A stretch of 38,812 nucleotides of DNA. Origin: a virus. Positions 1 through 38,812 of the stretch are shown here, in pieces (the stretch's first letter is position 1; every line of letters begins with the position of its first letter). The translations under genes were made by a program, and so were the position numbers. The stretch is from positions 1 through 38,812 of the IMG/VR virus record IMGVR_UViG_3300019926_000031; one strand, 5' to 3'. The notes beneath the pieces were generated by a model. The model saw only the letters and a program-made list of their open reading frames with translations, was not told the DNA's origin and searched no databases.

Positions 1-99
1 GGCTTGGTCTACCACTGTGAAGTGGTACGATTCCTTCAGTTGGTCGAATTGCTGTTCGGTAAACGCTCCGCTGAACGAACGGGCTTTGATTTCATCCAT
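1..99. repeat. Left copy of 99-base terminal direct repeat
   Basis: These 99 bases are identical to 38714-38812. The repeat holds the start and first 33 codons of a leftward gene whose remaining codons lie just before the right copy, so joining the two ends restores one continuous gene and one continuous operon. The simplest reading is an assembly overlap of a circular molecule, making the real length 38,713 bases. True short terminal redundancy of a linear virion DNA cannot be ruled out from sequence alone. Confidence 0.93.
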
Positions 100-101
100 C
101 G

Positions 102-512
102 TTAAGTATCCTCCTGCGTATCTGTCCGCGACTGGGCGTTCTTGGCCGGCGACGTGTAGTCGTCCATCGTCCTGTTGATTCTCTCCGGCGGCTCGCGTTC
201 CGCGTGATTGACTGGGTTTACGACCTCCTCGACCGGGCCGTAGTTGCTGTCGTACGACAGTAGTGCCTCGGCCAGATAGACAGGTATCTCATCGTCTGCG
301 CCAACTGATTCACCGCGCTTTTGAATCTCTCCCTCATCGTCTCGGTACAGCTCGATCTTTGCGACGACCTCCGCAGTCCCGTGTGAGATAATTTCGGCGG
401 CCCACCAGATCCGGCTTGCCATCGGATTCGTTCGCAGGACTGGGTTCTCCAGTTCGTGGCGCGGATGCTGCCAGTGGATATGGACCTGCGTTCCGTGGTA
501 GGTCCCTTTCAT
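102..512 (-). CDS. Hypothetical protein, 136 aa, leftward operon
   Basis: I do not recognise the family. The protein is soluble and mixed in composition, with several His and Trp residues near the N-terminus (residues 7-18) and a hydrophilic C-terminus rich in Thr and Asp that looks disordered. It starts at an ATG that overlaps the stop of the gene upstream (ATGA at 509-512) and its stop lies two bases before the start of the next gene, which crosses the circular join. This tight packing supports translational coupling within the leftward operon. It could be an early accessory protein; nothing in the sequence shows a catalytic motif. Confidence 0.75.
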   Translation of the reverse strand: MKGTYHGTQVHIHWQHPRHELENPVLRTNPMASRIWWAAEIISHGTAEVVAKIELYRDDEGEIQKRGESVGADDEIPVYLAEALLSYDSNYGPVEEVVNPVNHAEREPPERINRTMDDYTSPAKNAQSRTDTQEDT

Positions 513-676
513 TCGCTCTCACCGTTCACAGAACCGTCCGCTCCGGGCTCGGTATCGGACTTTCCAAGACGCTTGGCTACTGCTGCCCAAGACTCTTTCT
601 CTGCCTTCGGCACTCCAATCTCAGTTATTTTCTTCAGTCCGATTCCCCCGGTATTGTCGGTTTTTCGGTCAGTCAT
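509..676 (-). CDS. Small hypothetical protein with acidic tail, 55 aa
   Basis: A small charged protein. I chose the ATG at 676 because it overlaps the stop of the upstream gene (673-675); a longer reading from 712 would run into that gene. The C-terminal tail contains EPGADGSV, and the same EPGAD run, encoded by an identical 18-base stretch (535-552 and 38632-38649), ends the 66-aa protein two genes downstream in the same operon. Function unknown. Confidence 0.6.
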   Translation of the reverse strand: MTDRKTDNTGGIGLKKITEIGVPKAEKESWAAVAKRLGKSDTEPGADGSVNGESE

Positions 677-822
677 TGTATCACCGCCATCGTTTTGTCT
701 GGCTGTACCCACGCCTGATGGTTTTCTCGCTCGTAGATGGTAAAATCACCATCTATCTTCATGCTTGCGTACTTAACTCGTTCTTTGTGTGCTAACGGCG
801 CTGGAATCTCTGGCTCAGTCAT
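673..822 (-). CDS. Small hypothetical protein, 49 aa
   Basis: A short open frame reading MTEPEIPAPLAH at the start and ending in KTMAVIQ. It overlaps the following start by ATGA (673-676) and its own start overlaps the end of the upstream membrane protein gene by 8 bases, fitting the packing of the operon. No recognisable domain. It is too short for a firm call, but the precise overlaps on both sides favour a real gene. Confidence 0.6.
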   Translation of the reverse strand: MTEPEIPAPLAHKERVKYASMKIDGDFTIYERENHQAWVQPDKTMAVIQ

Positions 823-973
823 TGTTAAGGAACGCGATGTTACACGCTTGCGTTGCTATAATCACTGCGGCAGTGTCTCCGGTTATCAGCTCTACAACCC
901 ATAAGCCAAGCGTCAACAACACAATAGCCATGAACGTCAATTGTAGGACTATTTTCAGTGTTTGCATAGTCAT
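815..973 (-). CDS. Small single-span membrane protein, 52 aa
   Basis: Residues 7-30 form one continuous hydrophobic segment (LKIVLQLTFMAIVLLTLGLWVV) bounded by polar ends, which predicts a single membrane helix. The rest is short and carries no motif. The start at 973 overlaps the stop of the upstream 37-aa gene (ATGA) and its end overlaps the next start. Small membrane proteins of this kind in viral operons may act in superinfection exclusion or lysis, but nothing here decides between them. Confidence 0.65.
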   Translation of the reverse strand: MTMQTLKIVLQLTFMAIVLLTLGLWVVELITGDTAAVIIATQACNIAFLNND

Positions 974-1083
974 TGGAGTTCCCCGTACACATCAGAGCCC
1001 TGACGCGCGTAGAACCGCGCAAGTCGCTTGTCTAACGGTACTCTGTGGCCCGTAACCGTCTTAACGTAGTATTGGATGTTCAT
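970..1083 (-). CDS. Tiny basic protein, 37 aa
   Basis: A 37-residue frame beginning MNIQYYVKT, with a net basic middle (KRLARFYAR) that is unusual among its acidic neighbours. Its start at 1083 lies 2 bases beyond the stop of the upstream gene and its stop overlaps the downstream start by ATGA. A longer version from 1152 would overlap the upstream gene deeply, so I prefer the short one. Function unknown. Confidence 0.5.
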   Translation of the reverse strand: MNIQYYVKTVTGHRVPLDKRLARFYARQGSDVYGELQ

Positions 1084-1085
1084 TG

Positions 1086-1310
1086 TTATAGTGGTGAAAC
1101 GATGAAAGTATCTGCCATGCCTTCGTTTGATTCCCATGCGGACACGTACCATTGGGTCTCTTGGGTGAACGTTGTGAACGTCTGTACATCAGAGCGGTAA
1201 TCAGCGTCCATGACAACATAGACGCTATCCCCGACCTTAGAGACTTGATGGGTTGCATCCTGTCCTTTCATCCGTTCAACAACGTCGTCTTGTGACGCTT
1301 GCTCGCTCAT
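1086..1310 (-). CDS. Hypothetical protein, 74 aa
   Basis: A small soluble protein beginning MSEQASQDDVVERM. The pattern of alternating hydrophobic and polar residues in residues 28-60 suggests a compact beta domain, with two Trp residues near position 55-58. The start overlaps the stop of the gene upstream by ATGA at 1307-1310. I do not recognise a family. Confidence 0.6.
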   Translation of the reverse strand: MSEQASQDDVVERMKGQDATHQVSKVGDSVYVVMDADYRSDVQTFTTFTQETQWYVSAWESNEGMADTFIVSPL

Positions 1311-1447
1311 GCTAGAGCCACCGTTTCGTGGAACACATGGCCGAATTCACACTCATATTTCTCGACAAGGACACCTTCATCCCGCTCGGTTGTCTCTTGC
1401 AGGCTCGTTGCGCCGTCGCAGTTTTCGTGGTTGCAGTGTAGCGCCAT
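1307..1447 (-). CDS. Small zinc-binding protein, 46 aa; first gene of the leftward operon
   Basis: The frame has Cys and His at residues 5, 7, 10, 33, 37 and 41, in the arrangement CxHxxC ... CxxxH, which resembles a small zinc finger or treble clef. It is the promoter-proximal gene of the leftward operon, divergent from the gene at 1531. Its stop overlaps the next start by ATGA. A regulatory role would fit the position but is inference. Confidence 0.55.
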   Translation of the reverse strand: MALHCNHENCDGATSLQETTERDEGVLVEKYECEFGHVFHETVALA

Positions 1448-1492
1448 TACGTCTTACTCTGTGTGGGCCATGCACTTAGTAGTACCGAATAC

Positions 1493-1507
1493 GTACACTT
1501 TATGTAC
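1493..1507. promoter_or_regulatory. Divergent promoter region with TATA-like core inside an inverted repeat
   Basis: Between the divergent genes starting at 1447 (leftward) and 1531 (rightward) lies GTACA-CTTTA-TGTAC, a 5-bp inverted repeat whose core (ACTTTATGTA) is TATA-like on the plus strand and ACATAAAGT on the minus strand. Its centre is about 30 bases before the rightward ATG, the normal spacing for a leaderless haloarchaeal transcript. The inverted repeat could be an operator; the first rightward gene encodes a ribbon-helix-helix-like protein that could bind it. Confidence 0.45.
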
Positions 1508-1530
1508 TCGGCCTGTATAGGGGTATGTGT

Positions 1531-1659
1531 ATGGGACGACGACCTAACATCCGTGAACCACTCGCGGAGACACTTGAAGAGGTAAAGCAAGAAAATGACT
1601 ATAGCTCGCTTGGCGCGGCCATGACACATATCGCTCGGGAGGCAGGATATGACATCTAA
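1531..1659 (+). CDS. Small ribbon-helix-helix-like protein, 42 aa, putative regulator
   Basis: A 42-residue protein beginning MGRRPNIREPLAETLEEVK and continuing with YSSLGAAMTHIAREAGY. The basic N-terminal stretch followed by two amphipathic helices is the pattern of short CopG/MetJ-type ribbon-helix-helix proteins, though the beta strand is weakly defined. It is the first gene after the divergent promoter, with the ATG about 30 bases after the TATA-like centre; an alternative in-frame ATG lies at 1525. The end overlaps the next gene by 11 bases. A DNA-binding repressor of the divergent promoter is a reasonable inference. Confidence 0.55.
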   Translation: MGRRPNIREPLAETLEEVKQENDYSSLGAAMTHIAREAGYDI

Positions 1660-2104
1660 GTTAGACCACACCGATGAATCAACGTTACGCCGACTTCACC
1701 GCGACAAACGCCTTAGTTTAGAACGTATTGGGGAGCGGTGTGGAGTTCACAGGCAAACAGTTTACTATTGGATGCAGAAACATGGTATACAAATGCATGA
1801 CCGCGAAGAGCAAGTTGAACGCGCTAAAAAACTTCGGCCTGCGTTCTACAAAACTGACGAATCTGGATATGAAATCTGGCGAACGTATCTAGGCAGTGGA
1901 GAAGAACGCGCACGTCTACCTGTTCATAGATTAGCAGCCGTCGCTTGGTTCGGTTTTGATAAGGTTGCAGACAACGTTGTTCACCACGAATCAAATATCC
2001 CTTGGGATAATCGAGAGGATAACCTGTCAGTGATGTCTGATAATGAGCATAAGTCGCTCCACGCATATTTATCGGATTTCGGAGGTGCATATACAGATGC
2101 CTGA
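1649..2104 (+). CDS. HTH-HNH endonuclease (free-standing homing type), 151 aa
   Basis: Residues 12-50 form a helix-turn-helix with the motif GVHRQTVYYWMQKHG. Residues 92-140 form an HNH_3-type nuclease: HRLAAVAWFGF, then VVHHESNIPWDNREDNL, then EHKSLH. The HH and N-W-D-N-R-E-N pattern is the usual catalytic and zinc/metal site of intron-type HNH enzymes. Two further proteins in this genome (at 5635 and 27953) have the same order of domains. It overlaps the preceding and following genes slightly, so it is not in an intron. Role: probably DNA nicking or cutting that drives its own spread. Confidence 0.85.
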   Translation: MTSKLDHTDESTLRRLHRDKRLSLERIGERCGVHRQTVYYWMQKHGIQMHDREEQVERAKKLRPAFYKTDESGYEIWRTYLGSGEERARLPVHRLAAVAWFGFDKVADNVVHHESNIPWDNREDNLSVMSDNEHKSLHAYLSDFGGAYTDA

Positions 2105-2267
2105 ACTTGCAATCTTCGCTACAGAGTGCCGGAACTGTGAAAAACAAATCACGTATAGCGAACCCGTGCGTGCGGGGACACAAGACCTGTCCGGGAGACA
2201 AGCCCGTAGGGTTCGGTGTAGTAATTGTAATACGACTAACTTTATTGAACAGGAGCAAGTGCAATGA
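2097..2267 (+). CDS. Zinc-ribbon protein, 56 aa
   Basis: Two CxxC knuckles (ECRNC at residues 10-14 and RCSNC at about 39-43) define a small zinc ribbon. The ATG at 2097 was chosen because it overlaps the end of the HNH gene by 8 bases; an upstream in-frame start exists inside that gene. The stop overlaps the next small start by ATGA. Likely a nucleic-acid or protein binding accessory protein of unknown partner. Confidence 0.65.
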   Translation: MPELAIFATECRNCEKQITYSEPVRAGTQDLSGRQARRVRCSNCNTTNFIEQEQVQ

Positions 2268-2335
2268 CCAAGAGAGAACGGAACGAGTATGAGCAACGGA
2301 GGGAGAGTGTTCCGGTGGTGCCACAAAATGGATAG
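2264..2335 (+). CDS. Possible 23-aa microprotein
   Basis: A very short frame (MTKRERNEYEQRRESV and seven more residues), strongly charged, linked to the zinc ribbon gene by ATGA and overlapping the next start by 8 bases. The coupling on both sides is the only support. It may instead serve only to pass ribosomes to the next gene. Confidence 0.3.
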   Translation: MTKRERNEYEQRRESVPVVPQNG

Positions 2336-2732
2336 AAAATACTACGAAAACTACCGCGCTTTGCAAAACCACGGTGTGAACGTTCGCAAAGAGCGTATTC
2401 CACCGATGAACGCTGGTGGTGACAGTGAGACAATTCCCCACTATACGCTCAAGTGCTTAATGGCCTTTGTCGGTGCCAGAGACTACGGCTATATGGCTGA
2501 TTTAGAGGTTGAGGTACCTTCAGGGGAGATTGACTGTCTTCTATGGGGCCACCAAGAAAGGCTAACCTATGCCTGTGAAATTGAGACCTCTCCAACAGAG
2601 GAAACCAAACAGGAAAAACTCGACAAGTACGTTCATGCTATCCCTGCAATTGACGATATGGTATGGATCAACCCAGCGAATTACAGCATGGACATGGTAG
2701 AAGCCACCGAACAACTGAGTGAGAAACTATGA
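2328..2732 (+). CDS. Possible PD-(D/E)XK nuclease-like protein, 134 aa
   Basis: The middle of the protein reads GEIDCLLWG, then about ten residues later YACEIETS. An acidic residue at the end of one strand followed by E-x-E in the next is the arrangement of PD-(D/E)XK nuclease folds, although the usual catalytic Lys is not seen (E-I-E in place of E-x-K). Flanking sequence predicts alternating helices and strands of suitable length. I chose the ATG at 2328, coupled to the preceding frame, rather than one at 2289. The end overlaps the next gene by ATGA. If nuclease-like, it could be an inactive or altered member. Confidence 0.5.
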   Translation: MDRKYYENYRALQNHGVNVRKERIPPMNAGGDSETIPHYTLKCLMAFVGARDYGYMADLEVEVPSGEIDCLLWGHQERLTYACEIETSPTEETKQEKLDKYVHAIPAIDDMVWINPANYSMDMVEATEQLSEKL

Positions 2733-3148
2733 CGAAAACATTAGCAACCGGCAGTTTAGCAAAGCTCAAGAACAACATCGATACGATTGCGCCATGTCTC
2801 TACGCAGACGGGGTGTGGACAGTTGACGACATAGACGCAGATAATGATGCACTGCGTCCTGCGATGCAACTACTCCATAAGTGTGGCGCGGTCGAACACT
2901 TAGGGCTAACACATGTGAGCGTTGGTCAGCAAACCAAGAAAATGACGAAATGGCGCTGGACAGACAGTAGACTACAAGGCAAGCTCCAAGAGCACTACGA
3001 AGACCGTGATACCATGCCCTGTGGAATAGAGGGGCATACGCCGCATATCCACAACCATAGAGACGTGGATGGGTTAACGTGCAAGCACTGTGTCGCAAAC
3101 GGCAACTATCCAGAATTCGAGAAAGAGGAAATCAAGGACTTGCTATGA
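2729..3148 (+). CDS. Winged-helix-like plus zinc knuckle protein, tandem paralogue A, 139 aa
   Basis: The first 95 residues look like a winged-helix fold that discriminates a position in DNA or RNA (LKNNIDTIAPCL ... WRWTDSRLQGKLQEHY). The last 45 residues hold a Cys/His site: MPCGIEGHTPH, then DVDGLTCKHCVANGNYPEF. The next gene (3145) has the same order of parts, the same spacing and the shared phrase DVDGLTC-x-x-C with an ending of YPEF-(E/D)-K, so the two are tandem duplicates that have diverged. Both are coupled by ATGA overlaps. Transcription regulation is a fair guess. Confidence 0.65.
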   Translation: MTKTLATGSLAKLKNNIDTIAPCLYADGVWTVDDIDADNDALRPAMQLLHKCGAVEHLGLTHVSVGQQTKKMTKWRWTDSRLQGKLQEHYEDRDTMPCGIEGHTPHIHNHRDVDGLTCKHCVANGNYPEFEKEEIKDLL

Positions 3149-3555
3149 GAACATTCAGTTCAATTAACACAGATGACTGGGATTGGCTCACAGCGAATGT
3201 AGAGCGGTTCAAGCCGTTTCTTGACGCTGACGGGGAATGGTCGGCCAGTGACTTTGACGCCGCGACAAAGCCACAGAGGCACAGTCTACAGTCAGTCAGA
3301 GAGCACAATGCAATCAAGCGTGTTGGAGAGGTTAGCAAAGGCACGAGTTCGTCGTATGCGTATGTTTACCGCTGGAATCCCGAAGTGCAAGACCGGCTCC
3401 AAGAGTACCTTGCCGAGTTAGACACACTCCCCTGCGGGCATAGAGCACACGTCAAGCATCATGACGACGTGGATGGGTTGACCTGCCGATACTGTATCAA
3501 CCTCAGAGACGAGTACCCGGAGTTCGACAAAGCAACGGTCAAAGAGAGACTATGA
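3145..3555 (+). CDS. Winged-helix-like plus zinc knuckle protein, tandem paralogue B, 136 aa
   Basis: Paralogue of the gene just before it. The N-terminal half (FKPFLDADGEWSASDFDA ... YRWNPEVQDRLQEYL) matches the winged-helix-like half of copy A, and the C-terminal half has LPCGHRAHVKHHDDVDGLTCRYC, a probable zinc site. The ATG at 3145 overlaps the stop of copy A; an upstream in-frame start exists but would lie inside that gene. Divergence between copies is large, so the duplication is old or was inherited as a pair. Confidence 0.65.
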   Translation: MRTFSSINTDDWDWLTANVERFKPFLDADGEWSASDFDAATKPQRHSLQSVREHNAIKRVGEVSKGTSSSYAYVYRWNPEVQDRLQEYLAELDTLPCGHRAHVKHHDDVDGLTCRYCINLRDEYPEFDKATVKERL

Positions 3556-3773
3556 TATACCACACTCCAATGAGCACAGTTGGCGGCGATAAACGCATCT
3601 ACCACACAGACAAGGATTGTAGGCACTTACCAGACGATCCAGACGGCTATTATGAACGCGAGGAACCCGTTGATGGGTGGGAGCTATGCCAGACTTGCGA
3701 AGGCACAGAGACCCATACGAACGGCGATAATAGCCTATATAAGAAAATCAGCGACCCGGAGTTCACAGCATGA
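3552..3773 (+). CDS. Small Cys/His-rich hypothetical protein, 73 aa
   Basis: Residues 15-50 read KRIYHTDKDCRHLP ... WELCQTCEG: a His-x-x-x-x-Cys pattern followed by a CxxC, likely a zinc site. Acidic overall. The start overlaps the stop of the previous gene by ATGA; an internal ATG at 3570 is an alternative start. Function unknown. Confidence 0.6.
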   Translation: MIYHTPMSTVGGDKRIYHTDKDCRHLPDDPDGYYEREEPVDGWELCQTCEGTETHTNGDNSLYKKISDPEFTA

Positions 3774-3859
3774 AATGTATTGAGTGCGGCCACAAGATAC
3801 GGACAGAAATGGATACAGAGATTTGCACCAGTTGTACGGAGAGTGAGAGTAATGCCTGA
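3770..3859 (+). CDS. Zinc-ribbon microprotein, 29 aa
   Basis: MKCIECGHKI followed by ICTSCTE gives two CxxC knuckles 13 residues apart, the smallest form of a zinc ribbon. It is coupled by ATGA to the preceding gene and its end overlaps the next start by 8 bases. Such CPxCG-like microproteins are common in haloarchaea and their viruses; the partner is unknown. Confidence 0.6.
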   Translation: MKCIECGHKIRTEMDTEICTSCTESESNA

Positions 3860-4106
3860 GTGCGACTGTGGGGCCGAGATAACTGCTAAGAACAGCGCCG
3901 GCCACTATCGGGATAGTTGCATTAACTGTATCCAACAAGCCGCTCAGACAACGGCTCACGTCCAAACGTGCGAGGCTAAATCTTGCACTGTCTGCGATAG
4001 CTGGCTTCAGGAGACACAGCGCTGGGTGTCTTTCTTATATGCCGCCGTGCAACTCCGCAGGAGTCGTGAAAATAACCCTAACAGTACGCTCAACCAGTTC
4101 AAATGA
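3852..4106 (+). CDS. Cysteine-rich hypothetical protein, 84 aa
   Basis: Contains eight Cys residues: CDC near the start, CINC at about residue 27-30, then CEAKSCTVC at about 44-52. This suggests two zinc sites. The C-terminal third is a helix with positive charge (LRRSRENNPN). I chose the ATG at 3852, inside the preceding microgene, because the earlier in-frame start would overlap two genes. End overlaps next start by ATGA. Confidence 0.55.
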   Translation: MPECDCGAEITAKNSAGHYRDSCINCIQQAAQTTAHVQTCEAKSCTVCDSWLQETQRWVSFLYAAVQLRRSRENNPNSTLNQFK

Positions 4107-4426
4107 ACACGAAACACGTCACTATCAGTTATGAAGTCCCACGGAATCCAGAAGCCTATCAAGCAACGACGCATTTTGGTCAGCGGGCAAAAGGCAGAGT
4201 GCCACCAAAGCACAGAGATAAGATTATCCGGGAATGCATCAAGAAAGGGAAGATCCGAGGCACAACGCCAACGCAGGCTTGTCAGGAAGATGGCGTAAAG
4301 CAATACTTCGCCTTTGAACGGTCAATTGAAGGCTCAGATTGGCGTGTTGTTGTCGGCATCCGGCCAAAAGCCTTCAAGGAAGACGATATCAAGCATTACG
4401 CTGTTACAATCGTTGACGTGGAATGA
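4103..4426 (+). CDS. Possible RelE/DUF4258-like protein, 107 aa
   Basis: The protein has THFGQRAKGRVP near residue 22, a conserved-looking basic helix (IIRECIKKGKIRG), and a C-terminal set of strands (YFAFERS ... WRVVVGI ... HYAVTIVDV). The S/T-x-H-F-x-x-R start followed by a basic helix and strands resembles small RNase toxins of the DUF4258/BECR type. It is followed by a 45-aa gene in ATGA overlap, an arrangement seen in toxin-antitoxin pairs, although here the putative toxin is first. The family link is tentative. Confidence 0.45.
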   Translation: MNTKHVTISYEVPRNPEAYQATTHFGQRAKGRVPPKHRDKIIRECIKKGKIRGTTPTQACQEDGVKQYFAFERSIEGSDWRVVVGIRPKAFKEDDIKHYAVTIVDVE

Positions 4427-4560
4427 AAGATATCCTCTTACGACAGAGTGGCGCGGATATTCGCATTACTGTTTCAGATGAGGATTATGAGAAGATACTC
4501 GACGCCGGCCATATCATCAAAGAGGAAGGCCTGAACCCGGCGGTTGTGACGCTTCGGTAG
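4423..4560 (+). CDS. Small hypothetical protein, 45 aa, possible partner of preceding gene
   Basis: Reads MKDILLRQSGADIRITVSDEDYEKIL and ends HIIKEEGLNPAVVTLR. Acidic and compact, with a strand-helix pattern. Coupled by ATGA to the preceding RelE-like gene and the last gene of this rightward run. It could be an antitoxin or simply a small accessory protein. Confidence 0.5.
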   Translation: MKDILLRQSGADIRITVSDEDYEKILDAGHIIKEEGLNPAVVTLR

Positions 4561-4574
4561 TTCTCAAAAAGGTA

Positions 4575-4613
4575 GGCTCTAGATTGGAGCCCGTCCTAAG
4601 CCATCTTTGGCTT
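4575..4613. terminator. Two adjacent hairpins between convergent genes
   Basis: GGCTC (4575-4579) pairs with GAGCC (4587-4591) around a 7-base loop, and AAGCCA (4598-4603) pairs with TGGCTT (4608-4613) around TCTT. Both sit between the rightward run ending at 4560 and the leftward gene ending at 4656. The place suits a bidirectional transcription terminator, but archaeal termination relies mainly on T-runs, which are weak here. Confidence 0.4.
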
Positions 4614-4655
4614 GTGGCTACGATACCTTATATCTGTTGGAGAAGGGTTAGTTAC

Positions 4656-4751
4656 CTATACGTCTGTCTTCCGGCCACAACTGGGACAGGTTGCTCGCTT
4701 AAGATCGCCTGAGTAATCCCAGTTATAGCCACACTTGTCACACTCGTTCAT
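4656..4751 (-). CDS. Zinc-ribbon microprotein, 31 aa
   Basis: MNECDKCGYNWDYSGDLKRATCPSCGRKT: two CxxCG knuckles separated by 15 residues form a rubredoxin-like zinc ribbon. This type of tiny protein is common in haloarchaeal genomes. The start overlaps the stop of the RNA ligase gene (TAATG at 4750-4753), so both are one transcript. Confidence 0.65.
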   Translation of the reverse strand: MNECDKCGYNWDYSGDLKRATCPSCGRKTDV

Positions 4752-5440
4752 TAGTGACGTTCACCGTCGTACCAGTCAAACATATCCCGCCGTAGTTTGG
4801 CAAAATAGTTGGAACGTGGCGGCTTGTCTGCCGACCACGCACGCGGCACTTCGGGCGACGTGAACATGATACCTTCGCAAAATGTTCCGTTAGACACCGA
4901 AGCCTCATCTAAAGATGCACCGTGCATCTTGGAGTAAAAGAGGCTGAATAGGTCATCTTCAAACCAGCCGCTAATGGTGTCAAAGTCTTGTGGGTATTCC
5001 CCCCAACTATTATAACTACACTTTTGCCGGAGCCATTCAAACGGGATAAATAACAGTTCGTCTAGTTCGTGGTTGTTGCCGTTAATCTTCGGCCCAACCG
5101 TTTCGCCAAAGTGATATCCCTCTGCAAGCCCATCAGTATAGCCACGGGTAACAGAGTTTTGGACAGCCCGAGCAATCCGCTGGTGCATGGTTGACCCATA
5201 CGGTTCAACCCAATTCATTGACTTATTACCGGCACGGGCAAAGGCGTCAACAACTTCACCGTTTTCAACATAGATGGCACAGTTAGTCCCGTCTAGTTTT
5301 TCAACGGCTTGCCACTCGGTGAATTGTAGCAATTCGCTGTTCCGATTATCATACACGACATAATCACCATCCTCGTTTTCATGCCGTTCAAATGGCGATT
5401 CAATCTTCGGGAATCTTGGCGGGACGCTTGGCGCTTGCAT
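4751..5440 (-). CDS. RNA ligase, Rnl2-like nucleotidyltransferase, 229 aa
   Basis: The nucleotidyltransferase motifs appear in order: motif I EKLDGTN with the nucleotide-accepting Lys at residue 48; an Ia-like ARAGNKS at 69-75; motif III GYHFGETVG at 108-116; a IIIa-like FIPFEWLR at 131-138; motif IV FCEGIMF at 187-193; motif V KLRRD at 215-219. This fits the RNA ligase family that repairs nicked RNA by adenylation. The protein is short, so any C-terminal domain beyond the catalytic core is minimal. I chose the ATG at 5440; a longer frame would add an implausible hydrophobic Val run. The gene forms a leftward island with a zinc ribbon, divergent from an HNH gene. Together with the viral tRNA-Leu, repair of cleaved tRNA is an attractive inference. 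Confidence 0.85.
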   Translation of the reverse strand: MQAPSVPPRFPKIESPFERHENEDGDYVVYDNRNSELLQFTEWQAVEKLDGTNCAIYVENGEVVDAFARAGNKSMNWVEPYGSTMHQRIARAVQNSVTRGYTDGLAEGYHFGETVGPKINGNNHELDELLFIPFEWLRQKCSYNSWGEYPQDFDTISGWFEDDLFSLFYSKMHGASLDEASVSNGTFCEGIMFTSPEVPRAWSADKPPRSNYFAKLRRDMFDWYDGERH

Positions 5441-5447
5441 TGCAAAT

Positions 5448-5466
5448 ACTACTACCACTACTACCA
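5448..5466. repeat. ACTAC-repeat tract upstream of RNA ligase
   Basis: Repeats of ACTACTACC lie directly before the RNA ligase start (reading GTAGTAGTGGTAGTAGT on the coding strand). A much longer ACTAC tract lies at 6825-6884 before the RHH protein gene. A TATA-like TTTTACA (minus strand, near 5470-5476) is about 30 bases before the ligase start. The repeats may be binding sites for one regulator. Confidence 0.5.
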
Positions 5467-5548
5467 ATGTAAAAGTTGGGGATTGTAACCCAATCAATAC
5501 CTTTTTGGCTATGCGTGTTCTTAGATATAACTACGCAGTTGCACGCCA

Positions 5549-5582
5549 CGTAGAAAGACCGCGATGGACAAGTCTTTCTACG
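5549..5582. promoter_or_regulatory. 11-bp perfect inverted repeat between RNA ligase and HNH gene
   Basis: CGTAGAAAGAC (5549-5559) is the exact reverse complement of GTCTTTCTACG (5572-5582), with a 12-base spacer. A TATA-like AGATATAACT at about 5523-5532 would start rightward transcription near 5555, so the repeat would fold at the very 5' end of the HNH transcript. It could act as an RNA hairpin or as an operator for the divergent pair. Confidence 0.6.
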
Positions 5583-5634
5583 ATATCCACCACCTTGAGT
5601 GTTGGGTTTGAGCGGTGCCTGCGAAGGCAAAATC

Positions 5635-6252
5635 ATGACCGAAATCACAGTCCGCTGCGATAGGTGTGGCAGAGAATTTGGATCAAATCGTGCGCTTAGT
5701 ATTCACAAGACCACCGGCCATGACAAACCATATAGAGAGGAAGAAAGCCTGAAAAGGTTATACTATGAGGAGGGTTTGACTCAAAAACAGATAGCCGAGA
5801 AGTTTGATGTCCACCGGCAAACAATAGCAAACGCAATTGAAGATTTGGGGATTGAGAAAAAAGATAGGTATGAAATTCTAGCAGGGATGCTAAGAGAGGA
5901 ATACGCCACATTCTACCAAAATGAGAAAGGGTATGAAAAGTGGAGTACAGAGAATGGTGAAGTCTATCTCCACCGCTTAATCTGTGTTGCAGAGTACGGG
6001 TTTGACGCCATCCGGGATAATCACGTCCATCATAAGAACGGCATAAGGTGGGATAACAGAGTGGAGAATCTTGAGGTACTATCGGCTAAAGAACACATTC
6101 AAATGCACCATCAAAAGTTGAGTCAACGCGAGTATGAAGAAATCAGGGAAAGGGCAGAATTGGAGGATGTGACCCACAAAGAGTTAGCAAACGAGTACGG
6201 TATTGACGAATCAAACGTGACGAGGACCATCAACAATGAATCTAACTGTTAA
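5635..6252 (+). CDS. C2H2-HTH-HNH-HTH endonuclease, 205 aa
   Basis: Domains in order: a C2H2 zinc finger (VRCDRCGREF then SIHKTTGH, residues 6-28); a helix-turn-helix (LTQKQIAEKFDVHRQTIANAI); an HNH_3 nuclease (HRLICVAEYGF, then HVHHKNGIRWDNRVENL, then EHIQMHH); and a second HTH at the C-terminus (THKELANEYGIDESNVTRTI). It is the longest of three paralogues sharing the HTH-HNH core (others at 1649 and 27953). I chose the ATG at 5635; a GTG at 5599 would add 12 residues. Likely a free-standing homing endonuclease. It shares 17 bases of overlap with the next gene. Confidence 0.83.
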   Translation: MTEITVRCDRCGREFGSNRALSIHKTTGHDKPYREEESLKRLYYEEGLTQKQIAEKFDVHRQTIANAIEDLGIEKKDRYEILAGMLREEYATFYQNEKGYEKWSTENGEVYLHRLICVAEYGFDAIRDNHVHHKNGIRWDNRVENLEVLSAKEHIQMHHQKLSQREYEEIRERAELEDVTHKELANEYGIDESNVTRTINNESNC

Positions 6253-6379
6253 ATGCCGAAACTGTGACAGTCTTGTAGAGCTAATCAGACGACCAGATCG
6301 AACGCTAGCACTCCGATGTGACTGCCCTGAACAACGGAGCATTAGAGTGCAACGGAAAATGCCGGAGGGATGGGAATGA
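6236..6379 (+). CDS. Zinc-ribbon protein, 47 aa
   Basis: KCRNC at residues 6-10 and RCDC at 27-30 make a small zinc-binding site. It starts inside the end of the HNH gene (17-base overlap) and its stop overlaps the next start by ATGA. Function unknown. Confidence 0.6.
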   Translation: MNLTVKCRNCDSLVELIRRPDRTLALRCDCPEQRSIRVQRKMPEGWE

Positions 6380-6822
6380 GTGAATACAGAGACAAGGCCG
6401 ATACAAGCCGGTGTTACTTCTGTCCCAAGCGGAACGACATTGAGGTGCATCATATTGTTCCGCAACGCTTCAACGGGAGCGACAGTCGGGAGAACCTTGT
6501 TGCATTGTGCGACCGTTGCCACAGGAAGATTGAAGCGCTATACGACAAGCGGTTCTATGAGAGGCTCGGCATAGCCGATGAAACCGGCGACCGGAAGGCG
6601 CACTTTGAGTGTGTGGGTCAAGACTGTCAACAGCGGGCGCAAGTGCGTCTCAAGAACGAAGCGGGATTCCCACGGTGGAATTGTTTGGATTGTGCTACCC
6701 GCACAGCTACCAGAACGGAGATCACAATCATAGAAGACATGACAGACAAGTTCCAGAGTCGGCTTGAGTGGGTCGAAACGGCGAAAGCCCATAACAAACT
6801 CAAGTCCACAAGCTTGTACTGA
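6376..6822 (+). CDS. HNH endonuclease with zinc knuckles, 148 aa
   Basis: A classical HNH domain with structural zinc: CYFCPKRNDIEVHHIVP, then GSDSRENLVALCDRCHRKIE. The CxxC ... CxxC pairs hold zinc and HH-N-H is the metal-binding catalytic set. The second half has another Cys pair (ECVGQDC ... NCLDC), likely a further zinc ribbon for DNA binding. This family differs from the three HTH-HNH paralogues. The start at 6376 is coupled to the previous stop; an ATG at 6370 with the same ribosome site (GGAGGG) is possible. Role may be homing, or a nicking enzyme in packaging or replication; context does not decide. Confidence 0.8.
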   Translation: MSEYRDKADTSRCYFCPKRNDIEVHHIVPQRFNGSDSRENLVALCDRCHRKIEALYDKRFYERLGIADETGDRKAHFECVGQDCQQRAQVRLKNEAGFPRWNCLDCATRTATRTEITIIEDMTDKFQSRLEWVETAKAHNKLKSTSLY

Positions 6823-6824
6823 TA

Positions 6825-6884
6825 CACTACTACTACACTACATACAAATAATACGTAATATTACTACTACTACAAACTACTACA
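6825..6884. repeat. AT-rich ACTAC-repeat tract with promoter for the RHH gene
   Basis: The stretch consists of ACTACTACTAC-like repeats around an AT-rich core (AATAATACGTAATATTA). GTAATATTA at 6855-6863 is centred 26 bases before the ATG at 6885, a good leaderless promoter. The direct repeats flank this TATA-like box on both sides, which fits operator repeats bound by the ribbon-helix-helix protein encoded next. As an AT-rich, repeat-bearing stretch just ahead of the MCM relic it is also a candidate origin. Confidence 0.5.
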
Positions 6885-7286
6885 ATGAGCAAAGAACGAA
6901 TCTCTGCCTCAGTTGACCCGGAAGTTGATGCGTACCTCTCACGAGAAACGGTTAACGCGTCAGGACTAATCAACCAGCTCGTGAAACAGCAAATGTCTGC
7001 GGGAGACGACAGCAAGCAACTCCTACAACTCCGGTTGGAACAAATCAACTCGGAAATTGACCGCCACGAGTCGCAGCTTGAGACGCTTGAGAAAGAGCGT
7101 GAAGGCGTCAAGAAACGGCTTGAGAAAATCAAAGAGGAAGAACACGGCCAACGTCAAAAAACGCTTGAGAGGCTTGAGACAGTCCCGTGGAAAGAAGACA
7201 ATCCTGCAATCAAGACGAATGCAGAAGACTTGGGTATGGAACCACACGAACTGATTAACGAACTGGAGGATTACCATGCTGAGTGA
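6885..7286 (+). CDS. Ribbon-helix-helix protein with long coiled coil, 133 aa
   Basis: Residues 3-40 (ERISASVDPEVDAYLSRETVNASGLINQLVKQ) match the ribbon-helix-helix pattern: a strand with alternating polar residues followed by two helices. Residues 45-100 form a charged coiled coil rich in Glu, Lys, Leu and Gln. The C-terminal 30 residues are a separate helical tail. Probably a dimeric DNA-binding repressor that binds the repeats in front of its own gene. Its end overlaps the start of the MCM relic by 11 bases, so the two belong to one transcript and may be functionally linked. Confidence 0.75.
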   Translation: MSKERISASVDPEVDAYLSRETVNASGLINQLVKQQMSAGDDSKQLLQLRLEQINSEIDRHESQLETLEKEREGVKKRLEKIKEEEHGQRQKTLERLETVPWKEDNPAIKTNAEDLGMEPHELINELEDYHAE

Positions 7287-8497
7287 ATCAGAGTCAGACG
7301 CGCTACACGCGTTCGTTCGCAACTACTGTGAGAACGAAGTAGCAGAGCTATGCAAGAAATGGCCACCAAGTGATTGAATTAGCAGCACTGCCCGAAGACA
7401 CTGGTGGGCAGACACCAGACAAAATCAAGGTTGAAGTGACAAACGACCTTGCTGGAACAGTCTCAGCAGGGGACCGTGTTGAGATATCTGGTGTGCTGAA
7501 AACTGAAACCGAAGACTTACACACAAAGCAGAACCCAGACATTCGCCGGCCTATCTACCTTGAAGGGCGTGCGATACAGAACGAACAAGAGAGTTTCGCG
7601 GAGATTGAGCCGTCCCGGATCGATGAAATCAAGGAGTTAGCAGGTGAGCCTGACATTTACCAACAACTCATAGACTCCTTTGCACCACACATTTACACAA
7701 CGGAACAAGGCGACCGTCAGAAACTCGCTATCATTCTGGCGTTGTTCGGTGGGGTACAGAAACAACTCCCAACAGGATCACAGATTCGAGGGAACATCAA
7801 CGTCTTACTTATTGGGGACGGCGGGACAGCAAAAAGCCAGTTCCTCAAGACAGCAGAAAAACTTGCACCGAAAAGCGTGCTTGCATCCGGGAAAGGAGCA
7901 ACAGCAGCAGGACTTACTGCTACGGCAGAACAGTCAAACCTCACGGGAGAATGGTCACTCAAGGCTGGCGCATTGGTCATGGCCGACCTACTGAGAGAAT
8001 ACATCGCCTATGCACGGCAAAAAGAGCCAACGTATGCGTCCGAAGATGTGAAACAGCGGCTCATAAGCTACTATGTTGACCTTCGGGAACAATCCGAAGA
8101 CGGCGATGAACCCGGACCACGACACAATGACAGCCTGCGGCGACTGGCTCAGGCAAGTGCCAGAGTGCGACTGTCCGAAGACATAGAAATGGAAGATGCA
8201 GAACGGGCCATAGATATGTTCAAGTTCACGGTCGGGCAAGTCGGACTTGACGAAGACGGGAACGTAAGCGGGAACCAACTCAATGGCGGCAAGCGAACCG
8301 ACAAATCGCAAGAAGACTGTATTGAGAATGTGCAAGAGGCAATCAGGCAGTTAGAAGGCGATAATCCGGCAAGGATAGATGAGATAAAGGACAGACTCAC
8401 AGGCATCAAGGACAAGAAGATTGAGTATGAGATACAGAAACTCAAGCAACAGGGAGAAATCTATGAGCCACGAACAGACAAATTCCGGGTGAGCTAA
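7276..8497 (+). pseudogene. mcm: MCM replicative helicase with two internal losses
   Basis: The first 33 codons (7276-7377; MLSESESDALHAFVRNYCEN...) match the usual MCM N-terminus, then stop at TGA. From 7370, in another frame with a possible GTG start, the reading resumes as VIELAALPEDTGGQTPD, which in intact archaeal MCMs lies well over 100 residues further on. The AAA+ part follows: IRGNINVLLIGD, Walker A GDGGTAKS (usually GDPGTAKS) at residues 149-156 of the second frame, then SLKAGALVMAD. At 7985 this jumps directly to LLREYIAYARQ, so the roughly 120 residues carrying Walker B, sensor 1 and the arginine finger are missing, in frame. The sensor 2 helices and C-terminal winged helix are intact. 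Such a protein cannot be an active helicase. It may be a decaying gene, a regulatory relic or an assembly of a deleted subpopulation. Confidence 0.8.
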
Positions 8498-8499
8498 CA

Positions 8500-8973
8500 A
8501 TGCCAACAGAAAATACTACACTCAAACGAGTGCATGAATTTACAGGTGCATGGCGTTGGCCGGAAGATGTAGAGCGGTTTATTAGAGATGAGTGCAACGG
8601 GAAATGCTTACACGTATGTTGTGGGAAGTCTGACTTAGGGGATGTGACGTTAGATGCTGATGCAGGCAATAGCCCCGATATAGCTGGAGATATGACGGAA
8701 TTGCCCTTTAGAGATTGCGAGTTTGACACTGTGATAGCTGACCCCCCGTGGAAATCTGTCGATATATTTGATAGACATGGTATGTTTTATGAGTTAGTTA
8801 GAGTCACAAAACGGCAAGGAAAAATAATCCATAACGCTACATGGGTCCCCGAAAGTGAGCAATGCGAAAAACTCGCAGAATACAGGCGGCAAGATATATC
8901 GTTCGGTGATGCAAGCATTATCAGCATCTTTGAACGGTGGAAAGATCAAACCAGCTTAGAAAAATATCAATAA
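8500..8973 (+). CDS. SAM-dependent methyltransferase with DPPW motif, 157 aa
   Basis: The core reads CLHVCCGKSDLGDVTLDAD (SAM-binding strand and acidic residue) followed by FDTVIADPPW at residues 75-84. DPPW is the catalytic motif IV of amino-methyltransferases that modify adenine N6 or cytosine N4. The protein is short and lacks a clear target-recognition domain, as often in viral orphan enzymes. It follows the MCM relic by 2 bases and is coupled by TAATG to the next methyltransferase. Likely protects viral DNA from host restriction. Confidence 0.75.
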   Translation: MPTENTTLKRVHEFTGAWRWPEDVERFIRDECNGKCLHVCCGKSDLGDVTLDADAGNSPDIAGDMTELPFRDCEFDTVIADPPWKSVDIFDRHGMFYELVRVTKRQGKIIHNATWVPESEQCEKLAEYRRQDISFGDASIISIFERWKDQTSLEKYQ

Positions 8974-9605
8974 TGGTAAGCACACACCAGAGTAACACAG
9001 GCGATATGAACATCCTACACTGTTTCGCAGATGAGGGAATTGAATCGGAAGCATTAGCGGCATATGGCGATGTGACAAGAGTAGGGCTAGACCCACAAGA
9101 CACACCATACACTAGAACACTCATTCAAGCAGATGCGCGAGAAGTGAACTTCAACCAAGAGTTTGACTTGGGGCTGTTCCATCCACCATGTCAGCGTTGG
9201 GCGGTCGGATCATACACTAGCGGCGACCCAAAAGACAGACATGATAATCTCATTCCAGTGGCGCGAGAGATAGCACAAGAACACTGCAAGAACTGGATAA
9301 TCGAAAATGTCCCACAAGCACCACTCAAAGATCCAGTGTTCTTGGATGGGCGTATGTTCGGAAGCCCATTGGTCTATGAGCGGGCATTTGAGACGAACTA
9401 TCACGTACCACAACCACCACGGCAAAAGACGTTTGCTCAAGTGAGCGAGGGAATACAGACCCATCATGAAAACGGTGGATTCCAAGGATCAAAACAAGAA
9501 TGGAAGTCTCTCAAAGGGTATACTGGAGAATATAATAGCCGGAGCTTAAAGCGCGAAGCAATCCCAAGAGCATACATTAACTACCTAATCAGACCACTCC
9601 TATAA
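8973..9605 (+). CDS. DNA cytosine-5 methyltransferase, short viral type, 210 aa
   Basis: Motif I-like MNILHCFADEGIESEALAAYG starts at residue 12; motif IV HPPCQRW holds the catalytic Cys at residue 73; motif VI IIENVP holds the Glu at 111. The C-terminal YNSRSLKREAIPRAYINYLI corresponds to the closing motif X-like segment. The first 11 residues (MVSTHQSNTGD) precede the normal start of the fold and are nearly repeated at the start of the next gene. The start chosen overlaps the previous stop (TAATG); an internal ATG at 9006 is the alternative. The recognition domain is reduced compared with bacterial enzymes. Confidence 0.82.
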   Translation: MVSTHQSNTGDMNILHCFADEGIESEALAAYGDVTRVGLDPQDTPYTRTLIQADAREVNFNQEFDLGLFHPPCQRWAVGSYTSGDPKDRHDNLIPVAREIAQEHCKNWIIENVPQAPLKDPVFLDGRMFGSPLVYERAFETNYHVPQPPRQKTFAQVSEGIQTHHENGGFQGSKQEWKSLKGYTGEYNSRSLKREAIPRAYINYLIRPLL

Positions 9606-9823
9606 TGGTTAGTAAACACCAGAGTAACACAGGCGGGAACAGCTATGATAGTGAGGCAGGACGCTTCCTCTCTAGTGAGAACGACGTAAATCCAATCCCA
9701 GTAATCAGGGGGATACGGAAGTATGATCGAGCACTTTCGTACCACCAAGAGGCACACAAACGCGACGTGGATGCAGAAATCAAGAAAGCGATAGCGAGGA
9801 AACTGCAGGAGTTAGATGGATGA
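9605..9823 (+). CDS. Small hypothetical protein sharing the MVSxHQSNTG leader, 72 aa
   Basis: Begins MVSKHQSNTGG, almost the same as the first 11 residues of the cytosine methyltransferase gene before it; 20 bases are identical in the DNA. The rest is polar and helical (IRGIRKYDRALSYHQEAHKRDVDAEIKKAIARKL). Coupled on both sides (TAATG upstream, ATGA downstream), so it is sandwiched between two methyltransferases. Function unknown; perhaps an accessory of them. Confidence 0.6.
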   Translation: MVSKHQSNTGGNSYDSEAGRFLSSENDVNPIPVIRGIRKYDRALSYHQEAHKRDVDAEIKKAIARKLQELDG

Positions 9824-10368
9824 GAGAACTACAAGACACAGCTGATGGGGAACCACCATTCCCGATTAAGTATTATAGCGTTCAACCGAACCGATGGACG
9901 TTCAAAAGCGATAAGATACGGCAATGGGTAGAATCGCACTTGCATGGCAAGGTCTTGAATGCGTGTGCCGGGAAGACAAAACTGAATCATAACGGTGAGA
10001 TCGTTCGGAACGACTATAACCCGGAGCGGGATGCACACACGCATCATGATGTGACAGAGATATCAGAGCACTTTGAGCCAAACTCATACGATTGTATAGT
10101 CTTTGACCCTCCGTTCAGCGAGAAACAGGCCGATAGCTCGTATGATGGCGTTCAGGTGGCAGAGATAGGCCAAGCAATGCAGCAGTTTGACCAGCTCTTA
10201 CGAGCAAATGGAACAGTCATTCAGATGGGCTTCACTACAACGTGTATGCCGGGGCAGTTGGATTACAAACGCCAAGAGGTTGCTATCTTCAATACGCTCG
10301 GCAGGATGAACGACTGGCTCGGAACGGTAGATAAACGCATGAGTTCTGACCTACGTAGTTACGAGTAG
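9820..10368 (+). CDS. SAM-dependent methyltransferase with DPPF motif, 182 aa
   Basis: The fold reads KVLNACAGKTKL (motif I-like), an acidic strand end (VRNDYNPERD), then YDCIVFDPPF at residues 90-99 as catalytic motif IV, and a later strand TVIQMGFTT. DPPF points to adenine N6 or cytosine N4 methylation. It resembles the DPPW protein at 8500 in its motif I (CxGK), so the two may share ancestry. Coupled by ATGA to the previous gene and last of this transcript, since a promoter-like gap follows. Confidence 0.75.
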   Translation: MRELQDTADGEPPFPIKYYSVQPNRWTFKSDKIRQWVESHLHGKVLNACAGKTKLNHNGEIVRNDYNPERDAHTHHDVTEISEHFEPNSYDCIVFDPPFSEKQADSSYDGVQVAEIGQAMQQFDQLLRANGTVIQMGFTTTCMPGQLDYKRQEVAIFNTLGRMNDWLGTVDKRMSSDLRSYE

Positions 10369-10400
10369 GCACCACAAGCTTTATTATACATCCGGCATAT

Positions 10401-10421
10401 TGTTTAGATAGGTGCGAACCA
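10401..10421 (+). promoter_or_regulatory. Promoter and ribosome site region before 10422
   Basis: The 53-base gap from 10369 has CTTTATTATA at 10379-10388, centred 38 bases before the ATG, implying a leader of about 12 bases. AGGTG at 10410-10414 would then serve as a ribosome binding site 8 bases before the ATG, unlike the leaderless starts elsewhere. Confidence 0.4.
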
Positions 10422-10721
10422 ATGCAAGATAAGAACCTATCCGATGTGTCCGAAGGCGACTACGTTGAAGTTGAAATTGTGAACGACTGTCCGCTTGGGG
10501 GCGCAACGCAGCAAGCCGGATTCACCGTTGAAGAGACGACCATGACCGAAATCCGGGGTACCGATGAGTCATGGGGCGATGAGTGTGTTATCAGCGGGTT
10601 CGGCACTGACACGATATCATACAGTGACGCTGGAAAGTCTGGTGAAGTTGATGAAGTGCGTATCATGGAAACGACTGACGATAATGTTCCGATTCACGGA
10701 AGCGGTACGGTGGTGGCCTAA
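10422..10721 (+). CDS. Hypothetical beta-rich protein, 99 aa
   Basis: Begins MQDKNLSDVSEGDYVEVEIVND. The repeated short strand pattern with Gly turns, Thr and Val suggests a small all-beta domain of the OB or SH3 type. Very acidic. First gene of a new transcript after the promoter-like gap. Family not recognised. Confidence 0.65.
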   Translation: MQDKNLSDVSEGDYVEVEIVNDCPLGGATQQAGFTVEETTMTEIRGTDESWGDECVISGFGTDTISYSDAGKSGEVDEVRIMETTDDNVPIHGSGTVVA

Positions 10722-10725
10722 AACA

Positions 10726-11028
10726 ATGTACGGACACAAACAGCAATACCACGTTACCGAAGAGAACGACCGACTCGGCCCAAAGATGCAACAGACTATC
10801 AAACTCATGTCTCAGCGTGGGCAGATGCCGAGTAAAAACCAGCTTGCCAAGTCTGTCGGCCCCAACGGAAGCCAAGACTACGGCTATCGAATCGTCAACC
10901 GATGCATCAAGGCCGGTCTACTGACGGTTGATCCAGATAGTGACATGGCGAATCCACACGGTAGGGGCGCGGTCAAGATAACCGACAAGGGCATGAGCGT
11001 TGCGAATGACCTGTTGGCGGAGGAATAA
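10726..11028 (+). CDS. Winged-helix DNA-binding protein, 100 aa
   Basis: Residues 18-95 fit a winged helix: a first helix (KMQQTIKLMSQRG), MPSKNQLAKSVGPNGSQDYGYRIVNRCIKAGLL as the helix-turn-helix, then a wing (GRGAVKITDKGMSVAND). I chose the ATG at 10726 because an earlier start would lie deep in the preceding gene. Probably a transcription regulator of viral genes. Confidence 0.7.
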   Translation: MYGHKQQYHVTEENDRLGPKMQQTIKLMSQRGQMPSKNQLAKSVGPNGSQDYGYRIVNRCIKAGLLTVDPDSDMANPHGRGAVKITDKGMSVANDLLAEE

Positions 11029-11030
11029 TA

Positions 11031-11219
11031 ATGCAAGCCGAACTGCCAACCAAGACGGTCAATCCACGGACAGAGATACAGGAGTGTTGGAGAGTGCAAG
11101 CGAGTGAGAACATCAGCGATAATACCATCCGGTGTGTGGTTGACGAACTCGTGATTGAAGACACGGTTGATGCGATGATTACCGAACTGGTGGACTTTGA
11201 GGCAGTCCGACAGTTGTAG
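11031..11219 (+). CDS. Small hypothetical protein, 62 aa
   Basis: Acidic, helical, with two adjoining similar segments (VVDELVIEDTVDAMITELVDFEAV). Two bases separate it from the winged-helix gene, so both are probably one transcript. No family recognised. Confidence 0.55.
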   Translation: MQAELPTKTVNPRTEIQECWRVQASENISDNTIRCVVDELVIEDTVDAMITELVDFEAVRQL

Positions 11220-11235
11220 CAACAGAGAACCACAA

Positions 11236-11243
11236 ACTATAAG
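11236..11243 (+). promoter_or_regulatory. TATA-like box for leaderless gene at 11268
   Basis: ACTATAAG is centred about 28 bases before the ATG at 11268, in a 48-base gap after the previous stop. No ribosome site precedes the ATG, which agrees with leaderless initiation. Confidence 0.5.
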
Positions 11244-11267
11244 TGCAAAGGGGCATATTGTACTAAC

Positions 11268-11522
11268 ATGGCGCAACAGACCAACGCCGCAGTCGAGCCG
11301 GATCATCAAGAGACCCAGCGCGTCGCCGCGCTGATTGAGCGTGACTTTGCGGGCGTCACCACCGACACCAGCCGGGACACGGTCAAAGTGACGTTTGGCG
11401 ACTATCTGCCACCTGAGACGGCGCAGATAGCCCGCGAGCACGGCTATCAACTCTACGCAGTGTTCGGCTCAACTGCCGACTTCGTGGCTGAGGATTCGGC
11501 GCGGATGGACCGGCTTGACTAA
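11268..11522 (+). CDS. Hypothetical protein, 84 aa
   Basis: A soluble acidic protein beginning MAQQTNAAVEPDHQETQRVAAL. The middle (TVKVTFGDYLPPETAQIAREHGYQLYAVFG) has a strand-helix-strand pattern. Likely the first gene of a transcript, from the TATA box 28 bases upstream. Its codons are richer in G and C than most neighbours. Family not recognised. Confidence 0.65.
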   Translation: MAQQTNAAVEPDHQETQRVAALIERDFAGVTTDTSRDTVKVTFGDYLPPETAQIAREHGYQLYAVFGSTADFVAEDSARMDRLD

Positions 11523-11578
11523 GCCACCCACTGTATCCTCTCACTGGGGGCTGTCCCTGCCAGCGAATGCAGGGGTTA

Positions 11579-11806
11579 ATGGCACAGGTCACACCACAAA
11601 TCACAGCCAAAATCATGGCGTACAGAGCAATGAACTACAACCAACAGGAGATAACCGAAAAGGTGCCCGTGAGCTATTCAACGGTGAACAGGATGCTCAA
11701 TCAGATCGAAATTGAAGCAAAGAAATCGGACGAACCGCTGGAAGTGTTCGGTGAGAACATGGAAAACCTACTTGACGTTACGGTTGGGGTAACTAACAAT
11801 GAGTAA
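11579..11806 (+). CDS. Homeodomain-like HTH protein, 75 aa
   Basis: Residues 3-45 (QVTPQITAKIMAYRAMNYNQQEITEKVPVSYSTVNRML) form a helix-turn-helix of the transposase or sigma-like type. The remainder is an acidic tail. AGGGGTTA just before the ATG at 11579 looks like a ribosome site; an earlier ATG at 11567 would add MQGL. The end overlaps the next gene by 8 bases. Probably a DNA-binding regulator. Confidence 0.65.
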   Translation: MAQVTPQITAKIMAYRAMNYNQQEITEKVPVSYSTVNRMLNQIEIEAKKSDEPLEVFGENMENLLDVTVGVTNNE

Positions 11807-12095
11807 GAAAGCAAAACGAAGACTAATCATGGAGGCGGTTGACTATCCAGACAAGCGCGTTAATTACCATGGCGAGGGTTTCACGTACAAACGCAGCGGT
11901 GAACTGCTGAATGAAGAACTGAGAGAGGTGCTGAAGGCCCTTGATGTTTGGTCGGATGCGTTTGAGACACGGCATAAGCGGGCGTGGCGTCGTTACATTC
12001 GAGACGCAGTAGGCTTAGAGTACGATAGTATGATGGGTTGGGAATCGTTTAGTGAACATGACCTAATGCAAATCTATCACGAGGTGCAAGAATGA
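11799..12095 (+). CDS. Hypothetical protein, 98 aa
   Basis: Basic N-terminus (MSKKAKRRLIMEAV) then a helical, Trp-rich body (ALDVWSDAFETRHKRAWRRYIRD). No recognised family. Overlaps the genes on both sides by 8 and 4 bases, part of a tightly packed run of small genes to 13591. Confidence 0.6.
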   Translation: MSKKAKRRLIMEAVDYPDKRVNYHGEGFTYKRSGELLNEELREVLKALDVWSDAFETRHKRAWRRYIRDAVGLEYDSMMGWESFSEHDLMQIYHEVQE

Positions 12096-12484
12096 CGCAA
12101 AAAATCATAGTCAATCGCGGTTATGGTGGATTTAGCATTGCTGACGATGTTGTGACCCTGATGCGCGAAGAACTCAACTGTGAGGTGGCACAAGACCTCA
12201 CACTACCGGGAGAGAGTTACGACGACGGTAGTGAGCGGGACGCAAATGATTTTCGAGACTGTTGCTATCCAAGGGATGATGAGATGGCACGAGACCATGA
12301 GTGTCTTGTTGAGGCTGTTGAACGCGGGTGGACAAATGACCTATCCGTTTGTGAAGTGCCTAGTGATGTTAAGTGGGTTATTACCGAGTATGACGGAGCC
12401 GAAACCGTCCGAGAAAAACATCGGACTTTCCCAAGTGGAGACTTAGCGAAAGGCATTGCAAGGTCTTACGAGGTGCAAGACTAA
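12092..12484 (+). CDS. Conserved phage-type hypothetical protein, 130 aa
   Basis: Opens with IIVNRGYGGFSIADDVV and ends with a beta segment VKWVITEYDGAETVREKHRTFP. From memory this opening (a strand followed by GYGGFxLS/IA) and the closing E-x-Y-D-G-x-E-x-V-x-E-x-H-R-x-W/F pattern occur together in proteins of unknown role in diverse tailed phages. The middle is divergent and holds two Cys residues. Coupled by ATGA upstream and TAATG downstream. Confidence 0.65.
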   Translation: MTQKIIVNRGYGGFSIADDVVTLMREELNCEVAQDLTLPGESYDDGSERDANDFRDCCYPRDDEMARDHECLVEAVERGWTNDLSVCEVPSDVKWVITEYDGAETVREKHRTFPSGDLAKGIARSYEVQD

Positions 12485-12693
12485 TGCCATACCCACCGGG
12501 ACTATCACGGCAAGATAAGGTCAGAGCGGGAATCATCCAAGAGACGGTCCACTGTGTCGAGTGTGACGCCGAGGTAACAAGTGAAGACCATGCAGAGTGG
12601 TGCGAACTATCGGACTTGGACGTTGATGAACTCGCGGAACTGGAAGCAGAGGAAGCACAGCATATTGAATACGATCCGGTTGAACACCAATGA
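12484..12693 (+). CDS. Small acidic zinc-finger-like protein, 69 aa
   Basis: HCVECDAEV (residues 23-31) with a later HAEWC gives a C2HC-like metal site; the rest is a very acidic helix (DLDVDELAELEAEEAQ). TAATG coupling to the gene before and ATGA to the one after. Unknown function. Confidence 0.55.
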   Translation: MPYPPGLSRQDKVRAGIIQETVHCVECDAEVTSEDHAEWCELSDLDVDELAELEAEEAQHIEYDPVEHQ

Positions 12694-13025
12694 GTAACGG
12701 GATTACAGACTTGAGCGTGTTGCACGACAAACCGTATAGTGACATCAAAGGCGATTGGATCAAAGTTGAGCAAGAAGTAGACAATCGTGATCCGTTAAAC
12801 CCATCACAAGACGACAGAACAGACTTAGTGAGCACAGAAACGCAGGAGGGTTGGATAGCCGGCAGAGGGAACGGCACAGGTGTCTACTATGACAGCGAGC
12901 TAGGTGAGGTAATGACGCATAATATTGGACCAGCAATTTACCTCAAGACCGCACGAGATACTGTGTTAGAAGTTCGGACCGACAAGGAAAACAACAAACT
13001 ACTTGACTACAAGAACAATGACTAG
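12690..13025 (+). CDS. Hypothetical protein, 111 aa
   Basis: Acidic, with a beta-rich C-terminal half (GWIAGRGNGTGVYYDSELGEV). No motif recognised. Packed between small zinc proteins with short overlaps. Confidence 0.55.
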   Translation: MSNGITDLSVLHDKPYSDIKGDWIKVEQEVDNRDPLNPSQDDRTDLVSTETQEGWIAGRGNGTGVYYDSELGEVMTHNIGPAIYLKTARDTVLEVRTDKENNKLLDYKNND

Positions 13026-13155
13026 TACACAGTCCTGTCCGTGTGGTCTGGATTACTATGGTGAGATGGTATCGGTAGAGTCTCGCTTGCGGCCACGGAA
13101 TAGAAGCGAAATCTGTGTTGACTGTCGGTTTAGTTGGGGTGTGAAAGATGACTGA
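13018..13155 (+). CDS. Zinc-ribbon protein, 45 aa
   Basis: SCPCGLDYYG at residues 6-15 and ICVDCRFSW at about 32-40 form a two-knuckle zinc ribbon of the C-x-C and CxxC kind. Overlaps both neighbours by 8 bases. Unknown partner. Confidence 0.55.
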   Translation: MTSTQSCPCGLDYYGEMVSVESRLRPRNRSEICVDCRFSWGVKDD

Positions 13156-13348
13156 GGAAATCCCGACAGGAGAGAAAACGACAGTGCCAGCGAGTGAGTT
13201 GGAGGATTTAGTGGAACAGTGGGAAAAGAACGGCGCGGATGATTTTGACAACGGCACCAACTACTACCGACGGTTTACAGGCAAACAGCAACTAAAAGAC
13301 GCTGTGGAACTCCAAGCACTCATAGACAAACACGACCCAAAACAATGA
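13148..13348 (+). CDS. Small acidic hypothetical protein, 66 aa
   Basis: Helical and acidic (SELEDLVEQWEKNGADDF ... KQQLKDAVELQALIDKH). No motif. Coupled by ATGA to the membrane protein gene that follows. Confidence 0.55.
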   Translation: MTEEIPTGEKTTVPASELEDLVEQWEKNGADDFDNGTNYYRRFTGKQQLKDAVELQALIDKHDPKQ

Positions 13349-13500
13349 CCAAGACAGCAGCATACATCTACGGCGTTGTAATCGGTTACTGGATAGGGGC
13401 AGGGTATGCACCAACCGGGATAGGAATCTACGGTGCTGGCTTCCTCTCGTTAGTGCTGATAACGATTGCGTACTACTTGGAGAAACAAGATGGCAATTGA
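13345..13500 (+). CDS. Small two-span membrane protein, 51 aa
   Basis: Two hydrophobic segments (IYGVVIGYWIGAGYA and GIYGAGFLSLVLITIAYYL) separated by a short turn, with a charged end (EKQDGN). It resembles a small holin or channel-like protein in size, but nothing shows a lysis role, and no endolysin is seen nearby. Coupled by ATGA to the previous gene and overlaps the next by 11 bases. Confidence 0.6.
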   Translation: MTKTAAYIYGVVIGYWIGAGYAPTGIGIYGAGFLSLVLITIAYYLEKQDGN

Positions 13501-13591
13501 CTTCACGAGCGGAACGAGCTGCCCGGAGTGTGCAAACCTCTTGTGGGGAGACAATTACTGCCCGAACTGTCGGACTACATACGATGACTAA
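13490..13591 (+). CDS. Zinc-ribbon microprotein, 33 aa
   Basis: SCPECANLLWGDNYCPNCRT: two CPxC knuckles 10 residues apart, a minimal zinc ribbon. Starts inside the end of the membrane protein gene. Last of this packed run; a TATA-like box for the next gene follows at once. Confidence 0.6.
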   Translation: MAIDFTSGTSCPECANLLWGDNYCPNCRTTYDD

Positions 13592-13592
13592 G

Positions 13593-13600
13593 TCTATAAG
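13593..13600 (+). promoter_or_regulatory. TATA-like box for leaderless gene at 13622
   Basis: TCTATAAG is centred about 25 bases before the ATG at 13622, in the 30-base gap between genes. This fits leaderless transcription. Confidence 0.5.
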
Positions 13601-13621
13601 GATGGCCCCGTAAGTATAACT

Positions 13622-13984
13622 ATGGCAGATGCATACAAATGCGACCGGTGCGGAGAGTACAAGGACGGTAAGCCAGAGTGTCTGTTTGAGTTTCCAAATC
13701 CATTCAGGCAAGGGCTGACGGATAATGACGAACGTAAGATGTCGCTCTGTGCTGACTGTCAAGATGCTCTTACCGAGTTCATGAGCATGAGCGCAGACGA
13801 CGACAACGGCCTATTCAATGTCGAGTTTGAGTATACTGGAGAACCAATAGCAGGAACCACAAATCACGAGTTCCCATCTTTCAGTGATAGGGTGAGAACT
13901 CTTGAGATGGATATCCAGCAACCACGTCGTATGCGGCGAACAGACCTCAAGCGACAAGTTGACATGGGTGCAAAGAATTACTAA
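13622..13984 (+). CDS. Zinc-finger protein with DAYKCDRCGEY start, 120 aa
   Basis: The N-terminal zinc site is MADAYKCDRCGEYKDGKPEC, paired with LCADCQD at about residues 42-48. The leftward gene at 16291 begins almost the same way (MTDAYKCDRCDEYREGSPC) and also has a second CxxC, so the two are paralogues. The C-terminal half, RRMRRTDLKRQ, is basic, suggesting nucleic-acid contact. First gene of its transcript, leaderless. TAATG coupling to the next. Confidence 0.65.
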   Translation: MADAYKCDRCGEYKDGKPECLFEFPNPFRQGLTDNDERKMSLCADCQDALTEFMSMSADDDNGLFNVEFEYTGEPIAGTTNHEFPSFSDRVRTLEMDIQQPRRMRRTDLKRQVDMGAKNY

Positions 13985-14136
13985 TGACCGGCAATCATCG
14001 GTATATTAACAATGCAGACCAACAGCGGTGTAGATACGGCCACTTCGCTACGGTGCTGAGTGAGAGTGAGACTTTGATCCGAGTCGAGTGTACAGTCTGT
14101 AACGAGAAACACGCACTGTGGGGTTCGGAGATATAG
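13984..14136 (+). CDS. Zinc-finger protein, 50 aa
   Basis: RCRYGHFAT near residues 15-23 and ECTVCNEKHALWG near 35-47 form a Cys/His metal site of the CxxxH ... CxxC type common in haloarchaeal proteins that monitor polypeptides or RNA. TAATG coupling to the preceding gene. Function unknown. Confidence 0.55.
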   Translation: MTGNHRYINNADQQRCRYGHFATVLSESETLIRVECTVCNEKHALWGSEI

Positions 14137-14146
14137 CGGCAAGGGC

Positions 14147-14156
14147 GTTTATAATC
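14147..14156 (+). promoter_or_regulatory. TATA-like box for gene at 14180
   Basis: GTTTATAATC is centred 28 bases before the ATG at 14180, consistent with a leaderless transcript. Confidence 0.5.
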
Positions 14157-14179
14157 GGTACGTTTTAGTCGGTGTAGGT

Positions 14180-14881
14180 ATGAGTATATGGCAAGCACCT
14201 TTTGGTAACACCGCTACTGGTGGTGTTGCACACTCAGTCATGGCTGTATCCAAACACAAGCAGACACAGTGCAAGCACTGCGAAGACAACTATACAACCG
14301 GCTTTGATGCACAATACTGTTCAGAACAGTGCTTCTATCGGGAAAAGGGTTCAAGCGCACAGAACATTTTGAAACACGATCACCGTCTGTGCGGAACCTG
14401 CGCAGCTATACTCAAGCAGATCGACCCACCGAGCGAGGAGTGGGAGCACAAACGCCAGAGTATGCAAGAAGTCCTGTTAGAGAACGGGGCAGAGCTCATA
14501 CAAGGCGACTCCAGGATAGAGATAGACGCAACAGAGGCAACCGGCCATAGACCAATCACGGATGCAGTCATCGGGTTTCAGGATAGCACCCCAGAAGCGA
14601 CGGACGTACTAAGAGATAGCCACACAGACAAGTATTCTATTGAGCAAATCACACGCACTGGATTAGGGTGTGAGTGTGGCAATGCAGATACAACGCATAC
14701 TTCGGATATACTCCAACAAGCTGACCTTGTTCGTGTTTTATCTAACTATGTTCAAACGTTTCGGTTACTCTACCACGAAGGGCAGTTAGACCAGATGATA
14801 GACAAGGACATCTTTTTCACAGAATACAAGCGTTCACAGGACATTACATACGCACTGGGGAAAGCACTACACAGTAAGTAA
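14180..14881 (+). CDS. Cysteine-rich hypothetical protein, 233 aa
   Basis: An N-terminal zinc region (CKHCEDNYTTGFDAQYCSEQC, then CGTCAAILKQ, residues 31-77) is followed by a helical and mixed body with CECGNADT near residue 168 and a helical C-terminus (VLSNYVQTFRLLYHEGQLDQM). The N-terminal knuckles resemble small treble-clef zinc domains of the MYM or HNH-edge type, but no HNH signature completes them. The start at 14180 fits the TATA box; an internal ATG at 14240 begins directly before the zinc domain and is an alternative. Role unknown. Confidence 0.65.
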   Translation: MSIWQAPFGNTATGGVAHSVMAVSKHKQTQCKHCEDNYTTGFDAQYCSEQCFYREKGSSAQNILKHDHRLCGTCAAILKQIDPPSEEWEHKRQSMQEVLLENGAELIQGDSRIEIDATEATGHRPITDAVIGFQDSTPEATDVLRDSHTDKYSIEQITRTGLGCECGNADTTHTSDILQQADLVRVLSNYVQTFRLLYHEGQLDQMIDKDIFFTEYKRSQDITYALGKALHSK

Positions 14882-14883
14882 TC

Positions 14884-15141
14884 ATGGTACTACAATCAGA
14901 CGTAACGGTCGACATAGACACAGAGACGATAAATAATGCAGTGCGAGAGAAATTCACGGAAGCATCTGGTCCACCGGATACAACGCAAGTAAAAGCACCT
15001 ATCTCGCCGTTTGATGAGTGCTTCCAGTCTGTTAACGATGTCCTGAAAGACACAGATGCAATCCCGGATGATGCGCTTATCCAACGCATTGTTGTTGATG
15101 CACCCGGTGAGTATGTTCGTGTCTGGTACGATACGGAGTGA
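14884..15141 (+). CDS. Hypothetical protein, 85 aa
   Basis: Acidic protein with an amphipathic helix (TINNAVREKFTEA) and a C-terminal strand pair (RIVVDAPGEYVRVWYDTE). Two bases after the previous gene, so probably co-transcribed. No family recognised. Confidence 0.6.
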   Translation: MVLQSDVTVDIDTETINNAVREKFTEASGPPDTTQVKAPISPFDECFQSVNDVLKDTDAIPDDALIQRIVVDAPGEYVRVWYDTE

Positions 15142-15148
15142 CTAAGAC

Positions 15149-15253
15149 ATGTGTGATGGATACTTCACGCCACAGCGTTGTGATATACACGGCGTTTATC
15201 GAACATTAGTATGTCAACAGTGTGTTTTAGAAACGGACGAGAGCGGCGACTGA
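15149..15253 (+). CDS. Small B-box-like zinc protein, 34 aa
   Basis: RCDIHGVYRTLVCQQC has the C-x-x-H ... C-x-x-C spacing of a minimal B-box or zinc finger. Lies 7 bases after the previous gene and about 25 before the small terminase gene. Function unknown. Confidence 0.5.
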   Translation: MCDGYFTPQRCDIHGVYRTLVCQQCVLETDESGD

Positions 15254-15277
15254 AGCGGTTTATTTGAAACGATAGCC

Positions 15278-15874
15278 ATGAGTAGTACCAACGGAGTGAA
15301 AGCGGATGAGCGGCCAGAGAGCGCCGTCTGTAACGTCGAAGACTGTTCGGCGTGGAAGACAGGCGACTTAAACTTCTGCCATCATCACAAAGGCATGGCA
15401 AAAGGCGGTGGGACAGAGAACAATGGGAACGCCGTGAAGCACAATCTTGACGCTGATAGGTCAAAGCTCTGGGAACGGATGCCTGACACCCGGCAAGAAG
15501 TCTTTGAAGGCATTGTTGAGAGCCTTCGAGAGCGATACGAGGAATATCACGGCAGAGAGCCGGTTGGCGATGAGATTGAAGATTTCCGGGAGATAGCATG
15601 GTCAGTGATTGAGAAACGGTATGCTCGTGACTACATGGCGGAATGCATGGACGAAACAGGTAATCCGCTCATGGAACGCGTTACCCGGACGGTCGACGGC
15701 GAGAAAGTCACGTTTGAGCAACCGAACGGGCTACTCGGACGAATCTCGGAGAATCGCCGTGAGGATCGCCTACTCAAGAAACACACTGGGCTGTATAAAG
15801 ACCCAGAGAGCCAGCAGGCAGATGCGTCAAAAGAACAGGCAGAGTTAGTTCGGAAGGCGCTGCAAGAGGATTAG
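15278..15874 (+). CDS. Probable terminase small subunit, 198 aa
   Basis: The N-terminus has a zinc knuckle (VCNVEDCSAWKTGDLNFCHHHKG) followed by a basic Gly/Asn run (GGGTENNGNAVKHNL), a start typical of small terminase subunits in haloarchaeal and other phages, where asparagine-rich basic segments contact DNA. The remainder is helical with a charged C-terminus. It precedes the large terminase but is separated from it by six leftward genes, which is unusual. Assignment rests on N-terminal pattern and position, not on a clear domain. A TATA-like TTTATTTG lies close upstream (about 16 bases before the ATG). Confidence 0.6.
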   Translation: MSSTNGVKADERPESAVCNVEDCSAWKTGDLNFCHHHKGMAKGGGTENNGNAVKHNLDADRSKLWERMPDTRQEVFEGIVESLRERYEEYHGREPVGDEIEDFREIAWSVIEKRYARDYMAECMDETGNPLMERVTRTVDGEKVTFEQPNGLLGRISENRREDRLLKKHTGLYKDPESQQADASKEQAELVRKALQED

Positions 15875-15999
15875 TCGGGTTGGAGCCGTTGATTACAACC
15901 GGGGCACATGATTTCAGTCTCTGGGTCGGTAGACCATCCAGTGATGCCAAGGCCACAGGTTTCACACGTCCAGTCGAGTTGGGTTTTATCGTCACTCAT
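15871..15999 (-). CDS. Zinc-ribbon protein, 42 aa
   Basis: TCETCGLGITGW and MCPGCNQRL give two CxxCG/CxxC knuckles 19 residues apart. Its stop overlaps, on the opposite strand, the stop of the small terminase gene (15871-15874), so the two transcripts converge with no spacer. Its start overlaps the upstream gene by 8 bases. Confidence 0.6.
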   Translation of the reverse strand: MSDDKTQLDWTCETCGLGITGWSTDPETEIMCPGCNQRLQPD

Positions 16000-16294
16000 A
16001 GCTGTAGTCGTCTATCAGGGCTTCAACATCTTCTGCGAACGATTCAACGACGTTAGCAGTTTCGTAGTGGCCGCCACTGCCTGCCTGTTGTGCCGTGTTG
16101 AGTAGGTCGCTATGGAGTTCCTGTAGGGCTTCCACGGGGACGGCGTCAACACGTTCACGGACTGCATCACGCCCGCTGAAGTGCTTTTTTAGGCCCTTGT
16201 GAGCGGCATCGGAACCCCACACACTGCCGTGATATAGGTCTTGGTTGACCATAACGGAGTAGAGTTCGGAGTCCGAAGGGTCGCTATCGGTCAT
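15992..16294 (-). CDS. Hypothetical helical protein, 100 aa
   Basis: A helical acidic protein, MTDSDPSDSELYSVMVNQ at the start and a C-terminal part (ETANVVESFAEDVEALIDDYSYE) rich in Glu and Asp. No motif. Overlaps neighbours by ATGA and 8 bases. Confidence 0.6.
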   Translation of the reverse strand: MTDSDPSDSELYSVMVNQDLYHGSVWGSDAAHKGLKKHFSGRDAVRERVDAVPVEALQELHSDLLNTAQQAGSGGHYETANVVESFAEDVEALIDDYSYE

Positions 16295-16488
16295 ATTTCA
16301 CCCTCAAATAACTCTGCGACCTCTTGATCTGCTGTTTCAGCACACTCTGGGCAGAGTTCGGCCTTCGATTTGGTGGTTGAATCAGTCCACCCTGTAATAC
16401 CTCTTGAAGCGTAAGAGCGGTACTTACGCCGGCATGGCGAACCTTCTCGATACTCATCACAGCGGTCGCATTTGTATGCGTCTGTCAT
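16291..16488 (-). CDS. Zinc-finger protein, paralogue of gene at 13622, 65 aa
   Basis: MTDAYKCDRCDEYREGSPC at the start and ELCPECAETAD near residue 44 form a two-knuckle zinc site. The first 19 residues match the gene at 13622 nearly residue for residue, so one of the two is a duplicate on the other strand. ATGA overlap with the next gene. Possible regulator. Confidence 0.62.
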   Translation of the reverse strand: MTDAYKCDRCDEYREGSPCRRKYRSYASRGITGWTDSTTKSKAELCPECAETADQEVAELFEGEI

Positions 16489-16491
16489 CGT

Positions 16492-16611
16492 TCAAGCCTC
16501 TGGTGGTGCAACGGTCACTATTCTATTCTGGTAGTTGATTGGGACCGTCACTTCAACCGTTTCGCCGGATTGGAGCTGTTCTAACTGTTCTGTGTTGAGT
16601 TGGACGTACAT
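16492..16611 (-). CDS. Small hypothetical protein, 39 aa
   Basis: A beta-rich frame, MYVQLNTEQLEQLQSGETVEVTV, ending in TVAPPEA. Its start overlaps the stop of the coiled-coil gene upstream. The strand pattern would fit a small AbrB-like half domain, but this is weak. Confidence 0.5.
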   Translation of the reverse strand: MYVQLNTEQLEQLQSGETVEVTVPINYQNRIVTVAPPEA

Positions 16612-16913
16612 TATCGTTCAAGCCTCTCTTGCAGGGTCTTCACATCCGTTTGCAGGTCTTTCAGCCGCCCTTCAACGGTGTCTAACCTCTCATACAACTC
16701 ATCAACGTCAAACTCGACACCCGGTTCGTTGACCATTGAGAGTTGGTCTTTCAGTTCCTTGATTTCGTCCGCTGTCTCTTGGTTGGCTATATCTGAGCTA
16801 TCACCCAAAAGCCGGGCTATAACGGACTTGTAAGGCTCGTCGTCATACTGCCGTAGCTCTTTGAGTTGCTGTGCTTGCGTCTTCGTAATTTGGATTGTTG
16901 TGTGTTCGGTCAT
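16611..16913 (-). CDS. RHH-like N-terminus with coiled coil, 100 aa
   Basis: TTIQITKTQAQQLKELRQYDDEPYKSVIARLL (residues 5-36) has the strand and two helices of a ribbon-helix-helix domain. Residues 45-100 form a coiled coil (DEIKELKDQLSMV ... VEGRLKDLQTDVKTLQERLER). The same plan, RHH followed by coiled coil, is seen at 6885. From memory, haloarchaea have many such short antitoxin-like proteins. A repressor controlling the leftward block or the terminase promoter is a fair inference. Confidence 0.6.
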   Translation of the reverse strand: MTEHTTIQITKTQAQQLKELRQYDDEPYKSVIARLLGDSSDIANQETADEIKELKDQLSMVNEPGVEFDVDELYERLDTVEGRLKDLQTDVKTLQERLER

Positions 16914-16927
16914 TGATGCACCGCACG

Positions 16928-16962
16928 CCCACAGTAGCCGGTGAGACTATACAACCTGTGGG
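16928..16962. promoter_or_regulatory. 7-bp inverted repeat around a TATA-like box, leftward
   Basis: CCCACAG (16928-16934) and CTGTGGG (16956-16962) are exact inverted repeats. Between them GTTGTATAGT on the minus strand is TATA-like, about 38 bases before the start at 16913. The repeat begins directly after the stop of the gene at 16963-17217. It may be an operator for the RHH protein gene or a terminator of the upstream one. Confidence 0.5.
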
Positions 16963-17217
16963 TTAGGCGAAGGTGAGTTCTGAGGTTTCAAACTGTGCAA
17001 CGCTTTCTGGGTTACACTCCTTGAGAACCTTCCGAACGTAACTCTCGGTCGGCTGATCGGTAAGGATGTTGTTGCACTCAATAACGTTTTCACAGAACTC
17101 GACAACCGTCATGTCGAGATTGTCAGCGGCTTTGTCTCGGATGTGGTTTGCTTTGTCGCCGCTCGGTCCCGCTTCGCCCGTGTAGATCGTGACGAGTTCT
17201 CGCACAGTCTGACTCAT
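16963..17217 (-). CDS. Hypothetical protein, 84 aa, divergent from large terminase
   Basis: A helical protein, MSQTVRELVTIYTGEAGPSGDKANHIRDKAADNL, with two Cys (residues 41 and 48) and a final strand. No recognised family. It is transcribed leftward from the symmetrical promoter shared with the large terminase gene and begins exactly 26 bases from its centre. Possibly a regulator of the late promoter. Confidence 0.65.
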   Translation of the reverse strand: MSQTVRELVTIYTGEAGPSGDKANHIRDKAADNLDMTVVEFCENVIECNNILTDQPTESYVRKVLKECNPESVAQFETSELTFA

Positions 17218-17225
17218 ACCTAAAC

Positions 17226-17267
17226 GTTATAGCGCAGGTATAATAAAGGTAACGGTTTAGCTATAAC
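17226..17267. promoter_or_regulatory. Symmetrical bidirectional promoter with 8-bp inverted repeats
   Basis: The TATA-like TATAATAAA at 17239-17247 is centred at 17243, exactly 26 bases from the leftward ATG (17217) and 26 bases from the rightward ATG (17269). It reads TTTATTATA on the other strand. GTTATAGC (17226-17233) and GCTATAAC (17260-17267) flank it as inverted repeats, and a second pair TAAAC (17221-17225) and GTTTA (17255-17259) lies beside them. Both genes would be leaderless. The flanking repeats look like operators that could control both directions at once. Confidence 0.65.
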
Positions 17268-17268
17268 C

Positions 17269-18888
17269 ATGCCAGAACAAGACGCCACCTTAGCCGACGT
17301 GCTTGGGCAATATGCTCCGGGGACGGGTAAAGATAGATACGTCCGGTTCATCGATGAGGTTTTAGACTATCCTGTCACGGACACGCTTGAGACGATGGCC
17401 AAGTCCTTGGAACAGAACGAGCAAACCTTGGCTGTTGGGGCGAACGGACCGGGTAAGAGTTATGCAGCCGCTCTGTTGGCTGTCACAGTGCTCTATACCA
17501 ACGCCGACGTGGTTGTTCCAGTCACGGCAGGGAACGGTGACACGCTCAAGAATAGTATCTGGAAGCCAATCAAGTCTATTTGGCGTAGCACGGGCTTGCC
17601 GGGTGACTACAAGGATAACGATAGGAGCCTGCATACTGGCTTTGATGATGAGTGGTTCCTAGAGTGTCATTCACCGCGACACCCTGACGACCTTGAGGGC
17701 GACCACAACAATAACGTGGTCTATATCATTGAAGAAGCTGATAAACCCGGCGTCACTGCGGAACACATCGACTCGGCACGGTCTACGCTTGGCGACGACG
17801 ACCATATTCTAGTGATTGCGAACCCGCCGACAGATGAGACGAACGTTGTAGCGGACCTAATGCAGAATCCTGAGTGGCATAGGCTTCAATTCCCAACGTG
17901 GGAATCTCGGAATGCTCGGGTTGACCGTGGAATCTGTGACAAGGATAAGATAGGTGGCATTGCCGGCCTGAGTAAGATGCAGTCCGACTGGGCCGAGTAT
18001 CATGATTCTAGTTGGCCCGGCATTGAGAGAGTTATAGAAGTTAGCAGTCCGTACCTCACACCAGAAGGGGAACCGACTACAAAAGAGTGGGAAGCGGCAC
18101 GGGAAACTCAGCCGAACGAAGTGGTCGGTCGAGAGGGGTTGTATGATCCGAACGTCAAAGCGAAAGAGAACCCAGAGTTTCGGGCAGACCTAGATGAGCG
18201 TTGGTATAAGCGACGTGCGGGAGTTATGCCAGCGGACGGGGCAGAGAAATGGCGTCCGTGGTCTATCGCTGATGTAGAGGCAGGGTATAGTAGAGACGTT
18301 GGCTATGTTCGTGAGACGCCGGAGTGTCTTGGTGTCGACGTGGCTGATGAGACGGACAAGACTGTTGCTGTCGGGTTGCATGACCAAAAGGCAGTTATCG
18401 AATACACTAGCCAGCGGAAACTACCGGAGCAGCGCACAGAACTCTTAGAGAAAATCCGAGAGTGGCCGGACATGGATGGCAGGGTCGATGCCGTGGGCAG
18501 TGGACGGGACATAGCCCAAACACTCGCTGAACGGTTTGCTGGCTTTTCCGAGTTCGGGAATGGTGAAGTGGCTGTTGATGATGACTATCGCCATAAGTGG
18601 GACCATGGCCTACAACTCATAGGCGAATGGCTCCGCAGTGGTGGTAGTTTTGATGACGGGAATCTATACGAACAACTCAAAGTAGCCGCTCGAATCATTC
18701 AGTTCCAGCGTAACCACCTAAAAAGCCGTGGTAAAGTGATTGAAGCCACGACGAAAGACACGCTTAAGAAAGAGTTAGGTTACTCTCCAGATGAGCTTGA
18801 CGCATTGCTGATGAGTCTATACGCACGAGAAACAGATAAAGCCATCTCACGAACAACGTCAACCTATAACAAGATTACAACGCAATGA
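17269..18888 (+). CDS. terL: Terminase large subunit, 539 aa
   Basis: The packaging motor ATPase-nuclease. Walker A-like GANGPGKS at residues 57-64, Walker B VVYIIEEAD at 150-158, and a following motif VIANPP at 182-187. The RNase H-type nuclease domain begins with LGVDVADETDKTVAVG (about 354-369), giving the first catalytic Asp; VDAVGSGRDIAQTLAERF (about 406-423) carries the second acidic position, and LDALLMSLYA near the C-terminus the third region. Length is normal. It cuts and translocates DNA into the prohead through the portal encoded next, with which it overlaps by ATGA. Leaderless from the symmetrical promoter. Confidence 0.9.
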   Translation: MPEQDATLADVLGQYAPGTGKDRYVRFIDEVLDYPVTDTLETMAKSLEQNEQTLAVGANGPGKSYAAALLAVTVLYTNADVVVPVTAGNGDTLKNSIWKPIKSIWRSTGLPGDYKDNDRSLHTGFDDEWFLECHSPRHPDDLEGDHNNNVVYIIEEADKPGVTAEHIDSARSTLGDDDHILVIANPPTDETNVVADLMQNPEWHRLQFPTWESRNARVDRGICDKDKIGGIAGLSKMQSDWAEYHDSSWPGIERVIEVSSPYLTPEGEPTTKEWEAARETQPNEVVGREGLYDPNVKAKENPEFRADLDERWYKRRAGVMPADGAEKWRPWSIADVEAGYSRDVGYVRETPECLGVDVADETDKTVAVGLHDQKAVIEYTSQRKLPEQRTELLEKIREWPDMDGRVDAVGSGRDIAQTLAERFAGFSEFGNGEVAVDDDYRHKWDHGLQLIGEWLRSGGSFDDGNLYEQLKVAARIIQFQRNHLKSRGKVIEATTKDTLKKELGYSPDELDALLMSLYARETDKAISRTTSTYNKITTQ

Positions 18889-20870
18889 GTAGAACAAGTC
18901 GTGCATGGGAAGCCCTGCAAGAGCGGTTAGACCAAACTGTTGAGACGGTCACACGCAGCGCTCGGATTGATATAGTCTCTGGCGGCGTTGATGAGATTGA
19001 CCCACCCGAAGATTTAGACAAGTTTGCTGAACAGGCACGAACGACAGGGCCTGTTCGGAAGAATCTCCGGCAGTTCGTGAATGATGTGTGGGAACCCGGC
19101 TATCGGGTGACTGCCGAATCCGGGCAAACTGAAGCCTACTTTGAGGGTGGGGAGGATGCGCCTGAGGGAACGCCTGAAGGTGGCTTCCTCGCTAATGCTG
19201 GTGTGTTCGGTGGGGAACGGCACACTGACTTTTACGATTTCGGTAAGGCAACCACATGGCAGAAGTGGGTTCGTGGGACGATCCTCGTTGAACTCTTGAA
19301 GTCTGAGCCAGAGAATCCAGACAGTCCGATTACTGGCTTCTACCATATCCGGCCTGAAACAATCTACCCGCAAGTGCAAAATAATACGAATATCCTCCTT
19401 CCAGCGGACACTGAAAACCTACCGGATGATGTAGACACTGAGGAAGTCGAGAAAACCAAACGCGGGGAAGTGGCTGCGTACATTCAGTTTGATGATGAGT
19501 CAATCTTGGGCATCCGGCGTGGTGGGTTTGACCGACAGCAGATCCCACTGAGTCAAAACGACGTAATGAAGCAAGTCCTTGACCCAGATATCGGGGATGA
19601 TGCGGGGCTTGCTGACACGCAGGGCGTGTTTGGCACGTCTATCATTGAGGGTATCACCGAGGATATTGAGGAATACAAGCGCATCAAGCGAGACCGGGCA
19701 GAGGCTATATCTCGGAAGGCATACGGCGTGTGGACGGCACAGTTCAAGCCAGAGGTAATTGAACGCGGTAACACCACCGAGGTTGTTGAATGGTCTGACA
19801 GAGCAATCCAGAACGCAGAGGCAGACCTTGAAAGCATGGGGCCGGGTGACATATACACATCCGATGCGAATATCGACCTTGAAAAGTTTGAGCCGGATGT
19901 GCCAGAACTGAACCCGGTCATTCAGCAGTACATTAACATCATGCTGGCACCGTTGCCGGCACCGAAGTACATGATTGGCTTCGCTGAAGGCATCAATAGG
20001 GATGTTACCTCAGAACAGAAAGAAGCCTATCATGACCTCTTGAGTCAGGAACGCCGCTATCAGGAAAAGAAGTGGACGCCTGTACTGAGAGAGGTAGCCG
20101 AGCGACAAGGGTTAGATACTGATGGCTTAGAACTCAAGCTAGAGCCACAGACCGAGGAGAATCCGGTAAAGTCTCTGTCGACTGACGAAATTGATAGGAT
20201 GAACACCTATGTTTCAACCTTAAATGCGGCAGCAGGGCCACAGGCCGGGCCAACGGCGCTTGTTGACGCCCAAGAGTTGCTTGAAGTGCTTGACTTCCCG
20301 ACGGACGATATGGACGAACCCGAAGATGTAGTTGATGAGCTGTCGACCGAGGAAACTGAAGCGGCATGGCAGGACATCATGGGTGTAGATGCGTTAGCCA
20401 CGCAGTACAGCGAGGGTGATACAGTACAGACGCCGCAAGGGATTGGCGTTATCTCTGGTGTGTTCACAAGCTCGTTTGATGACGTTGAAGCGTCTAGTAA
20501 CAGTCCTGCATATGCTGTTGCACTCAAGGACGCACGGGTTGGAAGTCAGTTCTACAAAGCCTCACAGTTAGAAGAAGCAGAACTACCGGACGTTGATGTT
20601 GACGAACCGTCGTCCGACATTGAGGCAATGCTTGATATTGCCGCTGCAACGGATGGCGAATATGAGGCTCTTGATTGGACAATGCCGGAGTCATGGCGCG
20701 AGAGTGAAACACCTGCCCGTGTTATCTTGTTGAAGGCGTGGGCGGACATGAACGGGCAGTTTGACTGTGATGGGGCTTGTTGTATGGGCGACCTAAAGGA
20801 CGCCGAACTCTGTGCGAGTATGAAGGATGAAGTCTTGGGGACGGATGAATGGCGCGGTTGGGGTGGTTAG
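18885..20870 (+). CDS. Portal protein with C-terminal extension, 661 aa
   Basis: Residues 1 to about 450 read as an HK97/SPP1-like portal: an acidic N-terminal region, a long body with FYHIRPETIYPQV and later a helical stem-like region with INIMLAPLPAPKYMIGFAEG and QERRYQEKKWTPVLREVAERQG. Beyond about 500 there is a Glu/Asp linker, a KOW or tudor-like segment (YSEGDTVQTPQGIGVISGVF), and a Cys-bearing tail (FDCDGACCMGDLKDAELCASM). The portal is the dodecameric ring through which DNA passes. The C-terminal extension is not usual and could dock to terminase or the prohead scaffold. Follows the terminase in the standard order. Confidence 0.85.
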   Translation: MSRTSRAWEALQERLDQTVETVTRSARIDIVSGGVDEIDPPEDLDKFAEQARTTGPVRKNLRQFVNDVWEPGYRVTAESGQTEAYFEGGEDAPEGTPEGGFLANAGVFGGERHTDFYDFGKATTWQKWVRGTILVELLKSEPENPDSPITGFYHIRPETIYPQVQNNTNILLPADTENLPDDVDTEEVEKTKRGEVAAYIQFDDESILGIRRGGFDRQQIPLSQNDVMKQVLDPDIGDDAGLADTQGVFGTSIIEGITEDIEEYKRIKRDRAEAISRKAYGVWTAQFKPEVIERGNTTEVVEWSDRAIQNAEADLESMGPGDIYTSDANIDLEKFEPDVPELNPVIQQYINIMLAPLPAPKYMIGFAEGINRDVTSEQKEAYHDLLSQERRYQEKKWTPVLREVAERQGLDTDGLELKLEPQTEENPVKSLSTDEIDRMNTYVSTLNAAAGPQAGPTALVDAQELLEVLDFPTDDMDEPEDVVDELSTEETEAAWQDIMGVDALATQYSEGDTVQTPQGIGVISGVFTSSFDDVEASSNSPAYAVALKDARVGSQFYKASQLEEAELPDVDVDEPSSDIEAMLDIAAATDGEYEALDWTMPESWRESETPARVILLKAWADMNGQFDCDGACCMGDLKDAELCASMKDEVLGTDEWRGWGG

Positions 20871-21136
20871 TGTAGGCCTGATTGTGTCCCAAACCGGTCA
20901 ACGTTTTCCATCACAATATCATACTCAGGCACTTGCTCACCTTCGTCAACCGGTGTGAACGTTTCCGACTTAATCATAACCTCAAATGAATCGCGCGCTG
21001 GTTCATGCCACATTTTCACGAACTCAGCATCTTCCGGTAGGCCGTTAACAAAGCGCGTGCGGGGGTGGAACAGGTCAAGAATAAACTCTCGACCGATTAC
21101 GATACGCCGGACTTGCCTTCTATCAGCATCGGACAT
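20867..21136 (-). CDS. Antisense hypothetical protein inside the virion operon, 89 aa
   Basis: A basic-acidic protein beginning MSDADRRQVRRIVIGREF, with FHPRTRFVNGLPEDAEFVKMWHEP in the middle. Its stop overlaps the portal stop on the opposite strand, and its ATG is only 12 bases from the ATG of the MuF-like gene. A TATA-like GTTTATGTG on the minus strand (21164-21172) is about 32 bases upstream, inside that gene. It may be a moron, a gene added between two virion genes and expressed on its own. Function unknown. Confidence 0.65.
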   Translation of the reverse strand: MSDADRRQVRRIVIGREFILDLFHPRTRFVNGLPEDAEFVKMWHEPARDSFEVMIKSETFTPVDEGEQVPEYDIVMENVDRFGTQSGLH

Positions 21137-21148
21137 TGCACACTAATA

Positions 21149-22123
21149 ATGAGTTGTCACGCACATAAACATGACGCACTAAGCCCATACACGTTTGAGC
21201 GGAGCGAGAGCGAACCCACGAACACTTACACCGCTCAACAGCAATTCGCACAACGCCTAAGGGGAACACTTGCACGCATCAACGCCAAGATTAAAGAAGC
21301 AGTCGGCGAAAGAGACCTATTCAACCTCCAAGACGAAGCGCTGGCCGATGATGTACCAGATAGGGTGTTTGAGTTCCCAACGGACAGGCGGAAAATTGCA
21401 GGGTTTCTGGTTTGGCTTCGAGAACAGTTAGATGAGAACTTTCTTGCTGTTGTCGGGCCGGACAGAAACCAGTTTATACGAAAGGCCTACGCCGCTGGGA
21501 TACGGAACGCAGCAGACCAACTATCCGAGCTTGACGTAGCGTTTCTCCAAGAGGATACGGATACCTTAGTCGGGCGGCCAATCCACCGGAGTAGCCTACA
21601 GGAACTCTACACCAGAGCGTATGAACAGTTAGTTTCTGTTCGGGATGATATCGCCCAAGACGTTCGGGATATGCTCTTGAGTGGGTTCCGAGAGGGCAAA
21701 GGACCACGAGAGATAGCCCGCACACTCACGAATAGAGTGGACAGTATTGGCAAGCATCGCAGTACGATGATTGCCCGGAGTGAGGTTATCAACGCACACA
21801 GCGAAGGCACACTCACAACGGTAGAGGAAGCCAACAGAACGTCTGAGAGAGAAGCGGCAGTCACACACGGTGAATGGGATGCGGCAAATGACAGTCGGAC
21901 GTGTGCCTTCTGTAGAGCCTTAGACGGGACACGCCTCACAGTAAGCGAGATGCGAAACAATGCTGTGAACATTACTGGGAATCTCCCAGAGTCGTTTATC
22001 GGTCGCACGTTGACGTTGAAGCCGCCAGCACACCCAAACGGGAGATGTAATATATCTATCAGTATCGGGGCAACGATAGACAGGCCGTTGAATGAACGCT
22101 TGCCAAACGGGATACAAGCATGA
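21149..22123 (+). CDS. MuF-like head morphogenesis protein, 324 aa
   Basis: The C-terminal third has the MuF signature: GEWDAANDSRTCAFCRALDGT followed by LKPPAHPNGRCNISI, with two CxxC-like Cys, a conserved His and Cys, as in SPP1 gp7 and Mu gpF. Upstream lies a helical domain that includes DDIAQDVRDMLLSGFREGKGPREIARTL and ARSEVINAHSEG, typical of the family. It binds the portal and is packed in the prohead. I prefer the ATG at 21149; an upstream in-frame start at 21065 would overlap the antisense gene. Coupled by ATGA to the next gene. Confidence 0.85.
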   Translation: MSCHAHKHDALSPYTFERSESEPTNTYTAQQQFAQRLRGTLARINAKIKEAVGERDLFNLQDEALADDVPDRVFEFPTDRRKIAGFLVWLREQLDENFLAVVGPDRNQFIRKAYAAGIRNAADQLSELDVAFLQEDTDTLVGRPIHRSSLQELYTRAYEQLVSVRDDIAQDVRDMLLSGFREGKGPREIARTLTNRVDSIGKHRSTMIARSEVINAHSEGTLTTVEEANRTSEREAAVTHGEWDAANDSRTCAFCRALDGTRLTVSEMRNNAVNITGNLPESFIGRTLTLKPPAHPNGRCNISISIGATIDRPLNERLPNGIQA

Positions 22124-22560
22124 CGGAAACAGACCACGACAAAATACGATCCATTGCAGAACAACTTTCAGGTAGAACATTGCCCGGACTAACAGACTCA
22201 ACACTCATTGACATCATCGAAGCGAACATTAGAGAGAACAGCCGCGAGAGTAGCGGTGATACGACCGTTCAGGATGACGATGATGTGCTGTTGATGGACA
22301 CAAGTGGTGGGGCTGGGACGGTCACACTCCCGGAGACAGCGGATACGGGGCGGACAGTAACAGTGGTTGATAACGCCGGCAATGCAGCCACGAACACTAT
22401 CACAGTCACGGCAACGAACACAACGGTTTTCGACCTACCGGATGTGACAATTGACGCCGACTTTGCAGTATATACGTTCCAGTTCTTCAACGGTCGGTGG
22501 ATTGTGGTTGAAGCGTTTGAGGGCGGGGCAAGCAGTCTCTTGAGTGGTGTCACGCTATGA
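22120..22560 (+). CDS. Beta-sandwich protein, possible head fibre or decoration, 146 aa
   Basis: The first 50 residues are helical. Residues 55-135 form a repeated strand domain (VLLMDTSGGAGTVTLPE, RTVTVVDNAGNAATNTITVT, then YTFQFFNGRWIVVE). The same arrangement, an opening D-T-S/T-x-G, N-x-I-T strands and a final F/W strand, occurs in the fibre-like protein at 36033, and in many phage fibre proteins. Its position between the MuF-like and protease genes is unusual for a tail fibre and suggests a head surface role. ATGA overlaps on both sides. Confidence 0.6.
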   Translation: MTETDHDKIRSIAEQLSGRTLPGLTDSTLIDIIEANIRENSRESSGDTTVQDDDDVLLMDTSGGAGTVTLPETADTGRTVTVVDNAGNAATNTITVTATNTTVFDLPDVTIDADFAVYTFQFFNGRWIVVEAFEGGASSLLSGVTL

Positions 22561-24737
22561 CATTTGAACAAGTCACGCCGGGGTATGCAGCCTTAGCCGT
22601 TGACAGCGGTGACGTACCCACAGAGGATAGCACGCTTGTCTCAGGCGTTGCAATCGGTGAGAACGACATTACCATAGGTGGCAGTGGAAAGCAAACGCTC
22701 TGGCCGAAGGAAACGCTCAAAGAGGCAGCAGACGCCTTAGAAGGGCAACCACTCGCAACGGACACCGACCATACAGCAGAGAACCCGAAAGCACAAACCC
22801 CGGTTGAAGCAATCGCTGGGGAAGTGGTTAACGCCGGGTATGTTGATGGCGTCGGCGTTGTCTTTGAAGCCGAACTCGATGATGAGAGTCTTGCCGACAA
22901 GGTTCGGAACGGGCGGCTTGAAGTCTCACCGCTTGTGAGCCGAGACCTTGAACCGCTTGAAGACGGTGAAGCGGCGTTCAAAGCGACGAACATCAACCGC
23001 TGGCGGGACTTAGCACTCGTAGCGAACGGGGCCGCGCCAAGCAACGAAATCACGGTCGGGGAGAACCCACTAACCGCAGAAGCGTTGCATGAGGCACTGC
23101 AAGAACTAGTCCCACCGGAGCAAGCCGCAGAGAACGCACGGCGTGGCTTAGAGTGTGTTGAAGAGGTTGAGACAGATGCAGGAGAGGCACAGGGGAGGGA
23201 CACCGCGAGAGCAATCATTGACAGTGTGGAAAATAATGAACCACTCTCAGAAGATATGGTGTCAGAGATTGCCAGCTTTGACCGCCATAGAGAGCAAGGC
23301 AATCACACCATAGACGATGAGTTTGAAGGCAATCCTTGTGAGGATAACGGCTATGTGAGTTGGCAACTCTGGGGCGGTGACGCTGGTGTTGATTGGGCAC
23401 AAGATAAGAATGAAAGCATGGCAGAGTCACAAGGCCAGAATCCAAGCACAGAGATACCCAACGCCGAAGCCCTCAAAACAGTTGCCGGTGTCACATTTGA
23501 AGATACCGACACCGGAGAGTTAGACGAAAGCGAAATCCCGAACGAAGGGTATGAAAGTCATTACCTCTACCCGGAGGATACCAAAACCGAGAGTGGCTAC
23601 CCCGTCGTTGACGCAGAGGGCAACCTTCGCAAAGGGAATGTAGACGCGGCATGGTCGCTTGGAGCAAGAGGGCGTGCATCCGAAGATGAGCACGACTCTC
23701 GGCTGATGGAACTCGCACAAGAGTTTGACAATCCCCCAGAGTGGGCTATGGATGATGCTGAGTCAATGGCGGACATGGCCGACCTAAGTAACGGCGACCT
23801 TGTGCGCTGGAATAGTGGCGGGGACAGAGACGCCTTCGGAATGGTGGAAGACACCATTTCAGAAGGGCAGTTTGATGATGAGATTGACGGTGATGTGACG
23901 GTTGAGGCACCTGCGGCGCTTATCACTGTGCATACGCCCGGTGATGACGGGTGGGAGGAAACAGAGCAACAGGTGGCACACAAACCAGACACACTTGAGA
24001 TTATCGACGAACTGCCGGACCCAGAGAGTCTTGCGAAACACGAGGAAAACATGGCAAGCGTCCCGGATAGCCTGAAGTTCGATAATCCCGGTGAAGCCAT
24101 GAGCAAGGCGCAAGGCATGGGTTTTGAGGAAATCCATAGTCACGGAGAGGGAGAATCAACTATCTTCATGCCGGGGCCAACGCATGAAGACCTGCTGTCG
24201 GAACTTGAGACCCAGAGCGATGACGGGACGCAAGAGTCTATGTCCCAGAGTTCTGTGGTTGCGGACTCCAAACTAACAATGGACGAAATTACTGATACTG
24301 ACGTGGCTGTGCTTGAAGCCGCAGAATCTCTTGATGAGCCTGTTCAGGCACTAGAGGAGTTTGCGGCCACGGAACAGCCAACGGTTGTGAACGGAGAAAC
24401 GTTTGAAAGTATGCGCGGCGTGCTTGAGGAAGCCCTGAACGAAAAGGCAGACCTCAAGGAGAGCACGATTGAAGCCCTGTCGTTTGGCGCACTCGTGAGT
24501 GAGTTCCAGAACGACGACGGGGAACTTGTTGCCGAAGCCCTCGTGCAGAATCCTGAGACAAGTCAGCCGGAAGACAACGGTGAGGAAGCCCTGTCGGAAG
24601 ATGCGGATGTTGAAAAGGCAGAGGCACTGTATCAGGATTATCAGAGCCTTGGGCTTGGCGGTGAGGGAATCAAAGACGACATTGTTGAAGCACTCGGTGT
24701 GAGTGACTTTGACGAAGCAAAAGAGGTGCTTAACTAA
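22557..24737 (+). CDS. Prohead protease fused to scaffold and extra domains, 726 aa
   Basis: Residues 1-140 look like a capsid maturation protease: PLATDTDHTAEN carries a candidate catalytic His at 72 and LEVSPLVSRD a candidate Ser at 124. Then come several modules seen separately in phage genes: PPEQAAENARRGLECVEE with IASFDRHREQG and SWQLWGGDAGVDWA (about 190-285), a segment with YLYPEDTKTESGYPVVDA and AWSLGARGRA (about 340-390), a tudor-like strand segment NGDLVRWNSGGDRDAFGMV (about 405-475), and an acidic helical scaffold-like end (600-726). The protein cleaves the scaffold and capsid proteins during head assembly. The fusion is long for its family. ATGA upstream, overlap with the decoration gene downstream. 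Confidence 0.75.
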   Translation: MTFEQVTPGYAALAVDSGDVPTEDSTLVSGVAIGENDITIGGSGKQTLWPKETLKEAADALEGQPLATDTDHTAENPKAQTPVEAIAGEVVNAGYVDGVGVVFEAELDDESLADKVRNGRLEVSPLVSRDLEPLEDGEAAFKATNINRWRDLALVANGAAPSNEITVGENPLTAEALHEALQELVPPEQAAENARRGLECVEEVETDAGEAQGRDTARAIIDSVENNEPLSEDMVSEIASFDRHREQGNHTIDDEFEGNPCEDNGYVSWQLWGGDAGVDWAQDKNESMAESQGQNPSTEIPNAEALKTVAGVTFEDTDTGELDESEIPNEGYESHYLYPEDTKTESGYPVVDAEGNLRKGNVDAAWSLGARGRASEDEHDSRLMELAQEFDNPPEWAMDDAESMADMADLSNGDLVRWNSGGDRDAFGMVEDTISEGQFDDEIDGDVTVEAPAALITVHTPGDDGWEETEQQVAHKPDTLEIIDELPDPESLAKHEENMASVPDSLKFDNPGEAMSKAQGMGFEEIHSHGEGESTIFMPGPTHEDLLSELETQSDDGTQESMSQSSVVADSKLTMDEITDTDVAVLEAAESLDEPVQALEEFAATEQPTVVNGETFESMRGVLEEALNEKADLKESTIEALSFGALVSEFQNDDGELVAEALVQNPETSQPEDNGEEALSEDADVEKAEALYQDYQSLGLGGEGIKDDIVEALGVSDFDEAKEVLN

Positions 24738-25150
24738 TGGCAGAACCTAGTGCAAGTGCGGAACTTGGCGATGCGGCGTATGGCTCTGACCCGGGGGTGG
24801 TTACCTACGAAGCAGATGAGGCTATCTCTGCCGGGGATGCTGTCACCATTGACAGCACGAATCAACTCCTACAGGCGGCCAACTCTGGTGACACGAACGC
24901 TCGCGTTGTCGGCATTGCGGCTGATGACGCCACTGACGGTGACGAAGTGGGCGTCTATGTGTCCGGTCGAGTAGTCGCAAATGTCGGCAGTGGCGTCACG
25001 GCTGGTGAAGAACTCGCCGCTAGCACGACTGACGGCCAGCTTGCGGCTGGCAGTGGTGGGCCGGTTGCACTCACTGATGCTGGTGGGGTTGCTGGCCTGT
25101 CTGCCGGGTACAGTCTTGATAGTAACACCGCAGTTGTGGAGATTCGATAA
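24737..25150 (+). CDS. DUF2190-like capsid decoration protein, 137 aa
   Basis: A beta-rich, Gly/Ala/Thr-rich protein with the family pattern GVVTYEADEAISAGDAVTID, RVVGIAADDATDGDEVGVYVSGRV and GVTAGEELAAS. Proteins of this type stabilise the HK97-type shell or join capsomers, and are encoded directly before the major capsid protein, as here. Overlaps the next start by one base. Confidence 0.8.
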   Translation: MAEPSASAELGDAAYGSDPGVVTYEADEAISAGDAVTIDSTNQLLQAANSGDTNARVVGIAADDATDGDEVGVYVSGRVVANVGSGVTAGEELAASTTDGQLAAGSGGPVALTDAGGVAGLSAGYSLDSNTAVVEIR

Positions 25151-25995
25151 TGCCTATTGAACAGCGAGATGTTCCGGTTCAGCCGGAGACGATTCTTCGA
25201 GAGGTTCAGGAGCGAACGCAGCCAACCTACCAGTTCCGCGAAGCATTCCGGGACTTTGACGCAAGTGATCAGGACGCCGAGGAACTCAAGTTCCCGGTCC
25301 CAGACGACGACCTTGAAGGCCACGTTGTTGAGATTGACGAAGGCTCTGATTTCCCGCGTTCGGAACTCAACTATTCGGAAGTCTCTGCGGTCCGACAGAA
25401 GTACGGCTTTGAGGTTGTCATTACCGATGAGGCTGTTCGGTTTGGCCGTGTAGATATCGAAATGGAGAGTCAGGAGGAAATGGCTCGCGCGGCCACCAAG
25501 AACCTTGACCAGCGGGCATTCAACCTGCTGGATAGCAACAATAACGGCACTGTCGTTGGCAACGACGGCGAAGACCTTGACTTTGAGGCTGTTGTTGAAG
25601 CCTACGAGGTGCTGAACGCTGGTGAATACGACCTTGGACAGACTGGAATGCTTGCCGGCACGGATGCTGTCCGTGACCTGAGCCTTGACGACTCGTTTAA
25701 TCGGGCAACCGAACTCGGTGATAGTCTCGTTACCGACCAAGGGCCGGAGGTTATTGGTGAGATATATAATATCCCGGTTATGCGGACCAATACCGGGGAC
25801 TTTGGCGACGATGAAGCGTTCATGGTCGACATGAGCAAGTACGGCTACCTTGCCGAGTGGGAACCCATGTCGGTCAACACGTACCGCGAGGAATCCAACC
25901 AGCAGACCGTCTATCAGATTAGCGGTCACAATGGCTTTGCTGTCACTGACGCTGACGCCTGTGTCAAACTACAGGGCGGAACTAGTGGAGCATAG
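25150..25995 (+). CDS. Major capsid protein, HK97 fold, 281 aa
   Basis: The fold is recognisable by context and by strands such as LKFPVPDDDLEGHVVEIDEG and RQKYGFEVVITDEAVRFGRVDIEME, followed by the long helix region and P-domain strands IPVMRTNTGDFG and MVDMSKYGYLAEWEPMSV. It lies directly after protease and decoration genes and before a gap with a hairpin, the normal place. Strongly acidic, as expected for a haloarchaeal virus. No intein or insertion is seen. Confidence 0.85.
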   Translation: MPIEQRDVPVQPETILREVQERTQPTYQFREAFRDFDASDQDAEELKFPVPDDDLEGHVVEIDEGSDFPRSELNYSEVSAVRQKYGFEVVITDEAVRFGRVDIEMESQEEMARAATKNLDQRAFNLLDSNNNGTVVGNDGEDLDFEAVVEAYEVLNAGEYDLGQTGMLAGTDAVRDLSLDDSFNRATELGDSLVTDQGPEVIGEIYNIPVMRTNTGDFGDDEAFMVDMSKYGYLAEWEPMSVNTYREESNQQTVYQISGHNGFAVTDADACVKLQGGTSGA

Positions 25996-25996
25996 A

Positions 25997-26051
25997 GCGG
26001 CTATACTCGGTGATTAGGGTGGTCTGACTATCCTAATCATAAGCGGCTATA
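25997..26051. terminator. Hairpin flanked by direct repeats after the capsid gene
   Basis: TGATTAGG (26011-26018) and CCTAATCA (26032-26039) are exact inverted repeats, and the 9-base direct repeat GCGGCTATA occurs on both sides (25997-26005 and 26043-26051), 46 bases apart. It begins just after the capsid stop at 25995. The hairpin may attenuate transcription so that the capsid gene is expressed more than the next; the repeats could also be an operator for a second promoter, since the following ATG at 26059 is close. Confidence 0.55.
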
Positions 26052-26058
26052 GTCACCC

Positions 26059-26415
26059 ATGTCAACAGCCACACCACAACAGGTAACCAACGTCATATCA
26101 ACTGACCTTAGCGACAGTCAAATCCAAAGTTACCTTGATGACGTAACTTTTGAAGCCGAACAGGCGATAGACAAATACCAAAGTAAACTCTCCACAGAAG
26201 CGAAGGAACAGTTAGAGAAATATCTTGCCGCGCTGAGAATCCGGCAGTGGAGAGATAAAGGCATCAGTAGCACATCCAGAGAGACGGCAAGTGTGACCTA
26301 CGAGGGGATGGGTATAGAAGCGCTTAAGAAGGCTGTTGACAAACGCGATCCAAGCGGGACGTTAGCCTTCCAGACGGACACAGACAGATACACAGGAGTT
26401 GCAAGCCATGACTAA
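26059..26415 (+). CDS. Head-tail connector, HK97 gp6-like, 118 aa
   Basis: A helical protein with TDLSDSQIQSYLDDVTFEAEQAID and QLEKYLAALRIRQWRDKG, close to the gp6/gp15-like adaptor pattern of helices (first helix placing, then a tract before the tail). The C-terminal part is predicted strand and loop. It is the first gene after the capsid, the standard position of the adaptor ring that joins portal to neck. Overlaps the next gene by 8 bases. Confidence 0.75.
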   Translation: MSTATPQQVTNVISTDLSDSQIQSYLDDVTFEAEQAIDKYQSKLSTEAKEQLEKYLAALRIRQWRDKGISSTSRETASVTYEGMGIEALKKAVDKRDPSGTLAFQTDTDRYTGVASHD

Positions 26416-26641
26416 AGCACGTTGTACGCGAGGATTTGGAATAGTCACTGACCCAGAAACGGGTGAGGAAATCAACGTTGAAGGGGAATTTGAGACGACA
26501 GCGGAACAGTTTGAACGCCTTGATGCGGCATACTCCGGGATGGAAATTATTGAATCGGATGATAGTTGCGCGCATGGGGATTGCAGCCGGACTGTGACGG
26601 ATAGTAAATACTGCTGGCAACACCCAACCGATGACAACTAA
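26408..26641 (+). CDS. Small Cys/His protein in the neck region, 77 aa
   Basis: Beta-like start (CTRGFGIVTDPETGEEINVEGEFETT) and a C-terminal zinc site SCAHGDCSRTVTDSKYCWQH (C-x-x-x-x-C ... C-x-x-H). Position between connector and membrane protein. Function unknown; might be a small neck protein. The ATG at 26408 overlaps the previous gene by 8 bases. Confidence 0.6.
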   Translation: MTKARCTRGFGIVTDPETGEEINVEGEFETTAEQFERLDAAYSGMEIIESDDSCAHGDCSRTVTDSKYCWQHPTDDN

Positions 26642-26912
26642 CAAACGCCCGTGGTACTGCGACGGGGAGCTGATTAATGAATACAAACACGCAACTCAAA
26701 GTTTAGCGATGCATAAAGCCCTCAAGATAACAAAGAGCATTATCGTTAACCTTGGCTTGATTATAATCACGCTCTATGGGCTTCGGCTGGGGGCTAGCCC
26801 ATCGCGCATTGTCCCCCTATCGTTGCTTATCCTTGCAGCCTTCAACGGTGTCGAATATTCAGAAATCCAGAGTTTGAAACAGGCAATCACTGAGTCTAAC
26901 GATAAAGACTAA
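26631..26912 (+). CDS. Two-span membrane protein, 93 aa
   Basis: Two hydrophobic segments (IIVNLGLIIITLYGLRL and IVPLSLLILAAFNGV) in a charged protein. A holin is conceivable because of the size and number of spans. It lies in the head-tail part of the operon directly before the 366-base non-coding stretch. Overlaps the previous gene by 11 bases. Confidence 0.65.
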   Translation: MTTNKRPWYCDGELINEYKHATQSLAMHKALKITKSIIVNLGLIIITLYGLRLGASPSRIVPLSLLILAAFNGVEYSEIQSLKQAITESNDKD

Positions 26913-26938
26913 GTGGCAGTATCCCGTTGTCTTAGGTG

Positions 26939-27018
26939 GCTACGAACTGGTGGTAAAACACCTTCGGATAGCCGTGTAACGTCGCCGCGAGGTAGCGAGG
27001 ACGCACAACCACTGGTTG
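26939..27018 (+). ncRNA. Candidate structured RNA: three abutting hairpins
   Basis: Hairpin 1 (26939-26974): GGCTA pairs with TAGCC, GAA with TTC, and GGTG with CACC around GTAAAA. Hairpin 2 (26975-27007): GTG pairs with CAC, CGTC with GACG, and CGC with GCG. Hairpin 3 (27008-27018): AACC pairs with GGTT around ACT. They follow each other without gaps, and TATCCCG near 26920 can pair imperfectly with CGGGCATA near 27056 to close the whole. No coding frame of normal composition is present. The stretch lies between a membrane protein gene and tRNA-Leu, within 26913-27072. Family unknown; it might be processed together with the tRNA. Confidence 0.45.
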
Positions 27019-27072
27019 CCTGTGACCTATCTCGTTTAGGGTGTCTGTCTCTATCGGGCATAGTTTGTTTTT

Positions 27073-27155
27073 GCATCCGTAGCCAAGTAGCCAACGGCAA
27101 CCGGCTTAAGACCGGTCCCTAAGTGGGTACCACGGTGCAAATCCGTGCGGATGCA
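27073..27155 (+). tRNA. tRNA-Leu, anticodon TAA
   Basis: The acceptor arm GCATCCG/CGGATGC is a perfect 7-bp stem with discriminator A at 27155. The D arm is closed by GCC/GGC; the anticodon arm is ACCGG-CTTAAGA-CCGGT with anticodon TAA; a long variable arm (CCC/GGG stem) marks a class II tRNA; the T arm is CACGG-TGCAAAT-CCGTG. CCA is not encoded. It reads UUA codons, which are rare in GC-rich haloarchaea but frequent in this virus (TTA is common in many of its genes). It lies on the sense strand of the virion operon. Confidence 0.95.
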
Positions 27156-27158
27156 TAT

Positions 27159-27180
27159 GCTCAAGATGCAAGCCTTGAGC
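27159..27180 (+). other. 7-bp hairpin just after the tRNA
   Basis: GCTCAAG (27159-27165) pairs with CTTGAGC (27174-27180) around an 8-base loop. It starts 4 bases after the tRNA end, so it may shape 3' processing of the tRNA or belong to a longer structured transcript. Confidence 0.5.
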
Positions 27181-27190
27181 GACGGCAAGA

Positions 27191-27259
27191 CGGTTTTGTG
27201 GGATACTAGTAATCCACATGAGACGGCATTAGTGTACACGCCGAAACCGGACAAAACCG
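27191..27259. repeat. Nested inverted repeats downstream of tRNA-Leu
   Basis: CGGTTTTGT (27191-27199) and ACAAAACCG (27251-27259) are perfect 9-bp inverted repeats. Between them a near-perfect 22-bp palindrome (27197-27218) has arms TGTGG and CCACA around core TACTAGTA, and CGGC (27224-27227) pairs with GCCG (27240-27243). As RNA this forms a three-way junction; as DNA the palindrome could be a protein binding or recombination site. The stretch from 27156 to 27278 has no gene. Confidence 0.5.
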
Positions 27260-27278
27260 AGCGATTATACAACTCACA

Positions 27279-27509
27279 ATGAGTGATAACAATCCATATC
27301 CCGATGAACCAGAACTGTTTGATGAGGAAGGCGATAGCATGGCCTTTGGCGTGGGTTTAGGCGACGGTTTCAAACGACTGAAGCCGCTACCGGGCCGATA
27401 CAAGAGTGCCAAGGCAAACCCGTACTACTACTATCCGGGCTTTATCATCGGCTATCTCCTGAAGGCGCTTGGAGTAGCATTGCTAGCATACGCTGGTGTT
27501 CAGGTGTGA
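27279..27509 (+). CDS. Small protein with C-terminal membrane segment, 76 aa
   Basis: The N-terminal half is acidic and Pro-rich (NNPYPDEPELFDEEGD); the C-terminal segment FIIGYLLKALGVALLAYAGV is hydrophobic and could span a membrane. It is coupled by GTGA to the next gene. It restarts the virion operon after the non-coding stretch. Function unknown. Confidence 0.6.
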   Translation: MSDNNPYPDEPELFDEEGDSMAFGVGLGDGFKRLKPLPGRYKSAKANPYYYYPGFIIGYLLKALGVALLAYAGVQV

Positions 27510-27931
27510 CAGATTTTAATCTTGAGTTAGACGGGTTTGAAAAGACCAAACAGCGATTTGAGGAGCTCCGGGAACGGTACGACGGCGATGGCGTGACCTA
27601 TGTTGTGGGTACAAGCGTTGAATACGGGGTATTTTTGGAGTTCGGAGCCGAAGACCTACCCCCTTACCCATGGTTTCGGCCAGCTATTCGAGAGTTCCGA
27701 GCGGATCCAGAGTCGTTCCTGTTGGACAACACAGACTTCGGCAGTGTCGATGAGATAGAAACGACTGAGGAATTAGTCAAAGCCGTGAGTTTTGCATTAG
27801 AGAACAAAATGACTGCCAACGTGAATGCACAGGACCCATCGGCGGATAGAAGTCCGGGCGTTGACCCAGACCATCCGTCGAGAGACACTGGCAACTTGGC
27901 CGCAAGCGTCTCTGCCGTAAGAATTAACTAA
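27506..27931 (+). CDS. HK97 gp10-like head-tail joining protein, 141 aa
   Basis: The pattern YVVGTSVEYGVFLEFGAEDLPPYPWFRPAIREF is characteristic of the gp10/neck or tail completion family (strand with Y-x-x-x-x-E-F-G then P-x-x-P-x-x-F-R-P-A). The N-terminus is a helix (FEKTKQRFEELRERYD), the C-terminus hydrophilic. Starts at GTG 27506, overlapping the previous stop (GTGA). Probably a neck protein joining head and tail. The gene ends in ATTAACTAA, which matters for the HNH insertion following it. Confidence 0.75.
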   Translation: MTDFNLELDGFEKTKQRFEELRERYDGDGVTYVVGTSVEYGVFLEFGAEDLPPYPWFRPAIREFRADPESFLLDNTDFGSVDEIETTEELVKAVSFALENKMTANVNAQDPSADRSPGVDPDHPSRDTGNLAASVSAVRIN

Positions 27932-28665
27932 CCTTGGCACATATATACGCGCGTGCCGAACCAATATAGCGACCCACAACCGTACCAAGACAAAGAAACT
28001 CTTGAGCGGCTATACCATGATGAAGGTATGACCGCAAAAGAGATCGGAGAACATTTTGACGTTTCGCAAGCTACAATCTCCCGCTGGCTTGATCGGAGGG
28101 ATGTAGAAACCAAGACATCCGCTGAAAAGCGAGAGGAACGAGGAACACACCACCGCCCAGTTAAAGAAGGTCCGCACACTGATGAGGAATGGCTTCGTGA
28201 ATGTTACTTTGGCCGGAAAATGTCAATTACTGAAATGGCAGATGAAGCCGGTCTGAAAAGCGAAGTGTCGATCATGAGACAGATGGATCGGTATGGTATT
28301 GACCGACGGCCGAACTACGTGACAAGGGTTTTGCGCGATCCGGGTGCTGGGTTTGTCCATGCAGATGCATATGGATACGAAATTATCAGGCATTCTGTGG
28401 ACGACCAAATCCAGTACTACAAACACCACCGGCTTATTGCGATGGCAGAGCATGGAATCGAGGAAGTGAAACAGAAACACATCCACCACAAGAATAACAT
28501 TCCATGGGACAACCGACCGGAGAACCTACAACTTGTTGATGGGAACAAAGAACATGCACAATATCACAAAGACGAGTGGGGTGGACAAGGCCGTCCCAAT
28601 GCACCAAGAGACGAAGACACGGGGCGGTTCACAGGGTAGCAACATCCAAGCAGTGAGGATTAACT
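27923..28665. mobile_element. HNH homing cassette between 7-bp direct repeats
   Basis: ATTAACT occurs at 27923-27929 and at 28659-28665. If the unit 27930-28665 (736 bases) is removed, the sequence reads ATT-AAC-TGATGAGC, so the gp10-like gene would stop at TGA overlapping the next ATG exactly, the coupling seen throughout the operon. The cassette holds only one HNH gene. This fits insertion of a homing endonuclease gene between two coupled genes. Confidence 0.6.
27953..28639 (+). CDS. HTH-HNH homing endonuclease inserted in the virion operon, 228 aa
   Basis: The first domain (LERLYHDEGMTAKEIGEHFDVSQATISRWLDRR) is an HTH, a second helical HTH-like region follows (KMSITEMADEAGLKSEVSIMRQMDRYG), and the HNH core is HHRLIAMAEHGIEE, then HIHHKNNIPWDNRPENLQ, then KEHAQYHKDEW. 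The protein is related to those at 1649 and 5635. It begins at GTG 27953, preceded by an ATATATAC tract between inverted repeats GGCAC/GTGCC (27936-27940 and 27953-27957). Likely mobile, not virion-related; its position interrupts the order of neck and tail genes. Confidence 0.85.
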   Translation: MPNQYSDPQPYQDKETLERLYHDEGMTAKEIGEHFDVSQATISRWLDRRDVETKTSAEKREERGTHHRPVKEGPHTDEEWLRECYFGRKMSITEMADEAGLKSEVSIMRQMDRYGIDRRPNYVTRVLRDPGAGFVHADAYGYEIIRHSVDDQIQYYKHHRLIAMAEHGIEEVKQKHIHHKNNIPWDNRPENLQLVDGNKEHAQYHKDEWGGQGRPNAPRDEDTGRFTG

Positions 28666-28666
28666 G

Positions 28667-29080
28667 ATGAGCAAGTTTGATAGGGTCCGGAGTGGCTTTA
28701 AACGAGCGCATGACGACCTGTTTGATGCGCCGTTTGATGCCGAGTTTGTCAACACAACACAGGGGAGTTACGACCCAAACACAGGCGAGATAACCGGGAG
28801 TACCGAAACCTCACTCGGAACGATAGCCGTCGAGATAGTCCCACCAGCGATGGACACCACAGTTGATGTAAGTGGTACGAGTTTCAGTTGGGACACCAGC
28901 ATTCGCTTCCCGGAAGATAAGCAACCCGGCGATTTGGTCCCCTTAGGAGAGGATAGCAGAGAGCCGACACAGGTTATCATAACTGACCCAGAGGAAGGAA
29001 GCACAGACACGTATGAACTACACGGATACTCCTACGAAAAGGGTTCTGGCATGATAATGTGCCGGTTAGTAGAGCAATAA
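28667..29080 (+). CDS. Putative head closure or minor tail protein, 137 aa
   Basis: A beta-rich acidic protein (AEFVNTTQGSYDPNTGEITGSTETSLGTIAVEIVPPA) with further strands to the end. Size and position between gp10-like and tail terminator-like genes match the head closure protein of siphoviruses (gp16/gp7-type). GAGGATT upstream may act as a ribosome site. No strict motif identifies it. Confidence 0.6.
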   Translation: MSKFDRVRSGFKRAHDDLFDAPFDAEFVNTTQGSYDPNTGEITGSTETSLGTIAVEIVPPAMDTTVDVSGTSFSWDTSIRFPEDKQPGDLVPLGEDSREPTQVIITDPEEGSTDTYELHGYSYEKGSGMIMCRLVEQ

Positions 29081-29086
29081 TGTAAA

Positions 29087-29620
29087 ATGCCACAGAAAGT
29101 AATAGAGCCATTAGAGGCACAGATACGGCAGTATTTGGTTGACAATATCAGACCTGCCGAAATGCACGGGTATGACCCACAACAGACTGACCCAACGGCG
29201 GGTGACTTCCTCCCAATCTCAAATGATTGGTCGGATTACGGGGATACATACCCTGTAATTGTTGTCCAAGAGAACAACGGGCCAACAATCCCGAACAGTG
29301 GAAACACGAACGTAAACGGTATCCAAGGCGATGGGTCCGGCACCAATCAAACGGCTGTCCATCCGATCACAATCAGTGTGCAAGCCACACAGGACGGTGA
29401 CTATTTAAACAATGTAGACTACCAAACCCTCGTAACGGATATCTATGCAGAGTGTCGGTTTCAACTCAAAGACATTGACGCGGTGGATGAAGCACTCTAC
29501 ACGGGTGATTTGACACCACCAACGCAAACACGAAGCAATGAGGAAACGGACAGTGGCAGTACAGTGACGTGGCTCCAAAGACAAGGGACTGTTCCCGTAG
29601 GATTCCGGTACACACCATAA
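29087..29620 (+). CDS. Putative tail terminator protein, 177 aa
   Basis: The protein starts with a helix (PLEAQIRQYLVDN), followed by TYPVIVVQENNGPTIPN and ITISVQATQDGDYLNNVDYQTLVTDIYAEC, a strand-helix pattern like gpU-type tail terminators. Its place just before the tail tube gene supports this. It lies 6 bases after the previous gene and overlaps the next by TAATG. Confidence 0.55.
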   Translation: MPQKVIEPLEAQIRQYLVDNIRPAEMHGYDPQQTDPTAGDFLPISNDWSDYGDTYPVIVVQENNGPTIPNSGNTNVNGIQGDGSGTNQTAVHPITISVQATQDGDYLNNVDYQTLVTDIYAECRFQLKDIDAVDEALYTGDLTPPTQTRSNEETDSGSTVTWLQRQGTVPVGFRYTP

Positions 29621-29784
29621 TGACTTACGCAACAGGACTACGATTACTCGCGGCGATTAACGCATTGCTCTGCCTGACAGTCATCTTAGCGCCCGTCTGT
29701 GGGCCGCTAGGATTCTTCTTTTATCTCAAGGCACGGCAGAAGGAAAAAGAAAAGCAGCGACTACTAAACGCGCAAACTAACTAA
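29620..29784 (+). CDS. Single-span membrane protein between tail genes, 54 aa
   Basis: Residues 6-36 (GLRLLAAINALLCLTVILAPVCGPLGFFFYL) form one hydrophobic stretch, followed by a strongly basic tail (KARQKEKEKQRLL). The start at 29620 overlaps the previous stop. Such a protein between terminator and tube genes is unusual; it might be a lysis or exclusion protein carried along. Confidence 0.6.
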   Translation: MTYATGLRLLAAINALLCLTVILAPVCGPLGFFFYLKARQKEKEKQRLLNAQTN

Positions 29785-29785
29785 C

Positions 29786-31003
29786 ATGGCAAACACACAA
29801 GCGGGCGTAAGACCGTATCGTATTGAGTGGATTCAAGAAACAACTGAAGGCGAAGTGCCAAGTGACCCAGAATGGAACCTGTTTAGCGACAATATCATCA
29901 ACGCTCCCCAGTGGGAGCCAGATGCAAACACCACCCGACAGGATGGGGCGGGCAAGGCCACAGCCGCAGGCTTCTATAACGGCAGTGAAACCCACGAAAT
30001 CACTGTTGAGTATGATTTACAGCAGTGGTATGTTGATGGGTCTGGAGCCACTGTTGACGCTGGTGGTGACTTCCTTGAACCAACCAGTGATAACGGACTG
30101 AAGGCCACGCACTCCATTGTAGACCGCTCTGTGCAAGCTGACGGTGGCGCTGATGGCGCTGGCCGGCGAATCTATACGGTTATCAAGGGCGCACGCCCTG
30201 ACACGCTCACAGCGCCGTTTGAGACGGATGATGGCACACCACTCTCGCAAGAGTTGGCGTATCAGGCTGGGAAGATTCGGCAGTATGATATCAGCCAACC
30301 CTCTGCAAGCACAACGCTGGATGTAACTAATAACGGTACCACTAGTGTTGATGTGACTATCGAAGATGAGGGGGCGGCTACGGCGGAAACAATCACCGTG
30401 GCTGGTGGAAGTACAACAACCACAACGGCAACCTTTGGAAATATTGACGCTGTTGAACTCTCGACTGACACAGACGGCGATGTGGTTGTGTCCGATGGGT
30501 CTGGGACGGACCTAATGACTATCAAGGGTTCGGACAAGTACCCTGCTGGAGAGGGAGACCTTGGCGTGCCAGCGCTTGGAAGCGGGAGTCATGCAAGCGC
30601 GCTTGGTACCAGTTTCATCAGATTCCTCGACAACGAAGATACGACTGATGAGCTTATAATCCCGAACGTTGATACCGAAACTGAAATCGTCAGCGGTGAA
30701 ATGGAAGTCTCAACCGGGTTGGATAGCAACGCAAAGGCAGGCACGGCCCGCCAGAACATCCATAACACGAACTGGGAATATACTATAACGGCTAGCCTTG
30801 CCGGGCCACGGATTACGGTTGACCAAACGCAAAATTACCTAACTGAAACGACAGGGACTATCGTATGGAATGCAAGCAAGGGCTCCATTGAGTTTAACGG
30901 TGCCTTCATTCAGAGCCCGGGCGAATTCACAAAAGAGGCTGGCAACGGGAAGCTCATTACCGACAACGAATTTGAGGCTCAGACGCTCACGGTGAGTAAT
31001 TAA
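29786..31003 (+). CDS. Major tail tube protein with inserted beta domain, 405 aa
   Basis: The N-terminus (GVRPYRIEWIQETTEGEVP) and the C-terminal part (NWEYTITASLAGPRITVDQTQNYLTETTG ... QTLTVSN) match the beta-sandwich of siphovirus tail tubes. A Thr/Val/Asp-rich insertion at about 170-245 (STTLDVTNNGTTSVDVTIEDEGAATAETITVAGGSTT) looks like an immunoglobulin-like or BACON-like domain that would project from the tube. Length exceeds a simple tube subunit, fitting the insertion. Located directly before the two-frame tail chaperone gene, the standard place. Confidence 0.78.
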   Translation: MANTQAGVRPYRIEWIQETTEGEVPSDPEWNLFSDNIINAPQWEPDANTTRQDGAGKATAAGFYNGSETHEITVEYDLQQWYVDGSGATVDAGGDFLEPTSDNGLKATHSIVDRSVQADGGADGAGRRIYTVIKGARPDTLTAPFETDDGTPLSQELAYQAGKIRQYDISQPSASTTLDVTNNGTTSVDVTIEDEGAATAETITVAGGSTTTTTATFGNIDAVELSTDTDGDVVVSDGSGTDLMTIKGSDKYPAGEGDLGVPALGSGSHASALGTSFIRFLDNEDTTDELIIPNVDTETEIVSGEMEVSTGLDSNAKAGTARQNIHNTNWEYTITASLAGPRITVDQTQNYLTETTGTIVWNASKGSIEFNGAFIQSPGEFTKEAGNGKLITDNEFEAQTLTVSN

Positions 31004-31344
31004 TGACTAAAGTAGACCTAAACGATGTGCAAGAGGCAAAGGCAGAGCGCGACGAAAACGGCGACCTACTCCCAGACACAAAGACGTTTGAATACGAGGG
31101 GGAAACGAAAGAAGTTGATGTGCTCCCAGTGACCGGTGGGCTTGGGAATAGACTCGCAAAACACCAAGAGGGGCTTGAGGAACTTGAACCTAAGAGCGTG
31201 GCGGCTGTTCTCTCTGTCATGTGTCCCGATCTCGAAGGAATCACAGCCGATGATGTTGAGGATATGCCCCTTGAATACGAGGTTGGCCTAACTAATGCAG
31301 TCGCCGAGCAAATGCCGGAAACGGAAATCGCAGAGGGAAACTAA
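31003..31344 (+). CDS. Tail assembly chaperone, short (G-like) product, 113 aa
   Basis: A small acidic protein (VDLNDVQEAKAERDENGDLLPDTKTFEYEGETKEVDVLPVTGG) between tube and tape measure genes, the position of the lambda gpG-type chaperone. The last codons before its stop are GAG-GGA-AAC-TAA; G-GGA-AAC is a -1 slippery site. Starts on the last base of the tube gene stop (TAATG). Confidence 0.8.
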   Translation: MTKVDLNDVQEAKAERDENGDLLPDTKTFEYEGETKEVDVLPVTGGLGNRLAKHQEGLEELEPKSVAAVLSVMCPDLEGITADDVEDMPLEYEVGLTNAVAEQMPETEIAEGN

Positions 31345-31571
31345 CCCCGAAACAGCGGTATGAGAAACGATGTGAGTTTGAGTTTTGGGCACACGAAACA
31401 CTGAATCTAACGTACATGGAATTAGCCCAATACTCGGCGGACGAAATCAAGCGGTTGCAGAAAGGCGCACAGATACACAATGAGAAAAAGGAGCGAGCGG
31501 CACAGTCTGGCAGACAGCCAAGCACGAGCCAACGAGAAAGAGAACAAGAAGCCTTAGCAAAATTTGAATAA
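31003..31571 (+). CDS. Tail assembly chaperone, frameshifted (G-T-like) product, 189 aa
   Basis: After the slippery site at 31335-31341 (GGGAAAC) a -1 shift opens a reading frame of 76 codons ending at TAA 31569-31571: CTA-ACC-CCG-AAA..., read as LTPKQRYEKRCEFEFWAHETL and closing in REREQEALAKFE. The open -1 frame covers the whole gap up to the tape measure ATG (31571), with no other gene there. This matches the two-product chaperones of lambda-like tails, in which the longer product is needed for tail length. The basic and helical C-terminal part is expected to bind the tape measure protein. Confidence 0.88.
31335..31341 (+). promoter_or_regulatory. -1 ribosomal frameshift slippery site GGGAAAC
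   Basis: The heptamer reads G-GGA-AAC in the zero frame, followed immediately by TAA. It satisfies the X-XXY-YYZ rule (GGG, AAA, C) and resembles the lambda G-T site (GGGAAAG). The -1 frame is open for 228 bases to the tape measure gene, while the zero frame stops at once. Confidence 0.85.
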
Positions 31572-33289
31572 TGGTGTTCGGTGATGATCTGTCTGTGCGA
31601 GTGGATGCACAGACACAAGACTTTCGACGTGGTATTAACCGCTCGACAGAGAGTTTAGACGACTTGCAATCTAATGCTGTGCAAACGGCTGCAACGTTAG
31701 GACTCATGGCTGGGAAGGCCGAGAGTGCCGGCGACGAAATGACCGGGCTATCTGCCCGAACGTCAGCCGCAAGTGCGTCAACTGCTGGCCTAACGTCTAC
31801 CCTCTCCACTGCAAGTGTCTCTGCAAGCGGCCTGAGCACTGTCCTAACAGTATCGCTCTTGCCGGCGCTAACTGCCCTCGCCACTGCGGCTGTGCCTGTT
31901 GTGACGGCATTAGGAGGGCTTGTGGCTGTTGCTGGGGCTATCGGTGGCGTTGGGCTTGTTGGTGCGATTGGGGCAATAGCGACCAACACAGAGGCGCTTA
32001 AGGGCGAGTTCAGCAGTTTACTTGATACAATTAGGACTGAGTTTGAACCAGTATTTAGCGTAGCAACTGGTGTGCTCCAAATCCTGATTAACGACTTTGA
32101 GGATATCATCAGCACGTTAGTCCCGTCGCGTTCGGTACTCCAATCGCTTGGGGCCGATTTCGTCAATCTTGGCCGGGCCGTGATTGACGTGCTCCCGGCA
32201 CTGGCAAACCTCGCTGTCGAGTTGGCAGATGAGTTCTTGCCATCATTCGTAACGCTCGCTGAAGATGTGTTGCCACAAGTGCCTGACTTTATCAGGACGC
32301 TTGTGTCTGTGTTTGAGCGGCTGATTCCGTCGTTTAGCCGTGCAAGCGATATTCTAGTTGCTCTTGGCCCGGAACTGCTTGACCTTGGCTTCGCCGCTCT
32401 AAACGTCGTTGGGCCGGCATTAGAGACAATCGGGACAACGGTCCTTGATGCAATCCGTGGCTTCAACGAGTTGTCAAGTAATACCCAACAGTTAGGTATT
32501 GCCCTTGGGACAGTGGCACCAATAGTGGCAGCTATCGCTTACACTCTTGGCGGCCCTGTCACACTTGCTATAGCAGGGCTTACAGCCGGGATTATCGGGC
32601 TTAAAACCGCCTTTGACAACAACTTCGCCGGCATCCGGGGAATAGTGAGTGGTTTTGCCGCTCAAATCCAGCGTGTCTTGCCAGCCGCGAGAGAGGCATT
32701 CGGCGCGTTTGTCTCTGGCGTTAATCTCGGAGGGATTATCGACTCACTTGGGACGTTCGAGCGTATTCTTCGTGAGCAACTTCGGGCTTCATTGGTCGCA
32801 CTGAAACCTGTCTTCGGTGATATCAAGACGCTACTTCAAGAGAATCAAGAAGAGTTTGGTATCATCGGTAACGCTGTTGGGGGCGTTGTACGCTCCTTGA
32901 TCGGATTTGCACAAACCATCCTGAAGGTCTTAGGCCCGGCATTCCGGAAGGTTGGCATCCCCATCATCAGAGGGTTTATAACCCTTCTTGACGGCGCTAT
33001 CTCGAATGTTGCCAACCTAATTCAACTCTTTGGCGCACTACGCAACCAAGAATTTGGTAGAGTGCAGGATATCGGCGGCAGAATCCTTGAGGAAGGCGCA
33101 CAGACCTACGGAGAGTTGCTGCCAAGCCAGCAGACTATCCAAGGAGCGGCACAGCAGGCACAGCAGACTGTCGAAGTCATCGTCGAAGAGGACACTGATA
33201 TCGTTGACACGCGGATAAACGATACCGTGGACAGGCGAAATAGACAGACAAACAGGGAGAGTTATCTACTCGGGGACCGGACGCCATGA
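31571..33289 (+). CDS. Tape measure protein, 572 aa
   Basis: The N-terminus has RVDAQTQDFRRGINRSTESLDDLQSN, a typical start of tape measure proteins, then Ala/Ser/Thr-rich helices and long hydrophobic stretches (LPALTALATAAVPVVTALGGLVAVAGAIGGVGLVGAIGAIA). Alternating helical segments with few Cys follow. The length suggests a tail of roughly 85 nm if one residue spans about 0.15 nm. The protein sets tail length and passes through the tail at injection. Starts at TAATG coupled to the chaperone frame. Confidence 0.85.
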   Translation: MVFGDDLSVRVDAQTQDFRRGINRSTESLDDLQSNAVQTAATLGLMAGKAESAGDEMTGLSARTSAASASTAGLTSTLSTASVSASGLSTVLTVSLLPALTALATAAVPVVTALGGLVAVAGAIGGVGLVGAIGAIATNTEALKGEFSSLLDTIRTEFEPVFSVATGVLQILINDFEDIISTLVPSRSVLQSLGADFVNLGRAVIDVLPALANLAVELADEFLPSFVTLAEDVLPQVPDFIRTLVSVFERLIPSFSRASDILVALGPELLDLGFAALNVVGPALETIGTTVLDAIRGFNELSSNTQQLGIALGTVAPIVAAIAYTLGGPVTLAIAGLTAGIIGLKTAFDNNFAGIRGIVSGFAAQIQRVLPAAREAFGAFVSGVNLGGIIDSLGTFERILREQLRASLVALKPVFGDIKTLLQENQEEFGIIGNAVGGVVRSLIGFAQTILKVLGPAFRKVGIPIIRGFITLLDGAISNVANLIQLFGALRNQEFGRVQDIGGRILEEGAQTYGELLPSQQTIQGAAQQAQQTVEVIVEEDTDIVDTRINDTVDRRNRQTNRESYLLGDRTP

Positions 33290-35202
33290 CAGATATCACT
33301 GTTGAACTAAGCAAAAACAACAAGTCAGCCACGCTTGACGCTGATAAAGAAATAATTAGCATTGACTCAGTTGACTTGGAACACACTGCTGTCTCAGGCT
33401 ATGATATCACGGTTATCCCAAAGGACAGTTATCGAGACTATCAGCTCGGAACGGCCACAATCAACATAAACGGGAGTCCTGTCATATCTGGCGAAATCCA
33501 AGATATCTCGAAAAGTAACGACAGTATCAGAATCCGTGGGGCAGGGCCGGCAGAACAACTCCGGTCCGATAACACGGTCAAAACCTATTCCGATATCCCG
33601 CACTATCTGGCTATTAGAGACTATGTTGACACGACAAATGCGGACAGTTGGACGGTTACAGAGCCGTTTGTCCGTGATATCCAGACTGATAGCCTCTTTA
33701 CTGACGCGCCGGATTTGGATGGATTTGACGACGTTATTTCCCAACCTGCTGATGATGTGCCACTAATCATAAACGACTTTAACGACATTCGGCCAGCGCA
33801 GGTTTGCTTCTTTACCGAAGCTGAAAACGCGGCTCGGCAGTTTGGGACTGTCGTTGATGTGACTACTGTCGGCGAAGATATGAGTAACTTTGAGGGCCTA
33901 GAATTATCAAGCCTTAACGATGCTGTTGGGGTTGACTTTACAACCGACTACCGTATCCCAGCGGACGACTTTGATGTATTCCACAGGGTTAAGTTAGATG
34001 GCTTTGACGGGGAGTTAACGATATCCGTTGACGGGACTACGGAACGGTCAATACAGTTTGCCGGTGGATCATCATCTTTTGACTGGGCGAATAATATCGG
34101 TTCAGCATCGGCAGATTTGACCGCTGGAAGCCACGAAACAGAGATTAGGATTACGAACTATAACAGCGGGAGTGTCATTGTTGATTGTGTGGCTCCGCAT
34201 GACACAGGAGATAGATTTGGAGGGTACAATCTAACCTTTGACGACACTGTTGATACAAATTTTTACACCCTTGGCGGACCTGAACTCTATCCAGAATCCG
34301 TGGAAGCCATAGCTCAAGTGGACTCAATTTATCACGTCAATAAGATAGACACACAACTCACAATCAATGACACATCCAATCAACAATCCATTGACCACTC
34401 CGTTGATGGGGGTACTGATTATGTGACAAATAATAACACAGCGTCAGCAACAACTGACTTTGACGCAATCAACGAGTTTGGGTCAAGCGCGCAGGTCAGA
34501 CTAGTCCTAAGTCGGTTCGCGAGCGATACCACAACGACTCCAACGAACGGCGATAGCGAACAGATAATCAGTGACTTAGAAGTTAGACTGTCCACAGACG
34601 ACCTCCCCATTATTGATGAGTTAACAACGGACAGAGATAACTGGTTGCTAAACCTCCAACAGTTGCATCAGGACGGACAGATGCGGTTTGTTGTTGACCA
34701 TAGAGATGTGGGGCTTGTTGTTGAGTCGTTTAGAACGGCTGACCCTGCTGTTGTGCAACCCGATGAGTGGGTCACAAGAGACTTGGACGCTGTTGAGTTC
34801 TCGCGTAACACGAGGGATTATTATAACGTCATAAACGGCTATCCAGCCGACCCAAACGCAGGCTTATCAGACATAACGATTGTTGACAGCAACGATATTA
34901 ATAGGGTTGGAATTAGAGAGGAAGAGTCCGTTGCAATCTCGGCACAGTCACTAGATGAGTTAATAGATATCGCCAAACAAGAGCTAAGAGAGGCTATCGC
35001 AAGCGATGAGTTCAGCGGCAGTATCAAGATATTTCCAGAGTATATTCGACCGGGCTATCCCTATGAGCCAGATGAGTTCGAGGATAACCTATCAAACGCC
35101 GAAAAGGTGACAATCAGCTATGCAAACCAGCAAGCACGGGGTCGGATTGACTTCGGTTCTCGAAAAGATTTGGTTGCATCGCTCCAACAACTAAAAGAAT
35201 GA
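33286..35202 (+). CDS. Tail tip/baseplate hub-like protein with jelly-roll domain, 638 aa
   Basis: The N-terminal part (SIDSVDLEHTAVSGYDITVIPKD, then INGSPVISGEIQDI and IRIRGAGPAEQLRS) looks like the ring domains of distal tail or hub proteins. The middle (about 225-310; FHRVKLDGFDGELTISVDGT ... HETEIRITNYNSGSVIVDCVA) is a beta-sandwich similar to carbohydrate-binding or fibre domains. The C-terminal part (WLLNLQQLHQDGQMRFVVDH ... FSRNTRDYYNVINGYP) resembles the C-terminal part of tail-associated hub proteins. Its place after the tape measure supports a receptor-contacting tail tip role. Confidence 0.65.
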   Translation: MTDITVELSKNNKSATLDADKEIISIDSVDLEHTAVSGYDITVIPKDSYRDYQLGTATININGSPVISGEIQDISKSNDSIRIRGAGPAEQLRSDNTVKTYSDIPHYLAIRDYVDTTNADSWTVTEPFVRDIQTDSLFTDAPDLDGFDDVISQPADDVPLIINDFNDIRPAQVCFFTEAENAARQFGTVVDVTTVGEDMSNFEGLELSSLNDAVGVDFTTDYRIPADDFDVFHRVKLDGFDGELTISVDGTTERSIQFAGGSSSFDWANNIGSASADLTAGSHETEIRITNYNSGSVIVDCVAPHDTGDRFGGYNLTFDDTVDTNFYTLGGPELYPESVEAIAQVDSIYHVNKIDTQLTINDTSNQQSIDHSVDGGTDYVTNNNTASATTDFDAINEFGSSAQVRLVLSRFASDTTTTPTNGDSEQIISDLEVRLSTDDLPIIDELTTDRDNWLLNLQQLHQDGQMRFVVDHRDVGLVVESFRTADPAVVQPDEWVTRDLDAVEFSRNTRDYYNVINGYPADPNAGLSDITIVDSNDINRVGIREEESVAISAQSLDELIDIAKQELREAIASDEFSGSIKIFPEYIRPGYPYEPDEFEDNLSNAEKVTISYANQQARGRIDFGSRKDLVASLQQLKE

Positions 35203-35417
35203 ATGCATGGACAGATAACCCATTTTTATTGGAGGCTATCACCTATATGAGCCAATCCCGTGCAGAGATATACGCAGACTTAGCAGTTTGCACGGGGATT
35301 TTTGTTTTAGGCTGGGAGCATAGCACTCCGTCAATAGCCATTGCGGCAATGGCTTTTGTCCAATCAATCAAAGTTGCAGATATGATGCGGGCATATAGGA
35401 GTGCCAAAAATGAGTGA
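35199..35417 (+). CDS. Small membrane protein, possible holin, 72 aa
   Basis: The N-terminus is polar (MNAWTDNPFLLEAITYMSQS); a hydrophobic region (LAVCTGIFVLGWEHSTPSIAIAAMAFVQSI) holds one or two membrane helices, followed by a basic end. Coupled by ATGA to the tail tip gene. A holin is possible by size and position, but no lysis partner is seen. Confidence 0.5.
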   Translation: MNAWTDNPFLLEAITYMSQSRAEIYADLAVCTGIFVLGWEHSTPSIAIAAMAFVQSIKVADMMRAYRSAKNE

Positions 35418-36036
35418 TAGAACAAAATATAGCGTAGAAACCCAGTCAAACGGCAACTTTGATGTAGAGTTCAACACGGCAGATTTGCATAGCCTCACAC
35501 GCGGAGATACAACAACCTTTGAGTTTTCGTTTCCGCACCCATCGGATGATTTGACAGTCGTTTCCGGAGAGACAAAGACGATCCCACAAGGACAAAGCAG
35601 ACTCTTTGATGAGATTGTGGTGGAATCGAATGCAGAGCTAATCATTGACGGGGAAGCTCAAGCCAACATTGTCACAAATGACGGGACAATAACAGTCAAC
35701 GGAGAGTTGCAAGTTGTTCCTGATGTGGTTGGAGTGTTGCGGCAGTTTGAGGATTATGCCGGTAGCTATGTTGAGCAAACGACTGTCAACGGCGTTGTCC
35801 GGTACCATGAGCAACTACCAGCACGGGCGGACGTGGACAGTCTTGTGATAAGTATCCGACCGTCACAGTTTCTGCGAGATAGAAACGTAACGGGTATCTG
35901 GTGTATCGTAGATAATGTAACCGACACACGGCCGTTAGCACTGTCAACATCGCGGTTTAGACTAGATGTGACAGTGTTAGCCGAGTTTGCACAGTTTGAC
36001 GACCATACCGACATTAACAACAACTTAGCACTATGA
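35410..36036 (+). CDS. Tail fibre/tip-associated beta protein, 208 aa
   Basis: The first part has a beta-helix-like repeat (TIPQGQSRLFDEIVVESNAELIIDGEAQANIVTNDGTITVNGELQVV); this run of short strands with N-G-x-L and T-I turns is seen in phage fibre and tip proteins. The rest contains strands leading to a C-terminal domain. The ATG at 35410 lies inside the end of the membrane protein gene; a GTG at 35401 would add three residues. Probably part of the receptor-binding tip. Confidence 0.6.
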   Translation: MSDRTKYSVETQSNGNFDVEFNTADLHSLTRGDTTTFEFSFPHPSDDLTVVSGETKTIPQGQSRLFDEIVVESNAELIIDGEAQANIVTNDGTITVNGELQVVPDVVGVLRQFEDYAGSYVEQTTVNGVVRYHEQLPARADVDSLVISIRPSQFLRDRNVTGIWCIVDNVTDTRPLALSTSRFRLDVTVLAEFAQFDDHTDINNNLAL

Positions 36037-36509
36037 CAATAAAACTTGACGAAGACAACATTACCGTCAGTCCAACGCAGATAGATGATACCGATAGTCC
36101 ATACCTGACAAATGGTGAACAGTACATCTATGTTGATACAACAGACGGCCCGGTCACAATCCAGTTAGCCTCAAGCGATACAGTCGATGGCGCTGAAATC
36201 AGGATTATAGACACCGGAGAGAGTGCAAGTGCCAACCCTATCACAATCCAGACTGAGGGAACAGAGAATATCAACCCCGGCAGTAATAGCAGTATCACGC
36301 TTACTGTTGATGGAACGTATGTTGATCTATTTAGCGACGGTAGTAATTGGTTTAGCGACAGAGCAGTTACATCGTTGTTTCATCAGCAACGATATCAGCC
36401 ATGTCCTTGGGCTTTGAGAGGGTTTGCACTTCTAAGACGACGTGGGCAGTATCTTCGCTGTCTTGCTTCTTGTGGACAACGCTATACGCCTCTAAGAGAC
36501 TGTCTATAG
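36033..36509 (+). CDS. Fibre-like beta-sandwich protein with questionable C-terminus, 158 aa
   Basis: Residues 20-112 form a fibre-type domain (YIYVDTTDGPVTIQLASSDT, IRIIDTGESASANPITIQTEG, ITLTVDGTYVDLFSDGSNWFSDR) like the one at 22120. After about residue 115 the composition changes to Arg/Cys/Trp-rich sequence with no similar pattern, and this last part is antisense to the leftward gene ending at 36367. The frame runs on for 143 bases into that gene. Either the protein really ends with this unusual tail or the 3' part of a longer fibre gene has been lost. Confidence 0.65.
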   Translation: MTIKLDEDNITVSPTQIDDTDSPYLTNGEQYIYVDTTDGPVTIQLASSDTVDGAEIRIIDTGESASANPITIQTEGTENINPGSNSSITLTVDGTYVDLFSDGSNWFSDRAVTSLFHQQRYQPCPWALRGFALLRRRGQYLRCLASCGQRYTPLRDCL

Positions 36510-36621
36510 GATAGCCGTTATCAACCCAGTAATTAAACACATCAAGCCAGAATTGCTCTGGCCGGCCTTCTACATCGCCTTGTCCGAACTGTTCCAAGTC
36601 TAATTCGGCTGTATGTATCAT
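36367..36621 (-). CDS. Hypothetical protein, 84 aa, last gene of the leftward operon
   Basis: An acidic helical protein with IHTAELDLEQFGQG, WLDVFNYWVDNGYP and an acidic C-terminus. Its composition is normal for a coding gene, unlike the antisense frame that overlaps it. Coupled by ATGA to the previous gene. Function unknown. Confidence 0.65.
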   Translation of the reverse strand: MIHTAELDLEQFGQGDVEGRPEQFWLDVFNYWVDNGYPIDSLLEAYSVVHKKQDSEDTAHVVLEVQTLSKPKDMADIVADETTM

Positions 36622-36722
36622 TCTCGTTCCTCACACACTAACTCGTGTTGTCTGGCTATCTCTGTGCTCATAAACCGTTGCTCGCAATACTCGCACTCGG
36701 CTGTGGTTCTCTCGTAACTCAT
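36618..36722 (-). CDS. C2HC zinc-finger microprotein, 34 aa
   Basis: ECEYCEQRFMSTEIARQHELVC fits a C2HC finger (C-x2-C-x12-H-x3-C), complete in 34 residues. Coupled by ATGA to both neighbours. It follows the annealing-protein-like gene and might serve in DNA binding. Confidence 0.6.
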   Translation of the reverse strand: MSYERTTAECEYCEQRFMSTEIARQHELVCEERE

Positions 36723-37348
36723 AGTTCGTTTTTAAGCTCTTCAATCGCCGTTAGACCGATTCCAGTTGCCCATGCACACGCTCTTTTGAGTGCCCGTGTT
36801 TCAGCCAACTCGTTCAGTAGATGTGCATCATCCCCGTCTTGCCGGTCAACGTGCGCGCTCCCGAAGCCAGAGTATTCCTTACCATCTTCAGTGGTTGCGA
36901 TAGCACGGAACTCCGCATACTCAAAGCCAGATTCTGACGCTGTAGTGACCGGCTCCGCTGTCACAGAGACACCATACTTTGATGCAATCATGCAGTAGCC
37001 CTTCCGGTTGACGGTTGGGACACCCTGAATCTCATCAATAAAGTGGCCGGGAAGCCAATCCGTAGGGTTCTCATCAAGCGACGGTCCTTCATCTGGCACA
37101 TCAACTACATCGTCTGGTTGTGTGTTGGTCACTGTAGCCGCTTGCCCGCCGTCTGGAGTCGTTTCAACTACGTCCGTAGTGTTCGCATCGGATGCTTCTT
37201 CGGTCCCATTAGAGGCTTCGCTGTCCGGTGGGATGATTTCTAAGTCCCGGACACTACCGAACTCATCAACGGCTTGTTCGCACTCTTGTCGGCTATCTTT
37301 ATGCCACTCATCGCCTGTGTTAACGTCTCTTACAATCCAGTCGTTCAT
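36719..37348 (-). CDS. Possible single-strand annealing / Rad52-like protein, 209 aa
   Basis: The C-terminal half reads YGVSVTAEPVTTASESGFEYAEFRAIATTEDGKEYSGFGSAHVD and then LLNELAETRALKRACAWATGIGLTAIEEL. The second motif, AETRALKRA followed by a hydrophobic helix with T-G-I-G, resembles the E-(T/S)-R-A-x-x-R-A motif of phage recombination mediators and Rad52/22-like or ERF-like proteins. The N-terminal half is an acidic, Ser/Thr-rich linker. In viruses such proteins support recombination-dependent replication and repair. Assignment is tentative because the family is diverse. Confidence 0.5.
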   Translation of the reverse strand: MNDWIVRDVNTGDEWHKDSRQECEQAVDEFGSVRDLEIIPPDSEASNGTEEASDANTTDVVETTPDGGQAATVTNTQPDDVVDVPDEGPSLDENPTDWLPGHFIDEIQGVPTVNRKGYCMIASKYGVSVTAEPVTTASESGFEYAEFRAIATTEDGKEYSGFGSAHVDRQDGDDAHLLNELAETRALKRACAWATGIGLTAIEELKNEL

Positions 37349-37587
37349 GCGTTCCTCCGCTGTTCTGCGTGGTCACGTTCGTCAACCCAGCCGTTTCGGA
37401 TTGGATAGATCGCCGCTTGGTTCAGACAGGACTTGCAGCTTGCGAACGTCACTGTCTTGCCGCCACCGCTGGCTTCAACGACGAATCCAGCAGGCGACCC
37501 ACACTGATAGTGGCACTTCCCGCCGCCAGTGTAGTACTTCACGTTGCGGATCTTCTCTATCTCACCGCCGAAAGTCGGGTCACTCAT
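37345..37587 (-). CDS. Small zinc-ribbon-like protein, 80 aa
   Basis: KCHYQCGSPA and FASCKSCLNQ give C-x3-C and CxxC sites around a strand segment, as in small zinc ribbons. The ATG at 37587 overlaps the upstream gene; an ATG at 37599 with GGTGG before it is an alternative. Richer in G and C codons than the right-hand operon. ATGA coupling to the next gene. Confidence 0.6.
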   Translation of the reverse strand: MSDPTFGGEIEKIRNVKYYTGGGKCHYQCGSPAGFVVEASGGGKTVTFASCKSCLNQAAIYPIRNGWVDERDHAEQRRNA

Positions 37588-38209
37588 TTCCACCACCATC
37601 CGCGAGATCGTCCGAGTCTTCGCCGTTGCCGGACTCGCTTCTCCATTTGGCCCAGTGGTCAGGATACGGTCGCTCGTTCGCCATCACATCCTTTACCGGC
37701 GCTGGCACGTCGTCGATGTGCGTCGGTCGTGGGTAGTGGTCCTCAAGCTTGGACTGGATACGGTTCGGAGAGCCGTTGCGACGACCGACGACCTTGTAGT
37801 CTTGGTAGTGCGGCAACGTGCTGACGCATTTGAAGTACTGGCTGTCGAGCGGACTGCCGGCCCAGTAGAGCCACAGGTAGCCCGTTGCGTCGTCGGAGAT
37901 GCGAAGGACGATGTCTCCCTCACTCATCTCCAACGGTGCGATGAACTCGTGCAGACTGGGCGACCAGTACGTGTTCTGGATGTAGTTCGCAAGACGCTGG
38001 CAGGCATCGCTGGGCACCTCCCGCAGGCGGTCGCGGGCACGGCGCTCGAATTGATTCAGGACCGGGCCGCCGTCGCAGTCCCATCGCGGGCACTCGTCGC
38101 CGCCGAACGTGGATTGCGTCCGGGGAACGTCTCGACCACACGTCTCACACGACCGCCTTCGAGCAAGTGAATCGCAGACAGTACCTTCGCTTTTTGATGT
38201 CCGGCTCAT
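37580..38209 (-). CDS. Zinc-binding hypothetical protein, 209 aa
   Basis: The N-terminal zinc site is RSCETCGRDVPRTQSTFGGDECPRWDC (C-x2-C ... C-x4-C, about residues 20-45). The middle region (RRARDRLREVPSDACQRLANYIQN) is helical, then strands (VLRISDDATGYLWLYWAG) and an acidic C-terminus. GC-rich codon use sets it apart from most of the genome. I do not recognise the family. ATGA with both neighbours. Confidence 0.65.
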   Translation of the reverse strand: MSRTSKSEGTVCDSLARRRSCETCGRDVPRTQSTFGGDECPRWDCDGGPVLNQFERRARDRLREVPSDACQRLANYIQNTYWSPSLHEFIAPLEMSEGDIVLRISDDATGYLWLYWAGSPLDSQYFKCVSTLPHYQDYKVVGRRNGSPNRIQSKLEDHYPRPTHIDDVPAPVKDVMANERPYPDHWAKWRSESGNGEDSDDLADGGGNE

Positions 38210-38454
38210 TGCTCCCCACCGTCCACAGAGTCGGCCGGTTCGGTTCCAGTTCCGGCAGGCTTCTCAATGTCGAACATCGTGGTCCGACAGTCGGTAGAAA
38301 CGCACTCAAACCAGTTCCAGACGTAAGTGCTGCTGGTCGGGACGCCCGCCTTACCACAGCCGGGACAGGCCGGGTTTGCGTGGTCGACGCTGGCCGCCCA
38401 CTGTCGCGTTTCGTCGTCTGCGAACGCTTCTCGTAGGTCTTGATTGGAGCTCAT
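38206..38454 (-). CDS. Zinc-binding protein with acidic tail, 82 aa
   Basis: ACPGCGKAGVPTSSTYVWNWFECVSTDC (about residues 29-56) holds two knuckles around a strand. The tail, GTGTEPADSVDGGEQ, recalls the EPGAD tails of two other genes in the operon. The ATG at 38454 overlaps the upstream stop (ATGA); a longer reading starts at 38502 but would run into the gene before. Confidence 0.6.
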   Translation of the reverse strand: MSSNQDLREAFADDETRQWAASVDHANPACPGCGKAGVPTSSTYVWNWFECVSTDCRTTMFDIEKPAGTGTEPADSVDGGEQ

Positions 38455-38612
38455 CAGTAGCGCGGCACCTCCGTGATAGCGCCACAGACTCCACACTCCC
38501 ACCGCTCGACGATGCCCTCGTTGTGTTGGTCGCTCACTGCGTGCTGTCCGTCTTTACTCCAGTCGTCGTGCGTTTTGCCGCACTCGTGACATTCGGTAGC
38601 TGTCTCTGGCAT
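38454..38612 (-). CDS. Zinc-ribbon protein, 52 aa
   Basis: ECHECGKTHDD at residues 7-17 and ECGVCGAIT at 39-47 make two CxxCG knuckles, a zinc ribbon. The start overlaps the upstream stop (TAATG at 38610-38614), and its stop overlaps the next start (ATGA). Typical haloarchaeal small zinc protein. Confidence 0.6.
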   Translation of the reverse strand: MPETATECHECGKTHDDWSKDGQHAVSDQHNEGIVERWECGVCGAITEVPRY

Positions 38613-38812
38613 TAGTTGTCCTCCACATTTTCGTCCGCTCCGGGCTCGGAACCGGCAGCGGGTTTAGCTACCACAGATGCATATACGTCAAACTCCGACA
38701 TTGAACCCATGCCGGCTTGGTCTACCACTGTGAAGTGGTACGATTCCTTCAGTTGGTCGAATTGCTGTTCGGTAAACGCTCCGCTGAACGAACGGGCTTT
38801 GATTTCATCCAT
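38612..38812 (-). CDS. Hypothetical protein crossing the circular join, 66 aa
   Basis: Begins MDEIKARSFSGAFTEQQFDQL and ends SEPGADENVEDN. The first 33 codons lie in the terminal repeat, so they appear again at 1-99. Its ATG is two bases from the stop of the gene at 102-512, so it is the next gene of the leftward operon across the join. The tail shares an 18-base identical stretch with the gene at 509-676. Function unknown. Confidence 0.7.
   Translation of the reverse strand: MDEIKARSFSGAFTEQQFDQLKESYHFTVVDQAGMGSMSEFDVYASVVAKPAAGSEPGADENVEDN
38714..38812. repeat. Right copy of 99-base terminal direct repeat
   Basis: Identical to 1-99. Together with the continuity of the gene at 38612-38812 into the gene at 102-512, it shows that the two ends of the window join. 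Confidence 0.93.

Follow-up and report, generated by a model that had tools for sequence, protein, structure and literature searches.

The gene for an MCM helicase at positions 7276-8497 (+ strand) of the virus record IMGVR_UViG_3300019926_000031 has lost two segments, and its remainder lies in two different reading frames. This raises the question of whether the gene is a decaying relic, a retained non-catalytic protein, or the mark of a chimeric or defective genome. The window analysed is the whole record of 38,812 nt, from a tailed virus of salt-loving archaea related to HATV-3. Its ends carry an exact 99-bp repeat (positions 1-99, + strand, equal to 38714-38812), the overlap of a circular genome, which suggests a complete circle of 38,713 bp. 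In this mosaic genome, HATV-3-like genes (73-100% DNA identity in the alignable parts) are mixed with others, and the gene order is circularly permuted with respect to HATV-3. No match was found in it for the HATV-3 PCNA, its tailspike gp26, or several of its small genes. The counterparts of gp25 and gp27 abut at 29078-29087, where the tailspike gene that separates them in HATV-3 is missing.

The MCM gene begins with ORF1 (7276-7374, with a stop codon at 7375-7377, + strand), which encodes the N-terminal 33 codons of the protein. An ungapped alignment places residues LSESESDALHAFVRNYCENEVAELCKKWP at the start of the MCM from a Natrialba taiwanensis provirus, and none of 1000 shuffled sequences scored as high, while the profile match to MCM is weak (E 0.05). 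A GGAGG motif is located a few bases 5' of the ATG at 7276. The second reading frame, ORF2 (7370-8497, + strand), starts with a GTG that overlaps the stop codon of ORF1 and is shifted by +1 relative to it. Its 375 residues comprise the end of the OB domain, a partial AAA+ domain, the lid, and the winged helix (assigned by Pfam and alignments), and score 288.7 bits against NF040949 (cut-off 940) and 312 bits against phrog_10371. A 133-aa coiled-coil gene (6885-7286, + strand; phrog_37426) lies directly upstream and overlaps the MCM start. Its BLv36 counterpart (L013, 11300-11728; 32% identity to the DNA, tblastn E 2e-10) immediately precedes the MCM gene of that virus. Descent from the MCM family is thus supported both by homology and by gene position. 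The first-pass annotation had described this locus as an MCM with two internal losses, opening with a 33-codon N-terminus followed by a frame change, and the alignments, the Pfam matches, the shuffling result, and the +1 frame of ORF2 confirm this description in all essentials.

At junction 1 (7360-7372, + strand), the frame shifts by +1 and the N-terminal domain is shorter by about 145-160 codons, which correspond roughly to residues 34-178 of the Natrialba provirus MCM, the closest intact one. The leftovers of this domain, most of which is gone, are the 33 codons in another frame and the OB end (PF17207 positions 91-124 of 126, below the cut-off), so that the zinc motif and OB fold by which an active MCM helicase is recognised are not found in the remnant. 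Junction 2 (GALVMA/DLLREY, 7982-7987, with the break between 7984 and 7985, + strand) is an in-frame loss of about 110-130 codons. The MCM P-loop profile (PF00493) matches ORF2 residues 84-206 with only its positions 2-121 of 224, and the MCM_lid profile (PF17855) starts directly after, with residues 206-285 matching positions 1-84, i.e. from the first position. The same break is seen in pairwise alignments, where ORF2 is matched by residues 195-405 and 523-699 of the HATV-3 MCM (699 aa) and by residues 179-385 and 496-668 of the Natrialba provirus MCM (668 aa).

Three catalytic motifs of close relatives, Walker B (DEFDKM), sensor 1 (AAANP), and the arginine finger (SRFD), lie within the segment lost at junction 2. 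All three are absent from the remnant, as the first-pass annotation had proposed, and the profile of the missing segment gave no significant match in the six frames. The possibility that the lost segments are present elsewhere on the same molecule was also checked, and a six-frame profile search of the circularised genome found neither. Lacking these three elements, the remnant is not expected to hydrolyse ATP by the usual mechanism, in agreement with the earlier claim, and would be unable to act as an ATP-driven helicase. Insertion of an intein or intron is ruled out as the cause of the interruption, because sequence is missing rather than added.

The retained part includes the P-loop, with the Walker A motif GDGGTAKS at 7814-7837 (+ strand; sequence and alignments), and the AAA lid with the sensor-2 region (7985-8224, + strand; PF17855 E 1.8e-16, pLDDT mostly 86-98). 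The winged helix is nearly identical to the C-terminus of the HATV-3 MCM and is predicted with pLDDT of 93-95. The statement of the first-pass annotation that the sensor 2 region and winged helix are well kept holds for the lid and for the HATV-3-like C-terminus, whereas the Pfam match of the winged helix stays under the gathering score (20.6 versus 26.1 bits). In the AlphaFold model, the lid and winged helix show high confidence (pLDDT mostly >90), and residues 172-191 and 193-203, adjoining junction 2, have pLDDT <50. Foldseek retrieved MCM structures; the rmsd, about 11 Å across the full chain, is in keeping with a protein that lacks the centre of the core.

In respect to its 3' end, the gene has a different history from the remainder. 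The last 194 bp (8306-8499, + strand), which contain the winged helix, show 97.4% DNA identity to HATV-3, with only 5 differences (3 silent and 2 changing), too few for a selection test. Outside these 194 bp, the gene has diverged much further from HATV-3 and is closer to the Natrialba provirus and BLv36. Judged from these comparisons, the gene is a recombinant, with the exchange inside the gene. The HATV-3 MCM (gp67; Hatrivirus, Pyrstoviridae) thus shares the genome background and the 3' end with the remnant, but it is intact and shows only about 33% identity in the retained AAA+ half.

The other relatives are also intact. The MCM of the Natrialba provirus (L043/L123) shows 57% identity in the retained AAA+ half, and on its contig there is also a terminase with 53% identity to the one of this virus; unlike the remnant, this MCM is a full-length frame of 669 codons in which Walker B, sensor 1, and the arginine finger are all present. 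The BLv36 MCM (ORF22), with 44-48% identity and a similar small gene just upstream, is likewise intact (674 aa). The MCM proteins of eight named haloviruses are 674-728 aa long, and of 126 MCM frames from viral and archaeal loci nearly all exceed 500 aa, although the simple motif search missed the arginine finger in some of them. Shorter frames (L133, L148) still show motifs resembling Walker B, sensor 1, and the arginine finger. Related MCM frames are full length with the motifs kept, the exceptions being a few distant or clipped frames. The comparison of related viruses for the same junctions, suggested in the first-pass annotation, returned none that carries them among those examined.

Among the 391 haloarchaeal genomes searched, 389 gave an MCM match. 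None of the matches listed shares junction 2. They end at query residue 205-207 or resume at 201-206, and breaks at 201-207 are expected where the target has the middle segment. The two matches listed that ran past the junction (G364 and G341) are intact MCMs with an intein. An MCM without the core was thus met neither in the viral loci nor among the matches listed from the haloarchaeal genomes. Searches of the viral collection with the MCM and gp69 revealed no sister viruses beyond HATV-3 and more distant relatives, and a literature search pairing HATV-3 with MCM returned no paper. Detectable relatives of this MCM occur in only 14 records of the phage collection, and such a low number of MCM-bearing records is in line with an optional gene.

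A third deletion is observed elsewhere in the genome. At 36368, the stretch corresponding to HATV-3 25510-27318 is lost with sharp borders, and two convergent genes are hit at one point: a baseplate/fibre gene (HATV-3 gp36; 36033-36509, + strand), cut after residue 112 of 522, and its convergent neighbour (HATV-3 gp39; 36367-36621, - strand), cut at residue 84 of 132. Possible homology at the three junctions amounts to a few bases at most.

The locus is probably best described as a recently inactivated, dispensable MCM helicase gene that suffered deletions by short-homology or end-joining repair, with the host MCM acting as the substitute. Recent decay is favoured because two deletions are found in this gene and a third elsewhere, the relatives are intact, and a host MCM is nearly universal in the genomes searched. 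Essential parts are lost here that the relatives keep. The gene would make up about 5% of the genome, and it took two of the deletions. Two events of illegitimate repair would have deleted the bulk of the N-terminal domain and, at the second junction, the catalytic half of the AAA+ core; the first lesion may have relaxed the constraint, so that the second was tolerated. The helicase for viral replication would then be supplied by the host. The 375-codon frame would be mostly residual, and reinitiation at GTG 7370, which overlaps the ORF1 stop codon, may allow its translation.

Some observations stand against decay. ORF2 is free of stops and further frameshifts, and junction 2 is in frame (a chance of 1 in 3). 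The retained part deviates at 5 of the 44 conserved columns, compared with 6, 8, and 8 in the closest intact relatives. The confident prediction of the lid and winged helix also counts on this side. The open frame, the unraised decay, and the in-frame junction fit a very recent loss as well as a maintained remnant; recent loss, being the simplest account, is most likely. Decay was one of three readings offered in the first-pass annotation and is the best supported of them.

Another of these readings concerned the assembly. The word size of the assembler was probably ~99 bp, as indicated by the length of the overlap. The longest exact repeats in the MCM genes of intact relatives are 11-13 nt, the exception being a simple-sequence run at the start of the HFTV1 MCM. 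With an overlap of 99 bp and no long repeats in the relatives, collapse of repeats or a plain assembly error appears unlikely. It is conceivable, though on balance unlikely, that the junctions are amplification chimeras or belong to a dominant defective subpopulation, the MCM gene being whole in the actual virus. This would account for three abrupt truncations within a single contig, two of them in one gene, and loss of the fibre/baseplate C-terminus together with the lack of the HATV-3 tailspike is odd for an infectious virus. However, the overlap points to a long-word graph assembler, with which each junction should be supported by reads, the relatives have no repeats near 99 bp, and an intact sister contig was not found in the viral collection, from which near-identical records may have been left out.

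The remnant might instead be a retained non-catalytic MCM, in which the lid and winged helix (perhaps also the P-loop half) bind the host MCM or the origin, blocking host replication as a decoy or recruiting the host helicase as an adaptor. We consider this quite improbable. The open 375-codon frame and the in-frame junction 2 are compatible with it, and so are the conserved residues, lost without excess, and the well-predicted lid and winged helix; the GGAGG motif before ORF1 and the overlap of GTG and stop codon could couple translation. Yet ORF2 has no ribosome-binding motif of its own, residues 172-203 beside junction 2 are disordered in the model, the same architecture appears in no other genome (viral loci and the matches listed from haloarchaea), and the gene pair at 36368 is broken equally abruptly. 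Short haloarchaeal MCM homologues of 312-315 aa, which consist of the N-terminal domain only and cannot be helicases, have been described (PMC3972481), so that truncated non-catalytic MCMs are already known in haloarchaea. Like the remnant, these outliers are MCM-derived and non-helicase, and they occur beside an intact core MCM (PMC3972481), but their form is different: they keep the N-terminal domain, whereas the remnant lost it together with the centre of the core and keeps the lid and winged helix. The proposal that the virus maintains such a core-less MCM to act, without catalysis, on the replicative helicase of the host, either as decoy or as adaptor, is correspondingly doubtful, and no positive evidence was obtained for the dominant-negative or recruiting role put forward earlier.

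An intein may also have been involved indirectly. Inteins with active homing endonucleases occur in host MCM genes (PMC10643990), and in Haloferax target plasmids became shorter after cleavage by the MCM-d endonuclease, which was attributed to microhomology-mediated end joining (PMC10643990). If such an enzyme had cut the viral gene, end joining at microhomologies could have removed the segment, a route compatible with decay. The inteins of G364 and G341 lie between DELDKMR and SEDRSAM, inside the segment lost at junction 2 and about 14 codons downstream of its left edge, and this site matches the R/S position reported for MCM-d (PMC10643990). The viral relatives differ from the host sequence at the site, though, junction 1 and the 36368 deletion are off the intein sites, and no intein has been reported in six viral MCM homologues (PMC10643990). 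An intein origin of the second deletion is therefore speculative, and the route as a whole is very unlikely.

If recent decay is correct, the locus represents an early stage in the loss of a viral replicative helicase and supports the notion that haloarchaeal tailed viruses can dispense with such genes. In the case of the intein route, host MCM homing endonucleases could destroy a viral copy, and a remnant that works would be an MCM without catalytic activity that the virus turns against the host helicase or uses together with it.

Other features of the genome are worth mentioning. Four genes are related to the HNH endonucleases of HATV-3 (gp14, gp24, gp64), at 1649-2104, 5599-6252, 6370-6822, and 27953-28639, and two of them sit shortly upstream of the MCM gene. 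A 34-bp near-repeat (91%; 8970-9003 and 9602-9635) at the start of the gp68-like gene flanks an extra gene, which suggests an insertion that duplicated the start site. An RNA ligase-like gene is located at 4751-5497 (- strand), with PF09414 just over the cut-off and a weak match to the Rnl2 family.
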